NCBI GenBank assembly: GCA_020186115.1
Contig: WSYJ01000186.1
Location: 2,091,501-2,155,500 of the forward strand
Source of the DNA: Histomonas meleagridis
Lineage: Eukaryota > Parabasalia > Tritrichomonadida > Dientamoebidae
Length of the DNA: 64,000 nucleotides
Reading direction: 5' to 3'
Shown here: in pieces, positions 1 to 64,000 of the stretch
Position numbering within the stretch: position 1 is the stretch's first letter
Layout of the letters: the number at the start of each line of letters is the position of its first letter
Program-made: the position numbers and the translations under genes
Notes under the pieces: generated by a model
The model's input: only the letters and a program-made list of their open reading frames with translations
Database searches by the model: none
What the model was told of the DNA's origin: nothing

Positions 1-211
1 TAAATTGTGCCTTTGTTGATATGGTTGGAACCAGCATTTCATCATATTCAAACTTATCATGGAGGACTTGACCAAATCCTTCTAATATGGAATTAATTCC
101 ATACCAACCATTAGGTAATTGAATTGTGGTATGATCTAGAGGATACCTATCATCAATTAAGCCAAGTCTCACAATACTTTGATACTTATCGATGAATTCT
201 TGGTCAATCAT
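1..211 (-). CDS. Partial unknown protein, N-terminal 70 codons
   Basis: Reading the minus strand from an ATG at 211, the frame stays open for 70 codons to the window edge and begins MIDQEFIDKY. Composition is ordinary and coding-like (GWYGINSILEGFG in the middle), but I do not recognise a family. The rest of the gene lies outside the window. About 20 nt upstream of the ATG the minus strand reads AACCGTTACT (231-240), a motif that recurs in front of several other genes here, which supports this start. Confidence 0.6.
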   Translation of the reverse strand, partial: MIDQEFIDKYQSIVRLGLIDDRYPLDHTTIQLPNGWYGINSILEGFGQVLHDKFEYDEMLVPTISTKAQF

Positions 212-590
212 TGGAAATGTGGCTGAGCAAAGTAACGGTTAAATGAGAGGAAACAGAAAATGTTCAAGTGGCTAGTTTTGCATTCAAATTTTGTGAATCT
301 CATTCAAATATTTGAATTGATTGTGAGGGAAGCATTGAAGATTCGAATCTCCGATGAAAACATCATTTCCTTTTTCTTTAAATATTTTCTGGCTTTGCTT
401 TTTTATCGTGGGCTTCAAAATAAGTCTAGTCTTGGAATTAAAACAAGAATTCTTAACATTTGTTCAAAAAATTATCAAAATAATATCGTCTTAAAATGAT
501 GTGTGACTTCGAGTATTTTGATTTGGATAAAAATAGTTTCGTGGAATTAAAAAAAAAGAAATGATTATTGAAAAAATCAAAATTTTTTAT
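212..590. other. Intergenic, no supported gene
   Basis: This is AT-rich spacer between the partial gene and L38. A 79-codon plus-strand frame at 260-499 is open, but its composition (long F/L/I runs) and lack of any family resemblance make it look like chance. A perfect 12-bp palindrome AGATTCGAATCT lies near 340-351. Nothing else is seen. Confidence 0.5.
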
Positions 591-815
591 TTACTCGCGT
601 TTGTCAAGGTAAATTACTTCAAGTCCTTGTGGAATTGATTCTGTAACAAGTTGAACAAACTTTGGTTGCTTTACGGTTAAAGTGTAAAGATATCTGGTTG
701 TCCTAAGCTTGAACTTTGTATCACCATTCTTTACCTTCTTAACCTTAACCCATTTTGAGTCAGGGCGAGCAGCAAGTTCAAGGAATTTACGAGGTGTTGC
801 AACTGACTTTGGCAT
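591..815 (-). CDS. RPL38: 60S ribosomal protein L38 (eL38)
   Basis: The 74-residue product is a small basic protein of the large ribosomal subunit. It starts MPKSVATPRKFLELAARPD and ends in YLDKRE. The RPKFLELA-like N-terminus, the K-rich centre (KVKKVKNGDTKFKLRTTRYLYTL) and the usual length near 70 residues identify eL38. The frame is open further upstream to 932, but that extension would overlap the SmF coding region and has no homology, so the ATG at 815 is the start. The stop is part of TAAA. It is divergently paired with SmF over a 68-bp intergenic stretch. Confidence 0.93.
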   Translation of the reverse strand: MPKSVATPRKFLELAARPDSKWVKVKKVKNGDTKFKLRTTRYLYTLTVKQPKFVQLVTESIPQGLEVIYLDKRE

Positions 816-883
816 ATTGATAAAGGACGACCAAACCGTTCTCTTCGAAACAAAGCTTGTCAATTCTGGTGGTTTACATTTAA
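816..883. promoter_or_regulatory. Shared divergent promoter, L38 / SmF
   Basis: Only 68 bp separate the two start codons, so the core promoters for a ribosomal protein and a spliceosomal Sm protein must lie here or overlap the first codons. The stretch includes CGTTCTCTTCG. No clear TCA-type initiator was assigned to either gene. Confidence 0.6.
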
Positions 884-1189
884 ATGTCTGGTGCGACAAC
901 AACATACCTCCATCCAGCTCCTTTTTTGTCAAGTATGATTAACCATGAAATCGTTGTACGTCTAAAGTGGGGAATTGAGTACGTTGGAACATTAGTATCA
1001 TTTGATACAAGAATGAACATTCATCTTCGAGATTGTCAAGAATATATTAAAGGTAAACTCGATTCATCAACTCCTATAGGTGATTTGCTTATTCGTTGCA
1101 ACAATATTTTACACATTCGCGTTAAGCCACAAAACTATCCAAACGAACCAATTCCTGATGATGCAGTTTTCGATGATGATGAAGAGTAA
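884..1189 (+). CDS. SNRPF: Small nuclear ribonucleoprotein F (SmF)
   Basis: This 101-residue Sm-fold protein belongs to the heptameric ring on spliceosomal snRNAs. HPAPFLSSMINHEIVVRLKW matches the SmF N-terminal helix and Sm1 start. EYVGTLVSFDTRMNIHLRD is the Sm1 motif with its G-D-MN pattern. LLIRCNNILHIR is the Sm2 motif, where the RCNN signature is typical of SmF. The C-terminus is acidic (DDDEE). The ATG at 884 gives a normal length. Its presence implies an active spliceosome, which matters for the intron questions elsewhere in this window. The stop is TAAA. Confidence 0.95.
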   Translation: MSGATTTYLHPAPFLSSMINHEIVVRLKWGIEYVGTLVSFDTRMNIHLRDCQEYIKGKLDSSTPIGDLLIRCNNILHIRVKPQNYPNEPIPDDAVFDDDEE

Positions 1190-1226
1190 ACATTGTAATT
1201 TAAAGAGAATCAATGAGAATGTTTAG

Positions 1227-1886
1227 TTATATAAAAACGGGACATGGTGATTGAAATTCACTTGTTATATTATTGAGATCGATTTGAGCACGACCATTTT
1301 TCATTTGGTTCATTTCGAGAAGGAAGTAATGAGCAAAGCTTTTTGTAAAGAAAGCGCCATCAATTTTTGAATGAACATCATCTGCTTCATATATTTGTTT
1401 GCAATTTGGACAATATAACTTAACAGTAGCAACTCCTGGGTGGTCTGTCAGTCCCAGAGGCAGAAGGTTTTGTTTATTGCAGTAAAACCTTGGACAGTAA
1501 CCAAAAACACCATCTTGATATTTCTTTTTCATTTCATTCAAGCCGTCGGCTGTGAAAATATAACGAGAATGAATAAGGCCAAATATTTTTTCTGTGCACC
1601 TTTCAATTTCTTCTTCGCTATCAGAATCAAAAGAATCACTTGAGTCAGAATCAGAACCAAGAAGGTGATGAAATGCTGACTTTGCACGAGCCTGATCAAT
1701 TGCAATTCCAAATGTATTAAAACCATCACCAGCAAAAGATAAAGGAATGTTGCAAAACCAATCACCAAATGATTGCTCAAGATATGAATCTATCCATGAA
1801 CCACGCTCCCCGGATGCATCTGATGAGTCAGTATCAGTCATAACCGAATGCTTTGATTTTTTCGAGAATTCAGTTGAGGAAGCCAT
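1227..1886 (-). CDS. CSNK2B: Casein kinase II regulatory subunit beta
   Basis: This 219-residue protein is the dimeric regulatory subunit of protein kinase CK2. SWIDSYLEQSFGDWFCNIP (about 30-48) corresponds to the conserved SWI..F..L..NEFFCEV start. The zinc ribbon has Cys131, Cys136, Cys159 and Cys162, with the exact C-x4-C-x22-C-x2-C spacing of CK2 beta, followed by DGAFFTKSFAHYFLLE. An acidic serine-rich insert (about 78-93, SDSDSSDSFDSDSEEE) is itself a plausible CK2 target. The N-terminal 30 residues are disordered. On the minus strand AAAAGTGGCA lies about 16 nt upstream of the ATG. Confidence 0.93.
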   Translation of the reverse strand: MASSTEFSKKSKHSVMTDTDSSDASGERGSWIDSYLEQSFGDWFCNIPLSFAGDGFNTFGIAIDQARAKSAFHHLLGSDSDSSDSFDSDSEEEIERCTEKIFGLIHSRYIFTADGLNEMKKKYQDGVFGYCPRFYCNKQNLLPLGLTDHPGVATVKLYCPNCKQIYEADDVHSKIDGAFFTKSFAHYFLLEMNQMKNGRAQIDLNNITSEFQSPCPVFI

Positions 1887-2651
1887 CTCTCAGGGCGAGA
1901 TTGCCACTTTTGTTAGATCTTCGTGAAGTAAACTATACAATTCCCAGTAAAAATTTTTACAAATTTTTCTCAGAAAAAAATTTTGTTTTTCCATTCGGCT
2001 TCAGGGTATTCTACTAAAGTAACAATCTGATTGTTACAATCATTTTTAATTATTATATCGTGAAAGACTTTTATTAACATAATATGTTTAAAAAAAAATA
2101 GTCAACCAAATGAAAAATAAAATATCAATTAAATAACAAATTACCATCAGTGTAGTTAAAATGAAATACATTAAATTTTTTTCAATCAGAATTAATGAAA
2201 AAAAATTATTAAATACAATCAAAAAATTCCTAAAAAATATCAAAGCAAATCAATTTCAAGAGTAAACATTGATAATGCTTTATGTTTGTTGATTAAATCC
2301 CAAAAAATGCAAAAGATTACACCATATGTAAAGTTGTTCAAGTATCCTCTAAGTACAATATTACATAGAGTTTTTTTAAGAATTTGAAGATGATGAAGTA
2401 AATTGAACAAAATGATAATTTCCTCATGAAATTCCATATGAAAAATGTTTTTTTAATAAATTTGGAATAACTCTATCATATTTTTAAATAACTTGTTATA
2501 TTTATTTAATTTAGTTTCAAATCTCTGAGTTAAGTGATGTTGTTTTATGTAAATATCACAAATCAAAATATAACATTGAAATAAACGGTTTATTCTTTCA
2601 ATTTCCCCTTATTTCATATCACAAACCTCAACAATCAGCTTGAAGTATTGT
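1887..2651. other. Intergenic AT-rich region
   Basis: No gene is supported. A 65-codon minus-strand frame (2240-2437) has low-complexity hydrophobic composition and no family features. The first 25 bp next to CK2 beta carry its promoter motif TGCCACTTTT (1902-1911, reading AAAAGTGGCA on the minus strand). Confidence 0.5.
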
Positions 2652-3719
2652 TTAGAGAGGGATGTACTTTAATGACCTCTTCCTTATTATCAAAAATGCC
2701 ACAAATGCGATGATTGCAATTCCGACGACGATTACTACAGTACTTATTGTGATTTTACCTTCTGTTGTAAGTTCGGAATTTTGCTCAATTTCTATCTCTT
2801 CGTCCATTTCGTTCGCTTCGTTGGATGCACATGACACTGCTGTGACGGAGTATTTCCACACTGTGTTTGCGCTCTTCGATTGGATTGTTACGTCGAACTT
2901 CTCTCCGACGCTTGGAAGACGTGCGGGCTTGAACTTAACTATTCCAGAGTACATAGCCGTGTTTTCGGTATATAATTTCTGTGATACTGAAATCGATTTG
3001 CCATTGCAAGTTATACTAACTTTTGTGTCCGATGGCATGTTATGAGCTGATTGGCTCTTTGGATTCCATTGACGGCTGAATGACCAATATGAATATATCA
3101 AATCAGATGGAACAGGTCCTGGTGGTGGATATGCAATGAATTTCGGAGAGGATGTGGACGTGCGTGGGAATTGCATGACACGAAGTGCGGAATAATGACC
3201 AACAACACCAACTGCAAGTTCACTTAATGTGGGAAGTAATAACCAACGACGATGACCAAGGCTATCAACACCATTATCATTCATGTAGCTGTTGATTGAA
3301 GCACTGGCGCATGCTGCTCTTGAATGCCAATAGATGTTAGATTTACTGGCTGCTAAACCACCACCTTTAGTATAGCAAGAAAGAGATGAGGAAAGGCTAT
3401 GTGAAAACACATTGTTGGTTTCCATTATGAGACAGGCTTGATTCTGTTCTTTGATAAGAGTTGAATTTGTTGACTTCTTGAGTGTTGAAAGTCCTGTAAG
3501 ATAACGGAAGAAATTGAGGCGATTAAGAGCATCAGTATAATCTTGAGCGGCATGCTTTCCAATGTTGCATTTTGATGATGAAGCTGTATGACAACTTCCA
3601 GTATGCTTAGCTTTGTAGAGGGAATTATATTTTGAGCAAATAGTCGACTTGCTTCTGCTTTGGAGCTCATTCCATGTCACAGTGGCGGAGAGCCCAAATG
3701 AGCAAAGAAGGAAGAGCAT
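2652..3719 (-). CDS. CAP/SCP-domain surface protein with C-terminal anchor
   Basis: This is a 355-residue predicted type I membrane protein. A short hydrophobic signal peptide (about 1-12) precedes a CAP (SCP/PR-1) fold: LNRLNFFRYLTGL matches the first CAP helix, NNVFSHS supplies the first histidine, and NDNGVDSLGHRRWLLLP is the conserved GHRRW element seen in bacterial and trichomonad CAP proteins. Nine or so ectodomain cysteines suggest disulfides. After a beta-rich domain (about 225-300) and an acidic stretch there is one membrane helix (about 320-343) and the basic tail RKRSLKYIPL. The likely location is the cell surface. The ligand or activity is unknown. An AACCGAAT element lies just upstream of the ATG. 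Confidence 0.8.
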   Translation of the reverse strand: MLFLLCSFGLSATVTWNELQSRSKSTICSKYNSLYKAKHTGSCHTASSSKCNIGKHAAQDYTDALNRLNFFRYLTGLSTLKKSTNSTLIKEQNQACLIMETNNVFSHSLSSSLSCYTKGGGLAASKSNIYWHSRAACASASINSYMNDNGVDSLGHRRWLLLPTLSELAVGVVGHYSALRVMQFPRTSTSSPKFIAYPPPGPVPSDLIYSYWSFSRQWNPKSQSAHNMPSDTKVSITCNGKSISVSQKLYTENTAMYSGIVKFKPARLPSVGEKFDVTIQSKSANTVWKYSVTAVSCASNEANEMDEEIEIEQNSELTTEGKITISTVVIVVGIAIIAFVAFLIIRKRSLKYIPL

Positions 3720-4075
3720 TTCTCTTTTGAATATTCGGTTAATGCGGCTTTTTTCAATTAAACCTCTGGAACGTCATTCAATTTTGTGATCATATAACGT
3801 AAATCAAAAATTTGAGCACAGAATTTGTTAAAATTGATTGAATACATTTTGACTGTAAAGCCAACCAACAAATCATACAGCCAATCATCAAGAATGAATT
3901 CTTCTTTAAATCTTTACTACCAATACTCTTTTAAAGCAAACTACTACATTTAAATGTTTTCTTATTAACAAAGTTCATCCTTTCTTTTTACGTGTCAATG
4001 CATTTTTCATCAATCAAAAGTATTAAACACATTTAAACAAAAAATTGTAGATATACATATTTATGTTATTTGAAA
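3720..4075. other. Intergenic region
   Basis: This 356-bp divergent or tandem spacer contains the promoter of the CAP protein (minus-strand ATTAACCGAAT near 3730-3745). No open frame, RNA gene or repeat is recognisable. Confidence 0.5.
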
Positions 4076-4747
4076 TTAATCAAAATCATCAAAGTTTTTG
4101 GAAACATCAAATATAAATGAAGAAGCATCTGTAGAATACTTTAACTCGGTAAACGGTGTATGATAATAAACTTTCTTTCCAGGAACAACAATAATATTTT
4201 CAAGTTTAAGGTCATTAATTTGTTCTCCGCGCCTCTTGGCTCTTTCAGCAAGCAAAGCTGCTCGGAATAAAATATCTGTTATTCTACGTTTCTGTGTTTT
4301 TTCTTGCAAAAAATTGACTTTCATAATCGGGGGTATATCTATTTCGATAGATTCTTTATCGTTCATATCGAACTTCTCAATATTGTCCTTGAGAATTTGA
4401 GCCCTTTCTTCAGGAGATCTATCCCATTTTTGGTTTACTAGTATTCCTCCTTTTTTCACGATATCAGACCTTCCCTCTTGGTAATCTTTTTTTACTTCCT
4501 GTGATATTTTGAGTGGGTCAGCCCTTATTGACCTGAATTCACTAATGGCTTGCTTCCCTAACACCTTACATAGCGTCGATCTTATTTCTGATCTATTTTT
4601 CCAAGGAAGATAGTAGTGCATTATATCCCATGACTGTATCCCATATCGCATACAAATCTTTCGAAGAACTACCAACTCAGCTTCGTTTCCTTCTCCTCGG
4701 AAAAGGTGCACAAGAGCTCCTGTTTCGTTATTTTTCTCCTTTTTCAT
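4076..4747 (-). CDS. SANT/Myb-like domain protein
   Basis: This 223-residue protein has one putative three-helix SANT/Myb-like unit at about 25-75: LRKICMRYGIQSWDIMHYYL, then PWKNRSEIRSTLCKVLGKQA. The W-D-I and PWKNRSEIR pattern with spaced aromatics resembles SANT domains of chromatin regulators rather than a full R2R3 Myb. The rest is charged and helical (RAALLAERAKRRGEQINDLK) with no other recognisable domain. A nuclear or chromatin role is inferred. Trichomonads use Myb-type factors at core promoters, but nothing here shows that this is one of them. Confidence 0.5.
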   Translation of the reverse strand: MKKEKNNETGALVHLFRGEGNEAELVVLRKICMRYGIQSWDIMHYYLPWKNRSEIRSTLCKVLGKQAISEFRSIRADPLKISQEVKKDYQEGRSDIVKKGGILVNQKWDRSPEERAQILKDNIEKFDMNDKESIEIDIPPIMKVNFLQEKTQKRRITDILFRAALLAERAKRRGEQINDLKLENIIVVPGKKVYYHTPFTELKYSTDASSFIFDVSKNFDDFD

Positions 4748-5470
4748 GCAAAGAATACAATAACGAATTCAATATTTGAATTAAGAAATTTTTGAACACC
4801 CTTTCAATTTTCTATTTTTTCCGGATTTTCAATAGAACTTTTGTATACGTTGGCCGTCAAAACCGGATTTAAAATCCATGCAAAAAATGCCCTCATTCCT
4901 TTGAAACTTGATTATTCCCCAAGAATTTGATTTCAGATATGAAAACTATGTAAATTTACTTAATGTATTTTGTTTTACATAATCCAATGAATCTCCCATC
5001 AAAAATAAGACGAGTTGGGATGATCACTGCCTTTGTAAAATCATTTACAATTTTATTTCTATGGAATAGATTCAATGAAATTTTGTAAATAACAATTAAC
5101 AACTTGATGAAAGGAAATACATTTTAACTTAACGAATGATAACATCGGTTGACTTAATAAAAAAAAATAATTTTATTTGATAAAGAAATGTATAAATAAA
5201 AAATCATCACATTTACATAAATTTTTCTATGATTGTATTCCTACTGTGGGAATGCTTTGGAGATCTTTTTTCCATTTGGGAAATTGTTTCAAATTCAATG
5301 GAAAATAAAATGACAAATTATTTACTCACAAATAAAAAAAGGCAAATGACTGTCAGCCAACTGAGCTGAAGAAAGAAAACCCTACCTCCAAACATACCAC
5401 ATTTCAAAGATACCTATCCACGAAATCTGCCGACGAGGTTGAGCAAGATGAGGAAATTATTCGTGCAATA
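4748..5470. other. Intergenic; coding-like extension next to the ARM gene
   Basis: The distal part is AT-rich with no gene. The last 135 bp (about 5336-5470) form an open frame in phase with the downstream ARM-like gene, with hydrophilic coding-like content (TSKHTTFQRYLSTKSADE) but no ATG after the preceding in-frame TAA. It may be translated from an upstream exon or be a long leader (see findings). Confidence 0.45.
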
Positions 5471-6778
5471 ATGGTTTTAAATGGTTTTTATTGCAATAAT
5501 GATATTCCAAATGTAGATTTTGTTCTCAAAGATATCACCTCAATGATTGAAGGTTTGCAACTCGATTCGCTCCCTGGTTTGGTTGAAAATGAAATTCCTA
5601 AATTAATATTACAGATCCTTCAAAATCCTGATTATTTCCCACGTTATTTCCGCGTCTTTTATTTTTTAACAGTGCTTACATCAAAATCCGATTTAATTAA
5701 TCAATTATTTCTCACACCCAGTTTTTTACGGTTGTTTGCTTCATTTTTGAAACAAGGATTTGATAACGATACGATCGATTCATATAGAAATCTACTTTTT
5801 GTTATATACAACCTAACTTTTTCAATGACTGTCAGACAGCAGAGTTATTTTCTATCGTTTTTTTCAATCAAAGATTTCTATAACATATCTATAACCATTA
5901 CTGATGAAGATTTAATTGTACGAATTCTTTTATGTGTGCGTAATCTTTCTAAATTATCCTTAGATGCCGAGGATGAGAATTATGTACTCATCATTATTTC
6001 ACATTTTTCCAAAATGCAAATGTCGCCGTCCGGTACCGCAGGATTTTTAAAGTGTAGCTTATGGACTTTAATATATTTATTGCAGTCACATTCATTTAAT
6101 ATTAGTTTATTTCATGAATTACAACTTAATTTATTTCTTTCGTTTTATTTAGAGAAGCCACCGATTGAAACTCAATCACTTGTTTGCCGCATTATATATT
6201 TCTTGTGCCATGACCATAACTATAGTTTTGAGTTTAATTTCGATTATATATTAAACATGGTGATTCATTCTCGATCATTAAATGAACAGTTATCTTCTGC
6301 GTTAGCGTTACATGGAATTGTTGAGACGAATAAAACTATTGCGCAAGAACTAATGCATTTAAATATTGGCGACAGTAACATTATGTATATTTTTTACCAG
6401 AATTTTAATGACTTTTGGATAAAAACAAAGCTGCAAATACTTTGTATATTGGACGTGTTCGCTTCGTTGGCATCGTATTCCGATTTGATTTTGTTTTATA
6501 GTGCAAATGATGACATTTCGATTTTCGATGTTCTGTCGAATGCAATTGACACACAAGAAAATGAAATGCTTTCGATATCAATTAAAGTGTTGTTGAAGGT
6601 GTTCCAATTGGCGGAAAGTTGTAACGACTTAATGAATTGCTGTGATAAGTTTTTGAGCGTATGTGATTTGGATGAATTTGCGAGTTCTTTTGATGATGGA
6701 AATGTGAAAAAAGATGTTAGAAAAGAAGTTGATTTCTTTTTAAAGAAATACTTCATTAAGGATGAATACGTTGAATAA
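5471..6778 (+). CDS. ARM/HEAT-like helical repeat protein
   Basis: The 435-residue product is made of amphipathic helix pairs from about residue 20 to the end, such as LPGLVENEIPKLILQILQN and LLFVIYNLTFS. This is typical of armadillo/importin-alpha-like solenoids, which are abundant and diverged in trichomonads. No IBB domain or catalytic motif is visible in the ATG-initiated form. A basic open extension upstream could hold an N-terminal segment. The partner and function are unknown. A similar protein is encoded at 62612-63976. The stop is TAAA. Confidence 0.6.
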   Translation: MVLNGFYCNNDIPNVDFVLKDITSMIEGLQLDSLPGLVENEIPKLILQILQNPDYFPRYFRVFYFLTVLTSKSDLINQLFLTPSFLRLFASFLKQGFDNDTIDSYRNLLFVIYNLTFSMTVRQQSYFLSFFSIKDFYNISITITDEDLIVRILLCVRNLSKLSLDAEDENYVLIIISHFSKMQMSPSGTAGFLKCSLWTLIYLLQSHSFNISLFHELQLNLFLSFYLEKPPIETQSLVCRIIYFLCHDHNYSFEFNFDYILNMVIHSRSLNEQLSSALALHGIVETNKTIAQELMHLNIGDSNIMYIFYQNFNDFWIKTKLQILCILDVFASLASYSDLILFYSANDDISIFDVLSNAIDTQENEMLSISIKVLLKVFQLAESCNDLMNCCDKFLSVCDLDEFASSFDDGNVKKDVRKEVDFFLKKYFIKDEYVE

Positions 6779-7506
6779 ATGTATATATAAATTTTGTAGT
6801 TGTTGATTTTTATATGATTTCTTCGTCAAAATAATAGTATTTTTGTTCTAAGTTTTAAGTTTTGCAGCTCTTTTTTTATATCTCATTAATGTGTTAGTGT
6901 TAAGTAAATCAATTAATAATTATAATAACTTTCGAAGTTAATATGGAAGGAGAATTGAGCTGCGGCTCTGGATGTGGAAACAGTGTAAATTCATAGGGAA
7001 TAATAAAAAGAATACAAAAAAAGGCAATTGTAAGTAAAAATATATTGAATATTTATTTAAAAGCTGCAAATTAAATTGATATATGACATGAAATCATTCC
7101 AATGTTTTGAAAAGCATATGAGTTCCAGATCTCGGAAAATTTGACTTTGAAAATTATGCATGAAAATAATTTCCAAAAGCTTTAGCCTATTTCCCCTAAC
7201 GCATTCATAATCACTCATTATTATTCTATTATAAACATATTTGTATACACTTTCAAAATGTTTTGCAACTCTTATTAAATTTATGATTGCTCAAAAAATA
7301 AAAAATTATCAAATCATCAAACAATTATTAAGAAAAAAGGAGATATGATAAAGAAAACCAAAAATTGAAATAGTGATCATAAATAATGATGACAAATAAT
7401 TTTTAAATCTTCTCAAACCAAAATCAAATACAATTTTGACTGTGTCCAAAAATGCACAAAACAAAAACAAAATTAATACATGAGATAAAGTTTAAACAAT
7501 ATAATT
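6779..7506. other. Convergent intergenic region
   Basis: This lies between two tail-to-tail genes. A short relatively GC-rich patch near 6940-6985 includes a 17-codon ATG frame (MEGELSCGSGCGNSVNS). It is too short to support as a gene. The remainder is AT-rich with no visible feature. Confidence 0.45.
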
Positions 7507-8952
7507 TCAGTGAATCGTCTGATCGTTTTTCATTGCCATTTTTTTTATGATTTCCCATGACTCGCTTAATGGTTCATCCGTTGGAATGTTTGGCATTTGT
7601 CTTGTCTTTGCATTTTTATCTATTTTAGATATAATCGATAAGACATCAGATGCCAACTCGCGAACTGATTCATTCCAATGATCACTCAATCTGAAAACTA
7701 ATGTAAGTAATGTGGACAAAACTACCTCTAATGCTTTGGAATAAAGTGATATAAAGTCGTAATCAGAAACAACTCTTAAAGCTGCAATACATATTTTAAA
7801 ATTATCTGAAACTAGTGCATCAGTCACTTTTCTGAATAAAGTATTCAAATAAGCATTCAAATAACCGTTGTTTGTTTTTGGCAAATAATGTGAAATCTGA
7901 AGTGATTCTCGAAGAAAGAGAACATATTTCGATGAACTTGTCGAAGGCCAATGCTTTAACAAGAAAAATAAAGTCTTTATTCCAAGCGATGGAACTTTTT
8001 CATAAAATAATCTGGAAACAATCGAAAGGTTATTGTAGATTTCAGGTGTAAAACCAGTCGAATATAGCGGGAGAATGATGGCTGTGTATATTTGGATATG
8101 ATCTTCTGTTAAGTTATCTCGAAATGATCTGAAATAACTGTTAAGGAACTTAAGAGATGGATTTACGCAATAAAAAAACCGGACATTATCGACGTAGGAT
8201 ATTATTGTTGTCGATACACACTTAAGAATAGATAATCTGGATTGTGATAATTTGGAATAGATAACTTCGACAATTGTTTCGATAGAATTCTGTTCATTGG
8301 TATCAGGAGAGTTAAACATACTAATTAGTTGCTTAATAAAGTTTGGAGTAAGGTATTGATTTAATATGACATAATCAAGATTTGAAATTAATGATGTAAG
8401 AAGTTGGTGAAATTGACTGAGGGTATACCAGTTTGTCACAGTTAAAGGAAATACTGAGTCACCGTAAATGTATTCTTTTTTTGGATCTTTAATTTCTCTG
8501 ATTATGTTTTTTTTAATAAGAATAAACAACCTTTTGATTGTGTTAGAGTCAAGAGTTTTAACAACACCAGGTTTTGATAAAATTCCGACCAATAATTGAA
8601 GATCAGATCGCTCTGCTCTTGCTGGATTTTCATTATTATATAAAGGATTATGTAGAATTTGAAATGTAAATTCCTTTGATTCAACAGATTCGATTAGCAT
8701 TGGGATTTCACTTATTGGACATGTAGATGTTTTCGATAGAGTGCATGGAAAAGCCGGAGCACTCAAAACTTTTGGTTGTAGTTGGACTCTGAATTGTTTG
8801 CTACTTCCACTTATACGTTTGAGTTGTGTTCGGACATCAGGTTGAACAATTTTAACGCCATTGCTGCTTTTGATAGCTAAAGGATTGCACTTATTAAATA
8901 TAGATGCAAGAGATTGCCGACCATCCCTTGGGGAAATTGAAGGGTTTTCCAT
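7507..8952 (-). CDS. PP2A regulatory subunit B56 (B')
   Basis: This 481-residue targeting and substrate-selecting subunit of protein phosphatase 2A is built of HEAT-like repeats. NWYTLSQFHQLLTSLISN corresponds to the conserved WPHLQLVYEFFLRFLES region, QYLTPNFIKQLISMFNSPD to the Q-K-FV-QLLELFDSED block, and ALLKYWP-type features appear as FFLLKHWPSTSSSKYVLFL. LSDHWNESVRELASDVL matches the HWN motif near the C-terminus. The N-terminal 90 residues are a diverged, probably disordered extension. An AACGTTAAAAA element lies upstream on the minus strand. Confidence 0.85.
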   Translation of the reverse strand: MENPSISPRDGRQSLASIFNKCNPLAIKSSNGVKIVQPDVRTQLKRISGSSKQFRVQLQPKVLSAPAFPCTLSKTSTCPISEIPMLIESVESKEFTFQILHNPLYNNENPARAERSDLQLLVGILSKPGVVKTLDSNTIKRLFILIKKNIIREIKDPKKEYIYGDSVFPLTVTNWYTLSQFHQLLTSLISNLDYVILNQYLTPNFIKQLISMFNSPDTNEQNSIETIVEVIYSKLSQSRLSILKCVSTTIISYVDNVRFFYCVNPSLKFLNSYFRSFRDNLTEDHIQIYTAIILPLYSTGFTPEIYNNLSIVSRLFYEKVPSLGIKTLFFLLKHWPSTSSSKYVLFLRESLQISHYLPKTNNGYLNAYLNTLFRKVTDALVSDNFKICIAALRVVSDYDFISLYSKALEVVLSTLLTLVFRLSDHWNESVRELASDVLSIISKIDKNAKTRQMPNIPTDEPLSESWEIIKKMAMKNDQTIH

Positions 8953-9369
8953 AGGGAGCTGGAGGATTTTTCTTTTGTTGTTTTTTAACGTTTTTTTGAT
9001 TCAAAAGCCACTTAAAATAAAAAACACAAAAAGTTTTAATGCAAACAAACCCTTGTCAAATGACAAGAATATTCTAGTGCACCCTAAAAAAATTACAGCT
9101 TTCTAGATAAAAATAAACTATTTGAAAAAGTCGTGTTAACATAAAGGTTGTGTGGTTTAGAAGGAGAAATTTTTGATTGGTTTATTCACTGTTATTTGGT
9201 AATTTTTATTTGTTAATGTCGTTTTACACTATTCGAAATTAAATGAATAAAACCATTTCAACAAATGAGTAAAACAAAAGATGATCATATTTAATTACGT
9301 GATAAAAAGGTCCTCACAGAGTTTTTTCTTGAAAGAAAACATTATGAAAATTATGTTTAATTTCGATTT
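8953..9369. other. Intergenic region
   Basis: This contains the B56 promoter (minus-strand AACGTT around 8987-8992). An 81-codon plus-strand frame starting inside the B56 gene (8861-9106) is antisense and not supported. No other feature was seen. Confidence 0.5.
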
Positions 9370-10350
9370 TTATTTTATGAGATCAAAATATTTTTCATAC
9401 GATTCAGCATATGCCTTCAAAAGTTCCTTATGATACTCTTCGTCTACAAAAGAGAAAATGAGACCTTTCTTTGAATTATAGCAAATTCCATTTTCGGTAT
9501 ATTGTATCAGTTTACCATCCCACGTTGTAGAGAACCCTCCAGCCTCACGAACAAGCAACTCGAATGGTGCAATATCCCAAACATATTCATCTTCATAATT
9601 TCGAATTCTTAGATATGCCTTTGCATAACCAGAAGCTAAGACAAACCCCTTTGTCATTGATACCATTGGAATTTTCTCTGTGATTTTCATCTTTTCAATG
9701 ATATATTCATTGCAATTATTTTCAAATGGTGTTGCACCAGCAGAGTAAACAATGGCATTTTTAGCATTACCATTGTTCATAAGTTTGTGAAAGTTGCCAT
9801 TTTGATCAACTGCATAAGCACCATGACCTTTAGCTGAAACAAATATAAGTGGACCATCAGGAAGACCAGTGAATTCTGTTTTGTGACGTGGCCACCCAAC
9901 AACAGAGGCTACAACCTCTCTTTGGATGAGGAGAGCTGTTGCTATTGCAAAGTTTCCATTTTTAACAAATCCATATGTTCCATCAATTGGATCAATAACC
10001 CAAACACGTTGATCATTTGGAACCGACTTAAGTAACCCGGCACAAATTTCTTTGAAGTCTAATTGTTCTGGAAGAAGAGCCATAGCATCTTCGAGAAAAT
10101 GTTCATCATGATGAGAATCTTCCTCAGCATATACTTTGTCGTTAGGAAAAGCATCTTTAATGGATTTCATGAGCATCATTTGACAGGCAAAATCACAAAT
10201 CGATACTGGTGATCCATCGCTTTTGTTTTCTACCTGACTTGAAGTAAGACGTTCTTGTCCTTTCATTGAAATTTCCATTGTTTTTCGTAACATTGCGATT
10301 CCTACTTCTATTTCTTTTTGGTAATCCCCAATGCACGGGACTTGCTGCAT
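9370..10350 (-). CDS. 3'(2'),5'-bisphosphate nucleotidase (HAL2-like)
   Basis: This 326-residue member of the lithium-sensitive inositol monophosphatase superfamily most resembles PAP phosphatases (Hal2/Met22/BPNT1), which hydrolyse 3'-phosphoadenosine 5'-phosphate to AMP. The metal-binding motifs are KSDGSPVSICDFACQ (about 43-57), AEEDS (about 75-79), WVIDPIDGTYGF (about 118-129) and the distal WDIAPFELLVREAGG (about 265-279). All metal ligands appear intact. An inositol-phosphatase activity cannot be excluded. The AACGTTATGG element lies near 10360 on the minus strand, and AAAAAAGTGGCA lies about 110 nt upstream. Confidence 0.85.
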   Translation of the reverse strand: MQQVPCIGDYQKEIEVGIAMLRKTMEISMKGQERLTSSQVENKSDGSPVSICDFACQMMLMKSIKDAFPNDKVYAEEDSHHDEHFLEDAMALLPEQLDFKEICAGLLKSVPNDQRVWVIDPIDGTYGFVKNGNFAIATALLIQREVVASVVGWPRHKTEFTGLPDGPLIFVSAKGHGAYAVDQNGNFHKLMNNGNAKNAIVYSAGATPFENNCNEYIIEKMKITEKIPMVSMTKGFVLASGYAKAYLRIRNYEDEYVWDIAPFELLVREAGGFSTTWDGKLIQYTENGICYNSKKGLIFSFVDEEYHKELLKAYAESYEKYFDLIK

Positions 10351-10774
10351 GGTTAATTTACCATAACGTTCGCCAATCTAGGCGGTTAGACAAGTTGGTC
10401 GGATTCATTCAAAATTCTATCGTTATTTAAAGGTGTCTGGTAAACGACCGTTTATACAGGCACTCCAAAATGCCACTTTTTTAAATGCGAAAGTCAAATG
10501 ATTGGAGAATCAGCGTTTAAACCTTGTGAAAATTTATTAAATGTTACCATTATTGCCAACACATTTTTTGTTGGAGTTTTTCTTATAATTCACTTTATAA
10601 TATCATTGTATTTATGTATTTACATTTTGCTTTGTGTTTATGTTTGGTATTAGGTAAAATGAGATAATGCATATTGTGATTTTGATGATTTTCATATGTT
10701 TATATCAACTTTTGTTTTGGTGATTTTCTTTCTAATGTTTATTGCGAACATTTGATCTTATTATCATATATGCT
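10351..10774. other. Intergenic region upstream of the phosphatase
   Basis: This contains regulatory-looking elements for the minus-strand phosphatase: AACGTT near 10360, TAACCGCC near 10380, and TGCCACTTTTTT around 10469-10480. The remainder is AT-rich and no gene was seen. Confidence 0.5.
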
Positions 10775-11190
10775 TCATTTCCATTTCTTATTGAATGTGA
10801 TGTAGATTAAAGATGAATTTGATTGAGAATTTTTGTTTATATTTTTTTCACGAAGTAAATTTAATATTTCTATGAAACCTTTTTGTTTTGCAATTTGAAT
10901 CACAGTAAAATATCATTTAAACATATTCCAAATTATTAAAACATATATAAAATTATTCATATGAATATATTTTGCATTAACATCAATTCCTTTATCTAAG
11001 AGTAATTTTACTATTTCTATATTATTATTTTTAACTGCTATATAAAGTGCTGTTTCAAATTATTAAAACATATTTCAAATTATTAAAATGCATATATTTC
11101 GCATTAACATCAATTACTTTTTGTTCTGATACATATTTCATAATTCCACTTTTTGATATCAAATTCGATTTTTGAATTTGTCATTTTATT
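10775..11190 (-). pseudogene. Ankyrin-array remnant (DUF3447-type)
   Basis: On the minus strand two ankyrin units are readable. One is a partial end (VSEQKVIDVNAK) followed by a 46-nt AT-rich spacer (11051-11096). The other is a complete 27-codon unit (10970-11050; ALYIAVKNNNIEIVKLLL...) followed by a 66-nt spacer (10904-10969). Then comes a terminal unit starting near 10903 (VIQIAKQKGFIEILNLLREK), ending in TGA at 10775-10777. No DUF3447 head is present. The repeat-spacer-repeat pattern is the same as in the two large arrays at 42 and 51 kb but with shorter spacers, so this is a truncated relative. Confidence 0.65.
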
Positions 11191-11212
11191 TATCGGCATT
11201 CAGAAAAATTGT

Positions 11213-11318
11213 CAAATATAGGATAATTCTGAACATTTACCCAACGACCAAACATCAATTGAAATCAAATATAGGATAATTCTGAACATTTACCCAACGA
11301 CCAAACATCAATTGAAAT
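11213..11318. repeat. Perfect tandem duplication, 2 x 53 bp
   Basis: Positions 11213-11265 and 11266-11318 are identical 53-bp units beginning CAAATATAGGATAATTCTGA and ending CATCAATTGAAAT. The absence of any mismatch indicates a recent duplication. It lies in the upstream region of the spermidine synthase gene. Confidence 0.95.
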
Positions 11319-11686
11319 CCTGTGTAACGTATTAAAAATGTGCCTGCGAACGTTCGCCGATCATTGTTCATAAACTTTTCCGATCAAAATCTACAGAAAA
11401 TATTCAAAACTGAATTTTATCGTTGTCATTTTTACACAATAAATTTCTAGTTAATTAAGACATTTAATATTATAAAAATTAAAGAAAATAATAAAAATCA
11501 AACAGACAGATCATAAATAAATTTATAAAACTTAATATGGTGAATATTTTAAGATATTTTCATTTGCTCAAAACGGTTATTATAATGTGTGGCTGGTCTT
11601 GAGGCAAAAGGGCATTGAATTATCTTTTATTTGAGAGGCAAAAAACAGGTGAAGTCAAAAAATTCAATGAAGCTTCATTTTTAGAA
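11319..11686. promoter_or_regulatory. Upstream region of spermidine synthase with initiator
   Basis: AACGGTTATTATAATG lies near 11572-11587. A TCATTTTT initiator-like element is at 11675-11682, placing transcription start only about 10 nt before the ATG at 11687, as is usual in trichomonads. In-frame codons upstream of 11687 (to 11615) have no ATG and no homology. Confidence 0.55.
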
Positions 11687-12547
11687 ATGGACCTCTTCAA
11701 GAAAGGTTGGTTCAGTGAGCAAAGTGAAGGATGGCCAGGCCTTGTTCAATCATATGAAGTTGATAATGTTATAGATCATCAGAAATCAAAATATCAAGAT
11801 GTAATTGTATTCAAAGCGAAAAAAACAGGACTTACAATGGCTTTAGATGGAGTCATTCAAACAACTGAACTTGATGAGTTCGCATATCATGAGATGATGA
11901 GTCATATCGTTTTGTATTGTCATCCAAATCCAAAACGTGTTCTTATCATCGGTGGTGGTGATCTTGGTGTCGCACGTGAAGTTCTCAAGCACAAGTGTGT
12001 TGAGCTTGTTGATCTTTGTGACATTGATGAGAAGGTTACTGAACTTTCTAAAAAGTATCTTCCACATTTAACAGAAGAAGCATCTAAAGACCCACGCCTT
12101 CATGTTATGTTCCAAGATGGCGCTGCTTATATTGCTAGTAAGCCAAATTATTATGATATCATCATCACCGATTCAAGCGATCCAATAGGACCAGCAGAAA
12201 GCCTTTTCAACGAAAATTACTACAAAGGTGTTCTTAAAGCTTTACGCCCAGGTGGTATCATTTGTTCACAAGGTGAATCAATGTGGCTTGATATGAACAT
12301 CATCCTCCGCCTTCGTGACATAATGAAATCCGTCGGATTTCCATATGTTGAATATTCTGTCATCCAAATTCCTACATATCCAGGTGGATCAATTGGATGC
12401 ATGGTTGCATCTACTGCTGGATCATGTAAGACACCACTTCGTGAGATGACTCCTGAGGAGGCTTCAACAATGAAGTATTATAGCAAAGCTATCCATGAAG
12501 CATCATTTGTTCTTCCCGAATTTTTCCGAAAGAAATTTGAAGAGTAA
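11687..12547 (+). CDS. Spermidine synthase (aminopropyltransferase)
   Basis: This 286-residue enzyme transfers the aminopropyl group of decarboxylated AdoMet to putrescine. Recognisable blocks: GWFSEQSEGWPG near the N-terminus; QTTELDEFAYHEMMSH (substrate pocket); the Rossmann motif VLIIGGGDLGVAREVLKH, where the family usually has GGGDGG; DLCDIDEKV; the catalytic TDSSDPIGPAESLF; QGESMW; YPGGSIGCMVAS; and the C-terminal AFVLPEFFRKK. Length and motif order match eukaryotic spermidine synthases. It lies tail to tail with AdoMet decarboxylase 243 bp away, so both dedicated enzymes of spermidine formation are neighbours. The stop is TAAA. Confidence 0.92.
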   Translation: MDLFKKGWFSEQSEGWPGLVQSYEVDNVIDHQKSKYQDVIVFKAKKTGLTMALDGVIQTTELDEFAYHEMMSHIVLYCHPNPKRVLIIGGGDLGVAREVLKHKCVELVDLCDIDEKVTELSKKYLPHLTEEASKDPRLHVMFQDGAAYIASKPNYYDIIITDSSDPIGPAESLFNENYYKGVLKALRPGGIICSQGESMWLDMNIILRLRDIMKSVGFPYVEYSVIQIPTYPGGSIGCMVASTAGSCKTPLREMTPEEASTMKYYSKAIHEASFVLPEFFRKKFEE

Positions 12548-12790
12548 AATCATACTTTGATTTAATCTTTTCTTGATAAACTTCAAAGAAGATTTATCTT
12601 TTATGCCATCTTAAATTCACGTTTTAAATCCAAAATTTTATTGAATTTGTAAAATTTATTTCAGATGGAATGTTTCATAAACTATTCAAAAAGCTTTATG
12701 GAACCGAAATTCCTTATCAAAAAGTAAATACATTACAAAAATTCCAAAATTTGTCAGAAAAAAAATTTTTTTTGGTTGAAACTTTTAGTT

Positions 12791-13828
12791 TCATTGACTT
12801 TGGCGAATGCCATTTGCAATGCCTTCACGCCTCTTCTTTCCAACCTGAGAGAGAGGATGGCTCTCAGTTGTTTCATATGAGTAGAAGGAAATTGTAAGCG
12901 AATCACCAAGGGTTATAAACGATGATTCCTTTACACCATAAGATGGGATATCTGGCAGTCCATCAGGAGAATGCTTTTGCGAGATTTCAACAGCAGTCCA
13001 AGAGTCAGGTCGGAAAAGTTCCAATACACGGAATTCCTTAATTCTTGTTTCCCTATAGATTTCATTAGTAGTTTCGAAAGAAACGTAGGAACAGAAATCT
13101 TCTGGAGTGATATGAATTGTTTGGTAATCCACTCCGATTAATCCATTCATTGAATAACCACATGGATCGAAAAAGAACTCATCAATAAGAGAACCTGGGA
13201 TAATCGAATGGATCTTCTCAATGATTTCAGGGTTCTTAGAATTATTCCAGAAAAATTGTTTGGTGACTTCTGTGTGAACTTCATGCATCTTAATCTCAAA
13301 TGTTGGGAAAACTGGCTTGAACAGTTTTTTATCAAGAAGTTCAGCATAGAAGAAATACCAATGATCATTTTCCAAAGATCCAACTTGAGCCGTATTTCCA
13401 TGAACCCCGAAATGAGCTTCTAGGAACTCGACCTCCGTCGAGAAGGAGCGGTGTATCGACAACTGAAGTTGGGGATTAGTAAAGTTTTTGCGCCAATAAA
13501 GGACTGCTGCGGGCTTTAAACCATAATCAGAACCAATACTTAAAATGTCGTCGACCGAAAGGAGAAGCGGTGTTTGGCCGCACGTCTTCAAGATTACGCG
13601 ATCATCGTACACGAAGAGGCTGGATTCGCTTAAGATATAAGCGGTGCAGTAATGATTCTTAATAGAACTTAATATTTTACACTTCGCGTGATCAAGCATT
13701 AATTGCCAGCGACTTTGCGAGACGCTACGTAAGGAAGCTGAATCTTGATGCCCAAAGATCACTTGGAAGTTTTTCTCGGGGCCTTCAAATCCAACCTCCT
13801 CGGAGGGAAGCTCATTCGGGATGTTCAT
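12791..13828 (-). CDS. S-adenosylmethionine decarboxylase proenzyme
   Basis: This 345-residue proenzyme self-cleaves to a pyruvoyl enzyme that makes decarboxylated AdoMet. FEGPEK carries Glu15 and Glu18 (human Glu8/Glu11). YILSESSLFV holds the processing site Glu68-Ser69, Ser69 becoming the pyruvoyl group. KTCG gives Cys83 (human Cys82). PCGYSMNG and the following TIHITPE supply the Ser and His needed for processing. All catalytic residues are present. The position equivalent to human Asp174, needed for putrescine stimulation, appears to be non-acidic (VFPTFEI against PDQTLEI), as in plants; this rests on manual alignment. Minus-strand AACCGTTGCGC lies about 23 nt upstream of the ATG. Confidence 0.93.
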   Translation of the reverse strand: MNIPNELPSEEVGFEGPEKNFQVIFGHQDSASLRSVSQSRWQLMLDHAKCKILSSIKNHYCTAYILSESSLFVYDDRVILKTCGQTPLLLSVDDILSIGSDYGLKPAAVLYWRKNFTNPQLQLSIHRSFSTEVEFLEAHFGVHGNTAQVGSLENDHWYFFYAELLDKKLFKPVFPTFEIKMHEVHTEVTKQFFWNNSKNPEIIEKIHSIIPGSLIDEFFFDPCGYSMNGLIGVDYQTIHITPEDFCSYVSFETTNEIYRETRIKEFRVLELFRPDSWTAVEISQKHSPDGLPDIPSYGVKESSFITLGDSLTISFYSYETTESHPLSQVGKKRREGIANGIRQSQ

Positions 13829-14964
13829 TCCTAAAATTATTTCAATCTGCGCAACGGTTTTTTTTATGAATTATGGCAAAAATGATTGTAATCAACCCAT
13901 ATTCAAAACGAGACTCGTCCTCTGAAAATTGAATGCAGTCCTACACAATTACTGGATTCTTTGAACGGGGCGGTTTCCAACATTACAAATAACTTTTTTG
14001 CAATGTGACATAAGGATATATGAATAAAATATATTAAAAATAGTTTTTAGAGGAAGTCTTGAAAATGAATTTTAATTTGTAATGAGTAATATGAAGTGTT
14101 ATATGAAAAAAAATCTGAAAATGTAAAACTCATTTTTATCTAATTGAATGATCGTAAAAACCACTGGCCAAACGACTCTCAAAAAATGTTCATTTTGACA
14201 ATAAAAAAGATGGTTTAATTCAAAAAGTAAATTACGATGAATTCGGTGGGGAGTTCTGAAAGTTTTTCAATTGAAACATCCGGATTTATGAGAGCTCATA
14301 GAAATATATGAATCGAAGTATGGCCTGATCAGATGATGTAAGACAAAGAAAATTTCACACAAATTTTCTGAAAATGGTATTCAAATATAATAATTTGATA
14401 TTTTTTTTCCTATAATAAAATTAGGATTAAGTTTAAGACTCAACAATTCACTGGCAGATATTATGAGTTCTCTCAGCCAAAATCCTATAAGAATTAACAC
14501 AATAATCTTCTTGTTTTAAATAATCATCACATTACGTATTTTAACACCAAATCTCAAATAAACAGCATTAATTATTTCTTCTTTATAATGAAGTGAAAGC
14601 ACTTTTTAGAGATATCAAATAAATTATATCAAAAAATATTTACATTTTAAGAATAATGAGTTTCATGTATTATTTTACCTTACCGTGATTAAGGTGTGAT
14701 TACTATTCATAGTGGCTATTATTCATATTGAGACAAATTTAAAATTTCTTGATTTTTACAAATATATTTAATTTTTAGAACATCTTCATATTTTCTTTAG
14801 TAATTCAAGAACGCATTATCAACATATAAAAGCAGCTCAAAAACCATCTGAAAATCATTTTATTGTTATTGCTTGTTTCTGTTTTTTATTTGCACGGCAT
14901 TTTATCGGTGTTATTAATTCAAAAGTTTATTTATCGAAATATAACCACCAGGTTTCGATTTATA
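13829..14964. other. Intergenic region, decarboxylase / ABC transporter
   Basis: About 1.1 kb is divergent between a minus- and a plus-strand gene. The proximal part holds the decarboxylase promoter. A TCATTTTATTG initiator-like element lies near 14855-14865, about 105 nt before the ABC transporter ATG. No further gene, RNA or repeat is recognisable. Confidence 0.5.
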
Positions 14965-17331
14965 ATGGAGACAATGTCTTCTTGTTCATCAAGAGAAGGA
15001 CTTCTCGCAAAACGTTCCAATAGTCCTTCATTTTCTCGTACCGTCAGAGTTTTATTTAAGCGACTTCATCTCATAAAAATCAGAAGAATAGCATTCATCA
15101 TTGAATTTATAATTGGCTTAATATTATGGCTTGTTCTTTATCCTGTTTATCTTTTCGCTCGATGGGATTACGATGCTATTGAAGATCCACCGATAAATTA
15201 TTCAAGTCTCATTCCTCTTTCATTAGGTGTAATGTTTGCATCTCCGAATGTAACACTTGTTTATGCACCTGATTGTGATAACACACGACAAATTCAACAA
15301 TATATTGATCTTATTTTGTCATATCTTCCGTCCCTTAATATTTCCCTTAACTTTTCTTTAGATGTACGTTTTGTCAGCACACCCACTGAAATCATTAATA
15401 CAATTTATTCCAAAGAAGATAGTGGTCTTGGAATATATTGGTCAAATGCAAATCAATCCGATGCGTTAACATCACCTAAAATTGATTCATATTACCAAGT
15501 TCCATCAGGAAGTCCAGGCGGTGATCTCCAAATCCTTATGTTTCGAGTGATCAGTTACATGCAATATGATTTTGAATATACACTTTTCAACTTTAGTTCA
15601 ATGACATATGCTCGTCCTGCCACGGAGGTTCTCTCTGACATTGATATTTTAGTTGGAATGTTCTGTGTTATGCCTGTCATTATAATTGGTCTTCCCGATC
15701 TTCAAATTATCCTTGAAGAAAAAGACAGCAAAATACAAACGTTGGCATTCTTAATGGGCTGTAGTGAAGTCGCTTATTGGCTTGTCGAGTTTATAACGCA
15801 AATAGTTCTCTCTATAATTCCATATATATTCTTTTGTTTGTCTATGTCTTATTGGTTTTTAATGGAAGGGACATCATTTACATTAATATTAGTAATATCA
15901 TTGTTATTTGTGATATCGCATGTGTGTTTTGAGATGTTTGTGACAACATTCTTAAAGACAGGTAAAGCTGGAAGAATGTTAACTGTCATTTTGTTGTTTA
16001 TGGCCATTTTCTTCACGTATCTTCATCAGTTTTATACGTTACAAGATACGAATAGTAGTGATGCTGTGAAACATGTTTTTTCGATATTTCCAATCTCTTC
16101 ATATATCATGGAAATGGTTACAATATATCGCGAAGCTAAGAATTCGAATCCTTTAACATGGGATGATATAACACGCAATGATATTGCATATCCGATTTGG
16201 TATGGCTTCTTATGGATGCCGATTGATGCTGTTGTATATTTCTTATTATTTTTATTATGTAATTTGATTAATTCACGTAACTTCGGTACTCCTTTAATGA
16301 CATTTACTGAGTTATTTTCATCAAAAGCTTGGAAACGATTATTTTCGAAACGTGACATTAATTTCGAGAATTTGAACTCTAATGAAGAAATTATTAATGT
16401 CCAACATTTATCAAAGACTTATCATGGAGATCGAGTCATCACAGCACTTACAGATGTCTCGTTTTCGATTAAGATGCGCGAAGTCATTGTAATCATTGGG
16501 CCAAATGGCGCAGGTAAGTCAACGTTATTAAACACATTATCAGGTGCATTAATCCCTTCCGAAGGAACAATTAGTTTATTTGGCGAAGAGCCCACGAAAC
16601 GATTTCAAGACATCCAAAAATATTTAGGCGTTTGTTTCCAAGATAATGTCATCATTCCATATTTAAATATCCGTGAACATTTCGAATTATTTGGTACATT
16701 TAGAGGGTTATCACCAGAATCGATTAATGAAACTATGTATTTCTTTACCAATACGTTACAATTGACCGAAATGATCGACAACAGAGCAGGCGATTTATCC
16801 GGTGGCCAAAAGCGGAAACTTTGTATCTCAATATCATTATTAGGTAATCCTCCGATTATTATTATGGATGAACCCACTGCAGGCGTTGATATTCAATCAC
16901 GACAATTAATATGGAAAACAATTTCTTCTTTAAAGGATTCGACTTTGATCATTACAAGTCATGCATTAGAAGAGGCTGAAGCTGTAAGCTCGAGATTATT
17001 TGTTGTGTATGGAGGACAATTATCTTTTGCTGGAACTGCAACTGAATTAAGAAATCAATTTAATTGCGGATACGTGTTAAGAGTAGAAGGTAATATCGAA
17101 AACGTGTTGGAATTAGCAAAGAAATATCAGGAAAACGCAAAATTGGCTGATGAAAGAAATGATACTATACATTTGGGAATGGCAGATAATATACCGCAGT
17201 TCATTATGGAGTTCGAACAAAGAAAAGAAGATTTGGGAGTCATATCGTATAGCTTTAGCGTAGAGCAATTGGAGGATATGCTGCTCAAAATTATACAAAC
17301 GGAAGAAGCTGCGTATAACGGTGCCAATTAA
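14965..17331 (+). CDS. ABCA-type half ABC transporter
   Basis: The 788-residue product has one membrane domain followed by one ATPase domain. A first membrane helix (about 45-68) is followed by a large non-cytosolic loop of about 150 residues with Asn-rich glycosylation-like sites, then a bundle of about six helices (about 225-440) of the ABCA/ABC2 type. The ATPase domain from about 470 has Walker A GPNGAGKST (about 511), Q-loop VCFQDN, signature LSGGQKRK (about 611), Walker B IIIMDEPTAGVD (about 630) and the H-loop ITSHALEEAEA. All motifs are intact, so it is probably active, as a dimer, in lipid or sterol movement (inferred from family). A longer frame to 14863 lacks an ATG. Confidence 0.9.
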   Translation: METMSSCSSREGLLAKRSNSPSFSRTVRVLFKRLHLIKIRRIAFIIEFIIGLILWLVLYPVYLFARWDYDAIEDPPINYSSLIPLSLGVMFASPNVTLVYAPDCDNTRQIQQYIDLILSYLPSLNISLNFSLDVRFVSTPTEIINTIYSKEDSGLGIYWSNANQSDALTSPKIDSYYQVPSGSPGGDLQILMFRVISYMQYDFEYTLFNFSSMTYARPATEVLSDIDILVGMFCVMPVIIIGLPDLQIILEEKDSKIQTLAFLMGCSEVAYWLVEFITQIVLSIIPYIFFCLSMSYWFLMEGTSFTLILVISLLFVISHVCFEMFVTTFLKTGKAGRMLTVILLFMAIFFTYLHQFYTLQDTNSSDAVKHVFSIFPISSYIMEMVTIYREAKNSNPLTWDDITRNDIAYPIWYGFLWMPIDAVVYFLLFLLCNLINSRNFGTPLMTFTELFSSKAWKRLFSKRDINFENLNSNEEIINVQHLSKTYHGDRVITALTDVSFSIKMREVIVIIGPNGAGKSTLLNTLSGALIPSEGTISLFGEEPTKRFQDIQKYLGVCFQDNVIIPYLNIREHFELFGTFRGLSPESINETMYFFTNTLQLTEMIDNRAGDLSGGQKRKLCISISLLGNPPIIIMDEPTAGVDIQSRQLIWKTISSLKDSTLIITSHALEEAEAVSSRLFVVYGGQLSFAGTATELRNQFNCGYVLRVEGNIENVLELAKKYQENAKLADERNDTIHLGMADNIPQFIMEFEQRKEDLGVISYSFSVEQLEDMLLKIIQTEEAAYNGAN

Positions 17332-17729
17332 TTTGTATATTTATTTTATAAATAAAATAATTAATGTTTTTTATTTTGGTAACTGTAATCTTTTTTCTGA
17401 ATTATATTGTTTTGAAATATTTGTTGACACTGTAAAGCATTCTTTGAGTAAAAATTGATTTCCCCGAATTTAATATTTTTATGATGAAATGATAATTATT
17501 TATGTAGATTTGATTTTTTATATCGCGTTGATTTAGTAAGTTTCAAATTTCTCAAACCAGCTTTGAGGCACCCTTTATAATCGGGGCGCCTAAGAATTTT
17601 CATGAATTTTCATCTATGTCATTCTATATTCACAGAAAAAACGCCTGTCAACAAACATTCTCAAAAGGCTGAATCCAAAAGAACGTTACCCAACCTGTGA
17701 ATTGAGTTGACTGTAATTTGCCGACATTG
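17332..17729. other. Intergenic region
   Basis: AT-rich spacer downstream of the ABC transporter. A slightly GC-richer patch (17560-17600, GGGGCGCC) has no recognisable feature. No gene was seen. Confidence 0.45.
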
Positions 17730-17959
17730 ATGTCTAAGGAGGTACAAAAAACTTATTTTCTAATGCACAAAAACATACGAGTTGCAAAGCTTGAAATAGA
17801 TGAGGATGAAACATATCTCATTCTATGATTGAAATCTATAATGAACCACATTTTCCACTATTTGCCCGCGACCAACAAAAGATATCTTTGAGAAAATGGA
17901 TACGGCAACGTGCAATGCCATCTTGTTGGACATATCTAGAAGTAAGAAAATTAAACTAA
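17730..17959 (+). pseudogene. Fragment resembling a bacterial HipA/phage-associated regulator
   Basis: Two overlapping short frames read as one broken protein. An ATG at 17730 gives 33 codons including MHKNIRVAKLEIDEDETYLI, then a stop at 17826-17828. A second frame, whose ATG at 17825 overlaps that stop, gives MIEIYNEPHFPLFARDQQ and SLRKWIRQRAMPS before TAA at 17957-17959. The HKNIPVAxxEID...IYNxEHLPxG...LNxWWxxRxIP pattern is one I associate with small bacterial proteins that accompany HipA-like kinases. This resemblance is from memory and weak. If right, it is a frameshifted relic of a transferred bacterial gene. Confidence 0.35.
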
Positions 17960-18127
17960 TATGGTAAATCAAATATATTCATCACTGATTGAGAAAGTAA
18001 TTGGGTGTTGTGTTCTTTTATTTCGGTTATAATTTTCTCCAATTTGGATTTTTGGTTCATAGAAGATGCACTTTTGAAGTAAATAATTGAATACACTATC
18101 GTCATATAAAAATCGTTAATTTAATGA
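17960..18127. promoter_or_regulatory. Upstream region of the CLASP-like gene
   Basis: ATCGTTAATTTAATGA directly precedes the ATG at 18128, and CACTTTTG at about 18071 is the recurrent promoter motif in inverted orientation. No other feature was seen. Confidence 0.35.
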
Positions 18128-20950
18128 ATGTCGAGTTCTTTTTGTGCACACAAGGCAAAGCAAACAACTATCGCAGATATAACAGAAGAAAATCGTTTGG
18201 CATTCGAAAATGCAGGTTATGATGTTGAGGCAAAAAATCTTCCTTTGGATTTAAATCAAGAATTTGAAAAATTGGAAAAAGAAATATCTGAAAATTCTGA
18301 ATGGGATACTAGAGTTGCTGCTATAAAAAATGTTATGGGTTATATAAATTCTGGTGCATGTGAAAATGACGATTTTGTTCATAATTTAATTAAACTTTAT
18401 TCAGGATTATCTACAGCTATAACCAACTTAAGAAGTACTTTAATGAAGCAAGCTTGTCTTCTTGTTTCACAACTTGCTCGGGAGCTTGGACCTCGTTTTT
18501 CACAAATAGGTGATTATTTACCACCACTCTCAACTAGATTATCACATGGAACTCAAGTAATATCCGAAAGCAGTCAATTTTGTATTATTTCCATTGTAAA
18601 AAATTGTCACACCAAACAAATACTATATGGAATTCTTGAACTCGCCAAAAAGAAAGGCAATGCCAATAAAGAAACGGCAGCAGAGTGTATGTTATTAATA
18701 TTTGAACATTGGAGTTTTCAAATATTAGAACCACATTGGTCTATGATCGAATCATGTATTTTACAACTATTGTCAGATGCATCTGTAGTTGCAAGGTCAT
18801 TTGCACGACAAGCTGTTCGAGCACTTATGGATTCTTCTCCTCAAAAAGCAGAAGGAATTCTCTCCAAAGTTGATCAAAGAACAAGAAATTCGATAGAAGC
18901 CGTTTATTCCGATAGAAAACCGTCAGCTGGTATTGAAAAAATGGTTTTAAAAAACAAATCAAACATCATAAAACCAAGAGCAACTTCTAATTTAATGAAA
19001 CATCGGAAACTGAAAATTGAAAGACAGTATAGTGCAGAAAGAATGGCTGAACGTTCTGTTGTTTCAACAAGTGAAATAGAAACGAGAGAAATTCCGAATT
19101 CGCCAATTACAATTAGGAACAAATGTTTAAACAAAGAAACAAATAAAAGAATCAATCAAAAGAATAAAATGAATGAGACAAAAGAAACAAATCAAAATAT
19201 ACAAAATAAAGAAATAAATTCATTAAATACAAACAAAAAGTTAAATCAGAAATTTAATGAAAATAAAGAATCAAATAATAAAATGAAAGTAAACAAGGAG
19301 CAAAATAATAATATAAGCGAAAGAATAATCAACAAAAATTTAAGTAATAAAATGGGAATAAAAGAACAAAATAATATTCAAAGTAAAGAATTAAATTATA
19401 ATACGAAAATAAATAAAAGGAATATAAATATAGAAACAAACAATAAAACGAAAATTAAAAAAGAGCAGAACATTAATAAAATAAACGAAGATATTAAAAT
19501 GAAACCAAAAACTAACAACAATCAAAGTAAAGAAATAAATCATAAAAAAAAATTTAATGAGGAAACTTATCAAAAGAATTTAAGTAAAGAATCGAATTAT
19601 AGAACAAAATTAAGTAAAGAAATTAATAAAAATCAAAACAAAGAATTAAATCACAAAACGAAATCAAATGAAGAAATTCATCAAAAGAATTTAACTAAAG
19701 AAATAAATTCTAAAACAAAATCAAACAATGAAATTCATAATATCCAAAAGCAAAGAAGAGAAATAAATAATAAAAAAGATCAAACAAATGAAAGCGAAGC
19801 CAAAGCGCCCGAAATTCTTTTTCTTGATTCCATCAAAGAGAATAATTCATTTGATCCAAAATCGGCATCAAAAATATTAAATTTATGTCTTCGACAAGAA
19901 GAAACAATTTCACATTATGCGTTAACAATACTTTTAACATTTCTCAACAAAAATTACAATTTTTTCAATCCAATTCTTCCCAAAGTTATTTCTTTGCTGT
20001 CAATTGTATCAAATAATGAAACAAATTATGAAATTTCATTAAAAATCATTGAAGAAATTTCGGATTTATATGAAATTTCCGATTTAATAAAAATAATTTT
20101 AACGCAAAAACCTTCACAAGCGATATTACATTTAATTTATATAATAATTTATGAGAAGAAATTCGAAATTAACGAAAACATTTATTTAAACTTTTTGGAA
20201 ATTATTATGAAATGTTTTAAATTTAATAATCAAAAAATAAATTTAATAATAAAAACTTTGTATATCAATAACAAAGAATTGTTTTTAAATACAATTGATA
20301 AATTAGAAAATTCCGAAAAAGATAAAATTAAAACAATTTTATCAAATAAAACTAAAAAAATTAAAATTCCGAATTTTCAAGATAAAAATTTCTTTGAGAA
20401 AATTAAAGAAATAATTTTAAGTATTAATATAAATGAATATGAAAACATAAAAATTAACATTTTTAAAGAGTTAAATAATTTCGTTTTAATAAAGAATAAT
20501 AATTTTGATAAAAACATCGGAAATATATTAAAAATAATTTATGATAAATTCGGAATTTTCGGTTTCGAAAATTGTTTTTCTTTAATTATAAAGAAAGAAT
20601 CGATTTTTAACATAATAATTCCAAATTTAATCAATAACAAAAATGATTTAAAATTTTTGTTTTCGTTAATTAAAAATCATTTTAAAATTGATGCAATTGA
20701 TACATTAAAGTTTCTTTATAAGTTAATACCTTTAATAAATGAAATTGATTTACAGAAATTTATCGACGATTTGTATCCAATCTTAAATGAATTGATTGGA
20801 AACGAATCCCCTGAAATTAGACAATTCGTTGTAATGTGTTATGTGGAATGTAAAAAGGTTTTGGACGATAAATTATTCGAAAATTATATTCAGAATCTGA
20901 CAGAACAACAAAAACTTTTGATTTCGATATGCTATAATAGACAAATATAA
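18128..20950 (+). CDS. CLASP-like TOG-domain protein
   Basis: This 940-residue protein probably binds microtubules. Residues about 40-265 form a TOG/HEAT array of CLASP N-terminal type: WDTRVAAIKNVMGYI, LRSTLMKQACLLVSQLAREL, and VARSFARQAVRALMDSSP. The middle (about 330-560) is a low-complexity Asn/Lys/Glu linker built of reiterated KEINxKTK-like units, rich in positive charge as in many CLASP linkers. A second diverged helical array (about 565-940) may be another TOG. The ATG at 18128 is chosen because the nearby ATG at 18124 is in another frame. The stop is TAAA. Confidence 0.75.
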   Translation: MSSSFCAHKAKQTTIADITEENRLAFENAGYDVEAKNLPLDLNQEFEKLEKEISENSEWDTRVAAIKNVMGYINSGACENDDFVHNLIKLYSGLSTAITNLRSTLMKQACLLVSQLARELGPRFSQIGDYLPPLSTRLSHGTQVISESSQFCIISIVKNCHTKQILYGILELAKKKGNANKETAAECMLLIFEHWSFQILEPHWSMIESCILQLLSDASVVARSFARQAVRALMDSSPQKAEGILSKVDQRTRNSIEAVYSDRKPSAGIEKMVLKNKSNIIKPRATSNLMKHRKLKIERQYSAERMAERSVVSTSEIETREIPNSPITIRNKCLNKETNKRINQKNKMNETKETNQNIQNKEINSLNTNKKLNQKFNENKESNNKMKVNKEQNNNISERIINKNLSNKMGIKEQNNIQSKELNYNTKINKRNINIETNNKTKIKKEQNINKINEDIKMKPKTNNNQSKEINHKKKFNEETYQKNLSKESNYRTKLSKEINKNQNKELNHKTKSNEEIHQKNLTKEINSKTKSNNEIHNIQKQRREINNKKDQTNESEAKAPEILFLDSIKENNSFDPKSASKILNLCLRQEETISHYALTILLTFLNKNYNFFNPILPKVISLLSIVSNNETNYEISLKIIEEISDLYEISDLIKIILTQKPSQAILHLIYIIIYEKKFEINENIYLNFLEIIMKCFKFNNQKINLIIKTLYINNKELFLNTIDKLENSEKDKIKTILSNKTKKIKIPNFQDKNFFEKIKEIILSININEYENIKINIFKELNNFVLIKNNNFDKNIGNILKIIYDKFGIFGFENCFSLIIKKESIFNIIIPNLINNKNDLKFLFSLIKNHFKIDAIDTLKFLYKLIPLINEIDLQKFIDDLYPILNELIGNESPEIRQFVVMCYVECKKVLDDKLFENYIQNLTEQQKLLISICYNRQI

Positions 20951-21305
20951 ATAAAATATGTTCTTTACTTTTATTTTTCTTTTAATAAATAAAAAAAATT
21001 GAAATATGTTTTGTACTTTATCAAATTCTTTAAATATAAATGATTTGGAATCAAAGAGTAATAACTTCGTATAATGTTATATGAAATTTATCTTAATAAA
21101 AGATTATTGAATAAAGTTAATTTCATTCGAAGTGAATTGAGAATTATTTTACGAAATTTCTTTATATAACTCCTTCGATATTTTTAGAGATTAAATTTTT
21201 TTATACAACAAATATAAAAAGAAATATTAAAAACATTATCTTTGAAAATATTCTATTGCACCAGTAAAAAATTTTACTGATAAGAAGTTTGAAATATTTT
21301 TACAT
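20951..21305. other. Convergent intergenic region
   Basis: A 355-bp AT-rich spacer between two tail-to-tail genes. Nothing was recognised. Confidence 0.5.
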
Positions 21306-21842
21306 TTATTTATTTCTAAATAATATTCGTGAGTGTTTTACATAATGTATATATGCCAATTCAAAAGTCCGATTCACGCCACTACCTAATAAAGATGAAC
21401 ATTCAACATAATCAAACGCATTAATTTCTTTGGCCATTTTAATCGCTTCATCCTTGCGAACGCATTGATCTGGTGGTATAGTTTTTTTTAAATCTGATTT
21501 TGTTCCAATAAGAAGAATTTCAGGGTCCTGCAAATTCGCTTTGATTTCAGGATACCATATCGTTCTAATGTTTTCAAAAGATAATTTATTAACAATTGAA
21601 AAACATAGCATAACAATATCTGTACGAGGATAACAAAGTAACCGAATGCCTTCTGGTGCATAAGATGTGCAATCCCATGGTGTAACAAAATATATGGAAT
21701 TATTGATTTTTATTTTTCCTTTGTATCCTTCAAACTGTGATGGAACATAATCTGTAGGGAAATTTCCATAGATGTACCTATGTATCAAACAAGTTTTTCC
21801 GATGGAACCATCACCTAGAAAAAGCAATTTTATCGTTTTCAT
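21306..21842 (-). CDS. Atypical Rho-family small GTPase
   Basis: This 178-residue Rho/Rac-like protein has an intact P-loop (GDGSIGKTCLIHRY, residues about 9-22), the guanine motif GTKSDL and the third motif CSSLLG. PRTDIVMLCFSIVNKLSFENI and WYPEI are diagnostic of Rho. It departs from active GTPases in two places. Switch I has YVPSQFEGY, with Ser where the invariant Thr lies. Switch II reads WDCTSYAPEG instead of WDTAGQE, so the catalytic Gln and the DTAG core are missing. There is no C-terminal CAAX cysteine (ends RILFRNK). It is probably a GTP-locked or non-hydrolysing signalling protein without a prenyl anchor. Confidence 0.85.
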   Translation of the reverse strand: MKTIKLLFLGDGSIGKTCLIHRYIYGNFPTDYVPSQFEGYKGKIKINNSIYFVTPWDCTSYAPEGIRLLCYPRTDIVMLCFSIVNKLSFENIRTIWYPEIKANLQDPEILLIGTKSDLKKTIPPDQCVRKDEAIKMAKEINAFDYVECSSLLGSGVNRTFELAYIHYVKHSRILFRNK

Positions 21843-22520
21843 CCATAGATGGCATTGTCATTTTTCAGTATTGAAAACAACCGAAAGCAGTCAATTCCCA
21901 CTTTTTTTGTAAAACCGATCACATCATTTAAATCTTCATAAAATCCAACATAACTTTTTATCTGAGTTGCTTTGATTAACTTTTTTGAAATGGATAAGTT
22001 TCTTTTCGGATGGTCTATTAAATGGCCATGCTTTATTGGAAAATTTATGTATAAGAAACTTGATTACAATTTTCAAAAATTAAATATTGAAGAAAAATCA
22101 AGTTAAACATATACATTAAATGCACATTATATCGTTGTTGATAAAAAAGTTAATGAATTATTATAATATAGAGAAATGATCAAGAAATCTGCAATTTTCA
22201 TCAAAAATCTGAAAATTTCGGTCTCGGTTTTATTTAAAAATATAATCTACACATGAAAATGTGAATGAAAAAAATATAGATATATTTATGGTTAAATTTT
22301 ATAATTAATTTATGTACATAAATTAAAAAGAAAAAATCACTAAAAAAAAATGGGAAAAAATTAAAAAAGGAGCAGGGAGAAGAAAAGAGAAAAGAAAAAT
22401 AAGGGGAAAAAAGCAAAATTTTGAAACGAGAAATCTAGGCAATGGACAAGGATCAAAATCCTTGAATAACATCTTTAAATTCACCAAAATGACTTCACAT
22501 TCTTTAACGTACATTTGGAG
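21843..22520. other. Intergenic region with purine-rich tract
   Basis: The Rho gene promoter lies at the left, with minus-strand AAAAAAAGTGGGAATTGAC around 21891-21909. From about 22322 to 22430 the plus strand is almost entirely purine with G-runs (GGAGCAGGGAGAAGAAAAGAG), a strong strand asymmetry that could form a triplex or act as a transcriptional element. TTAACGTACATTTGG precedes the downstream ATG. Confidence 0.55.
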
Positions 22521-25076
22521 ATGAAGAGATCGAATACCATCTGCTCTCAAGCAGAATCTACAAATAGAAATCTTAAATCTAGTACCATTAGAAAAAAGAA
22601 GAAAAAAGCTATTGATACTGACCTTGTATCAAAGTCATGCATGCTAAATATCGAAGACATATTTTCAAATATTGATAAAATAATAACAAGAATGAAAGCT
22701 CAATGTCCATTCCAAGAATTTGATTTCTTTTTCACGGCATATACAAATTATAAAACAAACATTAATCAATTATTGAACATTTCAAAGCAAATATTTAGGA
22801 AAACGTCTTGCTCCCATTCAGAATTATGTGAAAATATCATGCAGATACATCAAACATTTTTGACATCACTTTCACATCTTAATCTCCAAAAACAACCAGT
22901 ATATTTATCACATATAAGGGAATATTTCAATCTCCTTCTTACATCGTTTACATCTTTTCTTAACAAATATCGCAACGAACCACAAATTAAAAAAATTAAA
23001 TCATTAACTGAACAAAATGTAACAAGCAAAATAACACAAACAGAAAAAAAAGTCACATCATTTATTTTACCAATTCAGTTTGAAACTCTTTCTTATGATC
23101 AAATTAAAGAATCCATTGATGAATTAAAAGATATCAAACGAATATTTGAACAAATTATCAAAGAAATCAAAGCTCGCAAACTTAATATTCCAAATCAAAT
23201 TGAATTTAACACTAATATTATCGAATTCATTCATATACTTTCAAATATGCCAATGTTTATTTCAAATGTAAAAAGTCTTTCGAATTATATTCCTTATCTT
23301 TCGATTGAAATTGAAAATCTTTGCGATGAAATAGAAAACTTTTATAATGAAAATAATGAAATCACAGAATGTTTTGTTGAATCTTTAACTAAAACGCAAA
23401 ACGATTTTGAGCATTTTGATGATATTATAAGTCTTGCTGAGAAAAATATGAACATTGAGTCTAATCAACAATTTACCAAAATGGAAAGACTGCAAAATTA
23501 CATTCGTAAAACAGAAGGAAAAATTGAATCATTAAAAAGAGAATTAGAAGAAATTAAATCACAAAAAGAAGAGGAGAATGCGAAAACAAAATTAATAAAT
23601 CATTTTAATGATGTACGACTTAAATTTGGTTATATTTCTGATAAATATGAAAAAGAAAAAGAAGATTTAATATCTACAATATCAATAAAACTTAATGATT
23701 TATTAGATGAAAAATTTAAAATTGATCAAAAATCTATGACGAATGGAAAAGAGCAATTTGATGTAATATGTAAACAATTGTCTAATGAAATTAATCAGTT
23801 GAAACAACAAAAAATAAAATATATTGAAGAAAATAAACAATTTCGTAATGAATTTCAAAACTTATGTTTAAATATATCTGAAGAAAACGTAAATGAACTT
23901 AATGCGAAAACACCGCAAGAATTAACTCATGTAATTACAGAAGTAATAAATAAAACAAAAGAAATCGAGAGATTATTTCAACAAAAATCAAAATCCATTG
24001 AAGAAAATAAGCAGTTTCGTAATGAATTTCAAAATTTATGTTCAAATATATCACAAAAAAATATAAATGAGATCAAAAATAAAACACCACAAGAATTAAC
24101 AAAAATAATTTCGGATATAATAAATAATAAATCGAAAGAAAATGAGCAATTTCGAAGTGAATTTCAAAATTTATGTTCAAATATATCACAAAAAAATCCA
24201 AATGAGATCAAAAATAAAACACCACAAGAATTAACAAAAATAATTTCGGATGTAATAAATAATAAATCGAAAGAAAATGAGCAATTACTTCAACAACAGA
24301 CAAAATCATTTGAAGAAAATATGCAGTTTCGAAATGAGTTTCAGAATTTATGTTCAAATATATCACAAAAAAATCCAAATGAGATCAAAAATAAAACACC
24401 ACAAGAATTAACAAAAATAATTTCGGATGTAATAAATAATAAATCGAAAGAAAATGAGCAATTTCGAAGTGAATTTCAGAATTTATGTTCAAATATATCA
24501 CAAAAAAATCCAAATGATATCAGAACTAAATCGCCACAAGAGTTGTCTTACTTAATTTTTGAAGAAATCAATAACGCAAAGAAAACAGATAATAAACAAA
24601 ATCATGCAAACGCCAGTGAGGCAGAATATACTACAAAAGTTATAGAGCCAATAACACAAATAATATCAAATCTGAGCTCATTACTTAGTAGCGATGAACA
24701 TGCATTCCTTCCAACGTCAGAGCATTTCCATGAGTTTCTTGATGCTCTTTCGCAAATGAAAAACAAACTTTCTCAAGTTAATTATGAGAAGTTGCAGAGG
24801 CCAATTCATTCTCTTCTAATGAAATCTGTTGAATTGTTTAACACTTTAGCAATTTCATTGTCATCTGCTTCATTTGCACCAGAATTCCAAAATAATCAAA
24901 ACGCAATTGAGTCGTTGCTGAATGAGCATTTGTCATTAAATCAGTCAGTAGCAAAACTTCGGATTCTTTTGGAAGAAAAAGAAAATTTAATTCAAAAAGA
25001 AGCGGCAAAATTAAGAAAACTTAAAGAGAAATATAATAATTTGTTACAAGCTTCTAATGATGAAAACGATTTTTAA
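22521..25076 (+). CDS. Coiled-coil protein with internal tandem repeats
   Basis: The ATG at 22521 gives 851 residues; the frame extends two codons further up only as TTG. After a basic N-terminus (RKKKKK, about 24) the protein is largely helical with heptads from about 80 to 450, for example RKTEGKIESLKRELEEIKSQKEEE. Five tandem copies of a module containing QFRNEFQNLCSNIS and KTPQELTKIISD follow (about 436-690), and a C-terminal coiled coil (about 800-845). No motor or enzymatic domain is present. A cytoskeletal or scaffold role is plausible but not shown. Confidence 0.75.
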   Translation: MKRSNTICSQAESTNRNLKSSTIRKKKKKAIDTDLVSKSCMLNIEDIFSNIDKIITRMKAQCPFQEFDFFFTAYTNYKTNINQLLNISKQIFRKTSCSHSELCENIMQIHQTFLTSLSHLNLQKQPVYLSHIREYFNLLLTSFTSFLNKYRNEPQIKKIKSLTEQNVTSKITQTEKKVTSFILPIQFETLSYDQIKESIDELKDIKRIFEQIIKEIKARKLNIPNQIEFNTNIIEFIHILSNMPMFISNVKSLSNYIPYLSIEIENLCDEIENFYNENNEITECFVESLTKTQNDFEHFDDIISLAEKNMNIESNQQFTKMERLQNYIRKTEGKIESLKRELEEIKSQKEEENAKTKLINHFNDVRLKFGYISDKYEKEKEDLISTISIKLNDLLDEKFKIDQKSMTNGKEQFDVICKQLSNEINQLKQQKIKYIEENKQFRNEFQNLCLNISEENVNELNAKTPQELTHVITEVINKTKEIERLFQQKSKSIEENKQFRNEFQNLCSNISQKNINEIKNKTPQELTKIISDIINNKSKENEQFRSEFQNLCSNISQKNPNEIKNKTPQELTKIISDVINNKSKENEQLLQQQTKSFEENMQFRNEFQNLCSNISQKNPNEIKNKTPQELTKIISDVINNKSKENEQFRSEFQNLCSNISQKNPNDIRTKSPQELSYLIFEEINNAKKTDNKQNHANASEAEYTTKVIEPITQIISNLSSLLSSDEHAFLPTSEHFHEFLDALSQMKNKLSQVNYEKLQRPIHSLLMKSVELFNTLAISLSSASFAPEFQNNQNAIESLLNEHLSLNQSVAKLRILLEEKENLIQKEAAKLRKLKEKYNNLLQASNDENDF
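23826..24590 (+). repeat. Five in-frame tandem repeats, two alternating lengths
   Basis: The module starts recur at 23829, 24003, 24138, 24315 and 24450, so the periods are 174, 135, 177 and 135 nt. Long units carry an extra 13-14 residue insert (LFQQKSKSI or LLQQQTKSF). Copies 2 to 5 are nearly identical at DNA level, which suggests recent amplification and possible length polymorphism. Confidence 0.9.
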
Positions 25077-26748
25077 ATTTATTTGTTAAAATATAAATAT
25101 AAACTATATATGATAATTATTATTTTTGTTGATGTGAAATATTAATTCAATTTTTTATTAAAAAAAATGCATACCATTTGGTATGCCTAACATCTAAATT
25201 TTATAAGATGTTGACAAAAAAGTGCAAACAAAGAACAAGTCAGTCGAAAAGGTGTTCAATTGATGGAATATTTCATAAAGAGTTGAGTTCTTGTAGAGTG
25301 GTTTCGACTCTTGGAGATGTCCCTTCCGAAAATTTGTAATTACTTTTTCGAGCATATACACTTAGAATATAAATAAGATTTTATAGTAAAAATTATTTGG
25401 CTAGATTCGGATTATTTGAGTATATGACTTTTATATAAATTGAATATTTCGAAATTTGATCAAAAAATTATGAAATAATTTTTTGATTATTATTACATAT
25501 TAATATGCACAATAACATTGCTAAGTATACTATTAGGTTTTTATAAGATAAATATTATTGATTTTGAGAAAAAGTACATTTATTATGAAAATTTACATGC
25601 CAAAAGATCATCAAGACTCTAGAAACTCACCCTTTTTTTTCTTTTAAGAATTTTATATATGCATTTGTGTTTACTAAATTTAATTAATTTGAAATATTTA
25701 AAGATTTCTTCTGCTGAATTTCGAGAAAAAGTAGTATTTTGCACGACGGTTTATAAACCGTGATTCATCATTCAAATATTTTACGGTTACAAACTTTTTA
25801 GATGGAAAATAATCGTCGGTAGAAGAAAATATGTTATACATGCATATTCTAACAACTTTTTCTCGAAACTCAGCAGAAGAATCTCAATAAAACTTTGATA
25901 TCACTTCAACCAAATAATTATCATAATCATATTTGAAAATAAAGAAGAAAAAAAGGGTCAATTTTTTTTTATACTTGATTTAAATATTGCGTTTTTTGTA
26001 AAAAATGAAATATGCATCTTTTGGTGTACTAAGAATATAAGCAAGAAATCATGATTCTATATATAAATTTATCAATGCCAATAAAAGGGTTAACTTCGTT
26101 AGGTTACTCAAAAGCGAATTCATTAAAACAGTGATCAGACACATGATGACTAATTTGGAATTCTTATACAGCTTGATGGCACTTTTTATGAAAAATTTAA
26201 ATGGTTTATTATACTCGATTTAAAGGTTTTTTTATTTACTTAATTGAAAGATCCACTTTTTGAAGCCTTCACGAACGAAATTAGGAATTTTTGGAAAAAA
26301 CGTAATAAAAATAATGGTGCTGTATGCAGCACGTAGTACATTACGTTGAACCCATCTTCTCAATCTCATATATGAGGAAGACATAAAATAAATCAATCTG
26401 GAAGAAAATATTGTGCTTGGAAAAAGAAAGAAAATAAAAAACTTAAAGACCTAAGCAGCGGCTTTGGCGGTGATCTCAATAAATAAATGAAATATTATCC
26501 TTATCGCTCTCCAGAGTCAAAAAAAAAAAAGAATGAACGTTAAGTAAAATTATTAACTTTACTTCGCTATTTTTTGTGAAAATAATTGGTCGGAACCACT
26601 CTTTTTTTGTATCGTTTTGCTTTCAATGCAAAAGTAAAGTTTTCAATTTTTCTATAACCAATTAAGTCCAACTTTTTGAATGTTATTTCTGTTAAATACG
26701 ATCAAAAGCAGTACCCATTTTTGAACATCAGTTTATAAAGAATTTTAA
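25077..26748. other. Long intergenic region with inverted and direct repeats
   Basis: No gene is supported across 1.67 kb. The region contains a long imperfect inverted repeat (listed separately). Two similar stretches (TTATACTTGATTTAAA near 25970 and TTATACTCGATTTAAA near 26207) each sit before a poly-T tract. A slightly GC-rich patch is at 26450-26480. The repeat content suggests mobile-element debris. Confidence 0.55.
25702..25884. repeat. Inverted repeat, about 183 bp, MITE-like
   Basis: The left arm 25702-25732 and right arm 25855-25884 are reverse complements over about 30 nt with two or so differences; both contain TTCTTCTGCTGA and TTTCGAGAAAAAGT. The interior holds the perfect palindrome CGGTTTATAAACCG (25747-25760). 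Symmetry continues outward more weakly: poly-T/poly-A blocks (CACCCTTTTTTTTC near 25628, AAAAAAAGGGTC near 25951) and CCAAAAGAT-type matches near 25600 and 26017. It has no coding capacity. Confidence 0.75.
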
Positions 26749-27720
26749 ATGGGGAATAAATCAAGTAAAACGAAAATATATAAATTTGATACCACCAACG
26801 CCGAATTTGAAGGAATCCCAGAAAACCTAATTCATTATGTCCGAACAAATGACTTTCTTGATAATTTGAATATAGGTGACTTTAAGTCAGCGATGAAGTA
26901 TTTTAAAAAACTTGCTCAGAAAAAGACTGCTGGAAGAAAATTTGATGTAAGCTATATTAACTATGGATATAGGCACATTCTCTTTCTTGCAAAACAAAGA
27001 ATTCCCAATTCAAATTTCTATGTTTCTCTATATCGGAAGCTTATTTCTAAATATGGAAATAAGCTATGCGAAAAATTTGAAAATATTTTTTTCAAAGAAA
27101 TCAATGAGTATCAAATTACAGATTCTCTTCAAAAAGCTCTGATAACAGACGATTTAAATAATTTTCATAAAAGTTGTCATGACCATAGTAATGCTGCGCT
27201 GCTAAAATTAGCAGCACGTTATGGTTCGTATAACATATTTGAAGATCTTTGGTATCACACAAGACAATTGGAAACAAATGAATTATATTCCATACGTGAT
27301 AATGTCATAGCAGGCGGCAACATCGAAATCGCCAAATTAGTTGGCAAAAATGATCTTTCACCTTCTCAAGCATTAAAGTATAGACAAATGAATATGTTTG
27401 AGTTTTTACTTGAGAGGGAACCCGAAGATTTTGATCCTGATTTTGTGTATAGTTCAGTCCAATCAGATGACTTGCGCCAACTAATATGGGTGCTACAAAG
27501 AACGCTACCTGATAAATATGGTGATATTCATAGAGAACATGTTTTGGCAGCTTCTGAAGGTTCAGTGTTATGTTTAAGATATTTGGTTGAACAAAGAAAT
27601 GCTGATTTATCATCATTTGAACCTTTTGGGAATAGAAATTCAATGTCTTTTGCTTTGTTGAATAATGATATAATAATGGTAAAATACCTTTTGGAAAAAA
27701 ACTTTATTCAAATATTTTAA
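26749..27720 (+). CDS. Ankyrin-like protein with N-myristoylation signal
   Basis: The 323-residue product begins MGNKSSK, a good N-myristoylation consensus (Gly2, Ser6, Lys7), suggesting membrane attachment. The body is helical and resembles the diverged DUF3447/ankyrin proteins of trichomonads: LLKLAARYGSYNIFEDL, IAGGNIEIAKLVGKNDLS, VLAASEGSVLCLRYLVEQRN, and ALLNNDIIMVKYLLEKN. It lacks the consensus NAKD repeat units seen in the loci at 41-52 kb, so it is an older, single-copy-looking relative. It overlaps the stop of the convergent cyclin gene by 4 bp (shared TTAA). Confidence 0.65.
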   Translation: MGNKSSKTKIYKFDTTNAEFEGIPENLIHYVRTNDFLDNLNIGDFKSAMKYFKKLAQKKTAGRKFDVSYINYGYRHILFLAKQRIPNSNFYVSLYRKLISKYGNKLCEKFENIFFKEINEYQITDSLQKALITDDLNNFHKSCHDHSNAALLKLAARYGSYNIFEDLWYHTRQLETNELYSIRDNVIAGGNIEIAKLVGKNDLSPSQALKYRQMNMFEFLLEREPEDFDPDFVYSSVQSDDLRQLIWVLQRTLPDKYGDIHREHVLAASEGSVLCLRYLVEQRNADLSSFEPFGNRNSMSFALLNNDIIMVKYLLEKNFIQIF

Positions 27721-28739
27721 TTTTTCAGTGGATCCAAATATGAAATTTTACGGAATAATTCGTCAGTGAATTGTATCATTAACACTGCTCCTGTTCTTTT
27801 ATTCGAAGTATATTTCTGATAAGTTGTATCTCTTCTTTCTATTACTTCATTTGTAGCGTTTATTATACATTTTGTACAAATTATTAACCCATTAAAGTCC
27901 GGCATATGTGCATATCCCATTAATGTTGGTAATGGAACTTGCATATTTAACGAATATGTTGCAACAAGAACAATAGTAAACGCAACTTTCGATGGAAGAA
28001 ATGCTCTGATTTGATAATCGTATAACGAAGATTCACATAAGAAAAATGAAACTTCACGAATCTCTTTACATGCATCAATTCCACATAAAAAACGCTTTAA
28101 GAATTCTTTTGGCGATGGAAGTTGAATTCGAAACAATAATTGTTTAAGAATGAAACGCTCATAGTTTTCAAAGTCTTGAACATCATATTCGTTCTTACAG
28201 TATTCGGCAATTTGTGTGTAATCAAGAATTTTGACTTCTTCAAGTTTAGCTGCTTCCCATAAACATGAAGCACCTAAAATCTGTATATCACTCTTCGAAA
28301 TATTTTTATGGCTTAGAATATAATCAAGATAATATACACTGTTATATAATGTTTGTGAACTAAGTTTAAAATGATGATGAATATTGATCATCCAACGAAC
28401 AACAATATTCCGCACGTTTTGTTGAATTTCGGTTTGAACACGTGAAAAGGATGAGATGTCAAGAGGCATACTTTGTTCTTCTTTAAAGAGATTTGTGATA
28501 ATACACTCAGCAATATGTGGAACAAATATGGGATTATTTATATTGCGTTTATCAAACTCCCGCATCGGAATTTTTGTTTCTTCTTCGTCTTCTTCTTCTT
28601 CCATTATGACATCTGAATATTCATCATCGTATTTTTCAATTATTCTCTCTTCTCTTTTCTGTTCATTTACTTGCTGTTTTATGTAATTTTGATTTTCTTG
28701 TTTATTTTGATTAGAAGTTCTAAGCAAATTTCTTCTCAT
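27717..28739 (-). CDS. Cyclin (A/B-like)
   Basis: This 340-residue protein has a cyclin box at about 120-225: RNIVVRWMINIHHHFKLSSQTLYNSVYYLDYILS, then ILGASCLWEAAKLEE, matching the MRxILVDWL, TL-LAV-LLDRFL and KLQLVGvtamLIAsKYEE blocks of mitotic cyclins. A C-terminal cyclin fold follows (FFLCESSLYDYQIRAFLPSKVAFTIV). The N-terminal 75 residues are acidic and disordered. No obvious RxxL destruction box sits in the usual context, although RRNLLR is at the start. It probably partners a CDK in cell-cycle control. Confidence 0.85.
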   Translation of the reverse strand: MRRNLLRTSNQNKQENQNYIKQQVNEQKREERIIEKYDDEYSDVIMEEEEDEEETKIPMREFDKRNINNPIFVPHIAECIITNLFKEEQSMPLDISSFSRVQTEIQQNVRNIVVRWMINIHHHFKLSSQTLYNSVYYLDYILSHKNISKSDIQILGASCLWEAAKLEEVKILDYTQIAEYCKNEYDVQDFENYERFILKQLLFRIQLPSPKEFLKRFLCGIDACKEIREVSFFLCESSLYDYQIRAFLPSKVAFTIVLVATYSLNMQVPLPTLMGYAHMPDFNGLIICTKCIINATNEVIERRDTTYQKYTSNKRTGAVLMIQFTDELFRKISYLDPLKN

Positions 28740-28969
28740 TTGATCACGGTTGAATTAATAAACGGCAACCGATCCTTTTTAATTTATTTATCGAATTAGG
28801 AATTTTATATTCTGTCAATAAGAACCTGTAACATAATATTATATAATAAATGCCAAATTATATATTTTCTTTTGATCCAGTGATTTATTCTGAAGCTAAA
28901 TTCTAAATTCAGAATTAATTTTGTTGTGCTATTTTCCCACTTTTTTTTACATTAATAAAATATTGAAAA
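28740..28969. promoter_or_regulatory. Cyclin promoter region
   Basis: Adjacent to the cyclin ATG the minus strand reads GGTTGCCGTTTATT and CAACCGTGATC, two copies of the CCGTT-type element within 40 bp. The rest is AT-rich. Confidence 0.4.
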
Positions 28970-29093
28970 TCATGTTTAATCCTTTACAAAGTCATGTTTA
29001 AGTGCAAAGTCATGTTTAATCCTTTACAAAGTCATGTTTAATCCTTTACAAAGTCATGTTTAATCCTTTACAAAGTCATGTTTAAGTACAAAG
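28970..29093. repeat. Tandem repeat array, 22/18-bp units
   Basis: Six units in a row start TCATGTTTAA. Four are 22 bp (28970, 29010, 29032, 29054) and two are 18 bp with a shortened centre (28992, 29076), in the order 22-18-22-22-22-18. The 22-bp copies are identical. The array lies about 110 bp beyond the 3' end of the TFIIIC-like gene. Confidence 0.95.
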
Positions 29094-29198
29094 TAATTTG
29101 TTTCCGCACACATAAACATGTTATAATTATAACAAATTTATTATTTTCATTTATCAGTTAAACACAAAAATTAACATTTCGAAACATTTACAACATAT

Positions 29199-32186
29199 TT
29201 ATTCAATGTTATAGTTATTGTCCGACATCACCAGTGCCAATTTGACTCTATGTGCACTTGCTACGTAGAAATTTCTTTTTGTTACATTATCTCTTTCGTC
29301 TGGATTGCACAAGCACTTATACAGCTGCAACACGTATTCATTGTCGTCCGCTTTCTCGCACGCGCAATTTACTTCGTCATCAAACAGTGCGAATTCGTTT
29401 TCGTTACACTTATAACACATCGAATATATAATTTCGTCATTTTCCAATGCGTTTAACAATAGCATCAAATCGTACAAAGTCAAGTTCGATAACTTCGATG
29501 ATATTTCTAATAACTCTATTCCAGGTTCGTCGTTAATAATTTCAACAATTTTTGTCATTAAGTGATTTCGGATGTCGACATCTATAAACCCGTCTGATTT
29601 AATCCAGAAATGTGGCTTGAAGATGCGCTTGTTCTCGGTTTTAAGAATATGACTCGAGTTATATATGTCAGAGACGTAATGTGGTAAAAGTGTATTACTA
29701 TGAATTCGATATATGAAATTATATTCTTCCAAAAAATTTAAACTTTTCAGGACTAAATCATGCCCAAAGGGTTCGTATTGATGAAGGATTTGATATAGTG
29801 ATACTCCTTTGGAAAAATGTTGGATAACAAATGAACAAATTAATCGACATAAAAATGTGAAATTAGAACATTCATCTTGTGGCTGTGTTTGATAGATTAG
29901 GACAAAGAGCTGCATAAACCTGGCTTGTAGTGATTGACAATTATCAACTTCATAAGTGGTATAATTTGATTTGACATACTCAATATCTTCTCGATCATAT
30001 GCAACTGTAAAGTCTGGAAGGTTGGGATAGCCAATACTGGTGGACACAAATTGATAATTTGCTGAAACTCGGACTTTATTAGATGATTCTGTCATACTAT
30101 TTTTATGAGGATTTCGGATAATGTCTTTGGAGTTAATGGTGGCAACAACAGGAGGAAGAAGATTAACCGACACTGGCGTTTCATCTTCAAGAACATAAAA
30201 AATTGATCCAATATTTGTATCATTCCGAGATACCATTTCAGGGTCTTTAGTTGACTTGAAGAAGTTTAAGATAAGGCTAAGACAGTTACGAGGAGTCTGA
30301 ATATCGAATTCATGAAGTAAAAACTTTGTGCACTTAAATTCAGGCCTCCCATCATTGCCGATAGCTTTTTGTGTTAAAAACCGCGATAGCTTCAGAAAGA
30401 AAACGACTTCATTCAAATTTGATGTGTCGAATTTTCGAAGAAATTTTATTTCTTTCTTTAACATAGAGAACTGTGGAGAAGACAATAATATTATCTTTAA
30501 CATTTCAATAAGCTCGCCAAGAAGAGGATCAAGTTTATAACGAAGTTGTGAAATATTAAACAGATTAAAATATTGTGATGTTGTGATTTCAAGAGAATCA
30601 TCTTGCATTGTGAACCTTAAAATTGATGATGATAAGTTGGCTATATTGAAGTAGTACAAGTCACGATAATCTTTAAACCTTCTGAGCATGAACATATGTC
30701 GATTAGATGGAACCATACGAATATAGTATGTATCTTTTGGAATGGTACAAATCTTTTGGGTGATGTCTGTAATTTTGTTCCAAGGTTTTGCCAAATTGGA
30801 TATTAATCCACTTGGCAATAGTGAAGATAAGGCAATTAAATAATTAAATGTTACATGAAAATTAGTCTCTTTAAGAAAATTAAAGTAACCCGTTTCTAGA
30901 GGACTGATGTATAATGTTGGATTTGGTTCAAAAGTTTGATATTTCATATAGCAAAATAACCTAACTGGATCATTTTTTGAAAATTTAATTGATTTAAAAC
31001 TAAAATTAGGGTATTTAAGTTCGATGATATTACGAATTTTAGCCCAATCAAAGCCAATTTTTGCAATAAAATTTTCTACTTGATGATAAAAATAAGGAAA
31101 TGTGAATTGAAATGAAGGTCTTGTTGCAATTTCAACTGTTCTAAAAACCATTCTAATGGGTAAATTTCTATTACTTCGTATTATTGAGTATTGTTTTAAC
31201 CAAAGTTGAACAGAGTGTGGGTCAACATATTCAATAAGACAAATCGCTTGAATTATACGATGAAATTCAATAACATCAGATCTGTTAGTAAAATCGAATT
31301 GAACTTCAACCTTGTCAAAAAACATGATGCTGTCTGTCCTAATCATTTGATATGTTTTAGCTTTTTTTTTAAGATATGGACACGCAATTGTGGATCTTAC
31401 TTCTCCAGCAGCTTTTGCTAGAAGTTTTTTAAGGCGTTCTTTGAAATTGTTGTATTCGATTTCTTCTTTGATTCGTTCTGGTAAACAATTTACAAGAATG
31501 TGACGAAGTTTTGGTTCTTTGAAGAAAACCTCTGGTGTATTACGAACACCAATTAACTTAGAGTATAAATCAAAAGAAAATGAATTCATTAAATCCTGAA
31601 ATGTGAATCGATTTGTTCCAAAAGTTTCACTTATAAATAAATGAAAGATACACATTTGAACCTTTTTCATGGGGATGTATCCATTTCGGTTTATTTCTTT
31701 TGAAATGAATTGATCTTTTCGATAAATTTTGTTTTCTTGCCTTTCAGCAATATCTTCTTCTTTTTGCTCGTTGGTTCTTTTTTTATATTTGTTTTTTGCA
31801 ATTCTTTTTGCTGCTTCATTTTCTTTTGCTTTCTCGGTAAGATCATCCAAAATTTTTCTGGCTTTTAGGACGTCACTTTCATGGTCATCAGAAGTTTCAC
31901 TTAAAACAAAAAATGATGTTGACATGAGAGAATGATGGCCTGGATAAATCATTAAAGGTTTTGGATGTGAAATAGTCAAGTCTATTTGAAAAATTCCATT
32001 CTTAACCAAGTTCTTTGATAGAATTTCTAGTTTCGGTGAAGACCAGATGTAATTTGGGAAAACTGTTCTTGCAACATTGTATGCGTCGAGCATTGAAGCA
32101 ATTCCATTATTTTCCTTTATAAAGTTAATGACACTTGTCCTTACTTTTCCCCATTTTTTTTCTATTTTTTTTTCTTTTTCCGCCAT
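29199..32186 (-). CDS. Large winged-helix protein, TFIIIC subunit 1-like
   Basis: The product has 995 residues. The N-terminus (about 10-75) looks like a winged helix (VRTSVINFIKENNGIASMLDAY). The C-terminal region has HFWIKSDGFIDVDIRNHLMTKIVEII followed by PGIELLEISSKLSNLTLYDLMLLLNALENDEII. This matches the arrangement near the end of the B-block-binding subunit of TFIIIC (Tfc3/GTF3C1): a W-x-x-x-DG-x-N segment, a PG-I element and a terminal winged helix with GLE.LGCI. A charged helical segment (about 110-160) follows the first domain. The assignment to the tRNA-gene transcription factor rests on these local likenesses and is tentative. Confidence 0.5.
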   Translation of the reverse strand: MAEKEKKIEKKWGKVRTSVINFIKENNGIASMLDAYNVARTVFPNYIWSSPKLEILSKNLVKNGIFQIDLTISHPKPLMIYPGHHSLMSTSFFVLSETSDDHESDVLKARKILDDLTEKAKENEAAKRIAKNKYKKRTNEQKEEDIAERQENKIYRKDQFISKEINRNGYIPMKKVQMCIFHLFISETFGTNRFTFQDLMNSFSFDLYSKLIGVRNTPEVFFKEPKLRHILVNCLPERIKEEIEYNNFKERLKKLLAKAAGEVRSTIACPYLKKKAKTYQMIRTDSIMFFDKVEVQFDFTNRSDVIEFHRIIQAICLIEYVDPHSVQLWLKQYSIIRSNRNLPIRMVFRTVEIATRPSFQFTFPYFYHQVENFIAKIGFDWAKIRNIIELKYPNFSFKSIKFSKNDPVRLFCYMKYQTFEPNPTLYISPLETGYFNFLKETNFHVTFNYLIALSSLLPSGLISNLAKPWNKITDITQKICTIPKDTYYIRMVPSNRHMFMLRRFKDYRDLYYFNIANLSSSILRFTMQDDSLEITTSQYFNLFNISQLRYKLDPLLGELIEMLKIILLSSPQFSMLKKEIKFLRKFDTSNLNEVVFFLKLSRFLTQKAIGNDGRPEFKCTKFLLHEFDIQTPRNCLSLILNFFKSTKDPEMVSRNDTNIGSIFYVLEDETPVSVNLLPPVVATINSKDIIRNPHKNSMTESSNKVRVSANYQFVSTSIGYPNLPDFTVAYDREDIEYVKSNYTTYEVDNCQSLQARFMQLFVLIYQTQPQDECSNFTFLCRLICSFVIQHFSKGVSLYQILHQYEPFGHDLVLKSLNFLEEYNFIYRIHSNTLLPHYVSDIYNSSHILKTENKRIFKPHFWIKSDGFIDVDIRNHLMTKIVEIINDEPGIELLEISSKLSNLTLYDLMLLLNALENDEIIYSMCYKCNENEFALFDDEVNCACEKADDNEYVLQLYKCLCNPDERDNVTKRNFYVASAHRVKLALVMSDNNYNIE

Positions 32187-33301
32187 TTGAAATCAATCAC
32201 TTTTTGGCTTGAGTTTAATTTAAACGTACGAAATAAAATAAACGGGCATCTTCTTCGTTTCGTCAAAAATAAAAAACAAACCTTTGGATCAAATTATTTC
32301 ACTACATCAAAATAAGCAATGTGTTATATGATCATTGGTTAATATAATCATTAGTAACTTACTTAAGTAATACCTCATCATAAATTGTAATTAAAATTTA
32401 TCAACATTCATAAAGAGTAATCGGAATTTTAGTTATAACTAAGCTGACTCGTACTTTCGTTTCTTCTTTTCGATTTGGTATATCCTGGTTTCGTTAAGAA
32501 ATTTTTTCTGGAACAGATGATATTTCTGAGGTTTACGTGCTTTATTGATTTGTTAAGTTTTCCCTTTGTGAATCAATGATAATTTAGATGTTGTAATTCT
32601 ATAAATTAATTGATATCTGATTAATTCCCATTATTAATTTTTTAAAATAAAATTACAAAACATATTTATTTTCAGGAAAAACCAAATAGTTTGCGTTAGA
32701 CAAACATGTTTCAGGATTTACATAATATTAAAAAATATGGTTGCTTTCCATGGAAATTCAAGGAATTCTCCATTAAAAAATCATAAAACCGAAAGTTTAT
32801 GCTGTTTTAACTTTTTAAATTAGATCGATAAAATAATATTCATTTTATTCTATCGTTGAGCTTCAATCCATCTGACTCAGTGTGCATTCGAGCTGTTGTT
32901 GTTTTTGCAAAAATTTTTTCATTTCCAAAAGAAATGTATTGCCTTTATGCCATTTTGTGGAATTAACTAAATTATTATTAATGGATTGAAATTAAATGTG
33001 TATTTTATTGATATATTTTAACTTTCCTATATATGAATTTTTTCATATAAAGTATTGCAATTTCATAGAGCATAAAAAAGACAAACAGTCTCCGAAAAAC
33101 ATTTTAAATCAATCGTAATAAAAAGATAAAATGGTTTTTATGAAGTTTTGGATTGTTTGCACAGCAAATTATCGTCCTCAATTCAATTACCAGTCTGCTC
33201 CGTATTATCGGTCTTTAGCCAGAATTCATTCAAAAGCTTATTATCAAAAAGTTGACTTAAAAGTGTCATTTTTTTGAGGTTCAAAAGTGACCAATAAGCT
33301 G
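32187..33301. other. Divergent intergenic region
   Basis: At the left edge, minus-strand AAAAAGTGATTGATTTC (32189-32205) immediately precedes the TFIIIC-like ATG. At the right edge AAAAGTGTCATTTTTTT (33259-33275) precedes the kinase ATG by about 30 nt. The 1 kb between them is AT-rich without gene, RNA or repeat that I can recognise. Confidence 0.5.
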
Positions 33302-34381
33302 ATGCACACAATCCCGAAGCAAATTGGACCATATATATTTTTAAATCTTATAGGCCAAGGGGCTTACGGTTATGTGTACCATGCCATTCATACGACATCG
33401 CAAATAGATGTCTCTATTAAGGTTGTACATAAAAATTTTAATAAAGATCATAGAACTCGTTTCACAAGGGAGGCATGCTTACTTCGTAAGATGAATCATC
33501 CTCTCATTTCTAAATTTTATCAACTTTTAGAGGATTCCAACAATTATTACATTGTTTTAGAATATCTCCCAAATGGGAATCTTAAAACATACATGAAAAA
33601 TCTTAACGGTAATCCACTTGATGAGAACTCTGCACGTCGATATTTTATACAAATAATTTCTGCTCTTGAATATCTTCATCAAGAAATGCATATAATTCAT
33701 CGTGATTTGAAAGCAGAGAACATCGTTTTAGATCGAAATAACAACATACGGCTCATAGACTTTGGTTTAAGTTGTGAGTTTAGTAATAATAATTTCAAAC
33801 ATGCGTGTGGATCACTTGGATACATAGCCCCAGAGATGATTAAAGAGCAACGGTATAATGTTTCTGTTGACATCTGGAGTGCTGGTGTTCTTTTATATGC
33901 ACTTACAGTTGGACATCTTCCATTTTATGACAACGATTCCCAATGTACACTTCAAAAGATTGTTTATTCGGACCCGATAATCCCCGACAAGCTTTCGCTT
34001 CCATTAAGTGATCTTCTAAAGAAGATGTTAACAAAAGATCCACAGAAACGAATCACACTGAATGGGATCAAAGAACATCATTGGTATTCCCCATCAGAGC
34101 ACATGAAAGTTTCTCTGTTTGTTATGGAACAACGAAGAAACGATGACAAAATTGATCCGTCGATAATTAAGAAAATGAATAACTTGGGAATTAACACTTC
34201 CGATATCAAATTGGGACTATTCGGAAGTGGTTCTTCGGATTCTCTCGTGTCATATATGATATTAAAGAACGAAAAAACGACCGACGAATTAATGACTGCA
34301 ATTTCGAGGAAAACAAGAAACTCTTTGTCGTTGGGCAAGTTCCCAGATGTACAAAATGATGAAATAGAAATAGAAAATTAG
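33302..34381 (+). CDS. Serine/threonine protein kinase (CAMK/AMPK-like)
   Basis: This 359-residue kinase has a domain at about 10-265. The glycine loop is GQGAYGYVYHA, the ATP lysine is in DVSIKVVHK, the C-helix Glu in REACLLRKMNHP, the catalytic loop IIHRDLKAENIVLD, the metal motif IDFGLS and the substrate loop GSLGYIAPEM, then VDIWSAGVLLYAL. All catalytic residues are intact. RHLKAEN-type and GSLGYIAPE features fit the CAMK/SNF1-like group that is expanded in trichomonads. A C-terminal extension of about 90 residues has no clear UBA or KA1 domain. The start is the first ATG; an upstream GTG at 33287 is ignored. Confidence 0.93.
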   Translation: MHTIPKQIGPYIFLNLIGQGAYGYVYHAIHTTSQIDVSIKVVHKNFNKDHRTRFTREACLLRKMNHPLISKFYQLLEDSNNYYIVLEYLPNGNLKTYMKNLNGNPLDENSARRYFIQIISALEYLHQEMHIIHRDLKAENIVLDRNNNIRLIDFGLSCEFSNNNFKHACGSLGYIAPEMIKEQRYNVSVDIWSAGVLLYALTVGHLPFYDNDSQCTLQKIVYSDPIIPDKLSLPLSDLLKKMLTKDPQKRITLNGIKEHHWYSPSEHMKVSLFVMEQRRNDDKIDPSIIKKMNNLGINTSDIKLGLFGSGSSDSLVSYMILKNEKTTDELMTAISRKTRNSLSLGKFPDVQNDEIEIEN

Positions 34382-34779
34382 GTTTTGTTTGTAAACATTT
34401 TAGAAAACTGTTTTCCGAATGAAAATAAAATAAATTTTAGAAAAATTGGATAAATCCAATGTAAATTATATGGTATAACAAATGTTAAAATGGTTAAATG
34501 TGTGTAATGGTATATACCATTTATAATAAATATTATAATAAATTATGTTTCTAATTTTGATGATTAATATGCAATTTCCAAAAGTGAAAACATCATCTAA
34601 ATAAAGTTAAATTTTGGAAGTTGTCGCATTTTATAGAAATGTTTTCAGAAAATATGATAAGAAATTATTTTGTAATTTAACGATTTTGAAATACAAGTAA
34701 AAAATTTTAATCCATAAAGAAAAATAAGAATAATAAGTTTTTATCATAAAAGAAAAAAGGATAACAACTTTAGATCATT
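34382..34779. other. Convergent intergenic region
   Basis: A 398-bp AT-rich spacer between the 3' ends of the kinase and bZIP genes. No feature was seen. Confidence 0.5.
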
Positions 34780-35157
34780 TCAATTTTGACGAGGATCAGT
34801 TATTGGTTCTGGCGCTTTTTCTGTTTTTTCTGCATTTGCTGCATTCTGCTGATAAACAAGCGGTGCCATTTGCGCCAAACATCCTTTAAAGTATGATAAC
34901 TGATCAATATAAATATCTTTCTGAGCTTGTGAAGCACTAATCTGTTGTTCTAACTCGACTATTAAGCTTTTCAATTGTTCATTATCTTTTTCTAGTTTCT
35001 CTAAGTATTCGCCTTTTCTTTGTCTCCATCTTCTTGGCCCTTTTCCTTCAGTCATCAAAATTAACTCTTCAGTTCTCCTCCTTATTCCATCTTCAGTGTT
35101 GCTTGGAACCATTGATATTGGGTTTTGCTCATTTGGGATCGGATGTGTTGCTGACAT
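34780..35157 (-). CDS. bZIP-like protein
   Basis: This 125-residue protein has a basic segment GKGPRRWRQRKGEYLEKLEKD (about 38-58) running into a leucine-zipper-like heptad region NEQLKSLIVELEQQISASQ. The RRxRxRK-xYLE-LE layout is that of bZIP transcription factors. The position of the invariant DNA-contacting Asn (NxxAAxxSR) is occupied by Glu and the AA pair by Gly-Pro, so DNA recognition may be altered or lost. It is very short, with a Pro/Gln-rich tail. A dimeric nuclear protein is inferred. Confidence 0.6.
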   Translation of the reverse strand: MSATHPIPNEQNPISMVPSNTEDGIRRRTEELILMTEGKGPRRWRQRKGEYLEKLEKDNEQLKSLIVELEQQISASQAQKDIYIDQLSYFKGCLAQMAPLVYQQNAANAEKTEKAPEPITDPRQN

Positions 35158-35626
35158 TTTGGTAAAAATTGGGCGCGCTTTTTGAGGTTTTTACAATCGA
35201 TTGTACGGTTTGCGCACAAATTTTGTTTGATACGATAGGACCAAACTTCATCAATTTCTTCTATCGCCACAAAAATAAGCATCTTAATTATGATAAGGAG
35301 AAACATTCATGAAAGAAAATTGGATCAGACTTCAAACAATTGGTTTCTTTTCAACCTTTTTGAATCTGTAATGTAAATAAATACTAAAGGTTAGTTCTAG
35401 TTTTAATTTTATTAATGTTTGTAATTCCAAATTATTAATTCTTTTGATTTTTCTTTGCTTTGAAAGTCATTAAAAACATTTGCCTTATGTTTTCATCTAT
35501 ACAACTGGAAATATTATAAACAAATATTAGTCCAGTCTAAAAAATGATGAAATTTGTTGCATAAATATTTAATACGCAAATTTTGGATTTAATAAAAAAT
35601 AATGAGCAAACAAATTTATTCAAACA
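35158..35626. other. Intergenic region
   Basis: This includes the bZIP promoter with AAAAAGCGCGCCC (minus strand, near 35175-35187), resembling the AAAAGTG promoter motif with a GC-rich continuation. No gene was seen. Confidence 0.45.
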
Positions 35627-37621
35627 TTATTTTATTTTCATATATACAGTTTGCAAGCTTCTGCTTAATTCCAAATACGTCACATAGCTTGCGAAAAGTT
35701 CCTCTATTTTTCTGTTTATTTTTTCATTCAGTTTTACTCTTATTATTTTATTACCGAAAACGAAAAGTTTCAAGTAAACCATTTCTTTAATGTTGTTCAT
35801 TTTATAGAAAGCAAATTGCAACATACTTTGCGTATTTGTTTTTGGTTTTATTATTTTGTTAATTTGATTTACTGTTTTTAATAATTTTAACAAAAACATA
35901 AAATGTAATCCAAGTTTGTTATCTTTAATTGAAGAAACGTTAATATCCAAAAAATGTTGTATCACATCTGCGCATTTCTTATTATTAATAATCCAATTTT
36001 CTACATCATTATGTATCACATTCATTGAATACTTTTGGTATTCTTCAATAATTTTTGGCAACCGTCGACTTTCTTTGAATTCCATTGAATTTAGAATGGC
36101 AACAAAGCTGTCAAAAAATAATCTATCGTCTGTTTTACTTTCAATGAAAACGTTCATCATTTTTGTAAAGCTGTCAATTTTAGGGTTTTGCAAAAGCATT
36201 TGTCTGATGTGAGACTCCGCGAAACGCGAAGATATCATATTTTTAATATAACTAATTGATTTTCCATACTCTTCTATTTCGATTCTGCTTAGTTTAAGGT
36301 TAATTGACGTATGAAATATATGGTAATAATTCATTCTTTGCTTGATATAACTACTTAATGCATATTTCAGGAAATCGTTTGAAGATAATAATGAAAACTT
36401 ATTAACCATATTCGGGTCTTCTAATAAATTTAGAAATGAAACATTTCGCGCTCGTGCTTCAACTAAAAGTTTTACATAAAATCGTTGGAATTTAGGAGGA
36501 ACAATTTCTGTATTCGAACTATGCGTCGGCTTCGAGTTGTTCACAGGGATTTCGAGATATATTGGGCTATACCCATTCTTAAAGATTTTATCGAAATCAT
36601 TAAAAAATGTATTTGTTATAGAGAACTTTTGCATGTTCCCTTTGATGAGTTCCATTAAGGTACAAATGTCACGATCAGACATTATGAGTGGAAGTGTTTT
36701 GATTTTATTATGAAGCTTAGGAACTCGAGGACAACGTGCTCTTCCTCGAGTAAGTGTTGCGAGTATCATTGTAAACAATTCGGGGTTTTTACTTGTTGCT
36801 AATGAATCAAGATAATTTGCAAAAAACTCATGCTGAGGAGAAAAAAGTCGACACGACCGTGATAAAATGTCACTCATGACAACATCAATACAAGCATTCA
36901 TGTTAAGAGCAGAATAAAGTGAGATGATTATAACGTGTTGATCAGTTAAGAATTTTGTTGACTTTTTGAGAACGTTACAGAATATATTGAATGCTTCGGA
37001 TGGATCTTTGATGTTTCCTACAGATTGATCAAAGCGCTTCCATAAGTCTTCATTAAAACGGAAGTTTGAGAAGATAAACGCAGAAATCATTGAGTTTATG
37101 ACAATTGTAAGAGATAAATGATTATTAATTAACTCAATTATTAGTTGGGAACCTAATTCACAATACTCTTGAAGTGTAAAATAACTGAATAATGCTGGAA
37201 AGGTAGAATATGCAAATACTAATGATAAACTTGAGTCAAATTCAAAATACTCTTGAATTAAATTACCAAAGAGTTTTAAATCATGATGAAGTGATAAAAT
37301 AACAAAAGAAAGCATTTGAGATACTAAAGGAGAGAGATGTGAAAAAGATTTGATTGGGGAAGAGGTAATGCTCATAAACATATTATCCAATGTTGGAGTA
37401 TCAAAGAAATCAAAAACGTCCATAGTTCTTAAATGTAAAAGATATGCTGCTCGAGCAGAACACCCATTTTTAAATATTGCATTTTTCATATTATCAAATT
37501 CTTGATGATTGAATCTATTGATATCAAATGATGTATATTTCTCAAGGAACTTTATTTCCTCTTTTAACTTGGGGATGTCATCACTCTCTATGATTTGATC
37601 TTCATTAAAAAACAAATCCAT
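35627..37621 (-). CDS. Unknown helical protein
   Basis: The 664-residue product is almost entirely alpha-helical, without a motif I recognise. Local landmarks are TLTRGRARCPRVPKLHNKIK (about 289-308), IMSDRDICTLMEL, and a helical region with many Ile/Leu and few glycines in the second half. Such large helical unknowns of trichomonads sometimes hold diverged GAP, VPS or solenoid folds, but none can be named here. Minus-strand AAAAAAGTGATC lies about 10-20 nt upstream of the ATG. The stop is TAA, 36 nt inside the 3' end of an unrelated short plus-strand frame. Confidence 0.6.
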   Translation of the reverse strand: MDLFFNEDQIIESDDIPKLKEEIKFLEKYTSFDINRFNHQEFDNMKNAIFKNGCSARAAYLLHLRTMDVFDFFDTPTLDNMFMSITSSPIKSFSHLSPLVSQMLSFVILSLHHDLKLFGNLIQEYFEFDSSLSLVFAYSTFPALFSYFTLQEYCELGSQLIIELINNHLSLTIVINSMISAFIFSNFRFNEDLWKRFDQSVGNIKDPSEAFNIFCNVLKKSTKFLTDQHVIIISLYSALNMNACIDVVMSDILSRSCRLFSPQHEFFANYLDSLATSKNPELFTMILATLTRGRARCPRVPKLHNKIKTLPLIMSDRDICTLMELIKGNMQKFSITNTFFNDFDKIFKNGYSPIYLEIPVNNSKPTHSSNTEIVPPKFQRFYVKLLVEARARNVSFLNLLEDPNMVNKFSLLSSNDFLKYALSSYIKQRMNYYHIFHTSINLKLSRIEIEEYGKSISYIKNMISSRFAESHIRQMLLQNPKIDSFTKMMNVFIESKTDDRLFFDSFVAILNSMEFKESRRLPKIIEEYQKYSMNVIHNDVENWIINNKKCADVIQHFLDINVSSIKDNKLGLHFMFLLKLLKTVNQINKIIKPKTNTQSMLQFAFYKMNNIKEMVYLKLFVFGNKIIRVKLNEKINRKIEELFASYVTYLELSRSLQTVYMKIK

Positions 37622-38107
37622 AACAATAGATCACTTTTTTGTTTTCAACCAAAAAGTTCCTCTCAGAATAAACCGTCACATGCCGAGGCCATTTCCACGA
37701 GCGGTCATAAATTCATTGAAAAAGTGGCAAAATTTGTCATGTTGTGGGAAATGGGTACCCCCAGCAAACCCTATCGTTTTGTGACGGCTATAGGGCACCC
37801 AGAGTTTTCATGTCACATTTTTTCAATTAATGGACAGAATTTTTATTTTTTTGTTTCGACTCTTAATAATCAATTATTCAAATATTTTTTTAATATTTGC
37901 TTATGAAAAGCCTTTTTATTGTTGGTGTAAAAAATGATATTAAATATAGCTTCTCCTTAAGCCCACGAAATTTTCATTCTTAAGCCCAAAACAGAGATTT
38001 CCAAAAAAATTGGAAAATAACAAACTAATTCAAATACATTTGATATTTATTGTTTCTTCTAGGGTAGAAATTGCGAAAATCAAAAATTGTAATAATTATA
38101 TAACATT
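37622..38107. other. Intergenic region with a GC-richer patch
   Basis: The segment 37680-37820 is notably less AT-rich than its surroundings and contains GGGTACCC and CCCTAT...ATAGGG complementarity. A 103-codon plus-strand frame covers it (37595-37906), but it starts inside the neighbouring gene and shows no family features. It could hold an undetected small RNA. I see none with confidence. Confidence 0.4.
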
Positions 38108-39709
38108 TTATTCAGTATAAACTTGATTAATTTTGTATATCAAATGGTTTGTTTCTTCTCCTATTTTTTCAGCCTTTGCCATTGCCATTCCGTAGAACAT
38201 TGCGGCTGCTCTATAATTTTTAGGGAATTTTACACCTTCTGCCAAATAATCTCCGATTTCTTCCAATACATTTACTTCGTTTTTATTTGGCTCAATCATT
38301 TGTTTAATTCTTTTTTCCGACACATTATCATTACAATTTAAATATATATGAAACAATGCGATTATATCAGTTGTGCATTTTGCAAAGAAGTAACACGCGT
38401 CTTCGGTTTTCCTTGGAGATATATAATGATACAAAAGAAGTCCCGTCATTAAAGATCCGGTTAAGTTTCCCATTTTCGATGCCTTTTGGAATAAACTTAA
38501 TGCGTAATCATTATCATTTAATAGACATGAGATAAATCCACATCGAACTAAATCATCAGAGACTTTAGATTTACATTTGTTTCGCCATAATTTACACTCA
38601 ACAATTCCTCGCGAGTTATAGTCATAGATTCTTGAGATAATTAATGACGCTAAATTTAAATTTCGTTCTTCAAAATCAGGTGATGCAAAATTAAATAATT
38701 GAAATAATAGTTGCGTCTTATTGGTAGATGGATAATAAAACTGTGGAATGTAACTACATGGCGTTTTCGTTAAACAGTCTGGAATTACTTTTTGCTTTTT
38801 GGTAATAACCGGTAAAACGGCGGTTATCGGTTGGAACGAATGCGAATATTTGATGTATTGTTGGGTGTTGTTGGGATTGGAAAATGGCTTGGTAAGGTTG
38901 AGAAGCTGGGATGCAATATAAAAAGGAACCGCACTAAAATCAGTAGAAAGATTCGCACTTAATGTTTTGGGTAGTGATTTATGGAAACAAAAAGGTTGAA
39001 TAACTCGTTTCCAGCTAGTAGAATTACGTGAAAGATGTAAGGCTGCCTTGAAATGTCCTCTAGAGGCACAAAAACGAAACCATTTAATAGATATTTCTGA
39101 ATTTTTAGAAAGACGATCAAGAATTTTACCAATATGATAAGCAGAATATATGGACTTTGTGGTGAGGAAATGTTTTTGAAAACATATAAGAGATTTCTTG
39201 AAATCTTGGAGATGAAAATAACATTTTCCTAAATATTTGTAACTGTCAGTAGAACCAAGGCGAGAAGCATTGATGTGCCATTTAATTGCTTTTTGATACG
39301 AATCCGCTATTGAATCAACTTGGAATAATTCTGGGTGATCAACATATAGTTTACCAACAGAGTTCATTGCTTCGATGCTTCCCTTTTGGGAGGCTCCCTC
39401 AAAAAAATCTATTGCATCTTTTTGTGCTTCTGTATTTGAAACTTGTAATGCTAAAAATAAAGGTGCACTTGGAGAATCCGTATTCATAGAAACAGCTACA
39501 ATATATGAAGAATTGTAGTGAGATTTTTTGATTTGAGGACTGTCACCATTAAAGCAAAGATAACCTAAATCAATAAAAAGTTGTGAATCACCAGGATTAC
39601 TTAAGTCTGGAGAAACCCTAAGACGATTATACATTTCTGACATTAGATTTGCTCCATAATGTGTGTCATGTGTATGAAGAAGTGTCTGTGGAGATGGAGC
39701 AAAAAGCAT
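38108..39709 (-). CDS. Sel1-repeat protein
   Basis: This 533-residue protein has TPR-like Sel1 repeats. Examples are AIDFFEGASQKGSIEAMNSVGKLY (about 92-115), KWHINASRLGSTDSYKYLGKCYF, IKWFRFCASRGHFKAALHLS, and ALSLFQKASKMGNLTGSLMTGLLL (about 420-443). Sel1 proteins scaffold complexes, for example in ERAD or signalling. No signal peptide or membrane span is evident, so it is probably cytosolic. The central portion (about 235-340) lacks clear repeats. The stop is TAAA. Confidence 0.8.
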   Translation of the reverse strand: MLFAPSPQTLLHTHDTHYGANLMSEMYNRLRVSPDLSNPGDSQLFIDLGYLCFNGDSPQIKKSHYNSSYIVAVSMNTDSPSAPLFLALQVSNTEAQKDAIDFFEGASQKGSIEAMNSVGKLYVDHPELFQVDSIADSYQKAIKWHINASRLGSTDSYKYLGKCYFHLQDFKKSLICFQKHFLTTKSIYSAYHIGKILDRLSKNSEISIKWFRFCASRGHFKAALHLSRNSTSWKRVIQPFCFHKSLPKTLSANLSTDFSAVPFYIASQLLNLTKPFSNPNNTQQYIKYSHSFQPITAVLPVITKKQKVIPDCLTKTPCSYIPQFYYPSTNKTQLLFQLFNFASPDFEERNLNLASLIISRIYDYNSRGIVECKLWRNKCKSKVSDDLVRCGFISCLLNDNDYALSLFQKASKMGNLTGSLMTGLLLYHYISPRKTEDACYFFAKCTTDIIALFHIYLNCNDNVSEKRIKQMIEPNKNEVNVLEEIGDYLAEGVKFPKNYRAAAMFYGMAMAKAEKIGEETNHLIYKINQVYTE

Positions 39710-40106
39710 TGAAAAAAGTTCAGAATTTAGGAAATGTCAGAATAAAAATATTCAAAATAAAATGCCAGAAAAATTTCACAAATTTTTAATCAGAAATTTC
39801 CATCTTCCTCCTTTAAAGAAGAATTTATTTTCCTGAACAAAATCATATTATGTATTACATTTACATCTTAGTATTTCGATATAATTTTGTTATGGTTCTT
39901 TAATTTTTAAATTATGAAGATCATTTTCATAATTTTATGATATTCATTACATGTGTTTTATTTGATTTTTTCATTGTGTTCACACAGTATTTTAATGATA
40001 TGCCTTAAAATCCATTTGTTATCATGAACTCAACGAAGAAAAAAATCGTTAATATCAAAAAGTGGAATTGACTATCCTTGCCGCGGCACTTTTTGAGGGC
40101 CTTACA
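39710..40106. promoter_or_regulatory. Divergent promoter region, Sel1 protein / UPF3
   Basis: AAAAATCGTTAATATC and AAAAAGTGGAATTGAC (about 40042-40072) sit 35-65 nt upstream of the UPF3 ATG. AAAAAGTGGAATTGAC closely matches the element upstream of the Rho-like gene (AAAAAAAGTGGGAATTGAC). The rest is AT-rich without features. Confidence 0.5.
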
Positions 40107-40679
40107 ATGGAGACTGGACCACCAAGAGCCACCAGAATTATTTGTCGTAAACTACCACCTACTCTTTCCGAGGCTGAATTCAACGAAGTTGATTGCGTGA
40201 AAATGTTTGTTACCCAAAGGATTGCATCTGTTCAATTTTATTCTGCCGAAATCATTGGAGATACATCAGCGCCTCCTTCAGCAATGGCAATAGTTTCGTT
40301 TTATGATGAAGCATGTGCTCAACAATTCATTACAATGATGATGCAAAAAACTTTTTTAATGCCATTTGGCGAGCAAAGGCCTTGCGTTATTGAATATGCC
40401 CCAATGATGAAATTACCTCTTCCACAACAACAAAGCCACCGGAAGCAACTTCCTTCGATTGAAGATGATTCCGAATTTAAGAAGTTTGCTGAAGATTATG
40501 AAAATAATTTGATACCCGAAAGCGAAAAGCTAATGACTGTCGAAGACATTAACAAAGCCACTGAAGTAATAGATAATACTAAAACTGTTAATTCTCTTAT
40601 TAATCAAGGTGGACCTTCTTCAAAAAAGAAAAACAGAAACAGGAAAAGAAGAGGAGGACACAACAATGGCAATGATTAG
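40107..40679 (+). CDS. UPF3-like nonsense-mediated decay factor
   Basis: This 190-residue protein has an RNP-like Upf3 domain. RIICRKLPPTLSEAEF matches VVIRRLPPTLTKEQL. AMAIVSFYDEACAQQFI is the second strand and helix. CVIEYAPMMKLP matches the AIVEFAPFQK signature. DDSEFKKFAEDYE matches DPEYRKFLESY. The tail is Lys/Arg-rich (KKKNRNRKRRGG). UPF3 links the exon-junction complex and terminating ribosomes to UPF2 in mRNA surveillance. The ATG at 40107 is used; an upstream in-frame GTG at 40062 lies within the presumed promoter motif. Confidence 0.85.
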   Translation: METGPPRATRIICRKLPPTLSEAEFNEVDCVKMFVTQRIASVQFYSAEIIGDTSAPPSAMAIVSFYDEACAQQFITMMMQKTFLMPFGEQRPCVIEYAPMMKLPLPQQQSHRKQLPSIEDDSEFKKFAEDYENNLIPESEKLMTVEDINKATEVIDNTKTVNSLINQGGPSSKKKNRNRKRRGGHNNGND

Positions 40680-40990
40680 GACACAGTATAATTTACGTTT
40701 TGGTTCAATCGACGTTGGTCAATATATCATATATTATATATGATTTGCCAAACTGGTGTTAATCAAAACTTTATACTTTTGATAAATCACATTTTTTCAC
40801 AATTTATCTTGTTCACAAAAGCATAATTCGATAATTAGAAATGATTTCAATGTGACATTTTCTCTAATTTTCATATCTGTTTTTTCATGCTTGTGAAAAT
40901 TAAGTTCTTCTGGATAGTGTGGAAACAAAGTTGAGAAGGTATGCTAAATTGTTTGCACTAAAAAATGCCTTTGAATAGTTTATTTTGAAA
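40680..40990. other. Intergenic region before DUF3447 locus A
   Basis: A 311-bp AT-rich spacer including the palindromic ATATCATATATTATATATGA near 40725-40745. No gene was seen. Confidence 0.5.
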
Positions 40991-43379
40991 ATGAGAAGCA
41001 ACAGATCCAAAAGTGATACTTCAACAAAAAATTATGATGAAATAGACTCTTCCTATATTGATTTTCTTATTGAACTCAAACATGTTGTGTTTAATCTCGA
41101 TGAAAATAATTTTGAATTATCAATAGATCAAACAATGAAATTATTTGATTCAAATTTCCATTCATTCAATTCTGTTATTATTACCTTAGTTTATTATGCA
41201 TTTTGTTCACTAAAGAAAGAAATTGATATTTACATAAAATATTTAGAAACAATACAAACTAAAGAAGAAGAACTCAACAAAAATTCACCCAAAATTATAG
41301 AAACTTTTTCTTATTATTTATCTGAGATAGAATCACATGAATCATATTATATAATTGAACAAATGATTGAGCGGAATTTAATAAATTCAGATATTGCTAA
41401 AAACATTGATTCTGAATATTTTGCGCATTATAAACCAGAAGGTGAATATGAAAAAGATGATGGTATCGAAAGGTGCATATTTTTCGGGAGTCCAAATCAT
41501 GATTTTATTGAACTAAAGAAAAATGATTGGGAACTTCATAAGAAATATGTTAAAGAAGGAATAAATCAGAATGAAATTGTGAAAATAATTCGAAATGATG
41601 ACATAGAAAAACTTCAAGAAATGTCATCACAACCAAATATTTTTTTCAAACAAAAAATTGAACCATCACTTTATGAAAGGTATTCATTTATTAATGAAGA
41701 AAATGTATCATTAATTGATATTGCAGCATTTTTTTTCTTCAGTTAAATGTTTTAAATATTTACTTATGATGGGTGCAAATGTAGAAGATACAGGTAAATA
41801 TGCAATTGCAGGTGGAAATTTAGAAATTATTCATTTATGTGAACAAAATCATATCTCTTTTCAAAATGCATATGAAACAGCAATTATATTTCATCAAAAT
41901 GATATCTTTAAATATCTTTATGAAAATAAAAAACATCTAAAGAAAGAAATTAATCCTAATAACATTATTAAATTTGGAAATTTATGTATTAAATGTGGGA
42001 ATTATGAAATTCTTTCATTTTTGTTAAAAGTTGGGATGAAAATTGATGAATCAATGATTAATCTTTCAGCAAAAATTGGTAACTTCTATCTTGTAAAATA
42101 TTTTTTACAAAATAATAAAATTCCTAAAAATATTTTTGTTTTTACAGTAGAATCAGGTAACATTGAGCTTGTTAAGTATGTTTTAGAACAAAAAGTTATT
42201 AATCTTAATTCTAAAAATATTTTATTATTTCATTTGATATTTATATTATATTTTTGATATCTTCATATATTATTTGGAATTTGTTCAAATCATTTGATAC
42301 AGCTCTTATAGTGGCTGCTAGAATTGGTGATATTGAACTTTTTAAATTACTTCTTGAGCAAAAAGGAATTAATATAAATGCTAAAAATATTTATATCTTC
42401 AACTTAATTATAATTTAAATAATACGATATTTTAAAATAATGTTTAGAAATTACTATTTAATTTTGAAACAGCACTTATAATCGCATCTGAACATGATGC
42501 GACAGATATAATTAAAATTCTTCTTGAACAAAACAAAATTGAAATTAATCAAAAAAACATTTTTTTGATTATTTTAGAATTCATTTAAAATTTTTGATAT
42601 TTAAAAATTTAATTTGGAAATTGCTTAAAATATTTTATTCAGCACTTATGTTTGCATCAGAAAATGGTAATAAAGAAGTGGTTAAATTACTTCTAGATCG
42701 AAAAGAAATTGATTTAAAAGCTAAAAATGTATAAATATCATGTTTGCTATTTAATTTTTTAATTTTGGATTTCAAAATATATTATGAAGCTCATTTAAAA
42801 TATTTGAAACACCACTTATGAAAGCTTCAGGCCAAGGACACACAGAAATAGTCAAATTACTTCTCGAGAAAAAAGTAATTGATGTCAATGCAAAAGATGT
42901 TTTATTATTTTGTATAAAATATATTTTAATATTTTGATATTTTACAACAAAATATGGAATTTTTTTAATATATTTGAAACAGCACTTATATTAGCAGCTT
43001 CAAGTGGTTTTACTGAAATAGTTAAATTACTTCTTGAACAAGAAGGAATTGATATTAATGCTAAAGATATTTATTTGTTTTATTTGATATTTATCTTTAT
43101 AATTTTGGATTACAAAATAATATTTGGAAATTATTTAAATTATATTATAAAGCTCTTACACATGCATCTGAAAAAGGTTACATAGATATAGTTAAATATC
43201 TTCTTCATTCTAATAGTATTTATTTCTATACTAAAAATATTTCTTTCATTAATTTGATGTTTATTAATATATTTTTTTGTTTCAAAATAATATTTTCTAA
43301 AGCACAAAAATTAGCAGAATACCATAATCATATTGAAATCGCAAATTTGCTCGCTAAAAAATTGGAAGATATGAAATAA
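40991..43379 (+). CDS. DUF3447/ankyrin locus A, with frameshift and spacers
   Basis: The head (ATG at 40991) is a DUF3447 protein. It runs in one frame to about 41736, where a run of eight T (41729-41736) shifts the frame relative to its two relatives, then continues from about 41737 (SSVKCFKYLLMMGANVEDTG). After the conserved ENIELVKYVLEQK-type repeat it becomes an array of seven single ankyrin repeats separated by AT-rich spacers that contain stops. Every repeat reads cleanly, for example ALILAASSGFTEIVKLLLEQ. The last repeat ends in TAA at 43377-43379 within TAAA. Whether one protein is made depends on spacer removal and the T-run. It could also be a pseudogene. Confidence 0.6.
42216..43301 (+). 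repeat. 170-bp ankyrin repeat/spacer array A
   Basis: Spacers lie at 42216-42301, 42386-42471, 42556-42641, 42726-42811, 42896-42981 and 43066-43151 (all 86 nt) and 43236-43301 (66 nt). The 84-nt ankyrin units between them start at 42302, 42472, 42642, 42812, 42982 and 43152. The period is exactly 170 bp for six units. Spacers share only loose consensus: an AATATTTAT-like start, TATTTGGAAATT in the last third, TTTGAAACA at the end. Confidence 0.95.
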
Positions 43380-44393
43380 AGAAACAATTTATTCAATGAT
43401 TAAAAAAACTAAAGCTGATGATTCAAATCTTTGTAGATGAAAAGAAAATATCTTAATAAATTATTCAAATAACTATTTAGAAGTTTTAAAATGAGATCCT
43501 GATATGTAAATTTAATTTTTAATCTTTAATAATTTTATAATATGTTCAAGAATAAATAAAATTCTTTAATACCTGTTTTGTTGGTTCGGTGTCACACAAC
43601 ACTTAATAAATTAACATATACAATTCATTCATATTTTGATAATGAACCTGATAGAGACGATATTGCTTTAATTGAAGAGACTCGAAAAAATATGGAATAG
43701 AACAGATTCCAGTTACTAATGCAAGCTCATTAAGCTTGTGTATATGTTGAAAGACATATGTCAAAAGAATGTCTTGATGATATAAATAATGTTATTTGCG
43801 GGACACATCAATGTAGTAATGATATTTCTCAAGATGACGTATGTCTATATGTTTATTGGAATTATTTACAAGAAGAACATGTATTCATATTGTTATAATG
43901 ATTTTTTTTTGTCTATTTTTAAAAATATAATGTAGATAACATATCAAAACTATACTATAAATATAAGATTAAAATACTAATAGAAAACCAAGATATTTGA
44001 ATTTGATTTTAAATTTTAATGAAATTCTTGTTAAATTTTATTTTTATTTAATTTTTATTTAAAAAATAAAGTTATCGCATTCACTTTCAAAATGATGAGG
44101 TTTTCATGTTATCTTCTTATCAATTACCAATGATTACAACTTTCTCGATACACTCTATTTCATATTTTACTACAGTGGCAGTAAAAATTATTGTTTCTAG
44201 TACTAGGTGCATCAAACTTCTCAAGTATTGTTAAAATATGTTGAAACGTGACTGGGAACTTCGAATGAACTTCTTTTTCTCATGTTTCCTGGTGAAATAC
44301 TTTATTTAACATTCATAAAAAAAATAAACTCTTTTATTAAAAAAAAAATTCTTTCTATTTTTTGATATAAATTGCCGATTTATTTCCACCATT
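43380..44393. other. Intergenic region with a coding-like relic
   Basis: Between about 43585 and 43870 short open stretches look protein-coding but are broken by stops: YFDNEPDRDDIALIEETR, then after a stop HMSKECLDDINNVICGTHQC. I do not recognise the family. It is probably a decayed gene. The remainder is AT-rich. Confidence 0.35.
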
Positions 44394-44816
44394 TTAATAA
44401 AGCATTTTTATCATTGCTCTTTCATTAAACAAAGTTTTTGCTATTTCTTCACGCACTTTTTCTATAGCATTCCATTTTTCATGTGCGGTTTTGTCAATTT
44501 TTTTATTAGGTATTACATAGCATTCATCAATTGGCATATATCCGTACTTATGGTTCAAGTGCCAATAATAACTTGTTAAATTTCCATATATTTTCATTAA
44601 ATTTTTGATTTTTATAAAATCTTCTAGATTCACAGAAATTAGAAGCTTTTGATTTTGTGGAATTTTAGATACTAAAGTCGAATTCAAGTTCAATATAACC
44701 ATTCTACCACCAAAACTCCTGCCAACAGAGTCAATTGAAATTACCAATTTTAAATTATATTCACATGCATATACTTTAAATTGTTTTTGTTGATAAATTT
44801 GTCGATTTTTATTGTA
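44394..44816 (-). pseudogene. In-frame continuation after the stop of DUF3447 locus D
   Basis: Directly after the TAA of the upstream DUF3447 frame, the same frame is open for 140 more codons (YNKNRQIYQQKQFKVYACEY ... ERAMIKMLY). It contains ISIDSVGRSFGGRMVILNL and a Lys/Glu-rich C-terminus, and does not look like an ankyrin repeat. No ATG opens it; the first internal ATG is at 44702. So it is either the tail of a chimeric DUF3447 protein interrupted by a single stop or an unrelated relic brought next to it. The family is not recognised. Confidence 0.45.
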
Positions 44817-45872
44817 TTAATCCAATAAAAATGAGTTTCCAATTGTTTCCAACTTGTTTATTATTGTTCGGTCAATTTTCATTCCGTCTTTTTCTAAAAA
44901 TGAAAATATTTCATAATTATTATATTTATTACATTTAATTCCTAATTCTCTTAAATCTTTTATTTCATTAAGTTTCTTATCATAAAAATAATGAAAAACT
45001 TCATTTCGATGAAATTCAGTTGTCGTTTCTAATTCTTCTTCAAATAATGAATTATTCGATTCGCATAAATGAATAATTTCGAAGTTTCCACCTGCAATTG
45101 CATATTTTAATGTATTTTCTACATTTGCTCCATTCATATGTAAATATTTAAAACATTTAACTGAAGAAAAAAATGCTGCATAATCAATTAACGTAACATC
45201 ATATTGATTAATAAATGAATATCTTTCATAAAGTGATGGTTTAATTGCCTTATTAAAATTAAAATTTGGTTGTGATGACATTTCTTGAAGTTTTTCTATG
45301 TCATCATTTCGAATTATTTTCGCAATTTCTTTTGGATTAACTCCTTCTTTAATTAATTCTTTATGAAGTTTCCAATCATCTTTTGAAAGTTCTTCAATAT
45401 TTGACTTAAATTCCTTATAAATTAATTTTTTTGATTGATGTTTAGTTTGGCTGATTTCTATTTTTGATTTATAATGTGCAAAATATAATGTTTTGATCTT
45501 TTTGACAAAATCTGATTTAATTAATCCTTTTTCAATCATTTTTCCAAGAAGAAATAAAGATTCTTGGGTTTTTATGTCACGCAAATACTTCAGAAATATA
45601 TCATATATTTGTTTATATCGATTTTGAATTGAGTTTTTGTTTCGTTGATCTTCATGAGCTTTCAAAGAAAGTATGTATTGAATAGTTAGATTTTCACCAG
45701 TCCTTTTAGAAGCAAAAGCTGAGTATATGAATCTGGAAACAAGAAGATTAAATGTATAAGGGTAATCAAAAACAAATAAATTAATCGTCGATTGAACTGA
45801 TGTTTCAATGTTATTTTCGTTGAGATTGAAAATAATATTCTCCAATGATTGCGAGAGTTTATACAATTCCAT
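44817..45872 (-). CDS. DUF3447 protein, truncated (locus D)
   Basis: The 351-residue product is homologous to the heads of loci A and B. It shares the N-terminal helical part (NLNENNIETSVQSTINLF), KEGVNPKEIAKIIRNDDIEKLQEMSSQP, then KPSLYERYSFINQYDVTLIDYAAFFSSVKCFKYL and AIAGGNFEIIHLCE. Here the T-run has seven T, giving the uninterrupted frame. The protein ends at LETIGNSFLLD, where the relatives continue with KIGN..L(V/I)K(H/Y)FL and ankyrin repeats, so it is truncated just before the repeat array. The stop codon is followed by an in-frame unrelated extension. DUF3447 proteins are an ankyrin-like family expanded in trichomonads; their function is unknown. Confidence 0.7.
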   Translation of the reverse strand: MELYKLSQSLENIIFNLNENNIETSVQSTINLFVFDYPYTFNLLVSRFIYSAFASKRTGENLTIQYILSLKAHEDQRNKNSIQNRYKQIYDIFLKYLRDIKTQESLFLLGKMIEKGLIKSDFVKKIKTLYFAHYKSKIEISQTKHQSKKLIYKEFKSNIEELSKDDWKLHKELIKEGVNPKEIAKIIRNDDIEKLQEMSSQPNFNFNKAIKPSLYERYSFINQYDVTLIDYAAFFSSVKCFKYLHMNGANVENTLKYAIAGGNFEIIHLCESNNSLFEEELETTTEFHRNEVFHYFYDKKLNEIKDLRELGIKCNKYNNYEIFSFLEKDGMKIDRTIINKLETIGNSFLLD

Positions 45873-46436
45873 TGCACTAAAGTGATTCTTTCCAATATAG
45901 AAATATAATATAAAATGAATTTTTTTGAATGATCATTCAAACATGGTGCCGGTGGCTCTCAAATATGGCAACAAGCTTAGTCAAAACTGAACGATAAGAT
46001 ATTTTGGTTCATTCTTTAAAAAATAGCACTTTTGTATTTCTAAAGGAATTGTGATATGAAAAACAATCGTTGCCATGTGGATTTTGAAAATGGTAATAAG
46101 ACACGATTGCCCCCGGTTGAAAGAGTTTAAATAAAACAGTACACATTAATCTTATTTCACCTTTTCATTTTGCTTTTAATATGAGTATAGACATTTCTAG
46201 TGGAAAATTAAGAGCTGAGTAAAAAATTTGAATGTCCTATTCTAAATCCAAAAGAAATGTCACAGCACAGATAGGCATTAACTATGAAACTAATAATTGC
46301 ATAAGAATTTGTTATAAAACATGTTTTTTGTTATCACATGCTCAAAGAAAAAAGGAAAACGTTAATTAACGGTCGGCTGGCACTTTTAATTCAATGAAAT
46401 GACATCGGTTTTGGCGGTTACAGAACTCATCTTGCA
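45873..46436. other. Divergent intergenic region, DUF3447-D / Vps33
   Basis: The right side carries CACTTTTAATTCAATG (about 46380) and ACATCGGTTTTGGCGGTTAC just before the Vps33 ATG, plus TTAATTAACGGTCGG near 46365. No gene was seen between. Confidence 0.5.
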
Positions 46437-48218
46437 ATGGCAGAAGAAGACAACCTCTATTCTATTTTCAAGAATATTGCATCCGATGATTTAAATTCCA
46501 TTGTCAGCAATATCCCAACCCCAAGAGTTTTAACATTTTTAAAAAAAACATATCAATTCATCATGAGAGCTCTTCCACAAAAAACATTACAAAGTCTTAA
46601 TACAATGTTTGAAAAGATCATCTTTCTTGAAGATTTCAAACCACTTGAATCCTCAGGTATTGTTTGCTGCTTCTGTCTTGATGATCCAGAAGAAGCAAAA
46701 TATGTTTGCGAAAAATTCCAAACCATTCCCAACTACAACAAATTCCTTATAATGATTCCACGAATCAGCACACTTTGTCAAGAAATTGTTGAAAGATCAG
46801 GAATCAAACTTCAATTACTTGAATACCATCTAGAGATTATTCCACTTGATAGTTTTAATTTCATAGTCCCATCACCCAAATGTTTTAGTCATTGTTTTGT
46901 TGAAGATGACATTAGTGATGTATATACAATTGCCAGATCTTTACTTAAACTTGAGCTTATCAATGGTGTTCCATCACGAGTATTCACAGCTGGTGATATC
47001 TCATCACGCGTATATACCTTAGTTGAAGAATTTAAGTCACAAGTCGGACCAGCATTTCTTCAATCAGATCCACAAATCCATGAAATGTTCATTGTAGATC
47101 GAACCGTTGATCTTCTTACTCCACTTTTAACCCAATTCTACTATGGCGGTTTTCTTGATGATAAATATGAAATAAATTTCGGTTTTATGAATTTACCAGA
47201 TGGCGTTGTCCTTAAACGTGGTGGCAAGACAGTCAAAGAGACATTACTCGCCGACGCCGAAGACGAAGTATTCGCCGAGATTCGAAGTATGTCATGCACT
47301 GATGCGGGAAACCGTTTACGCGATCTTATGAATGAAATGCAAACCATCAAAGAAAAGATGACAAACACAACAGGAACGAGCCAATGGACAGTTCATGCCA
47401 AGCGTGCCAAGAAACTCAATGAACTTGCTCCATTTGTTGATATGCATTTTGATATTCTTGAAAAATTATTACAAATGCATCGGTACATGAAGCCAATGAT
47501 GAACTATGAGTATGCATTAATGTTAAGGGAAGATCCAGACACAACATTATTAAAGCGTCTCATTAATAGTAATGATGAGTCTGATGCATTACGACTATTA
47601 TGTTTAACAAGCGTAATCTCACGTGGGGTACCATCATCCGTATTATCAGATACGCAAAATAGATTGATATCAAAATATGGAACAGCTATAGTCAAAGATT
47701 TAATTAATTTGGGTAACGCTGGTTTACTTGTGAATGAACAATCATTGTTTGAAAAGTCGAAATATCCAAAGTTCCAAACTTTGGATGAAACATTGAAATT
47801 AGTTTTCCAAGAACCACAAATTATTAAAGATGAAAATGGTACCATAGAACATACTGATGTGGAAAGTGGATATGATACTTATGTACCTATCTTACTTCGA
47901 TTGGTCCAAGCAGGAATTAGTGGCAAGTGGGAAAAGGGCACCCCAGTTGAAAAGCTGATGTGTCAAATGGGGGTGGACCATCAAATTCACGGCCAAGAGT
48001 GGGTTAGAAAAGTGACAGCTGAAGGGTTGGCACCTAAACGTATCCTGGTTTTTGTGATTGGTGGAGTTACCGCTACTGAAGTAATGTTACTTCATCAAAT
48101 GGGTAAAATTATATTTAAGGGCGAGGTGGATATCCATGTCGGAAGTACAAATATTACAACTGGTAAGAAATTGATTAACCAAGTTTGCCCGACTATCGCT
48201 AAAGGAGCACCTAAATAA
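46437..48218 (+). CDS. VPS33: Vps33-like Sec1/Munc18 protein
   Basis: This 593-residue SM-family protein, in the HOPS/CORVET tethering complexes, chaperones SNARE assembly at late endosomes or lysosomes. MFIVDRTVDLLTPLLTQFYYGGFLDD (about 220-245) is the hallmark IDRxVDLLTPL-TQLTYEGLLDE segment of Vps33. AGDISSRVYTLVEEFKSQVG, LLRLLCLTSVISRGVPS and the C-terminal KRILVFVIGGVTATEVMLLHQ complete domains 2 and 3. Length is as expected (about 600). The first ATG matches the family N-terminus. The stop is TAAA. It converges with NAC alpha, only 35 bp apart. Confidence 0.92.
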   Translation: MAEEDNLYSIFKNIASDDLNSIVSNIPTPRVLTFLKKTYQFIMRALPQKTLQSLNTMFEKIIFLEDFKPLESSGIVCCFCLDDPEEAKYVCEKFQTIPNYNKFLIMIPRISTLCQEIVERSGIKLQLLEYHLEIIPLDSFNFIVPSPKCFSHCFVEDDISDVYTIARSLLKLELINGVPSRVFTAGDISSRVYTLVEEFKSQVGPAFLQSDPQIHEMFIVDRTVDLLTPLLTQFYYGGFLDDKYEINFGFMNLPDGVVLKRGGKTVKETLLADAEDEVFAEIRSMSCTDAGNRLRDLMNEMQTIKEKMTNTTGTSQWTVHAKRAKKLNELAPFVDMHFDILEKLLQMHRYMKPMMNYEYALMLREDPDTTLLKRLINSNDESDALRLLCLTSVISRGVPSSVLSDTQNRLISKYGTAIVKDLINLGNAGLLVNEQSLFEKSKYPKFQTLDETLKLVFQEPQIIKDENGTIEHTDVESGYDTYVPILLRLVQAGISGKWEKGTPVEKLMCQMGVDHQIHGQEWVRKVTAEGLAPKRILVFVIGGVTATEVMLLHQMGKIIFKGEVDIHVGSTNITTGKKLINQVCPTIAKGAPK

Positions 48219-48253
48219 ACAGAAAAAAATTGGAATATGTTTTGTTGTGGCGT

Positions 48254-48817
48254 TTACAAGGCCAAGTTCATGACGGCTGTGACTAAATCTCCATCGGCAT
48301 CACGGAGAGCTTGAACAGCACGTGCACGAGAAACATTGGATTGTTGCATGATTGTGTTGATATCTTCTTCCTTAAGACCTGTGGCATCAACTTCACCTTC
48401 TTGTTCATCTTCAACAACAGTGGCAGCTGGTTCGGCTGGAGCAGCTTCTTGTGCAGCAGCAGAGCTTCTAAGTTGTTCAACAGCCTTTGCACCTGGGTCT
48501 TGCATTTGTGGTTCACCAAAAACAATATAAACATCATCAATGAAATAAACATCTGGTGAAGCAAATGTCCACATGATTTGGGCACCTTTCCTCATCATAA
48601 CAGTGGATACTTTTTCAAGTGGTTTAAGGTTATGCTTAAGGAGAGCTTCCTTCATCTTTTTTTCTGCACGAGATACTTTGCGTGGAGCAGGTGCTGGTGT
48701 TTCTTCTGGTTTTGTTTCTTCGGTTTTTTCTTCTTCCTTTACTTCTTCAACCTTGTCTTCTGGTTTGGTTTCTTCAACCTTGTTTTCAACTGGAGCAGTA
48801 GTTTCTTTTTCAGCCAT
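48254..48817 (-). CDS. NACA: Nascent polypeptide-associated complex subunit alpha
   Basis: This 187-residue ribosome-associated chaperone subunit has an acidic/Pro N-terminus (about 1-45, KVEEVKEEEKTEETKPEE), a NAC domain (about 50-115: RAEKKMKEALLKHNLKPLEKVSTVMMRKG, then VYFIDDVYIVFGEPQMQD) and a UBA at the C-terminus (DINTIMQQSNVSRARAVQALRDADGDLVTAVMNL). The ATG at 48817 gives MAEKETT; the frame open to 48844 starts only with GTG. A GAGTGACCAATGGTCA stretch, an imperfect palindrome, lies 10-30 nt upstream. Confidence 0.93.
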   Translation of the reverse strand: MAEKETTAPVENKVEETKPEDKVEEVKEEEKTEETKPEETPAPAPRKVSRAEKKMKEALLKHNLKPLEKVSTVMMRKGAQIMWTFASPDVYFIDDVYIVFGEPQMQDPGAKAVEQLRSSAAAQEAAPAEPAATVVEDEQEGEVDATGLKEEDINTIMQQSNVSRARAVQALRDADGDLVTAVMNLAL

Positions 48818-49239
48818 TACCAAAAAGGTCTGACCATTGGTCACTCAAAATTTCCCTTTTTGGGGCAATTTAATAAAGAAATGTTATCTGAAAATACATT
48901 ACAAAAAAACAATTGCTTTGTGTATTCTTTAAAATTGAACAATCCCTGCTTAAACAGAGAAATTAAAATAAATTATTGTTTGGTGTAGTGGTAATTATGA
49001 ATGAAATAATCAATGTAGGCTGAATTTTTGATGTTTTTTTAACTTACATCAATGATGCTATTTTCTAAAAAATAATATTTTTTCATAAAATGTTGGTAAA
49101 CAAATTTATTTAATAATCTGAAATTTTATTTCGGATTTATACTTCAAGAAAATCCTGGAGTATTCGGCCGTTTAAAACACGTTAATTATTTTTTTATCTT
49201 AACGTGCTCAATTTTGGTCAAATAAACGGATGAAAATTT
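48818..49239. other. Divergent intergenic region, NAC alpha / SNARE
   Basis: This holds the promoters of both neighbours: the imperfect palindrome TGACCATTGGTCA near 48830-48842 on the NAC side; and TTAACGTGCTCAATTTTGG plus AAACGG on the SNARE side. No gene was seen. Confidence 0.5.
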
Positions 49240-49554
49240 ATGTATGGAAATAGTGGCTTACCCCCAGGATCTTCTCTCCTTGATAATAAAGTCAGTGAAT
49301 CTCAGTCGCTTATGCATTCTTTAAGAAAAACAGATGATGCTATCCAAACAGCAAACTTAGTTACAGAAAGATTAAATAATCAGATGAGTCATTTAAGGAA
49401 TTCAAACAGCAGATTGAGTGAAATCATTTCAACTGTTCCTGTTATTGGAAATTTGACTTCAAAAATAGAAGTTAGAAGAAGAAGAGATCGTTTGATTCTA
49501 GTAGGACTTATAGGATTTTTAATGTTTTTCTGTGTTTGGTATTTATTCGGTTAA
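49240..49554 (+). CDS. Qb-type SNARE (Vti1/Gos-like)
   Basis: This 104-residue tail-anchored protein has a SNARE helix at about 15-75 with LLDNKVSESQSLMHSLRKTD, then LVTERLNNQMSHLRNSNSRLSEI. NNQMSHL aligns with the zero-layer EQRDQL of Vti1/Gos1/Bos1-type SNAREs, so Gln is retained. A basic RRRRDR stop precedes a single membrane helix (about 84-103) at the very C-terminus. It lacks the N-terminal Habc domain of full-length Qb SNAREs. It probably acts in Golgi or endosome fusion. The stop is TAAA. Confidence 0.72.
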   Translation: MYGNSGLPPGSSLLDNKVSESQSLMHSLRKTDDAIQTANLVTERLNNQMSHLRNSNSRLSEIISTVPVIGNLTSKIEVRRRRDRLILVGLIGFLMFFCVWYLFG

Positions 49555-49950
49555 ATATAGTTGAACGTTTTATACAATTGATATATATTTATAAATAAAA
49601 AATATTTTTTTAAATGCTTAGCAACACTTGGAGTTTTGTATTTACGTTGTTAAACTTGCTTTATGTGATCTGTTTATTTCATAATTCATAACAGTTATCA
49701 TTTTCATTAAAATTTAATTGATATATTAATTAATATAATCTATGAGAAATTTTAAATCAACAAATATAACACACCTACCACTAAAACTAACTAAAAAAGC
49801 ATTGCTCAATTTGGATAGAATTCCAAAATAATCAATTATTGTCGTTAATTCACTTTACTCAAATTTCCAGTTGTCCATTCAAATTACAATCGGCCGTTTG
49901 TTCGATGACATGACTTTTTGACCAAATTTTAATCATTTCTACATAAAAAA
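49555..49950. other. Intergenic region with initiator before locus B
   Basis: AT-rich spacer. TCATTTCT at 49933-49940 is an initiator-like element about 10 nt before the DUF3447-B ATG. CAATCGGCCGTTTG near 49890 contains a CCGTT element. No gene was seen. Confidence 0.5.
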
Positions 49951-51991
49951 ATGGAAAATGAGCAAAAAAAGACTATTCAACAAAATGAGTTGGAAACACT
50001 TAAATTGATTAAGCAGAGCATTTTTGGGATGAACAAAGAAAATTTTTCTCAATCAACAAATTTAATAATTTCCAAATTTGATACTAATTTTCCAATATCT
50101 TTTAACACAATTATCAGCCAAATGGTATACATAGCTTTTGTGATAAAAAGGCACGATTCTGACATATATTTAAATTTTCTAAACGAAATAGAAATATTTG
50201 AAGAAAAAAATCATATCGAATCAAAAATTATTGAAGCATTTACTCAATTTATAATTAAAAAATATTCACAAGAATCATATTATCTTCTTGATTGTCTGAT
50301 TCAACGTGGTTTACTTGAATCAAGTATAATCAAAAACATTTTAAAAACGAAAGCATTTTTTATCCATTATTTATCAGAAGAAGAACTCGAAAAATTATCA
50401 AAGAGCGGACTATCATTTTATGAAGGTTTTATGTATCTAATCAGTGAGAACATTGATGAAATCAAAAAGAATAATTTTGCACTTCATAAACAATTAATTG
50501 CGGAAGGAGTTAACACAAATGAAATTGCTAAAATAATTCGAAATGATGAAATAGAAAAACTCCAAGAAATATCATCACAAGAAAATTTCGATTTTAATCA
50601 AAAAATTGAACCATCACTTTATGAAAGATGTAACTTTGTTAATAAAGAAAATGTTACATTAATTGATTATGCAGCATTTTTTGGATCTGTTAAATGCTTT
50701 AAACATTTACTTATGAATGGTGCAAATGTAATAAACACAGGCAAATATGCAGTTGCAAGCGGAAATGAAGAAATTATTCATTTATGTGAACAAAATCATT
50801 CATCATTTAAAAAAACATATTCAACAGCTATTAAATTCCATAAAAATGATATTTTTAAATATCTTTATGAAAATAAACTTGAACAAATCAATAACTTTAA
50901 TATAATTATCATGAAATGCTTTTTATATCATAATTATGAAGCTTTTTCATATTTAGTTGAAGAAGGAATGAAAATTAATGATGATATTATAAACGAATCA
51001 GCTAAAATTGGAAACTTATTACTTATCAAACATTTCCTTAAAGAAAATGAACTTCCAAAAAATATTTTAATATTTTCAGCTCAATCAGGAAACGTTGAAC
51101 TTGTGAAATATATTTTAGATAAAGGAATTGATATTAATTATAAAATTATTATTTTATTTTGTTTGAAATTTATTTTAAGCATTTTATTTTCTAAATTATT
51201 ATTCGGGAATTATTTAAATATTTTTATACTGCATTAATTAATGCTTCTTTATATGGTCGTATTAATCTAGTTAAATTCCTTCTTGACCAAAAAGGAATTG
51301 ATATAAATGCAAAAAATTTATATTTGTTTTATTTAATATTTATTTTTATGTTTTAATATTTGCAAATATATTTTAATATTTGATCAAATAGTTTGAAACT
51401 GCACTTTTTTTAGCAGCTGTATATGGTTACATCGAAATAGTTAAACTACTTCTTGAACAAAAAGATATAGATATTAATGCTAAAGATATTTATTTATATT
51501 ATATTATGTTTATTTAAAGAATAAAATATTTGAAAATAAGATTTGGATTTTTCTAAAACTATTTTCCACTGCACTTATAAAATCATCACAATTTGGTAAA
51601 ACAAAAATAGTTAAATTACTTCTTGAACAAAAAGGAATTGATATTAATGCTAAAGATAATATTTATTTGATATGTTATTGATTTATTATTGTAATTTGAA
51701 GTTTGTTAATAATATTTGGAAATAATTTATTTTGTTTTGTACAGCACTTATTGCGGCTTCTAAAAATGGACATCCGAAAATAGTTAAATTACTTCTTGAG
51801 CAAAAAGGAATTAATGTCAATGCTAAGGATATTTATTACTTTTAGTTAATGTCTATTTTATTAAATTGATGTTTCATATTAATATTTGGAAATTGTTTAA
51901 ATTATTTAAAACAGCACTAAACATGGCATATTTGTGGGATAATGTTGAAATATTCAAATTATTAAAAGACTATGCAAATAATGTTCATTGA
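49951..51991 (+). CDS. DUF3447/ankyrin locus B with spacer array
   Basis: The uninterrupted head covers residues 1 to about 398: a helical N-terminus (ESLETLKLIKQ-like, NLIISKFDTNFPISFNTII), EGVNTNEIAKIIRNDEIEKLQE, SLYERCNFVNKENVTLIDYA, and ankyrin-like units up to VELVKYILDKGIDINYK. From 51145 single ankyrin repeats alternate with frame-breaking 86-nt spacers: ALFLAAVYGYIEIVKLLLEQ, ALIKSSQFGKTKIVKLLLEQ, ALIAASKNGHPKIVKLLLEQ. A final unit, ALNMAYLWDNVEIFKLLKDY, ends in TGA at 51989-51991. The first spacer happens to be open, so the simple frame ends at 51237. Full product or decayed array is undecided. Confidence 0.6.
51145..51913 (+). repeat. 170-bp ankyrin repeat/spacer array B
   Basis: Spacers lie at 51145-51230, 51315-51400 and 51485-51570 (86 nt), 51655-51743 (89 nt) and 51828-51913 (86 nt). 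The 84-nt repeats start at 51231, 51401, 51571 and 51744; the terminal 78-nt unit with stop starts at 51914. Spacer sequences are as diverged from each other as from array A, sharing TATTTGGAAAT-type and terminal (A/T)ACA or ACT elements. Confidence 0.95.
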
Positions 51992-52144
51992 TATCTCAAA
52001 AGGATCTGTTAATTAATAAACAAAAAAATTAACAAAAGTCGAGTTTTTATCTCTGAATTCATTAGGTGGAAATTAAATTATTTTCCTATTAATGTGTATA
52101 GATAATAAAATGATTTGGAAGCCAGTGGGCTTGTCTGTTCGTAA

Positions 52145-52920
52145 ATGAATACATGTGAGGAAAAGTTTATTTTTGGTAAATTTGCATCACAAAAAAAAAT
52201 TATTAAATAATTATAAACAGACTTAGTCAATTTAATGCCTTTTTTTCTGTTTTGATTGCAGAAGAAGATCTTGCAAAAATCGGCTTTACAAAGCAAGAAT
52301 TTGAAGAAATCCCTAAAGATGAGCAACTGGATATTTTAAGAGCAAGATTTGAATCATTACAAATTCCTTTACCAAATTATATATTGAAAGCTTTTTCTAA
52401 TGAAAATTTTCATGGAATTGTTTCTTCTCAAAGATTACAAAACATCCCTCCATTTCCTGGTCCTGTCACAAAGTCAAAAAAGTTTACGATTTCATTAGAA
52501 AATGTCAGAAAAGATCTTGACGATGAAACAGTTGCCTCAAATCGTGGCATATCTCTAGGGGAACTAAATTCTAGAAGGAAAAATCTTGTTTTTCATTTAA
52601 ATCCAAACATTGTTACATCAGAATATGAGCAATATATCCATCAAAAATTCGAGGAAATTAACATAGACACAGAGTCTGGTATTCTTGTCTCAATTATTTT
52701 ACCAAATGGAGATCGAATCACCAGATTATTTCCACCAGATGCAGAAGGCGAAATTGTTTATTATTGGTGTGCAACTGATAGATCTATGGTGGAAGATGGA
52801 AACTATATAGGTTCATTCATTCTTGTTCTTGCAGATGGCCAAGAACTCTTTCCGAGTGTTTCACTTGGCGATCAAATCAAGAAACCAGAAGTTCTTTTTA
52901 ACACACGCGTTCTTAAGTAA
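52145..52920 (+). CDS. UBX-domain-like protein, probable 86-nt intron
   Basis: The frame from 52252 has no ATG for over 160 codons, yet looks coding from EEDLAKIGFTKQEF onward. A first exon 52145-52175 (MNTCEEKFIF plus one base), an intron 52176-52261 (GTAAAT ... TTTTGATTGCAG with a polypyrimidine tract) and exon 2 from 52262 join in frame to give 229 residues. The C-terminal 80 residues (GILVSIILPNGDRITRLFPPD ... IKKPEVLFNTRVLK) resemble a UBX/ubiquitin-like fold that docks on Cdc48/p97. The intron lacks the trichomonad ACTAACACACAG end, so it is a proposal. The stop is TAAA. Confidence 0.5.
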
Positions 52921-53589
52921 ACATTTTGTTATTTTTTTAAAAAAAAGATACAACATAAAATATAATCACGTAAAAACGAAATAAATAATTTATTTGAAGA
53001 AGAAGATGACAATGATAAACTTAAATATAGTATAATGACAAATTGAATAATTTCAGGTGATAATGTTGGTGAAAACTTTAAAGTAATGTATGAAACACCT
53101 TAAAAAAAGTAAATAGATTATGTGTTGTTCAATTTGAATGCAAGAAAATCAATAAAATCTTTACATATCAACATAACAGCATAAATGATTACTAATAAAT
53201 TAAAAAAAGTTAGCAAAGGCCTTGATGATGGACAAACAAAAAGAGATGAAACAATAATTTAATTTAAAAACAAATTTCATACATCACAAATGAATATAAC
53301 ACTGCAGTGACTTCCAACAACAATTTCAAGTTATCTGATATGTTCATCTGCAGTGACAACACTGAAATTGTTTAGACATTTACCAAATTGTGAACAAATT
53401 ACAAAAATATTTTATTATTTTAACAATAATAATGCGATGAACCATTTCCACAAAATTTGTTGTCATTTCCAAACCGTTAAAGTCCGATACAATTGAATGT
53501 CTAACAGCTTATCGTTAAACACCTGAATTTTATGAAGTTTACTTATTATCGTCAAAACCATTTCCCCAGTGAAAAAGCTGTAAAAATCG
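52921..53589. other. Intergenic region
   Basis: AT-rich. Near 53300-53375 there is a pair of short repeats: CTGCAGTGAC occurs twice as a direct repeat, and AACAATTTCA / TGAAATTGTT form an inverted pair. No gene was seen. Confidence 0.5.
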
Positions 53590-56205
53590 ATGTCACAGCT
53601 TGATGCGCTCCTTATGGAGCTTAACAACACAGCAGGCGCAACGTCAAACAAATCTGCGCCAAGCGAACTTGGGTCTCTTTTACAAACGTTAAGTGCTCCA
53701 AAAATAGAATCTCCGCCACCAAATTCATTAGCATCTCTTGTTAACACCCCGGTTAGCATAAGCAGCACATCATACTCAGCGGAGCCTGTTGAGTTACCAC
53801 AAATGGAAACAATAATTCCAGATTCACTTGCAGAATATCGACCATCACCAATTAAATTACTTCCTACGAAGCCATCGCCAATGATATTTGGATTCACTGG
53901 ATTTCTAAGACATCAAGATCCATTTTCAAAGGAATATAATGGCGAAAAAGAAATAACAGTTATATCCGAAGAATCCAAACCAACCAAATATGACTGTGAT
54001 CCGGGTCCAATTATTCATCCTGACATTAGTCGAAAGATCCAATATTCAGAGCATATTTTCCAGAAGTTTTCATCAACCCAAACATATGATGAAAACATCA
54101 ATGGTAATTTGCAAGATTTCATCAAGTCCTTAGCCCCGTATAGTGTTCTTCAGATTCCTACGGGTGAATATGATGCATTTAAAGTTCAAAATCCAATACA
54201 TATTATTGGTATTGGTAAAGTTAAAATATACACAAATAAGATTTCCGAAGCATTGTTATCACTTTCGCCAGAAGCGATATTTGAAAACATCAAATTTGTT
54301 GCCAAAGAACATCGATATAATGCGGCAACGGTATCCAATTCTAATGTCCGATTTATCAACTGTAAATTTAGTGGCGGCGCTACAGCAGCACTTAGTGTTG
54401 AAGGGAAATCATTTGTAGAGATTAAAGATTGTAAATTTAAGAAAGGACAAACAGCGTGTATTCTTGCACAAGACACAGTAACTGTTAATTGTAATGATAG
54501 TACACTTACTGATAGTGAACAATTTGGGTTTATAGTTCAAGGATATGCAAAATGTGTAATCACAAATTGTACAATTACTGACAATTTAAAGGCCGGAGTT
54601 TGTATCAGTGAACGTTCTAATGTCACTGTAACAGGTTCTACTATTTCCAAGAATAAGATTTTGGGAATTGAAATATCATCAAAAGGTGATAATGTTTTCC
54701 TTGAAAATAATGTCATTAAAGAGAATGGCAAAGTTGGAGTGTTAGTAATTTCTCACTCTAAGGTTACATTAGTTGGAAATAGTTTTGTTAATCATGAACG
54801 AACATGTCTTGATGTCAAAGCATCACGCGTCATAATGAATTCTAATAAGTTCAGTAATGCCCCAGAGAATGCATTAGTTTGTTTAACTGAATATGCATCT
54901 GCTTATTCTGATGGAGATTCATTTTCAGGTCAATGTAGAACAGGAGTAGCATCTGTAGGAGGATCATTATTTGTAGGTCGAAACGATACCTTTTCAGATC
55001 TCTCCATCTGTGGGGTCTTAAGTTATATGAAAGGAAATGTTCAATTACAAAAGTGTGAATTCACTCACATCAAAGGTCCATCGTTACAAATCAGAGAAAA
55101 TTCAGTACTTCAAATTCGGGATTGTAAACTTTACAAATCCGGGCCACCCCTACTTTACATTGGTAATAATGTCCGAGGTTCTGCTACTAATTGTATCTTC
55201 ACAGAATGTGATGCAGGTGCAATAGATATCGGGGAAGATATCACAGATTTTATTTTTGAAAATTGCACAATATCTAATTCCAAATATGGAATTAAAATCC
55301 ATGGAAATACAAGTCCTGTATTCAAGGACTGTAAGATTAATGGAAATTCATTCATGGGTATCGAAATTACAAGTGAAGCCAAACCTAAATTTGAATATTG
55401 TCAATTTAATAAGTCTGAAGGAGCTGGTTGTACAGTCTTTAAGAACTCAAATCCTGAATTTTTAGGCTGTAGTTTTGACAATAACTCCAAACAAGGCCTT
55501 AGTATTCAAGAATCTACAAGTACATTAACCAATTGTCGGTTATCTGAGAATGGTGCCATTGGTTTAGTAATTGCCGAATCCTCGAAAGTTTCATTAGATA
55601 GTTGTCTTATCTCTAAAAATAACATTGGTGTTAATGTCATTGGACTTAGTACCAAAGCCACATTTAATGAATGTCAAATCATTGATCAACAACAATCCAA
55701 TGGAATGTATGTCATTGATAGTTCTAAAGCCAAATTAACCAAATGTGAGTTACGAGGTAATAATGGCGTCCACATCGAAGCACGAAAGTCAGGAATCATT
55801 AAAGTAACTGATTCAGATTTGAGTCACTCCATCAAAGGCGCATCAATCATCATTTCTGACAGTGGCATCGTTAACATCAAAAACAGTAACGTTCACGACG
55901 AAGAAAAGGCGGCAATTATAGTGAACGATAATGGGGTATTGAATGCTTGTAACACTCGATTTAATGATTGTGGTATTTGTGGTATATGTTTGATGCCTTT
56001 GAGTACATATAAGATAGAAAATTGTACGTTCAAAAGTAATACTTCAGGTATATGCGTAAAAGGTGGAACTGGTTCAATAGAGGAATGCGATATAACGGAT
56101 AATAGGAAATACGGAATAGAAATCGATCAGGACGCAGACCCAAAGATATCGAGCATAAACTATATGAACAATGGATCGGGCGACTGCTATAAGAAAAGCG
56201 TCTAA
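53590..56205 (+). CDS. Right-handed parallel beta-helix protein
   Basis: The 871-residue product has about 150 N-terminal residues of Ser/Pro-rich, probably disordered sequence. From about 180 to the end it carries some 25-30 PbH1/CASH-type coils of 22-24 residues, such as AKCVITNCTITDNLKAGVCI, SNVTVTGSTISKNKILGIEI, VSLDSCLISKNNIGVNVI, and YKIENCTFKSNTSGICVKGG. The pattern is closest to FBXO10/FBXO11-like beta-helices, but no F-box is seen. There is no signal peptide, so it is probably intracellular, perhaps a scaffold or ubiquitin-ligase substrate receptor. It reads openly without internal breaks. The stop is TAAA. Confidence 0.85.
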   Translation: MSQLDALLMELNNTAGATSNKSAPSELGSLLQTLSAPKIESPPPNSLASLVNTPVSISSTSYSAEPVELPQMETIIPDSLAEYRPSPIKLLPTKPSPMIFGFTGFLRHQDPFSKEYNGEKEITVISEESKPTKYDCDPGPIIHPDISRKIQYSEHIFQKFSSTQTYDENINGNLQDFIKSLAPYSVLQIPTGEYDAFKVQNPIHIIGIGKVKIYTNKISEALLSLSPEAIFENIKFVAKEHRYNAATVSNSNVRFINCKFSGGATAALSVEGKSFVEIKDCKFKKGQTACILAQDTVTVNCNDSTLTDSEQFGFIVQGYAKCVITNCTITDNLKAGVCISERSNVTVTGSTISKNKILGIEISSKGDNVFLENNVIKENGKVGVLVISHSKVTLVGNSFVNHERTCLDVKASRVIMNSNKFSNAPENALVCLTEYASAYSDGDSFSGQCRTGVASVGGSLFVGRNDTFSDLSICGVLSYMKGNVQLQKCEFTHIKGPSLQIRENSVLQIRDCKLYKSGPPLLYIGNNVRGSATNCIFTECDAGAIDIGEDITDFIFENCTISNSKYGIKIHGNTSPVFKDCKINGNSFMGIEITSEAKPKFEYCQFNKSEGAGCTVFKNSNPEFLGCSFDNNSKQGLSIQESTSTLTNCRLSENGAIGLVIAESSKVSLDSCLISKNNIGVNVIGLSTKATFNECQIIDQQQSNGMYVIDSSKAKLTKCELRGNNGVHIEARKSGIIKVTDSDLSHSIKGASIIISDSGIVNIKNSNVHDEEKAAIIVNDNGVLNACNTRFNDCGICGICLMPLSTYKIENCTFKSNTSGICVKGGTGSIEECDITDNRKYGIEIDQDADPKISSINYMNNGSGDCYKKSV

Positions 56206-56441
56206 AAGTTGGATAACTTAATTCTGGAATTTTTAATTGGAGGATATTTTAAATGTGTAAATGAGTTACGTGATAGAAACACATCAAATGATGAATTTTG
56301 TGGATGAGTCTGATGACGATTATTGGAATTTTTTAATTTGTATTGCGAAATATCGAATTGTTGTTACAGTGAGGAAAAATGTACACTTTTTAGAGAAAAT
56401 CATATTGTGGACATTTTAAATGAATATGGTTTAATGCATTA
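56206..56441. other. Intergenic region
   Basis: Short AT-rich interval between the beta-helix gene and the recognisable start of the BspA-like relic. The relic may extend into it, but no repeat is readable. Confidence 0.4.
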
Positions 56442-57081
56442 ATGGGAGGAGGTGCCTTTCGGCAATGTACAATCCTACACAAAAGTATTTAAAAATAATA
56501 CAAAATATTCAAATTATATAAAGACATATAATGTAATAAAGACATATCAGAAATTGCATGTTATTCAAGCAAGAAAAAAGGTAAATCATTTGTAATTACA
56601 AACACGATAACAAATATTGGAAACTATGCATCTGAAAGATGTTCAAATTTAAACTCAATTATCATTCAAGATAGTCTATCTTCAATGGTGCATTCTATGG
56701 ATGAAGTAACACCAAATGAATTGAATAATTATCTCATTCTCTATCACTATTTCACAATCTTTCTCACACATTATTTCCCAGTATAATTCTTTCACCCTCA
56801 CAATGGTTGGCTCCGATAATATACATAACTACTGACTTTATATATTATGATCACTTGCATTTTTTTTTAACGACATCTCTAAATCTAATATATAATTTCT
56901 TTTCAATACATACAACGTCACAATACCCAGGAAGCAATCTACCCATAGAAGCTATTATTGGAATTGCTTGTACCGTATTATCCTAAATTTAATCACAATT
57001 GGTATCATCATATTTTTTGTTAGGCTCAATAATGCACCGATGCAGACAGCTGGAGAAGAGATCAATACGTCATTTTACTGA
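56442..57081 (+). pseudogene. BspA-like leucine-rich-repeat surface protein relic
   Basis: Several broken frames together read as the end of a BspA-type protein. MGGGAFRQCTILHKSI (56442 on) and, in another frame, ITNTITNIGNYASERCSNLN then SIIIQDSL (about 56595-56680) match the TreponemaLRR/LRR_5 pattern (I-IP-SVTSIG-YAF--CS-LTSI-IPDS). Further on, IEAIIGIACTVLS (to about 56983) and, after a frameshift, ITIGIIIFFVRLNNAPMQTA (to 57081, TGA) form a split membrane helix and short cytoplasmic tail, the standard C-terminal layout of trichomonad BspA proteins. Stops and at least two frameshifts mark it as dead. Confidence 0.65.
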
Positions 57082-57509
57082 AACAATATCAATGGATATA
57101 AACCAAAATTGATGGAAATTGTTCAAATAAATATTTATCAATATCTTAATTCAAACAATCCAAATATAAACTGACAAAAATTTAAAAAATCTTAAAAAAC
57201 TACATTACATGCGATGGATTTTATATAATGAGATCTCTCCCGGACCATTTTAATTATGAAAAAAAGCTCTGCTCAATTTTTTTCCTTTTCGAATATTTAT
57301 TAAAAGTTCTGAAACTATAATATTTTAAGAACTGCACTAATGTTTATACATTTAGAACTGCGCTAAATTCTGATCATTCTATCCTTTTAAACAAAACCAT
57401 TGAATAAATAAAACATGAAAAAAAATTTTTCCCAATGAATGTGATTACTTAAAAGTGTCACTCATATGAGACCGTTAAAATTGAGGCAGCTTGTCAGGAC
57501 CATCCTGAA
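57082..57509. promoter_or_regulatory. Upstream region of the Lsm gene
   Basis: AAAAGTGTCACTCATATGAG (57451-57470) followed by GACCGTTAAAATTG combines both recurrent promoter motifs within 50 nt of the ATG. CTCATATGAG is a 10-bp palindrome. Further upstream is AT-rich with no gene. Confidence 0.5.
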
Positions 57510-57830
57510 ATGTCTTCTGACAACGCTTCAGGCAACGAATACGATCCAAGCATTTTACACATGCCAGAAAATCCAACAGGAGATGTACTTGCAGTGGCGA
57601 ACATGATTAAAGAAGAAGTTCAACTTCGTTTGGAATTGAAAGATGATAGAGTTTACACAGGAAGCTTTGCAGCATTTGATAAATTCGGCAACTTCGTTCT
57701 TACAGGCGCAAAAGAGTATTTTAGAGATGAAATTCGTGAAATGCCAACAGTGATTATACCTTTAGATTTCGTCACAAAAGTTGGATCCAAGCCAGCAGAA
57801 CCAAAGAATGAAGAAAAGAAACAAATTTAA
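57510..57830 (+). CDS. Lsm-domain protein (NAA38/LSMD1-like)
   Basis: This 106-residue Sm-like protein has EVQLRLELKDDRVYTGSFAAFDKFGNFVLTGAKEYF (Sm1, with G and D-x-x-x-N pattern) and then TVIIPLDFVTKVGSK (Sm2), where the usual RG-N core is replaced by IPLD. The GAKEYF end of Sm1 and the diverged Sm2 resemble the Lsm-like auxiliary subunit of the NatC N-terminal acetyltransferase (Naa38) or Lsm1. Acidic N-terminal and charged C-terminal tails flank it. The exact ring membership is uncertain. Confidence 0.7.
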   Translation: MSSDNASGNEYDPSILHMPENPTGDVLAVANMIKEEVQLRLELKDDRVYTGSFAAFDKFGNFVLTGAKEYFRDEIREMPTVIIPLDFVTKVGSKPAEPKNEEKKQI

Positions 57831-58090
57831 GGTATGTAAAGATAAACAGTAATCTGAAATTTTTTTGATTTGCAAAACACTTCTGTAAATGTTGCGACCG
57901 TTTCGATCGGCTTCTTAACGTTCAAATTAATTCAAATTTACAATTTTAAGTGGTAATATAAAAAAATATATTTATTGTTTTTGTTTAAAAATCAGCTTTT
58001 TTTAATATTATTTTTGAAATATGAAATTCATTCGAATCAAAAGTTTTGAACTTCAAAAACAATTATTTAACAAAAAATTTATTCATCATA

Positions 58091-58942
58091 TTAATCACTG
58101 TATTCATATAAATCGGGCTTTGATTTTGATGGTTTTATTAGCAGTGGATGTGCTGATTGTTCTGCTTCATTTGGTTGGTTCATCATGCATGAATAAAGAA
58201 TATTATTTTGTGTCTCTTCCCAAACAGAGTTTATTACATCCCATGCTTGATCACATAAAAGACAAAATTCAGAAAATTCTTGAGCTATTTTTTTGATTTC
58301 TCTTTCGCCATTGATATTGACTAATGTATCATTTTCTATATCTCGAACTATTGGTTCAATGGTACTGAGTTTTTCAAAACACTTCGCGAGTATTTCTTGA
58401 ACATTATTCGTGAACGATAAAACAATTTTTTGGATAGATTTAACAATGTTATATTGACAATAAAAACATATGAAACGTGGTGGAAGTTTGTTTTCTAAAA
58501 GCCTATAACACTTTAGATGGCTTTTGCTGCCACAAATAGAGCAGACAATTAGTGACGTGTTATTAATTACTTTTTTACAATAACAATTAATATCGGAATC
58601 ATGTGAAATAGGAAGTAATCCTACATCAGTAATACTATTAGTTTCAATGTAACTTGATGCTTTTTGTGAAGCCATAAATTCTGGAGAAAGTAAAAGTTCT
58701 GATGCAACAAGTGATTTTTCGCTAATTTGAGATTTATCATGCTCTCCAATTTCGATATGCTCGGTTGATAAAAGATCCCATTCGTAATTTGGCGAATTTT
58801 GAGAATAATTCGCAAAATTAAACGATTCAGTTTCGGGTACAAAGTTTTCTTGCGATGATAAAAGTGGTGCCTCTTTTCGTTTTTTTGTGCTAGTTTTAGG
58901 GAAGTAAAGAATTGGGAAGTTGATGTTTTCTTTGTTTTTCAT
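58091..58942 (-). CDS. PHD-finger protein
   Basis: This 283-residue protein has one PHD finger at about 118-165: INCYCKKVINNTSLIVCSIC, SKSHLKCYRLL, PPRFICFYC. The C4HC3 ligands are Cys-x-Cys, Cys-x2-Cys, His-x2-Cys and Cys-x2-Cys, consistent with a histone-tail reader. The N-terminal 110 residues are disordered and acidic with a basic start (STKKRKE); the C-terminal 110 residues are helical. Catalytic domains are absent. A chromatin role is inferred. Minus-strand CAAGTGACCGTTG lies about 20-30 nt upstream. Confidence 0.8.
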   Translation of the reverse strand: MKNKENINFPILYFPKTSTKKRKEAPLLSSQENFVPETESFNFANYSQNSPNYEWDLLSTEHIEIGEHDKSQISEKSLVASELLLSPEFMASQKASSYIETNSITDVGLLPISHDSDINCYCKKVINNTSLIVCSICGSKSHLKCYRLLENKLPPRFICFYCQYNIVKSIQKIVLSFTNNVQEILAKCFEKLSTIEPIVRDIENDTLVNINGEREIKKIAQEFSEFCLLCDQAWDVINSVWEETQNNILYSCMMNQPNEAEQSAHPLLIKPSKSKPDLYEYSD

Positions 58943-59497
58943 TTTTGAAATCTAAACAACGGTCACTTGAAGATGAAATGCATTCAAATTTGTGTGTCTC
59001 CAGTTTACAAGCCTATCAAAAAGTTCGCATCAAGCGGTTTTTTCAAAAATAATTCTGGCCACATGAAGGGATTAGCTTTCATTATTAATAATGAAATTTA
59101 TATTCTCATTGTTTGTTTTAAAACAGATTTTATCATTAGAAAAGTATCGAAATAAAATTTTATATAAATCATTCAACAATCAAAATGATTAATAAGAATA
59201 AATATATATAATGTATAAGTTTTAATAAACAGAAAATCTCCATTGACGAAAGCTTTTTAATTGCTCTACTTGAACAAATGAATGGTTATAAATTTTTCCT
59301 GAATCTTAAAAACAATTATGAACTGAACTCAAAAAATATATATTGAAGAATGTAAACATCAATCAAGCTGTAATATTTATGTTCAGAAAATAAATAATAT
59401 AAATCATGCAATAATGCTATAATAAATGATCTAAATATGTAGAATTTCTGAACATTTCCTAAACAGTTTAGATAAATGAATTATTAAAATGTTTTAT
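58943..59497. other. Intergenic region
   Basis: The left edge holds the PHD gene promoter (minus-strand GTGACCGTTGTTTAG, 58953-58967). A 62-codon plus-strand frame (58967-59155) has no family features. AT-rich otherwise. Confidence 0.5.
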
Positions 59498-61273
59498 TTA
59501 TTTATTTTCATTTTCTTCTTTTGGAAGATTTGGGTATGCAAGAAGTAACTTCTCAAGTTCGACAGGTAACAAGTCCTTACGCAAATATACGGACGCAGAG
59601 CTCTTGAATGTCATTCCTCCGTACCTGAATGGCGTGTCTGGTATATAAAATATTGCTCCAGTTGAGTCAACGTTTTCCATCTGTTGAAATGTTTCCTTTG
59701 AAAACTGGTTAAATGGAACAGCCTTATGTCCTGCGATCAACAAAAGACGCATTTCTTCTGGTGTAACGCGAAAAACGCGTTTTGTAGCATATTTGATGAG
59801 AACCGGAATACCTTCATCGCATGGATATGGTGTTGCTTTTTTGTCACTTGCGAAGCTTCTCCATGTAAAGATTGGACACCCACATGAAATTGTTCGAAGA
59901 TTGACAGATCCATATTCATTAATTAATTTCGATATTCTTTCGCCAACAAAGTATATGGTATGAACAGCCTTTTCGTCTCGAACGTAAAGTTGATCATATG
60001 GGAAGTCATCTTGAAGTCCAAATATATTTTTGATACATTCAAGAACTTCAGGCACCTGTTGTTTCATTGGGAGATATGGAGCTTCAGTCAATGGCTTTTG
60101 AGGCTTTGAAGGTGGTGAAGTAACTCTTTCGAATTCCTTTACCTTTGTTAATACAGCAACAAAGAATCCTCCGCTGTCAAAGTCTTGAGGATAGAATCTC
60201 ATGCACCTGGAAAGTCCTTCAACTTGAGGCTGAGGGAATATTGAAGGATGTCCATGTTGTTTTCGACTTGGTAAAACGTCCTCAGGCGTCTTGTAAACGG
60301 TCTCCAAGTCATCTTTTCCAGTGTCGTAAACCACCCAATCGGTCAAACCGTTATGTCTTTTCAATTCCGGAAACATTTCTGAGGTATCGACAATTTCAAC
60401 GGCTCCTCTCAATTCGAGTAAAACCGAATTCACAACCGCTTCGTCTTCAATGGGATTCATCGAGCAAGTTGAATAAACACATTTGCCACCAACTTTAAGA
60501 AGCTCGAGCCCTCGCTTTAGAATAAGCTTTTGAAGGCCATGCATTGCACCTGCACCTTTTGGTGTCCAATGTGCTCCAGCTGCTGGATTCTTTCGTAATG
60601 TTCCATCACCTGTACATGGAACATCACATAAAACACGGTCAAATTGTTCACCTTTGAAGTCAAGAAATTGTGCCTGTGAACTTGAAACAAGAACATTTTG
60701 TGTTCCAATGCGTTGTAATTGATGAACTAATGGATGACAACGTTTGGGATCACTATCATTAGCAATAACATAACCATTGTCGCCAAGGCGCTCAATGATT
60801 TGTGTGGTTTTGGAACCAGGTGCAGCACATGTATCGAGAACAGAATGATCAGGATGAACATCAAGAAAATATGGTGGCGTCATGGAAACAAATTCTTGTC
60901 TATGACATCTACCAAGCTTTGTTTGAAGATTGAGCCAATCACGAAATGGTCTAAATCTTTCATCACGACGTAAAACACCTTTGTCTAAAGGAAGTCGATA
61001 AATACGCCCATAATCAGGTGGAAATGCTTTTATTTCTGTTGCATCAACACCTAATGAACGAAGATTTTCAAAATGTGAATTCATTTCTTCTTCAATTTTT
61101 GATATATTTGGAGATAGGTGTGAAAGCCTGAATACACTTGGAAGTGGTGTTCTGAGTTTAGCAAAAACTTCTTCGATTTCTTCTGGGGATAATTGGTTTG
61201 CTAAAATTGTTTTATAATATTGAATAAATGTATCTGAAATTTGGCCTACTTCAATCGGCTTTCGTTTAAGCAT
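59498..61273 (-). CDS. tRNA/RNA (cytosine-5) methyltransferase, NSUN2/Trm4 type
   Basis: The 591-residue enzyme methylates cytosine C5 in tRNA using AdoMet. DFPPDYG-like start (AFPPDYGRIYRLPLDK), RQEFVSMTPPYFLDVHPDHSVLDTCAAPGSKT (AdoMet motif I), LCDVPCTGDGTLRKNP (motif IV with Cys) and YSTCSMNPIEDEAVV (motif VI, catalytic Cys) are all intact. The motif set and length match NSUN2 rather than shorter NSUN proteins. The frame opens at 61315 with GTG; the first ATG at 61273 is used. The stop is TAAA. Confidence 0.93.
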   Translation of the reverse strand: MLKRKPIEVGQISDTFIQYYKTILANQLSPEEIEEVFAKLRTPLPSVFRLSHLSPNISKIEEEMNSHFENLRSLGVDATEIKAFPPDYGRIYRLPLDKGVLRRDERFRPFRDWLNLQTKLGRCHRQEFVSMTPPYFLDVHPDHSVLDTCAAPGSKTTQIIERLGDNGYVIANDSDPKRCHPLVHQLQRIGTQNVLVSSSQAQFLDFKGEQFDRVLCDVPCTGDGTLRKNPAAGAHWTPKGAGAMHGLQKLILKRGLELLKVGGKCVYSTCSMNPIEDEAVVNSVLLELRGAVEIVDTSEMFPELKRHNGLTDWVVYDTGKDDLETVYKTPEDVLPSRKQHGHPSIFPQPQVEGLSRCMRFYPQDFDSGGFFVAVLTKVKEFERVTSPPSKPQKPLTEAPYLPMKQQVPEVLECIKNIFGLQDDFPYDQLYVRDEKAVHTIYFVGERISKLINEYGSVNLRTISCGCPIFTWRSFASDKKATPYPCDEGIPVLIKYATKRVFRVTPEEMRLLLIAGHKAVPFNQFSKETFQQMENVDSTGAIFYIPDTPFRYGGMTFKSSASVYLRKDLLPVELEKLLLAYPNLPKEENENK

Positions 61274-61410
61274 TTTTCTTTGCTTATTTTCTTCTTCAAC
61301 TGGTTTAGCTGACACTTGGAAAAAATGGTCATAACAATTTTGTTAAGTTTACGTTTGTCAAAACTTTTTGAAAGAAAACAACATGACAAAAATATTTGAA
61401 TTAAAATAAT

Positions 61411-62556
61411 CTAGTCTTCATCGGTGGAATCACACTTAATTATCTTGTCAATTGAGAGTCCATCATCTGTAGGTTTATATACAAGTCTTTCCCCAAGCCA
61501 GTAGCGAAGTGGGCCAACATGCATTCTCTTTTTTCTTCTTAATGCAATTGGTAAACTTGTATCTTCATCTCCATCATCATCCTCATGGACATCAATTGAC
61601 CTTTGTGAGATGCTACTTTGTTGGCGAGATTTCTTTGGCGTGTTTCTTCGAATTCGTGGTTCTTGTGAAAGCGATACTTTAGGATTTTGCGATTTACTCT
61701 TTTTGGGTGTCACTTTTTTAGGTTTTGCTTCTTTTTTGTCTGATGTTTCGTTTTGTTTCGGATTTTTAGTTTTCTTTGTTTCGCTTGCGTCTTTCCTTTG
61801 AGTTGTAGCAATGTAATCATCGTTTTGCGTTGGTTTCCTTTTTCGTGGAGATCTCCGTGGGGTTTGAGATTCTTCTGTTGGGTCTTTTTGCTTTTGCTTT
61901 TTGTTTTTAGGTGATTTTGTTGGTGCCTTTTTAACAGGAATAGCTTTTTGTTCCACTGGTGGAATTTCATCATCTGATTCTTCGATTTGTGGAAGAGGTA
62001 TCGAAGAATTTTCATCATCTGAATTAATGTTGAAATTTGTTGTTTGGATGTCTGCTTGAGGAATTTGAGGTTCATCATCAGGAATTGGTAAAGTATTACT
62101 ATTTTCGTCTGATGAAGAAATTTCTTGTTCTTTTTTAAGTGCATACCTTGTAGGCTTTGGTTCATTTGTTTTATGCGCACTTAAAAGTGTGGGTGACCTT
62201 TCAGAAATATTTGTGATAATGATATCATTTTCATCAGAATAATAATCAGAATCAGAGTGAACAAAAATAGTACTTTTCTTTGAAGGCTGTTCAATATTTT
62301 GTTCGTTTGTTTTTTGGAAATTATTTTTGAAAATTTCATCTGATTGACGATATTCCAATTTATTTGTATTTTTAGTAGGAGTGCGTCTTGGAGAACAGAG
62401 AGAAATTGCTGGTTGCTTTTTTAAATTTTCCCAAAATTGATTTGAATCATCAGACTTATTTTTTCTACTCATTGGAGAATTAGAGGGTGAGATTGTTGGG
62501 ATGCTGCTCTGCACAACAACACCCCATTTTGGTTCTGAATTATCTGACTTGAACAT
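61411..62556 (-). CDS. CENP-C-like kinetochore protein
   Basis: This 381-residue, mostly disordered, charged protein has a CENP-C signature near the C-terminus: RRKKRMHVGPLRYWLGERLVY (about 340-360), matching the RRSxRxxxxPLxYWxGER consensus that binds CENP-A nucleosomes. The region before it is basic, with AT-hook-like or nuclear-localisation stretches (RRSPRKRKP, KKSRQQS). Only about 20 residues follow the motif, so the cupin dimerisation domain of many CENP-Cs is missing. The N-terminus (SPSNSPMSRKNKSDDSNQFWENLKK) may contact the outer kinetochore. It is divergent from an ARM-like gene over 55 bp. Confidence 0.75.
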   Translation of the reverse strand: MFKSDNSEPKWGVVVQSSIPTISPSNSPMSRKNKSDDSNQFWENLKKQPAISLCSPRRTPTKNTNKLEYRQSDEIFKNNFQKTNEQNIEQPSKKSTIFVHSDSDYYSDENDIIITNISERSPTLLSAHKTNEPKPTRYALKKEQEISSSDENSNTLPIPDDEPQIPQADIQTTNFNINSDDENSSIPLPQIEESDDEIPPVEQKAIPVKKAPTKSPKNKKQKQKDPTEESQTPRRSPRKRKPTQNDDYIATTQRKDASETKKTKNPKQNETSDKKEAKPKKVTPKKSKSQNPKVSLSQEPRIRRNTPKKSRQQSSISQRSIDVHEDDDGDEDTSLPIALRRKKRMHVGPLRYWLGERLVYKPTDDGLSIDKIIKCDSTDED

Positions 62557-62611
62557 AAAATTTAGATTTTAATCAAAAAGTGAAAATCCAAACGTTTTTT
62601 AAACGGCCTCC
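62557..62611. promoter_or_regulatory. 55-bp shared divergent promoter, CENP-C / ARM-like
   Basis: AAAAAGTGAAAATCCAAACG (62575-62594) followed by TTTTTTAAACGG: the AAAAGTG motif and two AAACG elements lie between the two start codons, pointing toward the plus-strand gene. Confidence 0.6.
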
Positions 62612-63976
62612 ATGAATTACAAATGTAGCCAAAGACCAAAAAACAGCTCTAATCTTCGCTTAACACAAAGAGAATTTGAATTTCCAAGAAGCCAGTATAC
62701 TATGATCCCAACGCAAGAAAAAATGTCTATAATTGAAGACAATACTAATTGTGATTTAGGAAACTTTTCAATGTTAGTAGCTAATGTTGTAAATAATGTA
62801 GATGTATTGGAATCACTTAATGAAATGAAAAAAATTTCAAGCTCAGATCAATTCAATCCGAATGAAGTTGTTTTTATTCCTGAATTTATCCAAAAAATGG
62901 TTGAATTAGTTAACAGTGAAGGTGAACTAGCCAATAGCACCATTCATCTCTTAATTAATTTTTGGTATATACAAACTTATTCACCACTTTTAATTGATCC
63001 TAATTTAATAGGATCAGTCTTTCAAAAATGTTTTTCACCTGATTTGGACACGGCACGTCTTGCACTTTCTGCTATAGCAAATGTTGGATCTTATTTTCCT
63101 ATGTTATTTCAGCCCTTTCTCGACCAAAACTTTATGTTGTTTTTATCAAATGTTCTTTCCAACTCAACACCATATGGAATTATTAATCCCACGATTCGAT
63201 TTGTTTTATCTCTTGTTCGAAGTGATGTTAGTGACGTTTTTGATCAGTTTTTGCATAATTTTATTGAGATATTATCGAATCCAATTTCAAGAATCGTTTC
63301 ATTTGATGCGAAAATCATTTCACATTTAATTCAAAAAGATTCAAACTTCCAAAATTCAATTGAATTTAATCTCCCTGAGTCACTTTTGAGAGCATTTCAA
63401 ACAACAGACTCAACACAACATTTAGCTCTATATGAATCAATTTTGCTTTTTATACAACATGAGTATACTGATTATTTTGCAAATGATGTGTTTATTAGAA
63501 TTTTAAATGATGACTATAATCAATATTTTACAACACCGGCATATATCTTTTTTGAGGTTATGAAATCATTAATGAGTTTAATGTGGAATCAGTTTTATGA
63601 TTTTGGTTTAATTTCGGTGATTATTGATTCAATCGATCTGATTGAATATAATAATAAAGAATATGTTGCTGAAACATTAATAAAATTCTTTGATTTTTGT
63701 GATATAAATACATTAGCAAATGTGGGAAATGAGCCAAATTGTCTTTTATTCCTTTGTGATATAATTCCATGTTTAAGTGTCGATTCTATAATCGGATTAC
63801 TCAAACATTTCCATCGTTTGTTTTTATTGGATTCATCGATTATTGAACCTTATCAAGAGAATATCATTGCTTCAATCCAACAAATACAAAGTCAAGATAT
63901 CTCTGAAAGTGATAGAGAAAATATTGAAATTATTTATCAGCAACTCACAACCCAACATGAAGAAGATGAAAACTAA
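62612..63976 (+). CDS. ARM/importin-alpha-like repeat protein
   Basis: The 454-residue product consists of helical ARM-like repeats from about 45 to 445, for example ARLALSAIANVGSYFPMLFQ, LANSTIHLLINFWYIQTYSP, and DIIPCLSVDSIIGLLKHF. The basic N-terminus (SQRPKNSSNLRLTQREFEFP) could be a diverged importin-beta-binding segment, but this is unproven. It belongs to the same broad family as the protein at 5471-6778. It ends with an acidic tail; the stop is TAAA and only 24 bp remain to the window edge. Confidence 0.6.
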   Translation: MNYKCSQRPKNSSNLRLTQREFEFPRSQYTMIPTQEKMSIIEDNTNCDLGNFSMLVANVVNNVDVLESLNEMKKISSSDQFNPNEVVFIPEFIQKMVELVNSEGELANSTIHLLINFWYIQTYSPLLIDPNLIGSVFQKCFSPDLDTARLALSAIANVGSYFPMLFQPFLDQNFMLFLSNVLSNSTPYGIINPTIRFVLSLVRSDVSDVFDQFLHNFIEILSNPISRIVSFDAKIISHLIQKDSNFQNSIEFNLPESLLRAFQTTDSTQHLALYESILLFIQHEYTDYFANDVFIRILNDDYNQYFTTPAYIFFEVMKSLMSLMWNQFYDFGLISVIIDSIDLIEYNNKEYVAETLIKFFDFCDINTLANVGNEPNCLLFLCDIIPCLSVDSIIGLLKHFHRLFLLDSSIIEPYQENIIASIQQIQSQDISESDRENIEIIYQQLTTQHEEDEN

Positions 63977-64000
63977 AATGGAATGCAACGATCAAAACTG

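Follow-up and report, generated by a model that had tools for sequence, protein, structure and literature searches.

Programmed bypassing, known from the byps of Magnusiomyces mitochondria and from T4 gene 60, depends on matched take-off and landing codons. The noncanonical introns of euglenids and diplonemids have paired ends and are longer than the elements described below, whereas the internal eliminated sequences of ciliates are many short AT-rich insertions in coding sequence and need a split between germline and soma. To our knowledge, no such split occurs in trichomonads. Among spliceosomal introns, lengths of 16-17 nt have been described in mikrocytids (PMC10245619) and of 23 nt and upwards for the type B introns of Trichomonas vaginalis (PMC12316389); Stentor with 15 nt and Bigelowiella with 18 nt complete the ultra-short cases (PMC10245619, PMC12316389, PMC6679479). 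For Histomonas meleagridis, the main text of the genome paper (PMC8529796) describes introns as scarce and does not mention ankyrin.

In the H. meleagridis DNA analysed here, a 64-kb stretch (hereafter, the window), pieces of ankyrin repeats are separated by elements of 17 nt. These are like ultra-short spliceosomal introns in being very short, of uniform length and placed between coding pieces, with the 16-17 nt mikrocytid introns and the 23-nt minimum of Trichomonas nearest in size. They share with the byps and T4 gene 60 gaps their position inside frames, between codons and many per gene; with the euglenid and diplonemid introns, the absence of GT-AG; and with the ciliate sequences, the pattern of many short AT-rich insertions in coding sequence that would be cleanly lost, although their length is fixed at 17 nt and they lie between codons. 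No report of such 17-nt elements was found in the literature searched, in agreement with the original prediction, which knew of no described system that fits. The first array in the window belongs to gene A, whose parts (all on the plus strand) are as follows.

40985..42218, +, N-terminal non-repeat domain, a PF11929/DUF3447-type ankyrin relative (ORFs)
42219..42295, +, loop 1: 17 nt, GAT, 17 nt, GAT, 17 nt, GGA, 17 nt, then GAT ACA
42299..42388, +, ankyrin exon 1, TALIVAARIGDIELFKLLLEQKGININAKN
42389..42465, +, loop 2: four 17-nt elements, codons between them AAT, GAT, AGA
42469..42558, +, ankyrin exon 2
42559..42635, +, loop 3: four 17-nt elements, codons AGA, GAT, GGA
42639..42728, +, ankyrin exon 3
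42729..42805, +, loop 4: four 17-nt elements, codons GCT, TGG, GAA
42809..42898, +, ankyrin exon 4
42899..42975, +, loop 5: four 17-nt elements, codons AAA, GAT, GGA
42979..43068, +, ankyrin exon 5
43069..43145, +, loop 6: four 17-nt elements, codons GAT, TGG, GGA
43149..43238, +, ankyrin exon 6 (43149-43218 translated; end placed by eye)
43239..43295, +, loop 7: only three 17-nt elements (43239-43255, 43259-43275, 43279-43295), codons GAT, TTT (by eye)
43299..43379, +, last exon with stop codon at its end, KAQKLAEYHNHIEIANLLAKKLEDMK*

The codons for the repeat-opening T at 42299, 42469, 42639, 42809, 42979 and 43149 lie exactly 170 nt apart, as had been claimed for six units, and the seventh, at 43299, follows 150 nt after the sixth. 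The exon pieces at 42299-42388, 42469-42558, 42639-42728, 42809-42898 and 42979-43068 are open and ankyrin-like, which bears out the statement that the repeats stay open, and every spacer breaks the frame identically, also as stated. The calculation that 68 nt per repeat must go was likewise right, but the idea of one constant-length interruption per ankyrin repeat was not. Each 86-nt spacer contains four separate 17-nt elements (4 x 17 = 68), the usual number per repeat, with a single codon kept between each. A single 68-nt intron per repeat was rejected because the codons within the loop are kept.

The unit layout is D-[17]-x-[17]-x-[17]-G-[17]-x-T-A-L, and the consensus spacer reads D, ATTTATTTGTTTTATTT, n1, ATTTATTTTAATAATTT, n2, ATTTCAAAATAATATTT, GGA, AATTATTTAAATTATTT, x, ACA GCA CTT. 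Since the surplus 68 bases are the four elements and the other nine bases, from D to x, are three codons, D-x-x-G-x-T-A-L remains when the elements are taken out, and this is the canonical ankyrin loop. In the alignment of the spacers three hypervariable triplets and one conserved GGA were seen, with conserved 17-mers separating them, and the fourth isolated codon encodes Gly in 194 of 220 units, like canonical ankyrin. Exon pieces and isolated codons together have the properties of an ankyrin repeat (~33-34 residues, D-x-x-G-x-T-A/P-L, helices), in the loop only if the elements are left out. Matches to PF12796, the Pfam ankyrin model, are present in the H. meleagridis genome.

The N-terminal frame of gene A has one break, at a T-run near 41730, and is covered by the ORFs 40985-41746 and 41715-42257; the break site (window 41715-41746) is a run of eight T. 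Two copies of this domain, at 49951-51237 and 44817-45872, are in frame at that site as judged by eye, and the break in gene A is a sequencing error or a recent mutation. The copy at 44817-45872 (minus strand), the third of this domain, has no ankyrin array that could be seen behind it. A second array with the layout of gene A was found at 51148-51991, and it belongs to gene B (49951 to 51991).

49951..51147, +, intact N-terminal domain; start ATG at 49951, open frame continuing into loop 1, to 51237
51148..51224, +, loop 1: four 17-nt elements, codons GAA, TAT, GGG, then TAT ACT
51228..51317, +, ankyrin exon 1
51318..51394, +, loop 2: four 17-nt elements
51398..51487, +, ankyrin exon 2
51488..51564, +, loop 3: four 17-nt elements
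51568..51660, +, ankyrin exon 3, with one additional codon, AAT at 51658-51660, before the first element (by eye)
51661..51737, +, loop 4: four 17-nt elements, codons TTG, GAA, GGA (by eye)
51741..51830, +, ankyrin exon 4
51831..51907, +, loop 5: four 17-nt elements, codons AAT, GAT, GGA
51911..51991, +, last exon with stop codon at its end, TALNMAYLWDNVEIFKLLKDYANNVH*

The automatic parse put the extra codon of gene B at n2, and placement by eye assigned it to the end of exon 3. A last exon with a stop closes both arrays. All 12 loops of the window can be parsed as 17-nt elements plus codons, if three elements are allowed in one loop and an additional codon in another; Gly stands at the G position in 8 of the 12, and no stop occurs among 49 isolated codons when a four-element parse is forced. 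Elsewhere in the window, a perfect 53-bp tandem duplication lies at 11212-11319.

When a 371-base piece of the array was used as query, at least 164 matches were obtained genome-wide (40 of 1,625 candidates scored). In 33 arrays 278 unit spacings were measured, 221 of them of 170 nt, and this agrees with the original prediction that spacer length is constrained. These array counts exclude 21 of the loci L001-L030 (L001-L012, L014, L016, L018, L022-L024 and L028-L030), which overlap the window or L031-L050. The remaining spacings were 173 (19), 171 (10), 153 (9), 167 (3), 150 (3), 156 (2) and 169 nt (2), plus nine further values seen once each. Spacer length is thus constant only in the main, as the units of 153, 173 and 167 nt and a few one-base deviations exist. 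Most changes are codon-sized (173, 167) or the clean loss of one element (153). By eye, n2 is extended to two codons in most 173-nt units, one 17-mer is missing from the 153-nt units with all codons in place, 156 nt corresponds to one element less and one codon more, and 150 nt to one element and one codon less. Outside the array L021, 8 of 257 spacings do not fit the formula 102+17a+3b (169 twice, 171 four times, 174 and 230), in a list that omits three spacings above 260 nt; one spacing of 162 (L033) fits only formally, by assuming three additional codons, and a shortened element seems the likelier reading. L021 (C72:129447-132790) is a decayed array with 25 exon stops and one-base length changes, including 6 of the 10 spacings of 171 nt, and is a natural control for loss of constraint. 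At L061 (C120:2314700-2315900, minus strand), ~28 tandem 20-nt modules, each a 17-mer plus a triplet, were seen by eye directly before an ankyrin exon; this is either a very long single-codon loop or a run of modules gone astray.

The third element followed by GGA occurs in 4,927 copies in 43 Mb (control, 4), and the start of the first element after the same flank at 3,719 places (control, 0). Loops without elements, in which the same flanking codons are joined directly, gave 23 matches with up to three mismatches, 21 of them with Gly (control, 0). Ten of the 23 lie on one stretch of C39, where 861 bases of an element-free array were read and found open throughout. The spacers, which had been described as strongly diverged, are so in the window; elsewhere they follow a well-conserved consensus.

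The arrays are amplified and alike across loci, as would be expected if they were dead or silent, that is, satellites or unexpressed cassettes grown from one unit with a 68-nt insert, the 17-nt regularity being inherited. The decay of L021, the broken N-terminal frame of gene A and the ~28 tandem modules of L061 also speak for this explanation, which we nevertheless regard as improbable in view of the codon-level results. Codon tests were done on the 170-nt units only (221 of the 278 spacings; 220 long enough, 213 distinct). At n1, n2 and x of the 213 distinct units no stop was found, against 45.6 expected and a minimum of 30 in 2000 column shuffles; when stops were counted once per array, site and codon, the result was 0 of 330 against 29.5 expected. 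Triplets read one base to the left contain stops in 186, 70 and 165 of 221 units (offsets 109, 129 and 169). When the frame of n2 is continued into the third element, a stop is encountered in 204 of 221 units (offset 142). The exons of the 170-nt units hold 3 in-frame stops, against 104.6 expected from column shuffles.

These stops also bear on the idea that the spacer is translated, with a programmed -1 frameshift of the ribosome on the sequence T_TTA_AAT of the fourth element. By eye, the heptamer is present in the consensus spacer, where no stop interrupts the ankyrin frame; however, the stop at offset 129 lies in that frame and excludes the mechanism for the 70 units concerned, and the 153-nt units would fall out of frame. 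The open frames needed on both sides of a slippery heptamer are thus lacking in these units, and we give this explanation almost no credence.

Rates of change were estimated from 61 nearest-neighbour pairs of the most similar units (512 differences). The variable isolated codons change fastest, at 0.13-0.25 per site, with 79 nonsynonymous changes and 1 synonymous change, followed by the exons (0.047-0.062), and the elements are slowest (0.015-0.040). The fastest-evolving part of the unit is therefore its single codons, in which the changes affect the amino acid. The spacers, described in the original prediction as strongly diverged, are restricted in sequence as well, since genome-wide the elements change more slowly than the exons; their slow change points to constraint, or could in part be due to gene conversion. 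In the exons, changes between close pairs were 38 synonymous and 194 nonsynonymous. As ~23% of changes would be synonymous in the absence of selection, the exons show no overall excess indicative of purifying selection, and the ankyrin repeats seem to diversify. The isolated codons are evidently read and the elements left out, and selection strongly implies that the elements are skipped, which we consider very probable.

By a strict count, only 14 of the 33 arrays combine stop-free exon windows with spacings that are all allowed, a count that takes in natural array ends or last exons and the plainly decayed L021 (25 of the 46 stops). The N-terminal domains have open frames of 387-581 aa at all of the 99 best-scoring loci, taken from 8,255 candidate pieces and biased to intact ones. 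Pseudogenes or satellites are expected to lack codon-level selection, and L021 is an exception among the arrays in that it looks decayed. In general the arrays show the opposite: no stops in the isolated codons and few in the exons, isolated codons changing at the amino-acid level and elements more slowly. The genes are not generally dead, gene A being an example of a broken N-terminal frame.

Elements of 17 nt were also found in other genes, with sequences unrelated to those of the 170-nt arrays, which is a further argument against dead or silent copies of one unit. Free-length alignment of ankyrin loci gave mixed lengths, and a scan with fixed lengths was used instead, in which a profile of uninterrupted repeats was aligned with skips of one length n, from 5 to 40. 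The ten loci scanned were the top matches of the Pfam model, not matches to the 170-nt array, and the profile came from 28 uninterrupted repeats of these loci and the window. The gain peaked at 17 (351), in phase 0, followed by 20 (325) and 14 (310), and rose by only 22 when split codons were allowed. One locus, L059, was discarded as a carrier of elements, its interruption being an ordinary one-base frameshift; without it 17 kept the highest gain (262; 20 gave 240 and 14 gave 222). The signal is carried by L053 and L054, to which L058 was added by hand, its gain in the scan being only 3 and its element hand-placed. The gain of L051 (11) is not independent, since this locus includes a neighbouring array of the 170 type. 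The elements of these genes, such as GTTTCATTTTTTCATTT or TTTTATTCAAAGTGTTT, have ends similar to those in the arrays and occupy the x|x, G|x and K|D junctions, with neighbouring loops that have none. By eye, a second family (L061, L062) has the same layout with yet other 17-mers. Length is thus constant and below 20 nt, as in ultra-short introns, with the exception of one 18-nt interruption in L058 and the few one-base deviations, and these unrelated elements suggest that the 17-nt length is not just inherited.

P0001, a homologue from another source, is at most 55% identical to anything scored in the H. meleagridis genome and runs into its first loop. In its tail, L=17 is the only one of 11 testable lengths that places Gly and Thr-Ala/Pro-Leu correctly (random tails, 0.0003). 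In the DUF3447/ankyrin multigene family of trichomonads, the Tritrichomonas foetus and T. musculus proteins P0020, P0022 and P0039 share a related N-terminal domain, and P0020 and P0022 have repeats as the Histomonas genes do. Compared as protein, P0020 differs from the Histomonas arrays in having uninterrupted loops before its end. The three annotated proteins end at or near a loop, and these ends may point to unrecognised interruptions there. P0022 ends in a loop with a tail that, by eye, does not fit a 17-nt parse, and for this reason the 17-nt system is not claimed for Tritrichomonas. Relatives were not found in the viral and prokaryote contig collections searched. A protein search with a generic element-free repeat chain gave nothing above 62% identity among the best 120 of 899 proteins, hence no sign of a joined product in the database, which says little, as the database may lack Histomonas RNA data.

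The ends of the elements were surveyed in 11 clear single elements, hand-parsed with DxxGxT as guide and leaving aside the ambiguous interruptions of L054 and the 18-nt one of L058, and in 75 diverged array copies. Most have the form RTTT-N9-RTTT, in which nine bases separate two copies of a purine followed by TTT. In the diverged copies a purine comes first in 93% and T at positions 2-4 in 75-84%, and the complete RTT...TTT is present in 20 of 75; the final three T are found in all 11 single elements, and 34 of the 48 stretches in the window end in TTT. In 67 open frames of at least 200 codons, RTTT-N9-RTTT is not avoided, with 45 occurrences against 36 expected (96 against 66.8 in antisense; shadow frames unfiltered and N-terminal domains included). 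These ends alone therefore cannot be the signal, and more information is needed. No conserved RNA structure or hairpin marking the elements was detected in the 60 of 195 loops sampled, with folding z values of -0.08 for the consensus and -0.41 on average for 30 natural loops. Conserved pairing as in the euglenid and diplonemid introns is thus not a feature of the Histomonas elements.

One possibility is that these are extreme spliceosomal introns of 17 nt, not GT-AG, handled by the ordinary spliceosome. The genome contains a Prp8 C-terminal domain, and the introns of mikrocytids (16-17 nt; PMC10245619) and Stentor (15 nt) are precedents for the size. However, the introns of this genome look different. 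Kinases with 'stops inside' had been considered as further carriers of elements and were dismissed, as the six read (L063-L068, picked for a stop inside the match) have ordinary-looking introns, and these start with GTATGT and end with CTAACACATAG in 6 of 6. The motif CTAACACATAG, a variant of the 3' motif of T. vaginalis, gave 76 matches (control, 21), and the T. vaginalis-type 3' splice motif ACTAACACACAG gave 3 against 2 in the control. Unlike the kinase introns with their strong signals, the 17-nt elements have neither GTATGT nor CTAACACATAG, and GT...AG occurs in 0 of the 48 stretches parsed in the window. They also differ from ultra-short spliceosomal introns in their number (~4 per 34-residue repeat), in lying between codons in all parsed cases and in leaving single-codon exons of 3 nt in series, so that processing by the ordinary spliceosome is very unlikely.

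A different possibility is translational bypassing, in which the mRNA retains the elements and the ribosome, having read the codon before an element, jumps 17 nt. Every parsed element falls between two codons (phase 0), and this is so at five loop junctions, K|D being known from one case, and in different genes; 'exons' the size of a codon are also easier to reconcile with a ribosome than with a spliceosome. Against this, take-off would have to occur from 18 different codons at n1 and 20 at n2, whereas the elements usually close with TTT, so the matched take-off and landing codons of gene 60 or the byps are absent. There is also no conserved hairpin, and the 24-repeat array L048 would need more than 90 hops. 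The Histomonas genes further differ from byps and T4 gene 60 in being nuclear and in having a constant gap of 17 nt. With take-off not tied to particular codons and no sign of a stalling signal, bypassing is placed second to removal at the RNA level, and we consider it possible but unlikely.

Our preferred reading, towards which we lean with some reserve, is that these are protein-coding ankyrin genes in which the beta-hairpin loop D-x-x-G-x-T is, for most of the family's repeats, encoded by single codons separated by non-coding 17-nt elements, and that the elements would be removed from the RNA as ultra-short intervening sequences. Recognition would depend on their own ends, mostly RTTT-N9-RTTT, together with further information, and not on ordinary splice signals; this information could reside in the conserved cores, which differ between the four elements. 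As the elements lie between codons, any pairing of element ends would keep the frame and lose only loop residues, and a loop could thus gain or lose complete codons while the protein stays intact. What can be read directly from the DNA is the layout and its spread over the genome, the selection acting on isolated codons, the slowness with which the elements change and the recurrence of 17 nt in unrelated contexts, and from these we infer that the elements are left out while protein is made.

The arrangement is real, genome-wide and precise to the codon. Since the elements lack the normal intron signals of this genome, protein could be made from such genes only by a process that skips them or cuts them out, and no system known to us would fit. 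An undescribed process of gene expression in this trichomonad lineage may omit some 15,000-20,000 nuclear 17-nt elements (the 4,927 copies of one element taken three to four times) without spliceosomal signals, joining or reading exons of down to one codon, so that loop codons would be individually movable and the family would diversify residue by residue; we judge the arguments for and against this wider proposal to be evenly balanced. If the elements are removed from RNA, the nucleus of H. meleagridis would have, beside ordinary splicing, an excision system with one-codon exons and a 17-nt size ruler. If the ribosome skips them, translational bypassing would occur here on a scale far above that of any case known to us. 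Either way, the open frames of a large gene family of this poultry parasite stop at the first element, and the surface loops of the family, which change fast, would have gone unnoticed.
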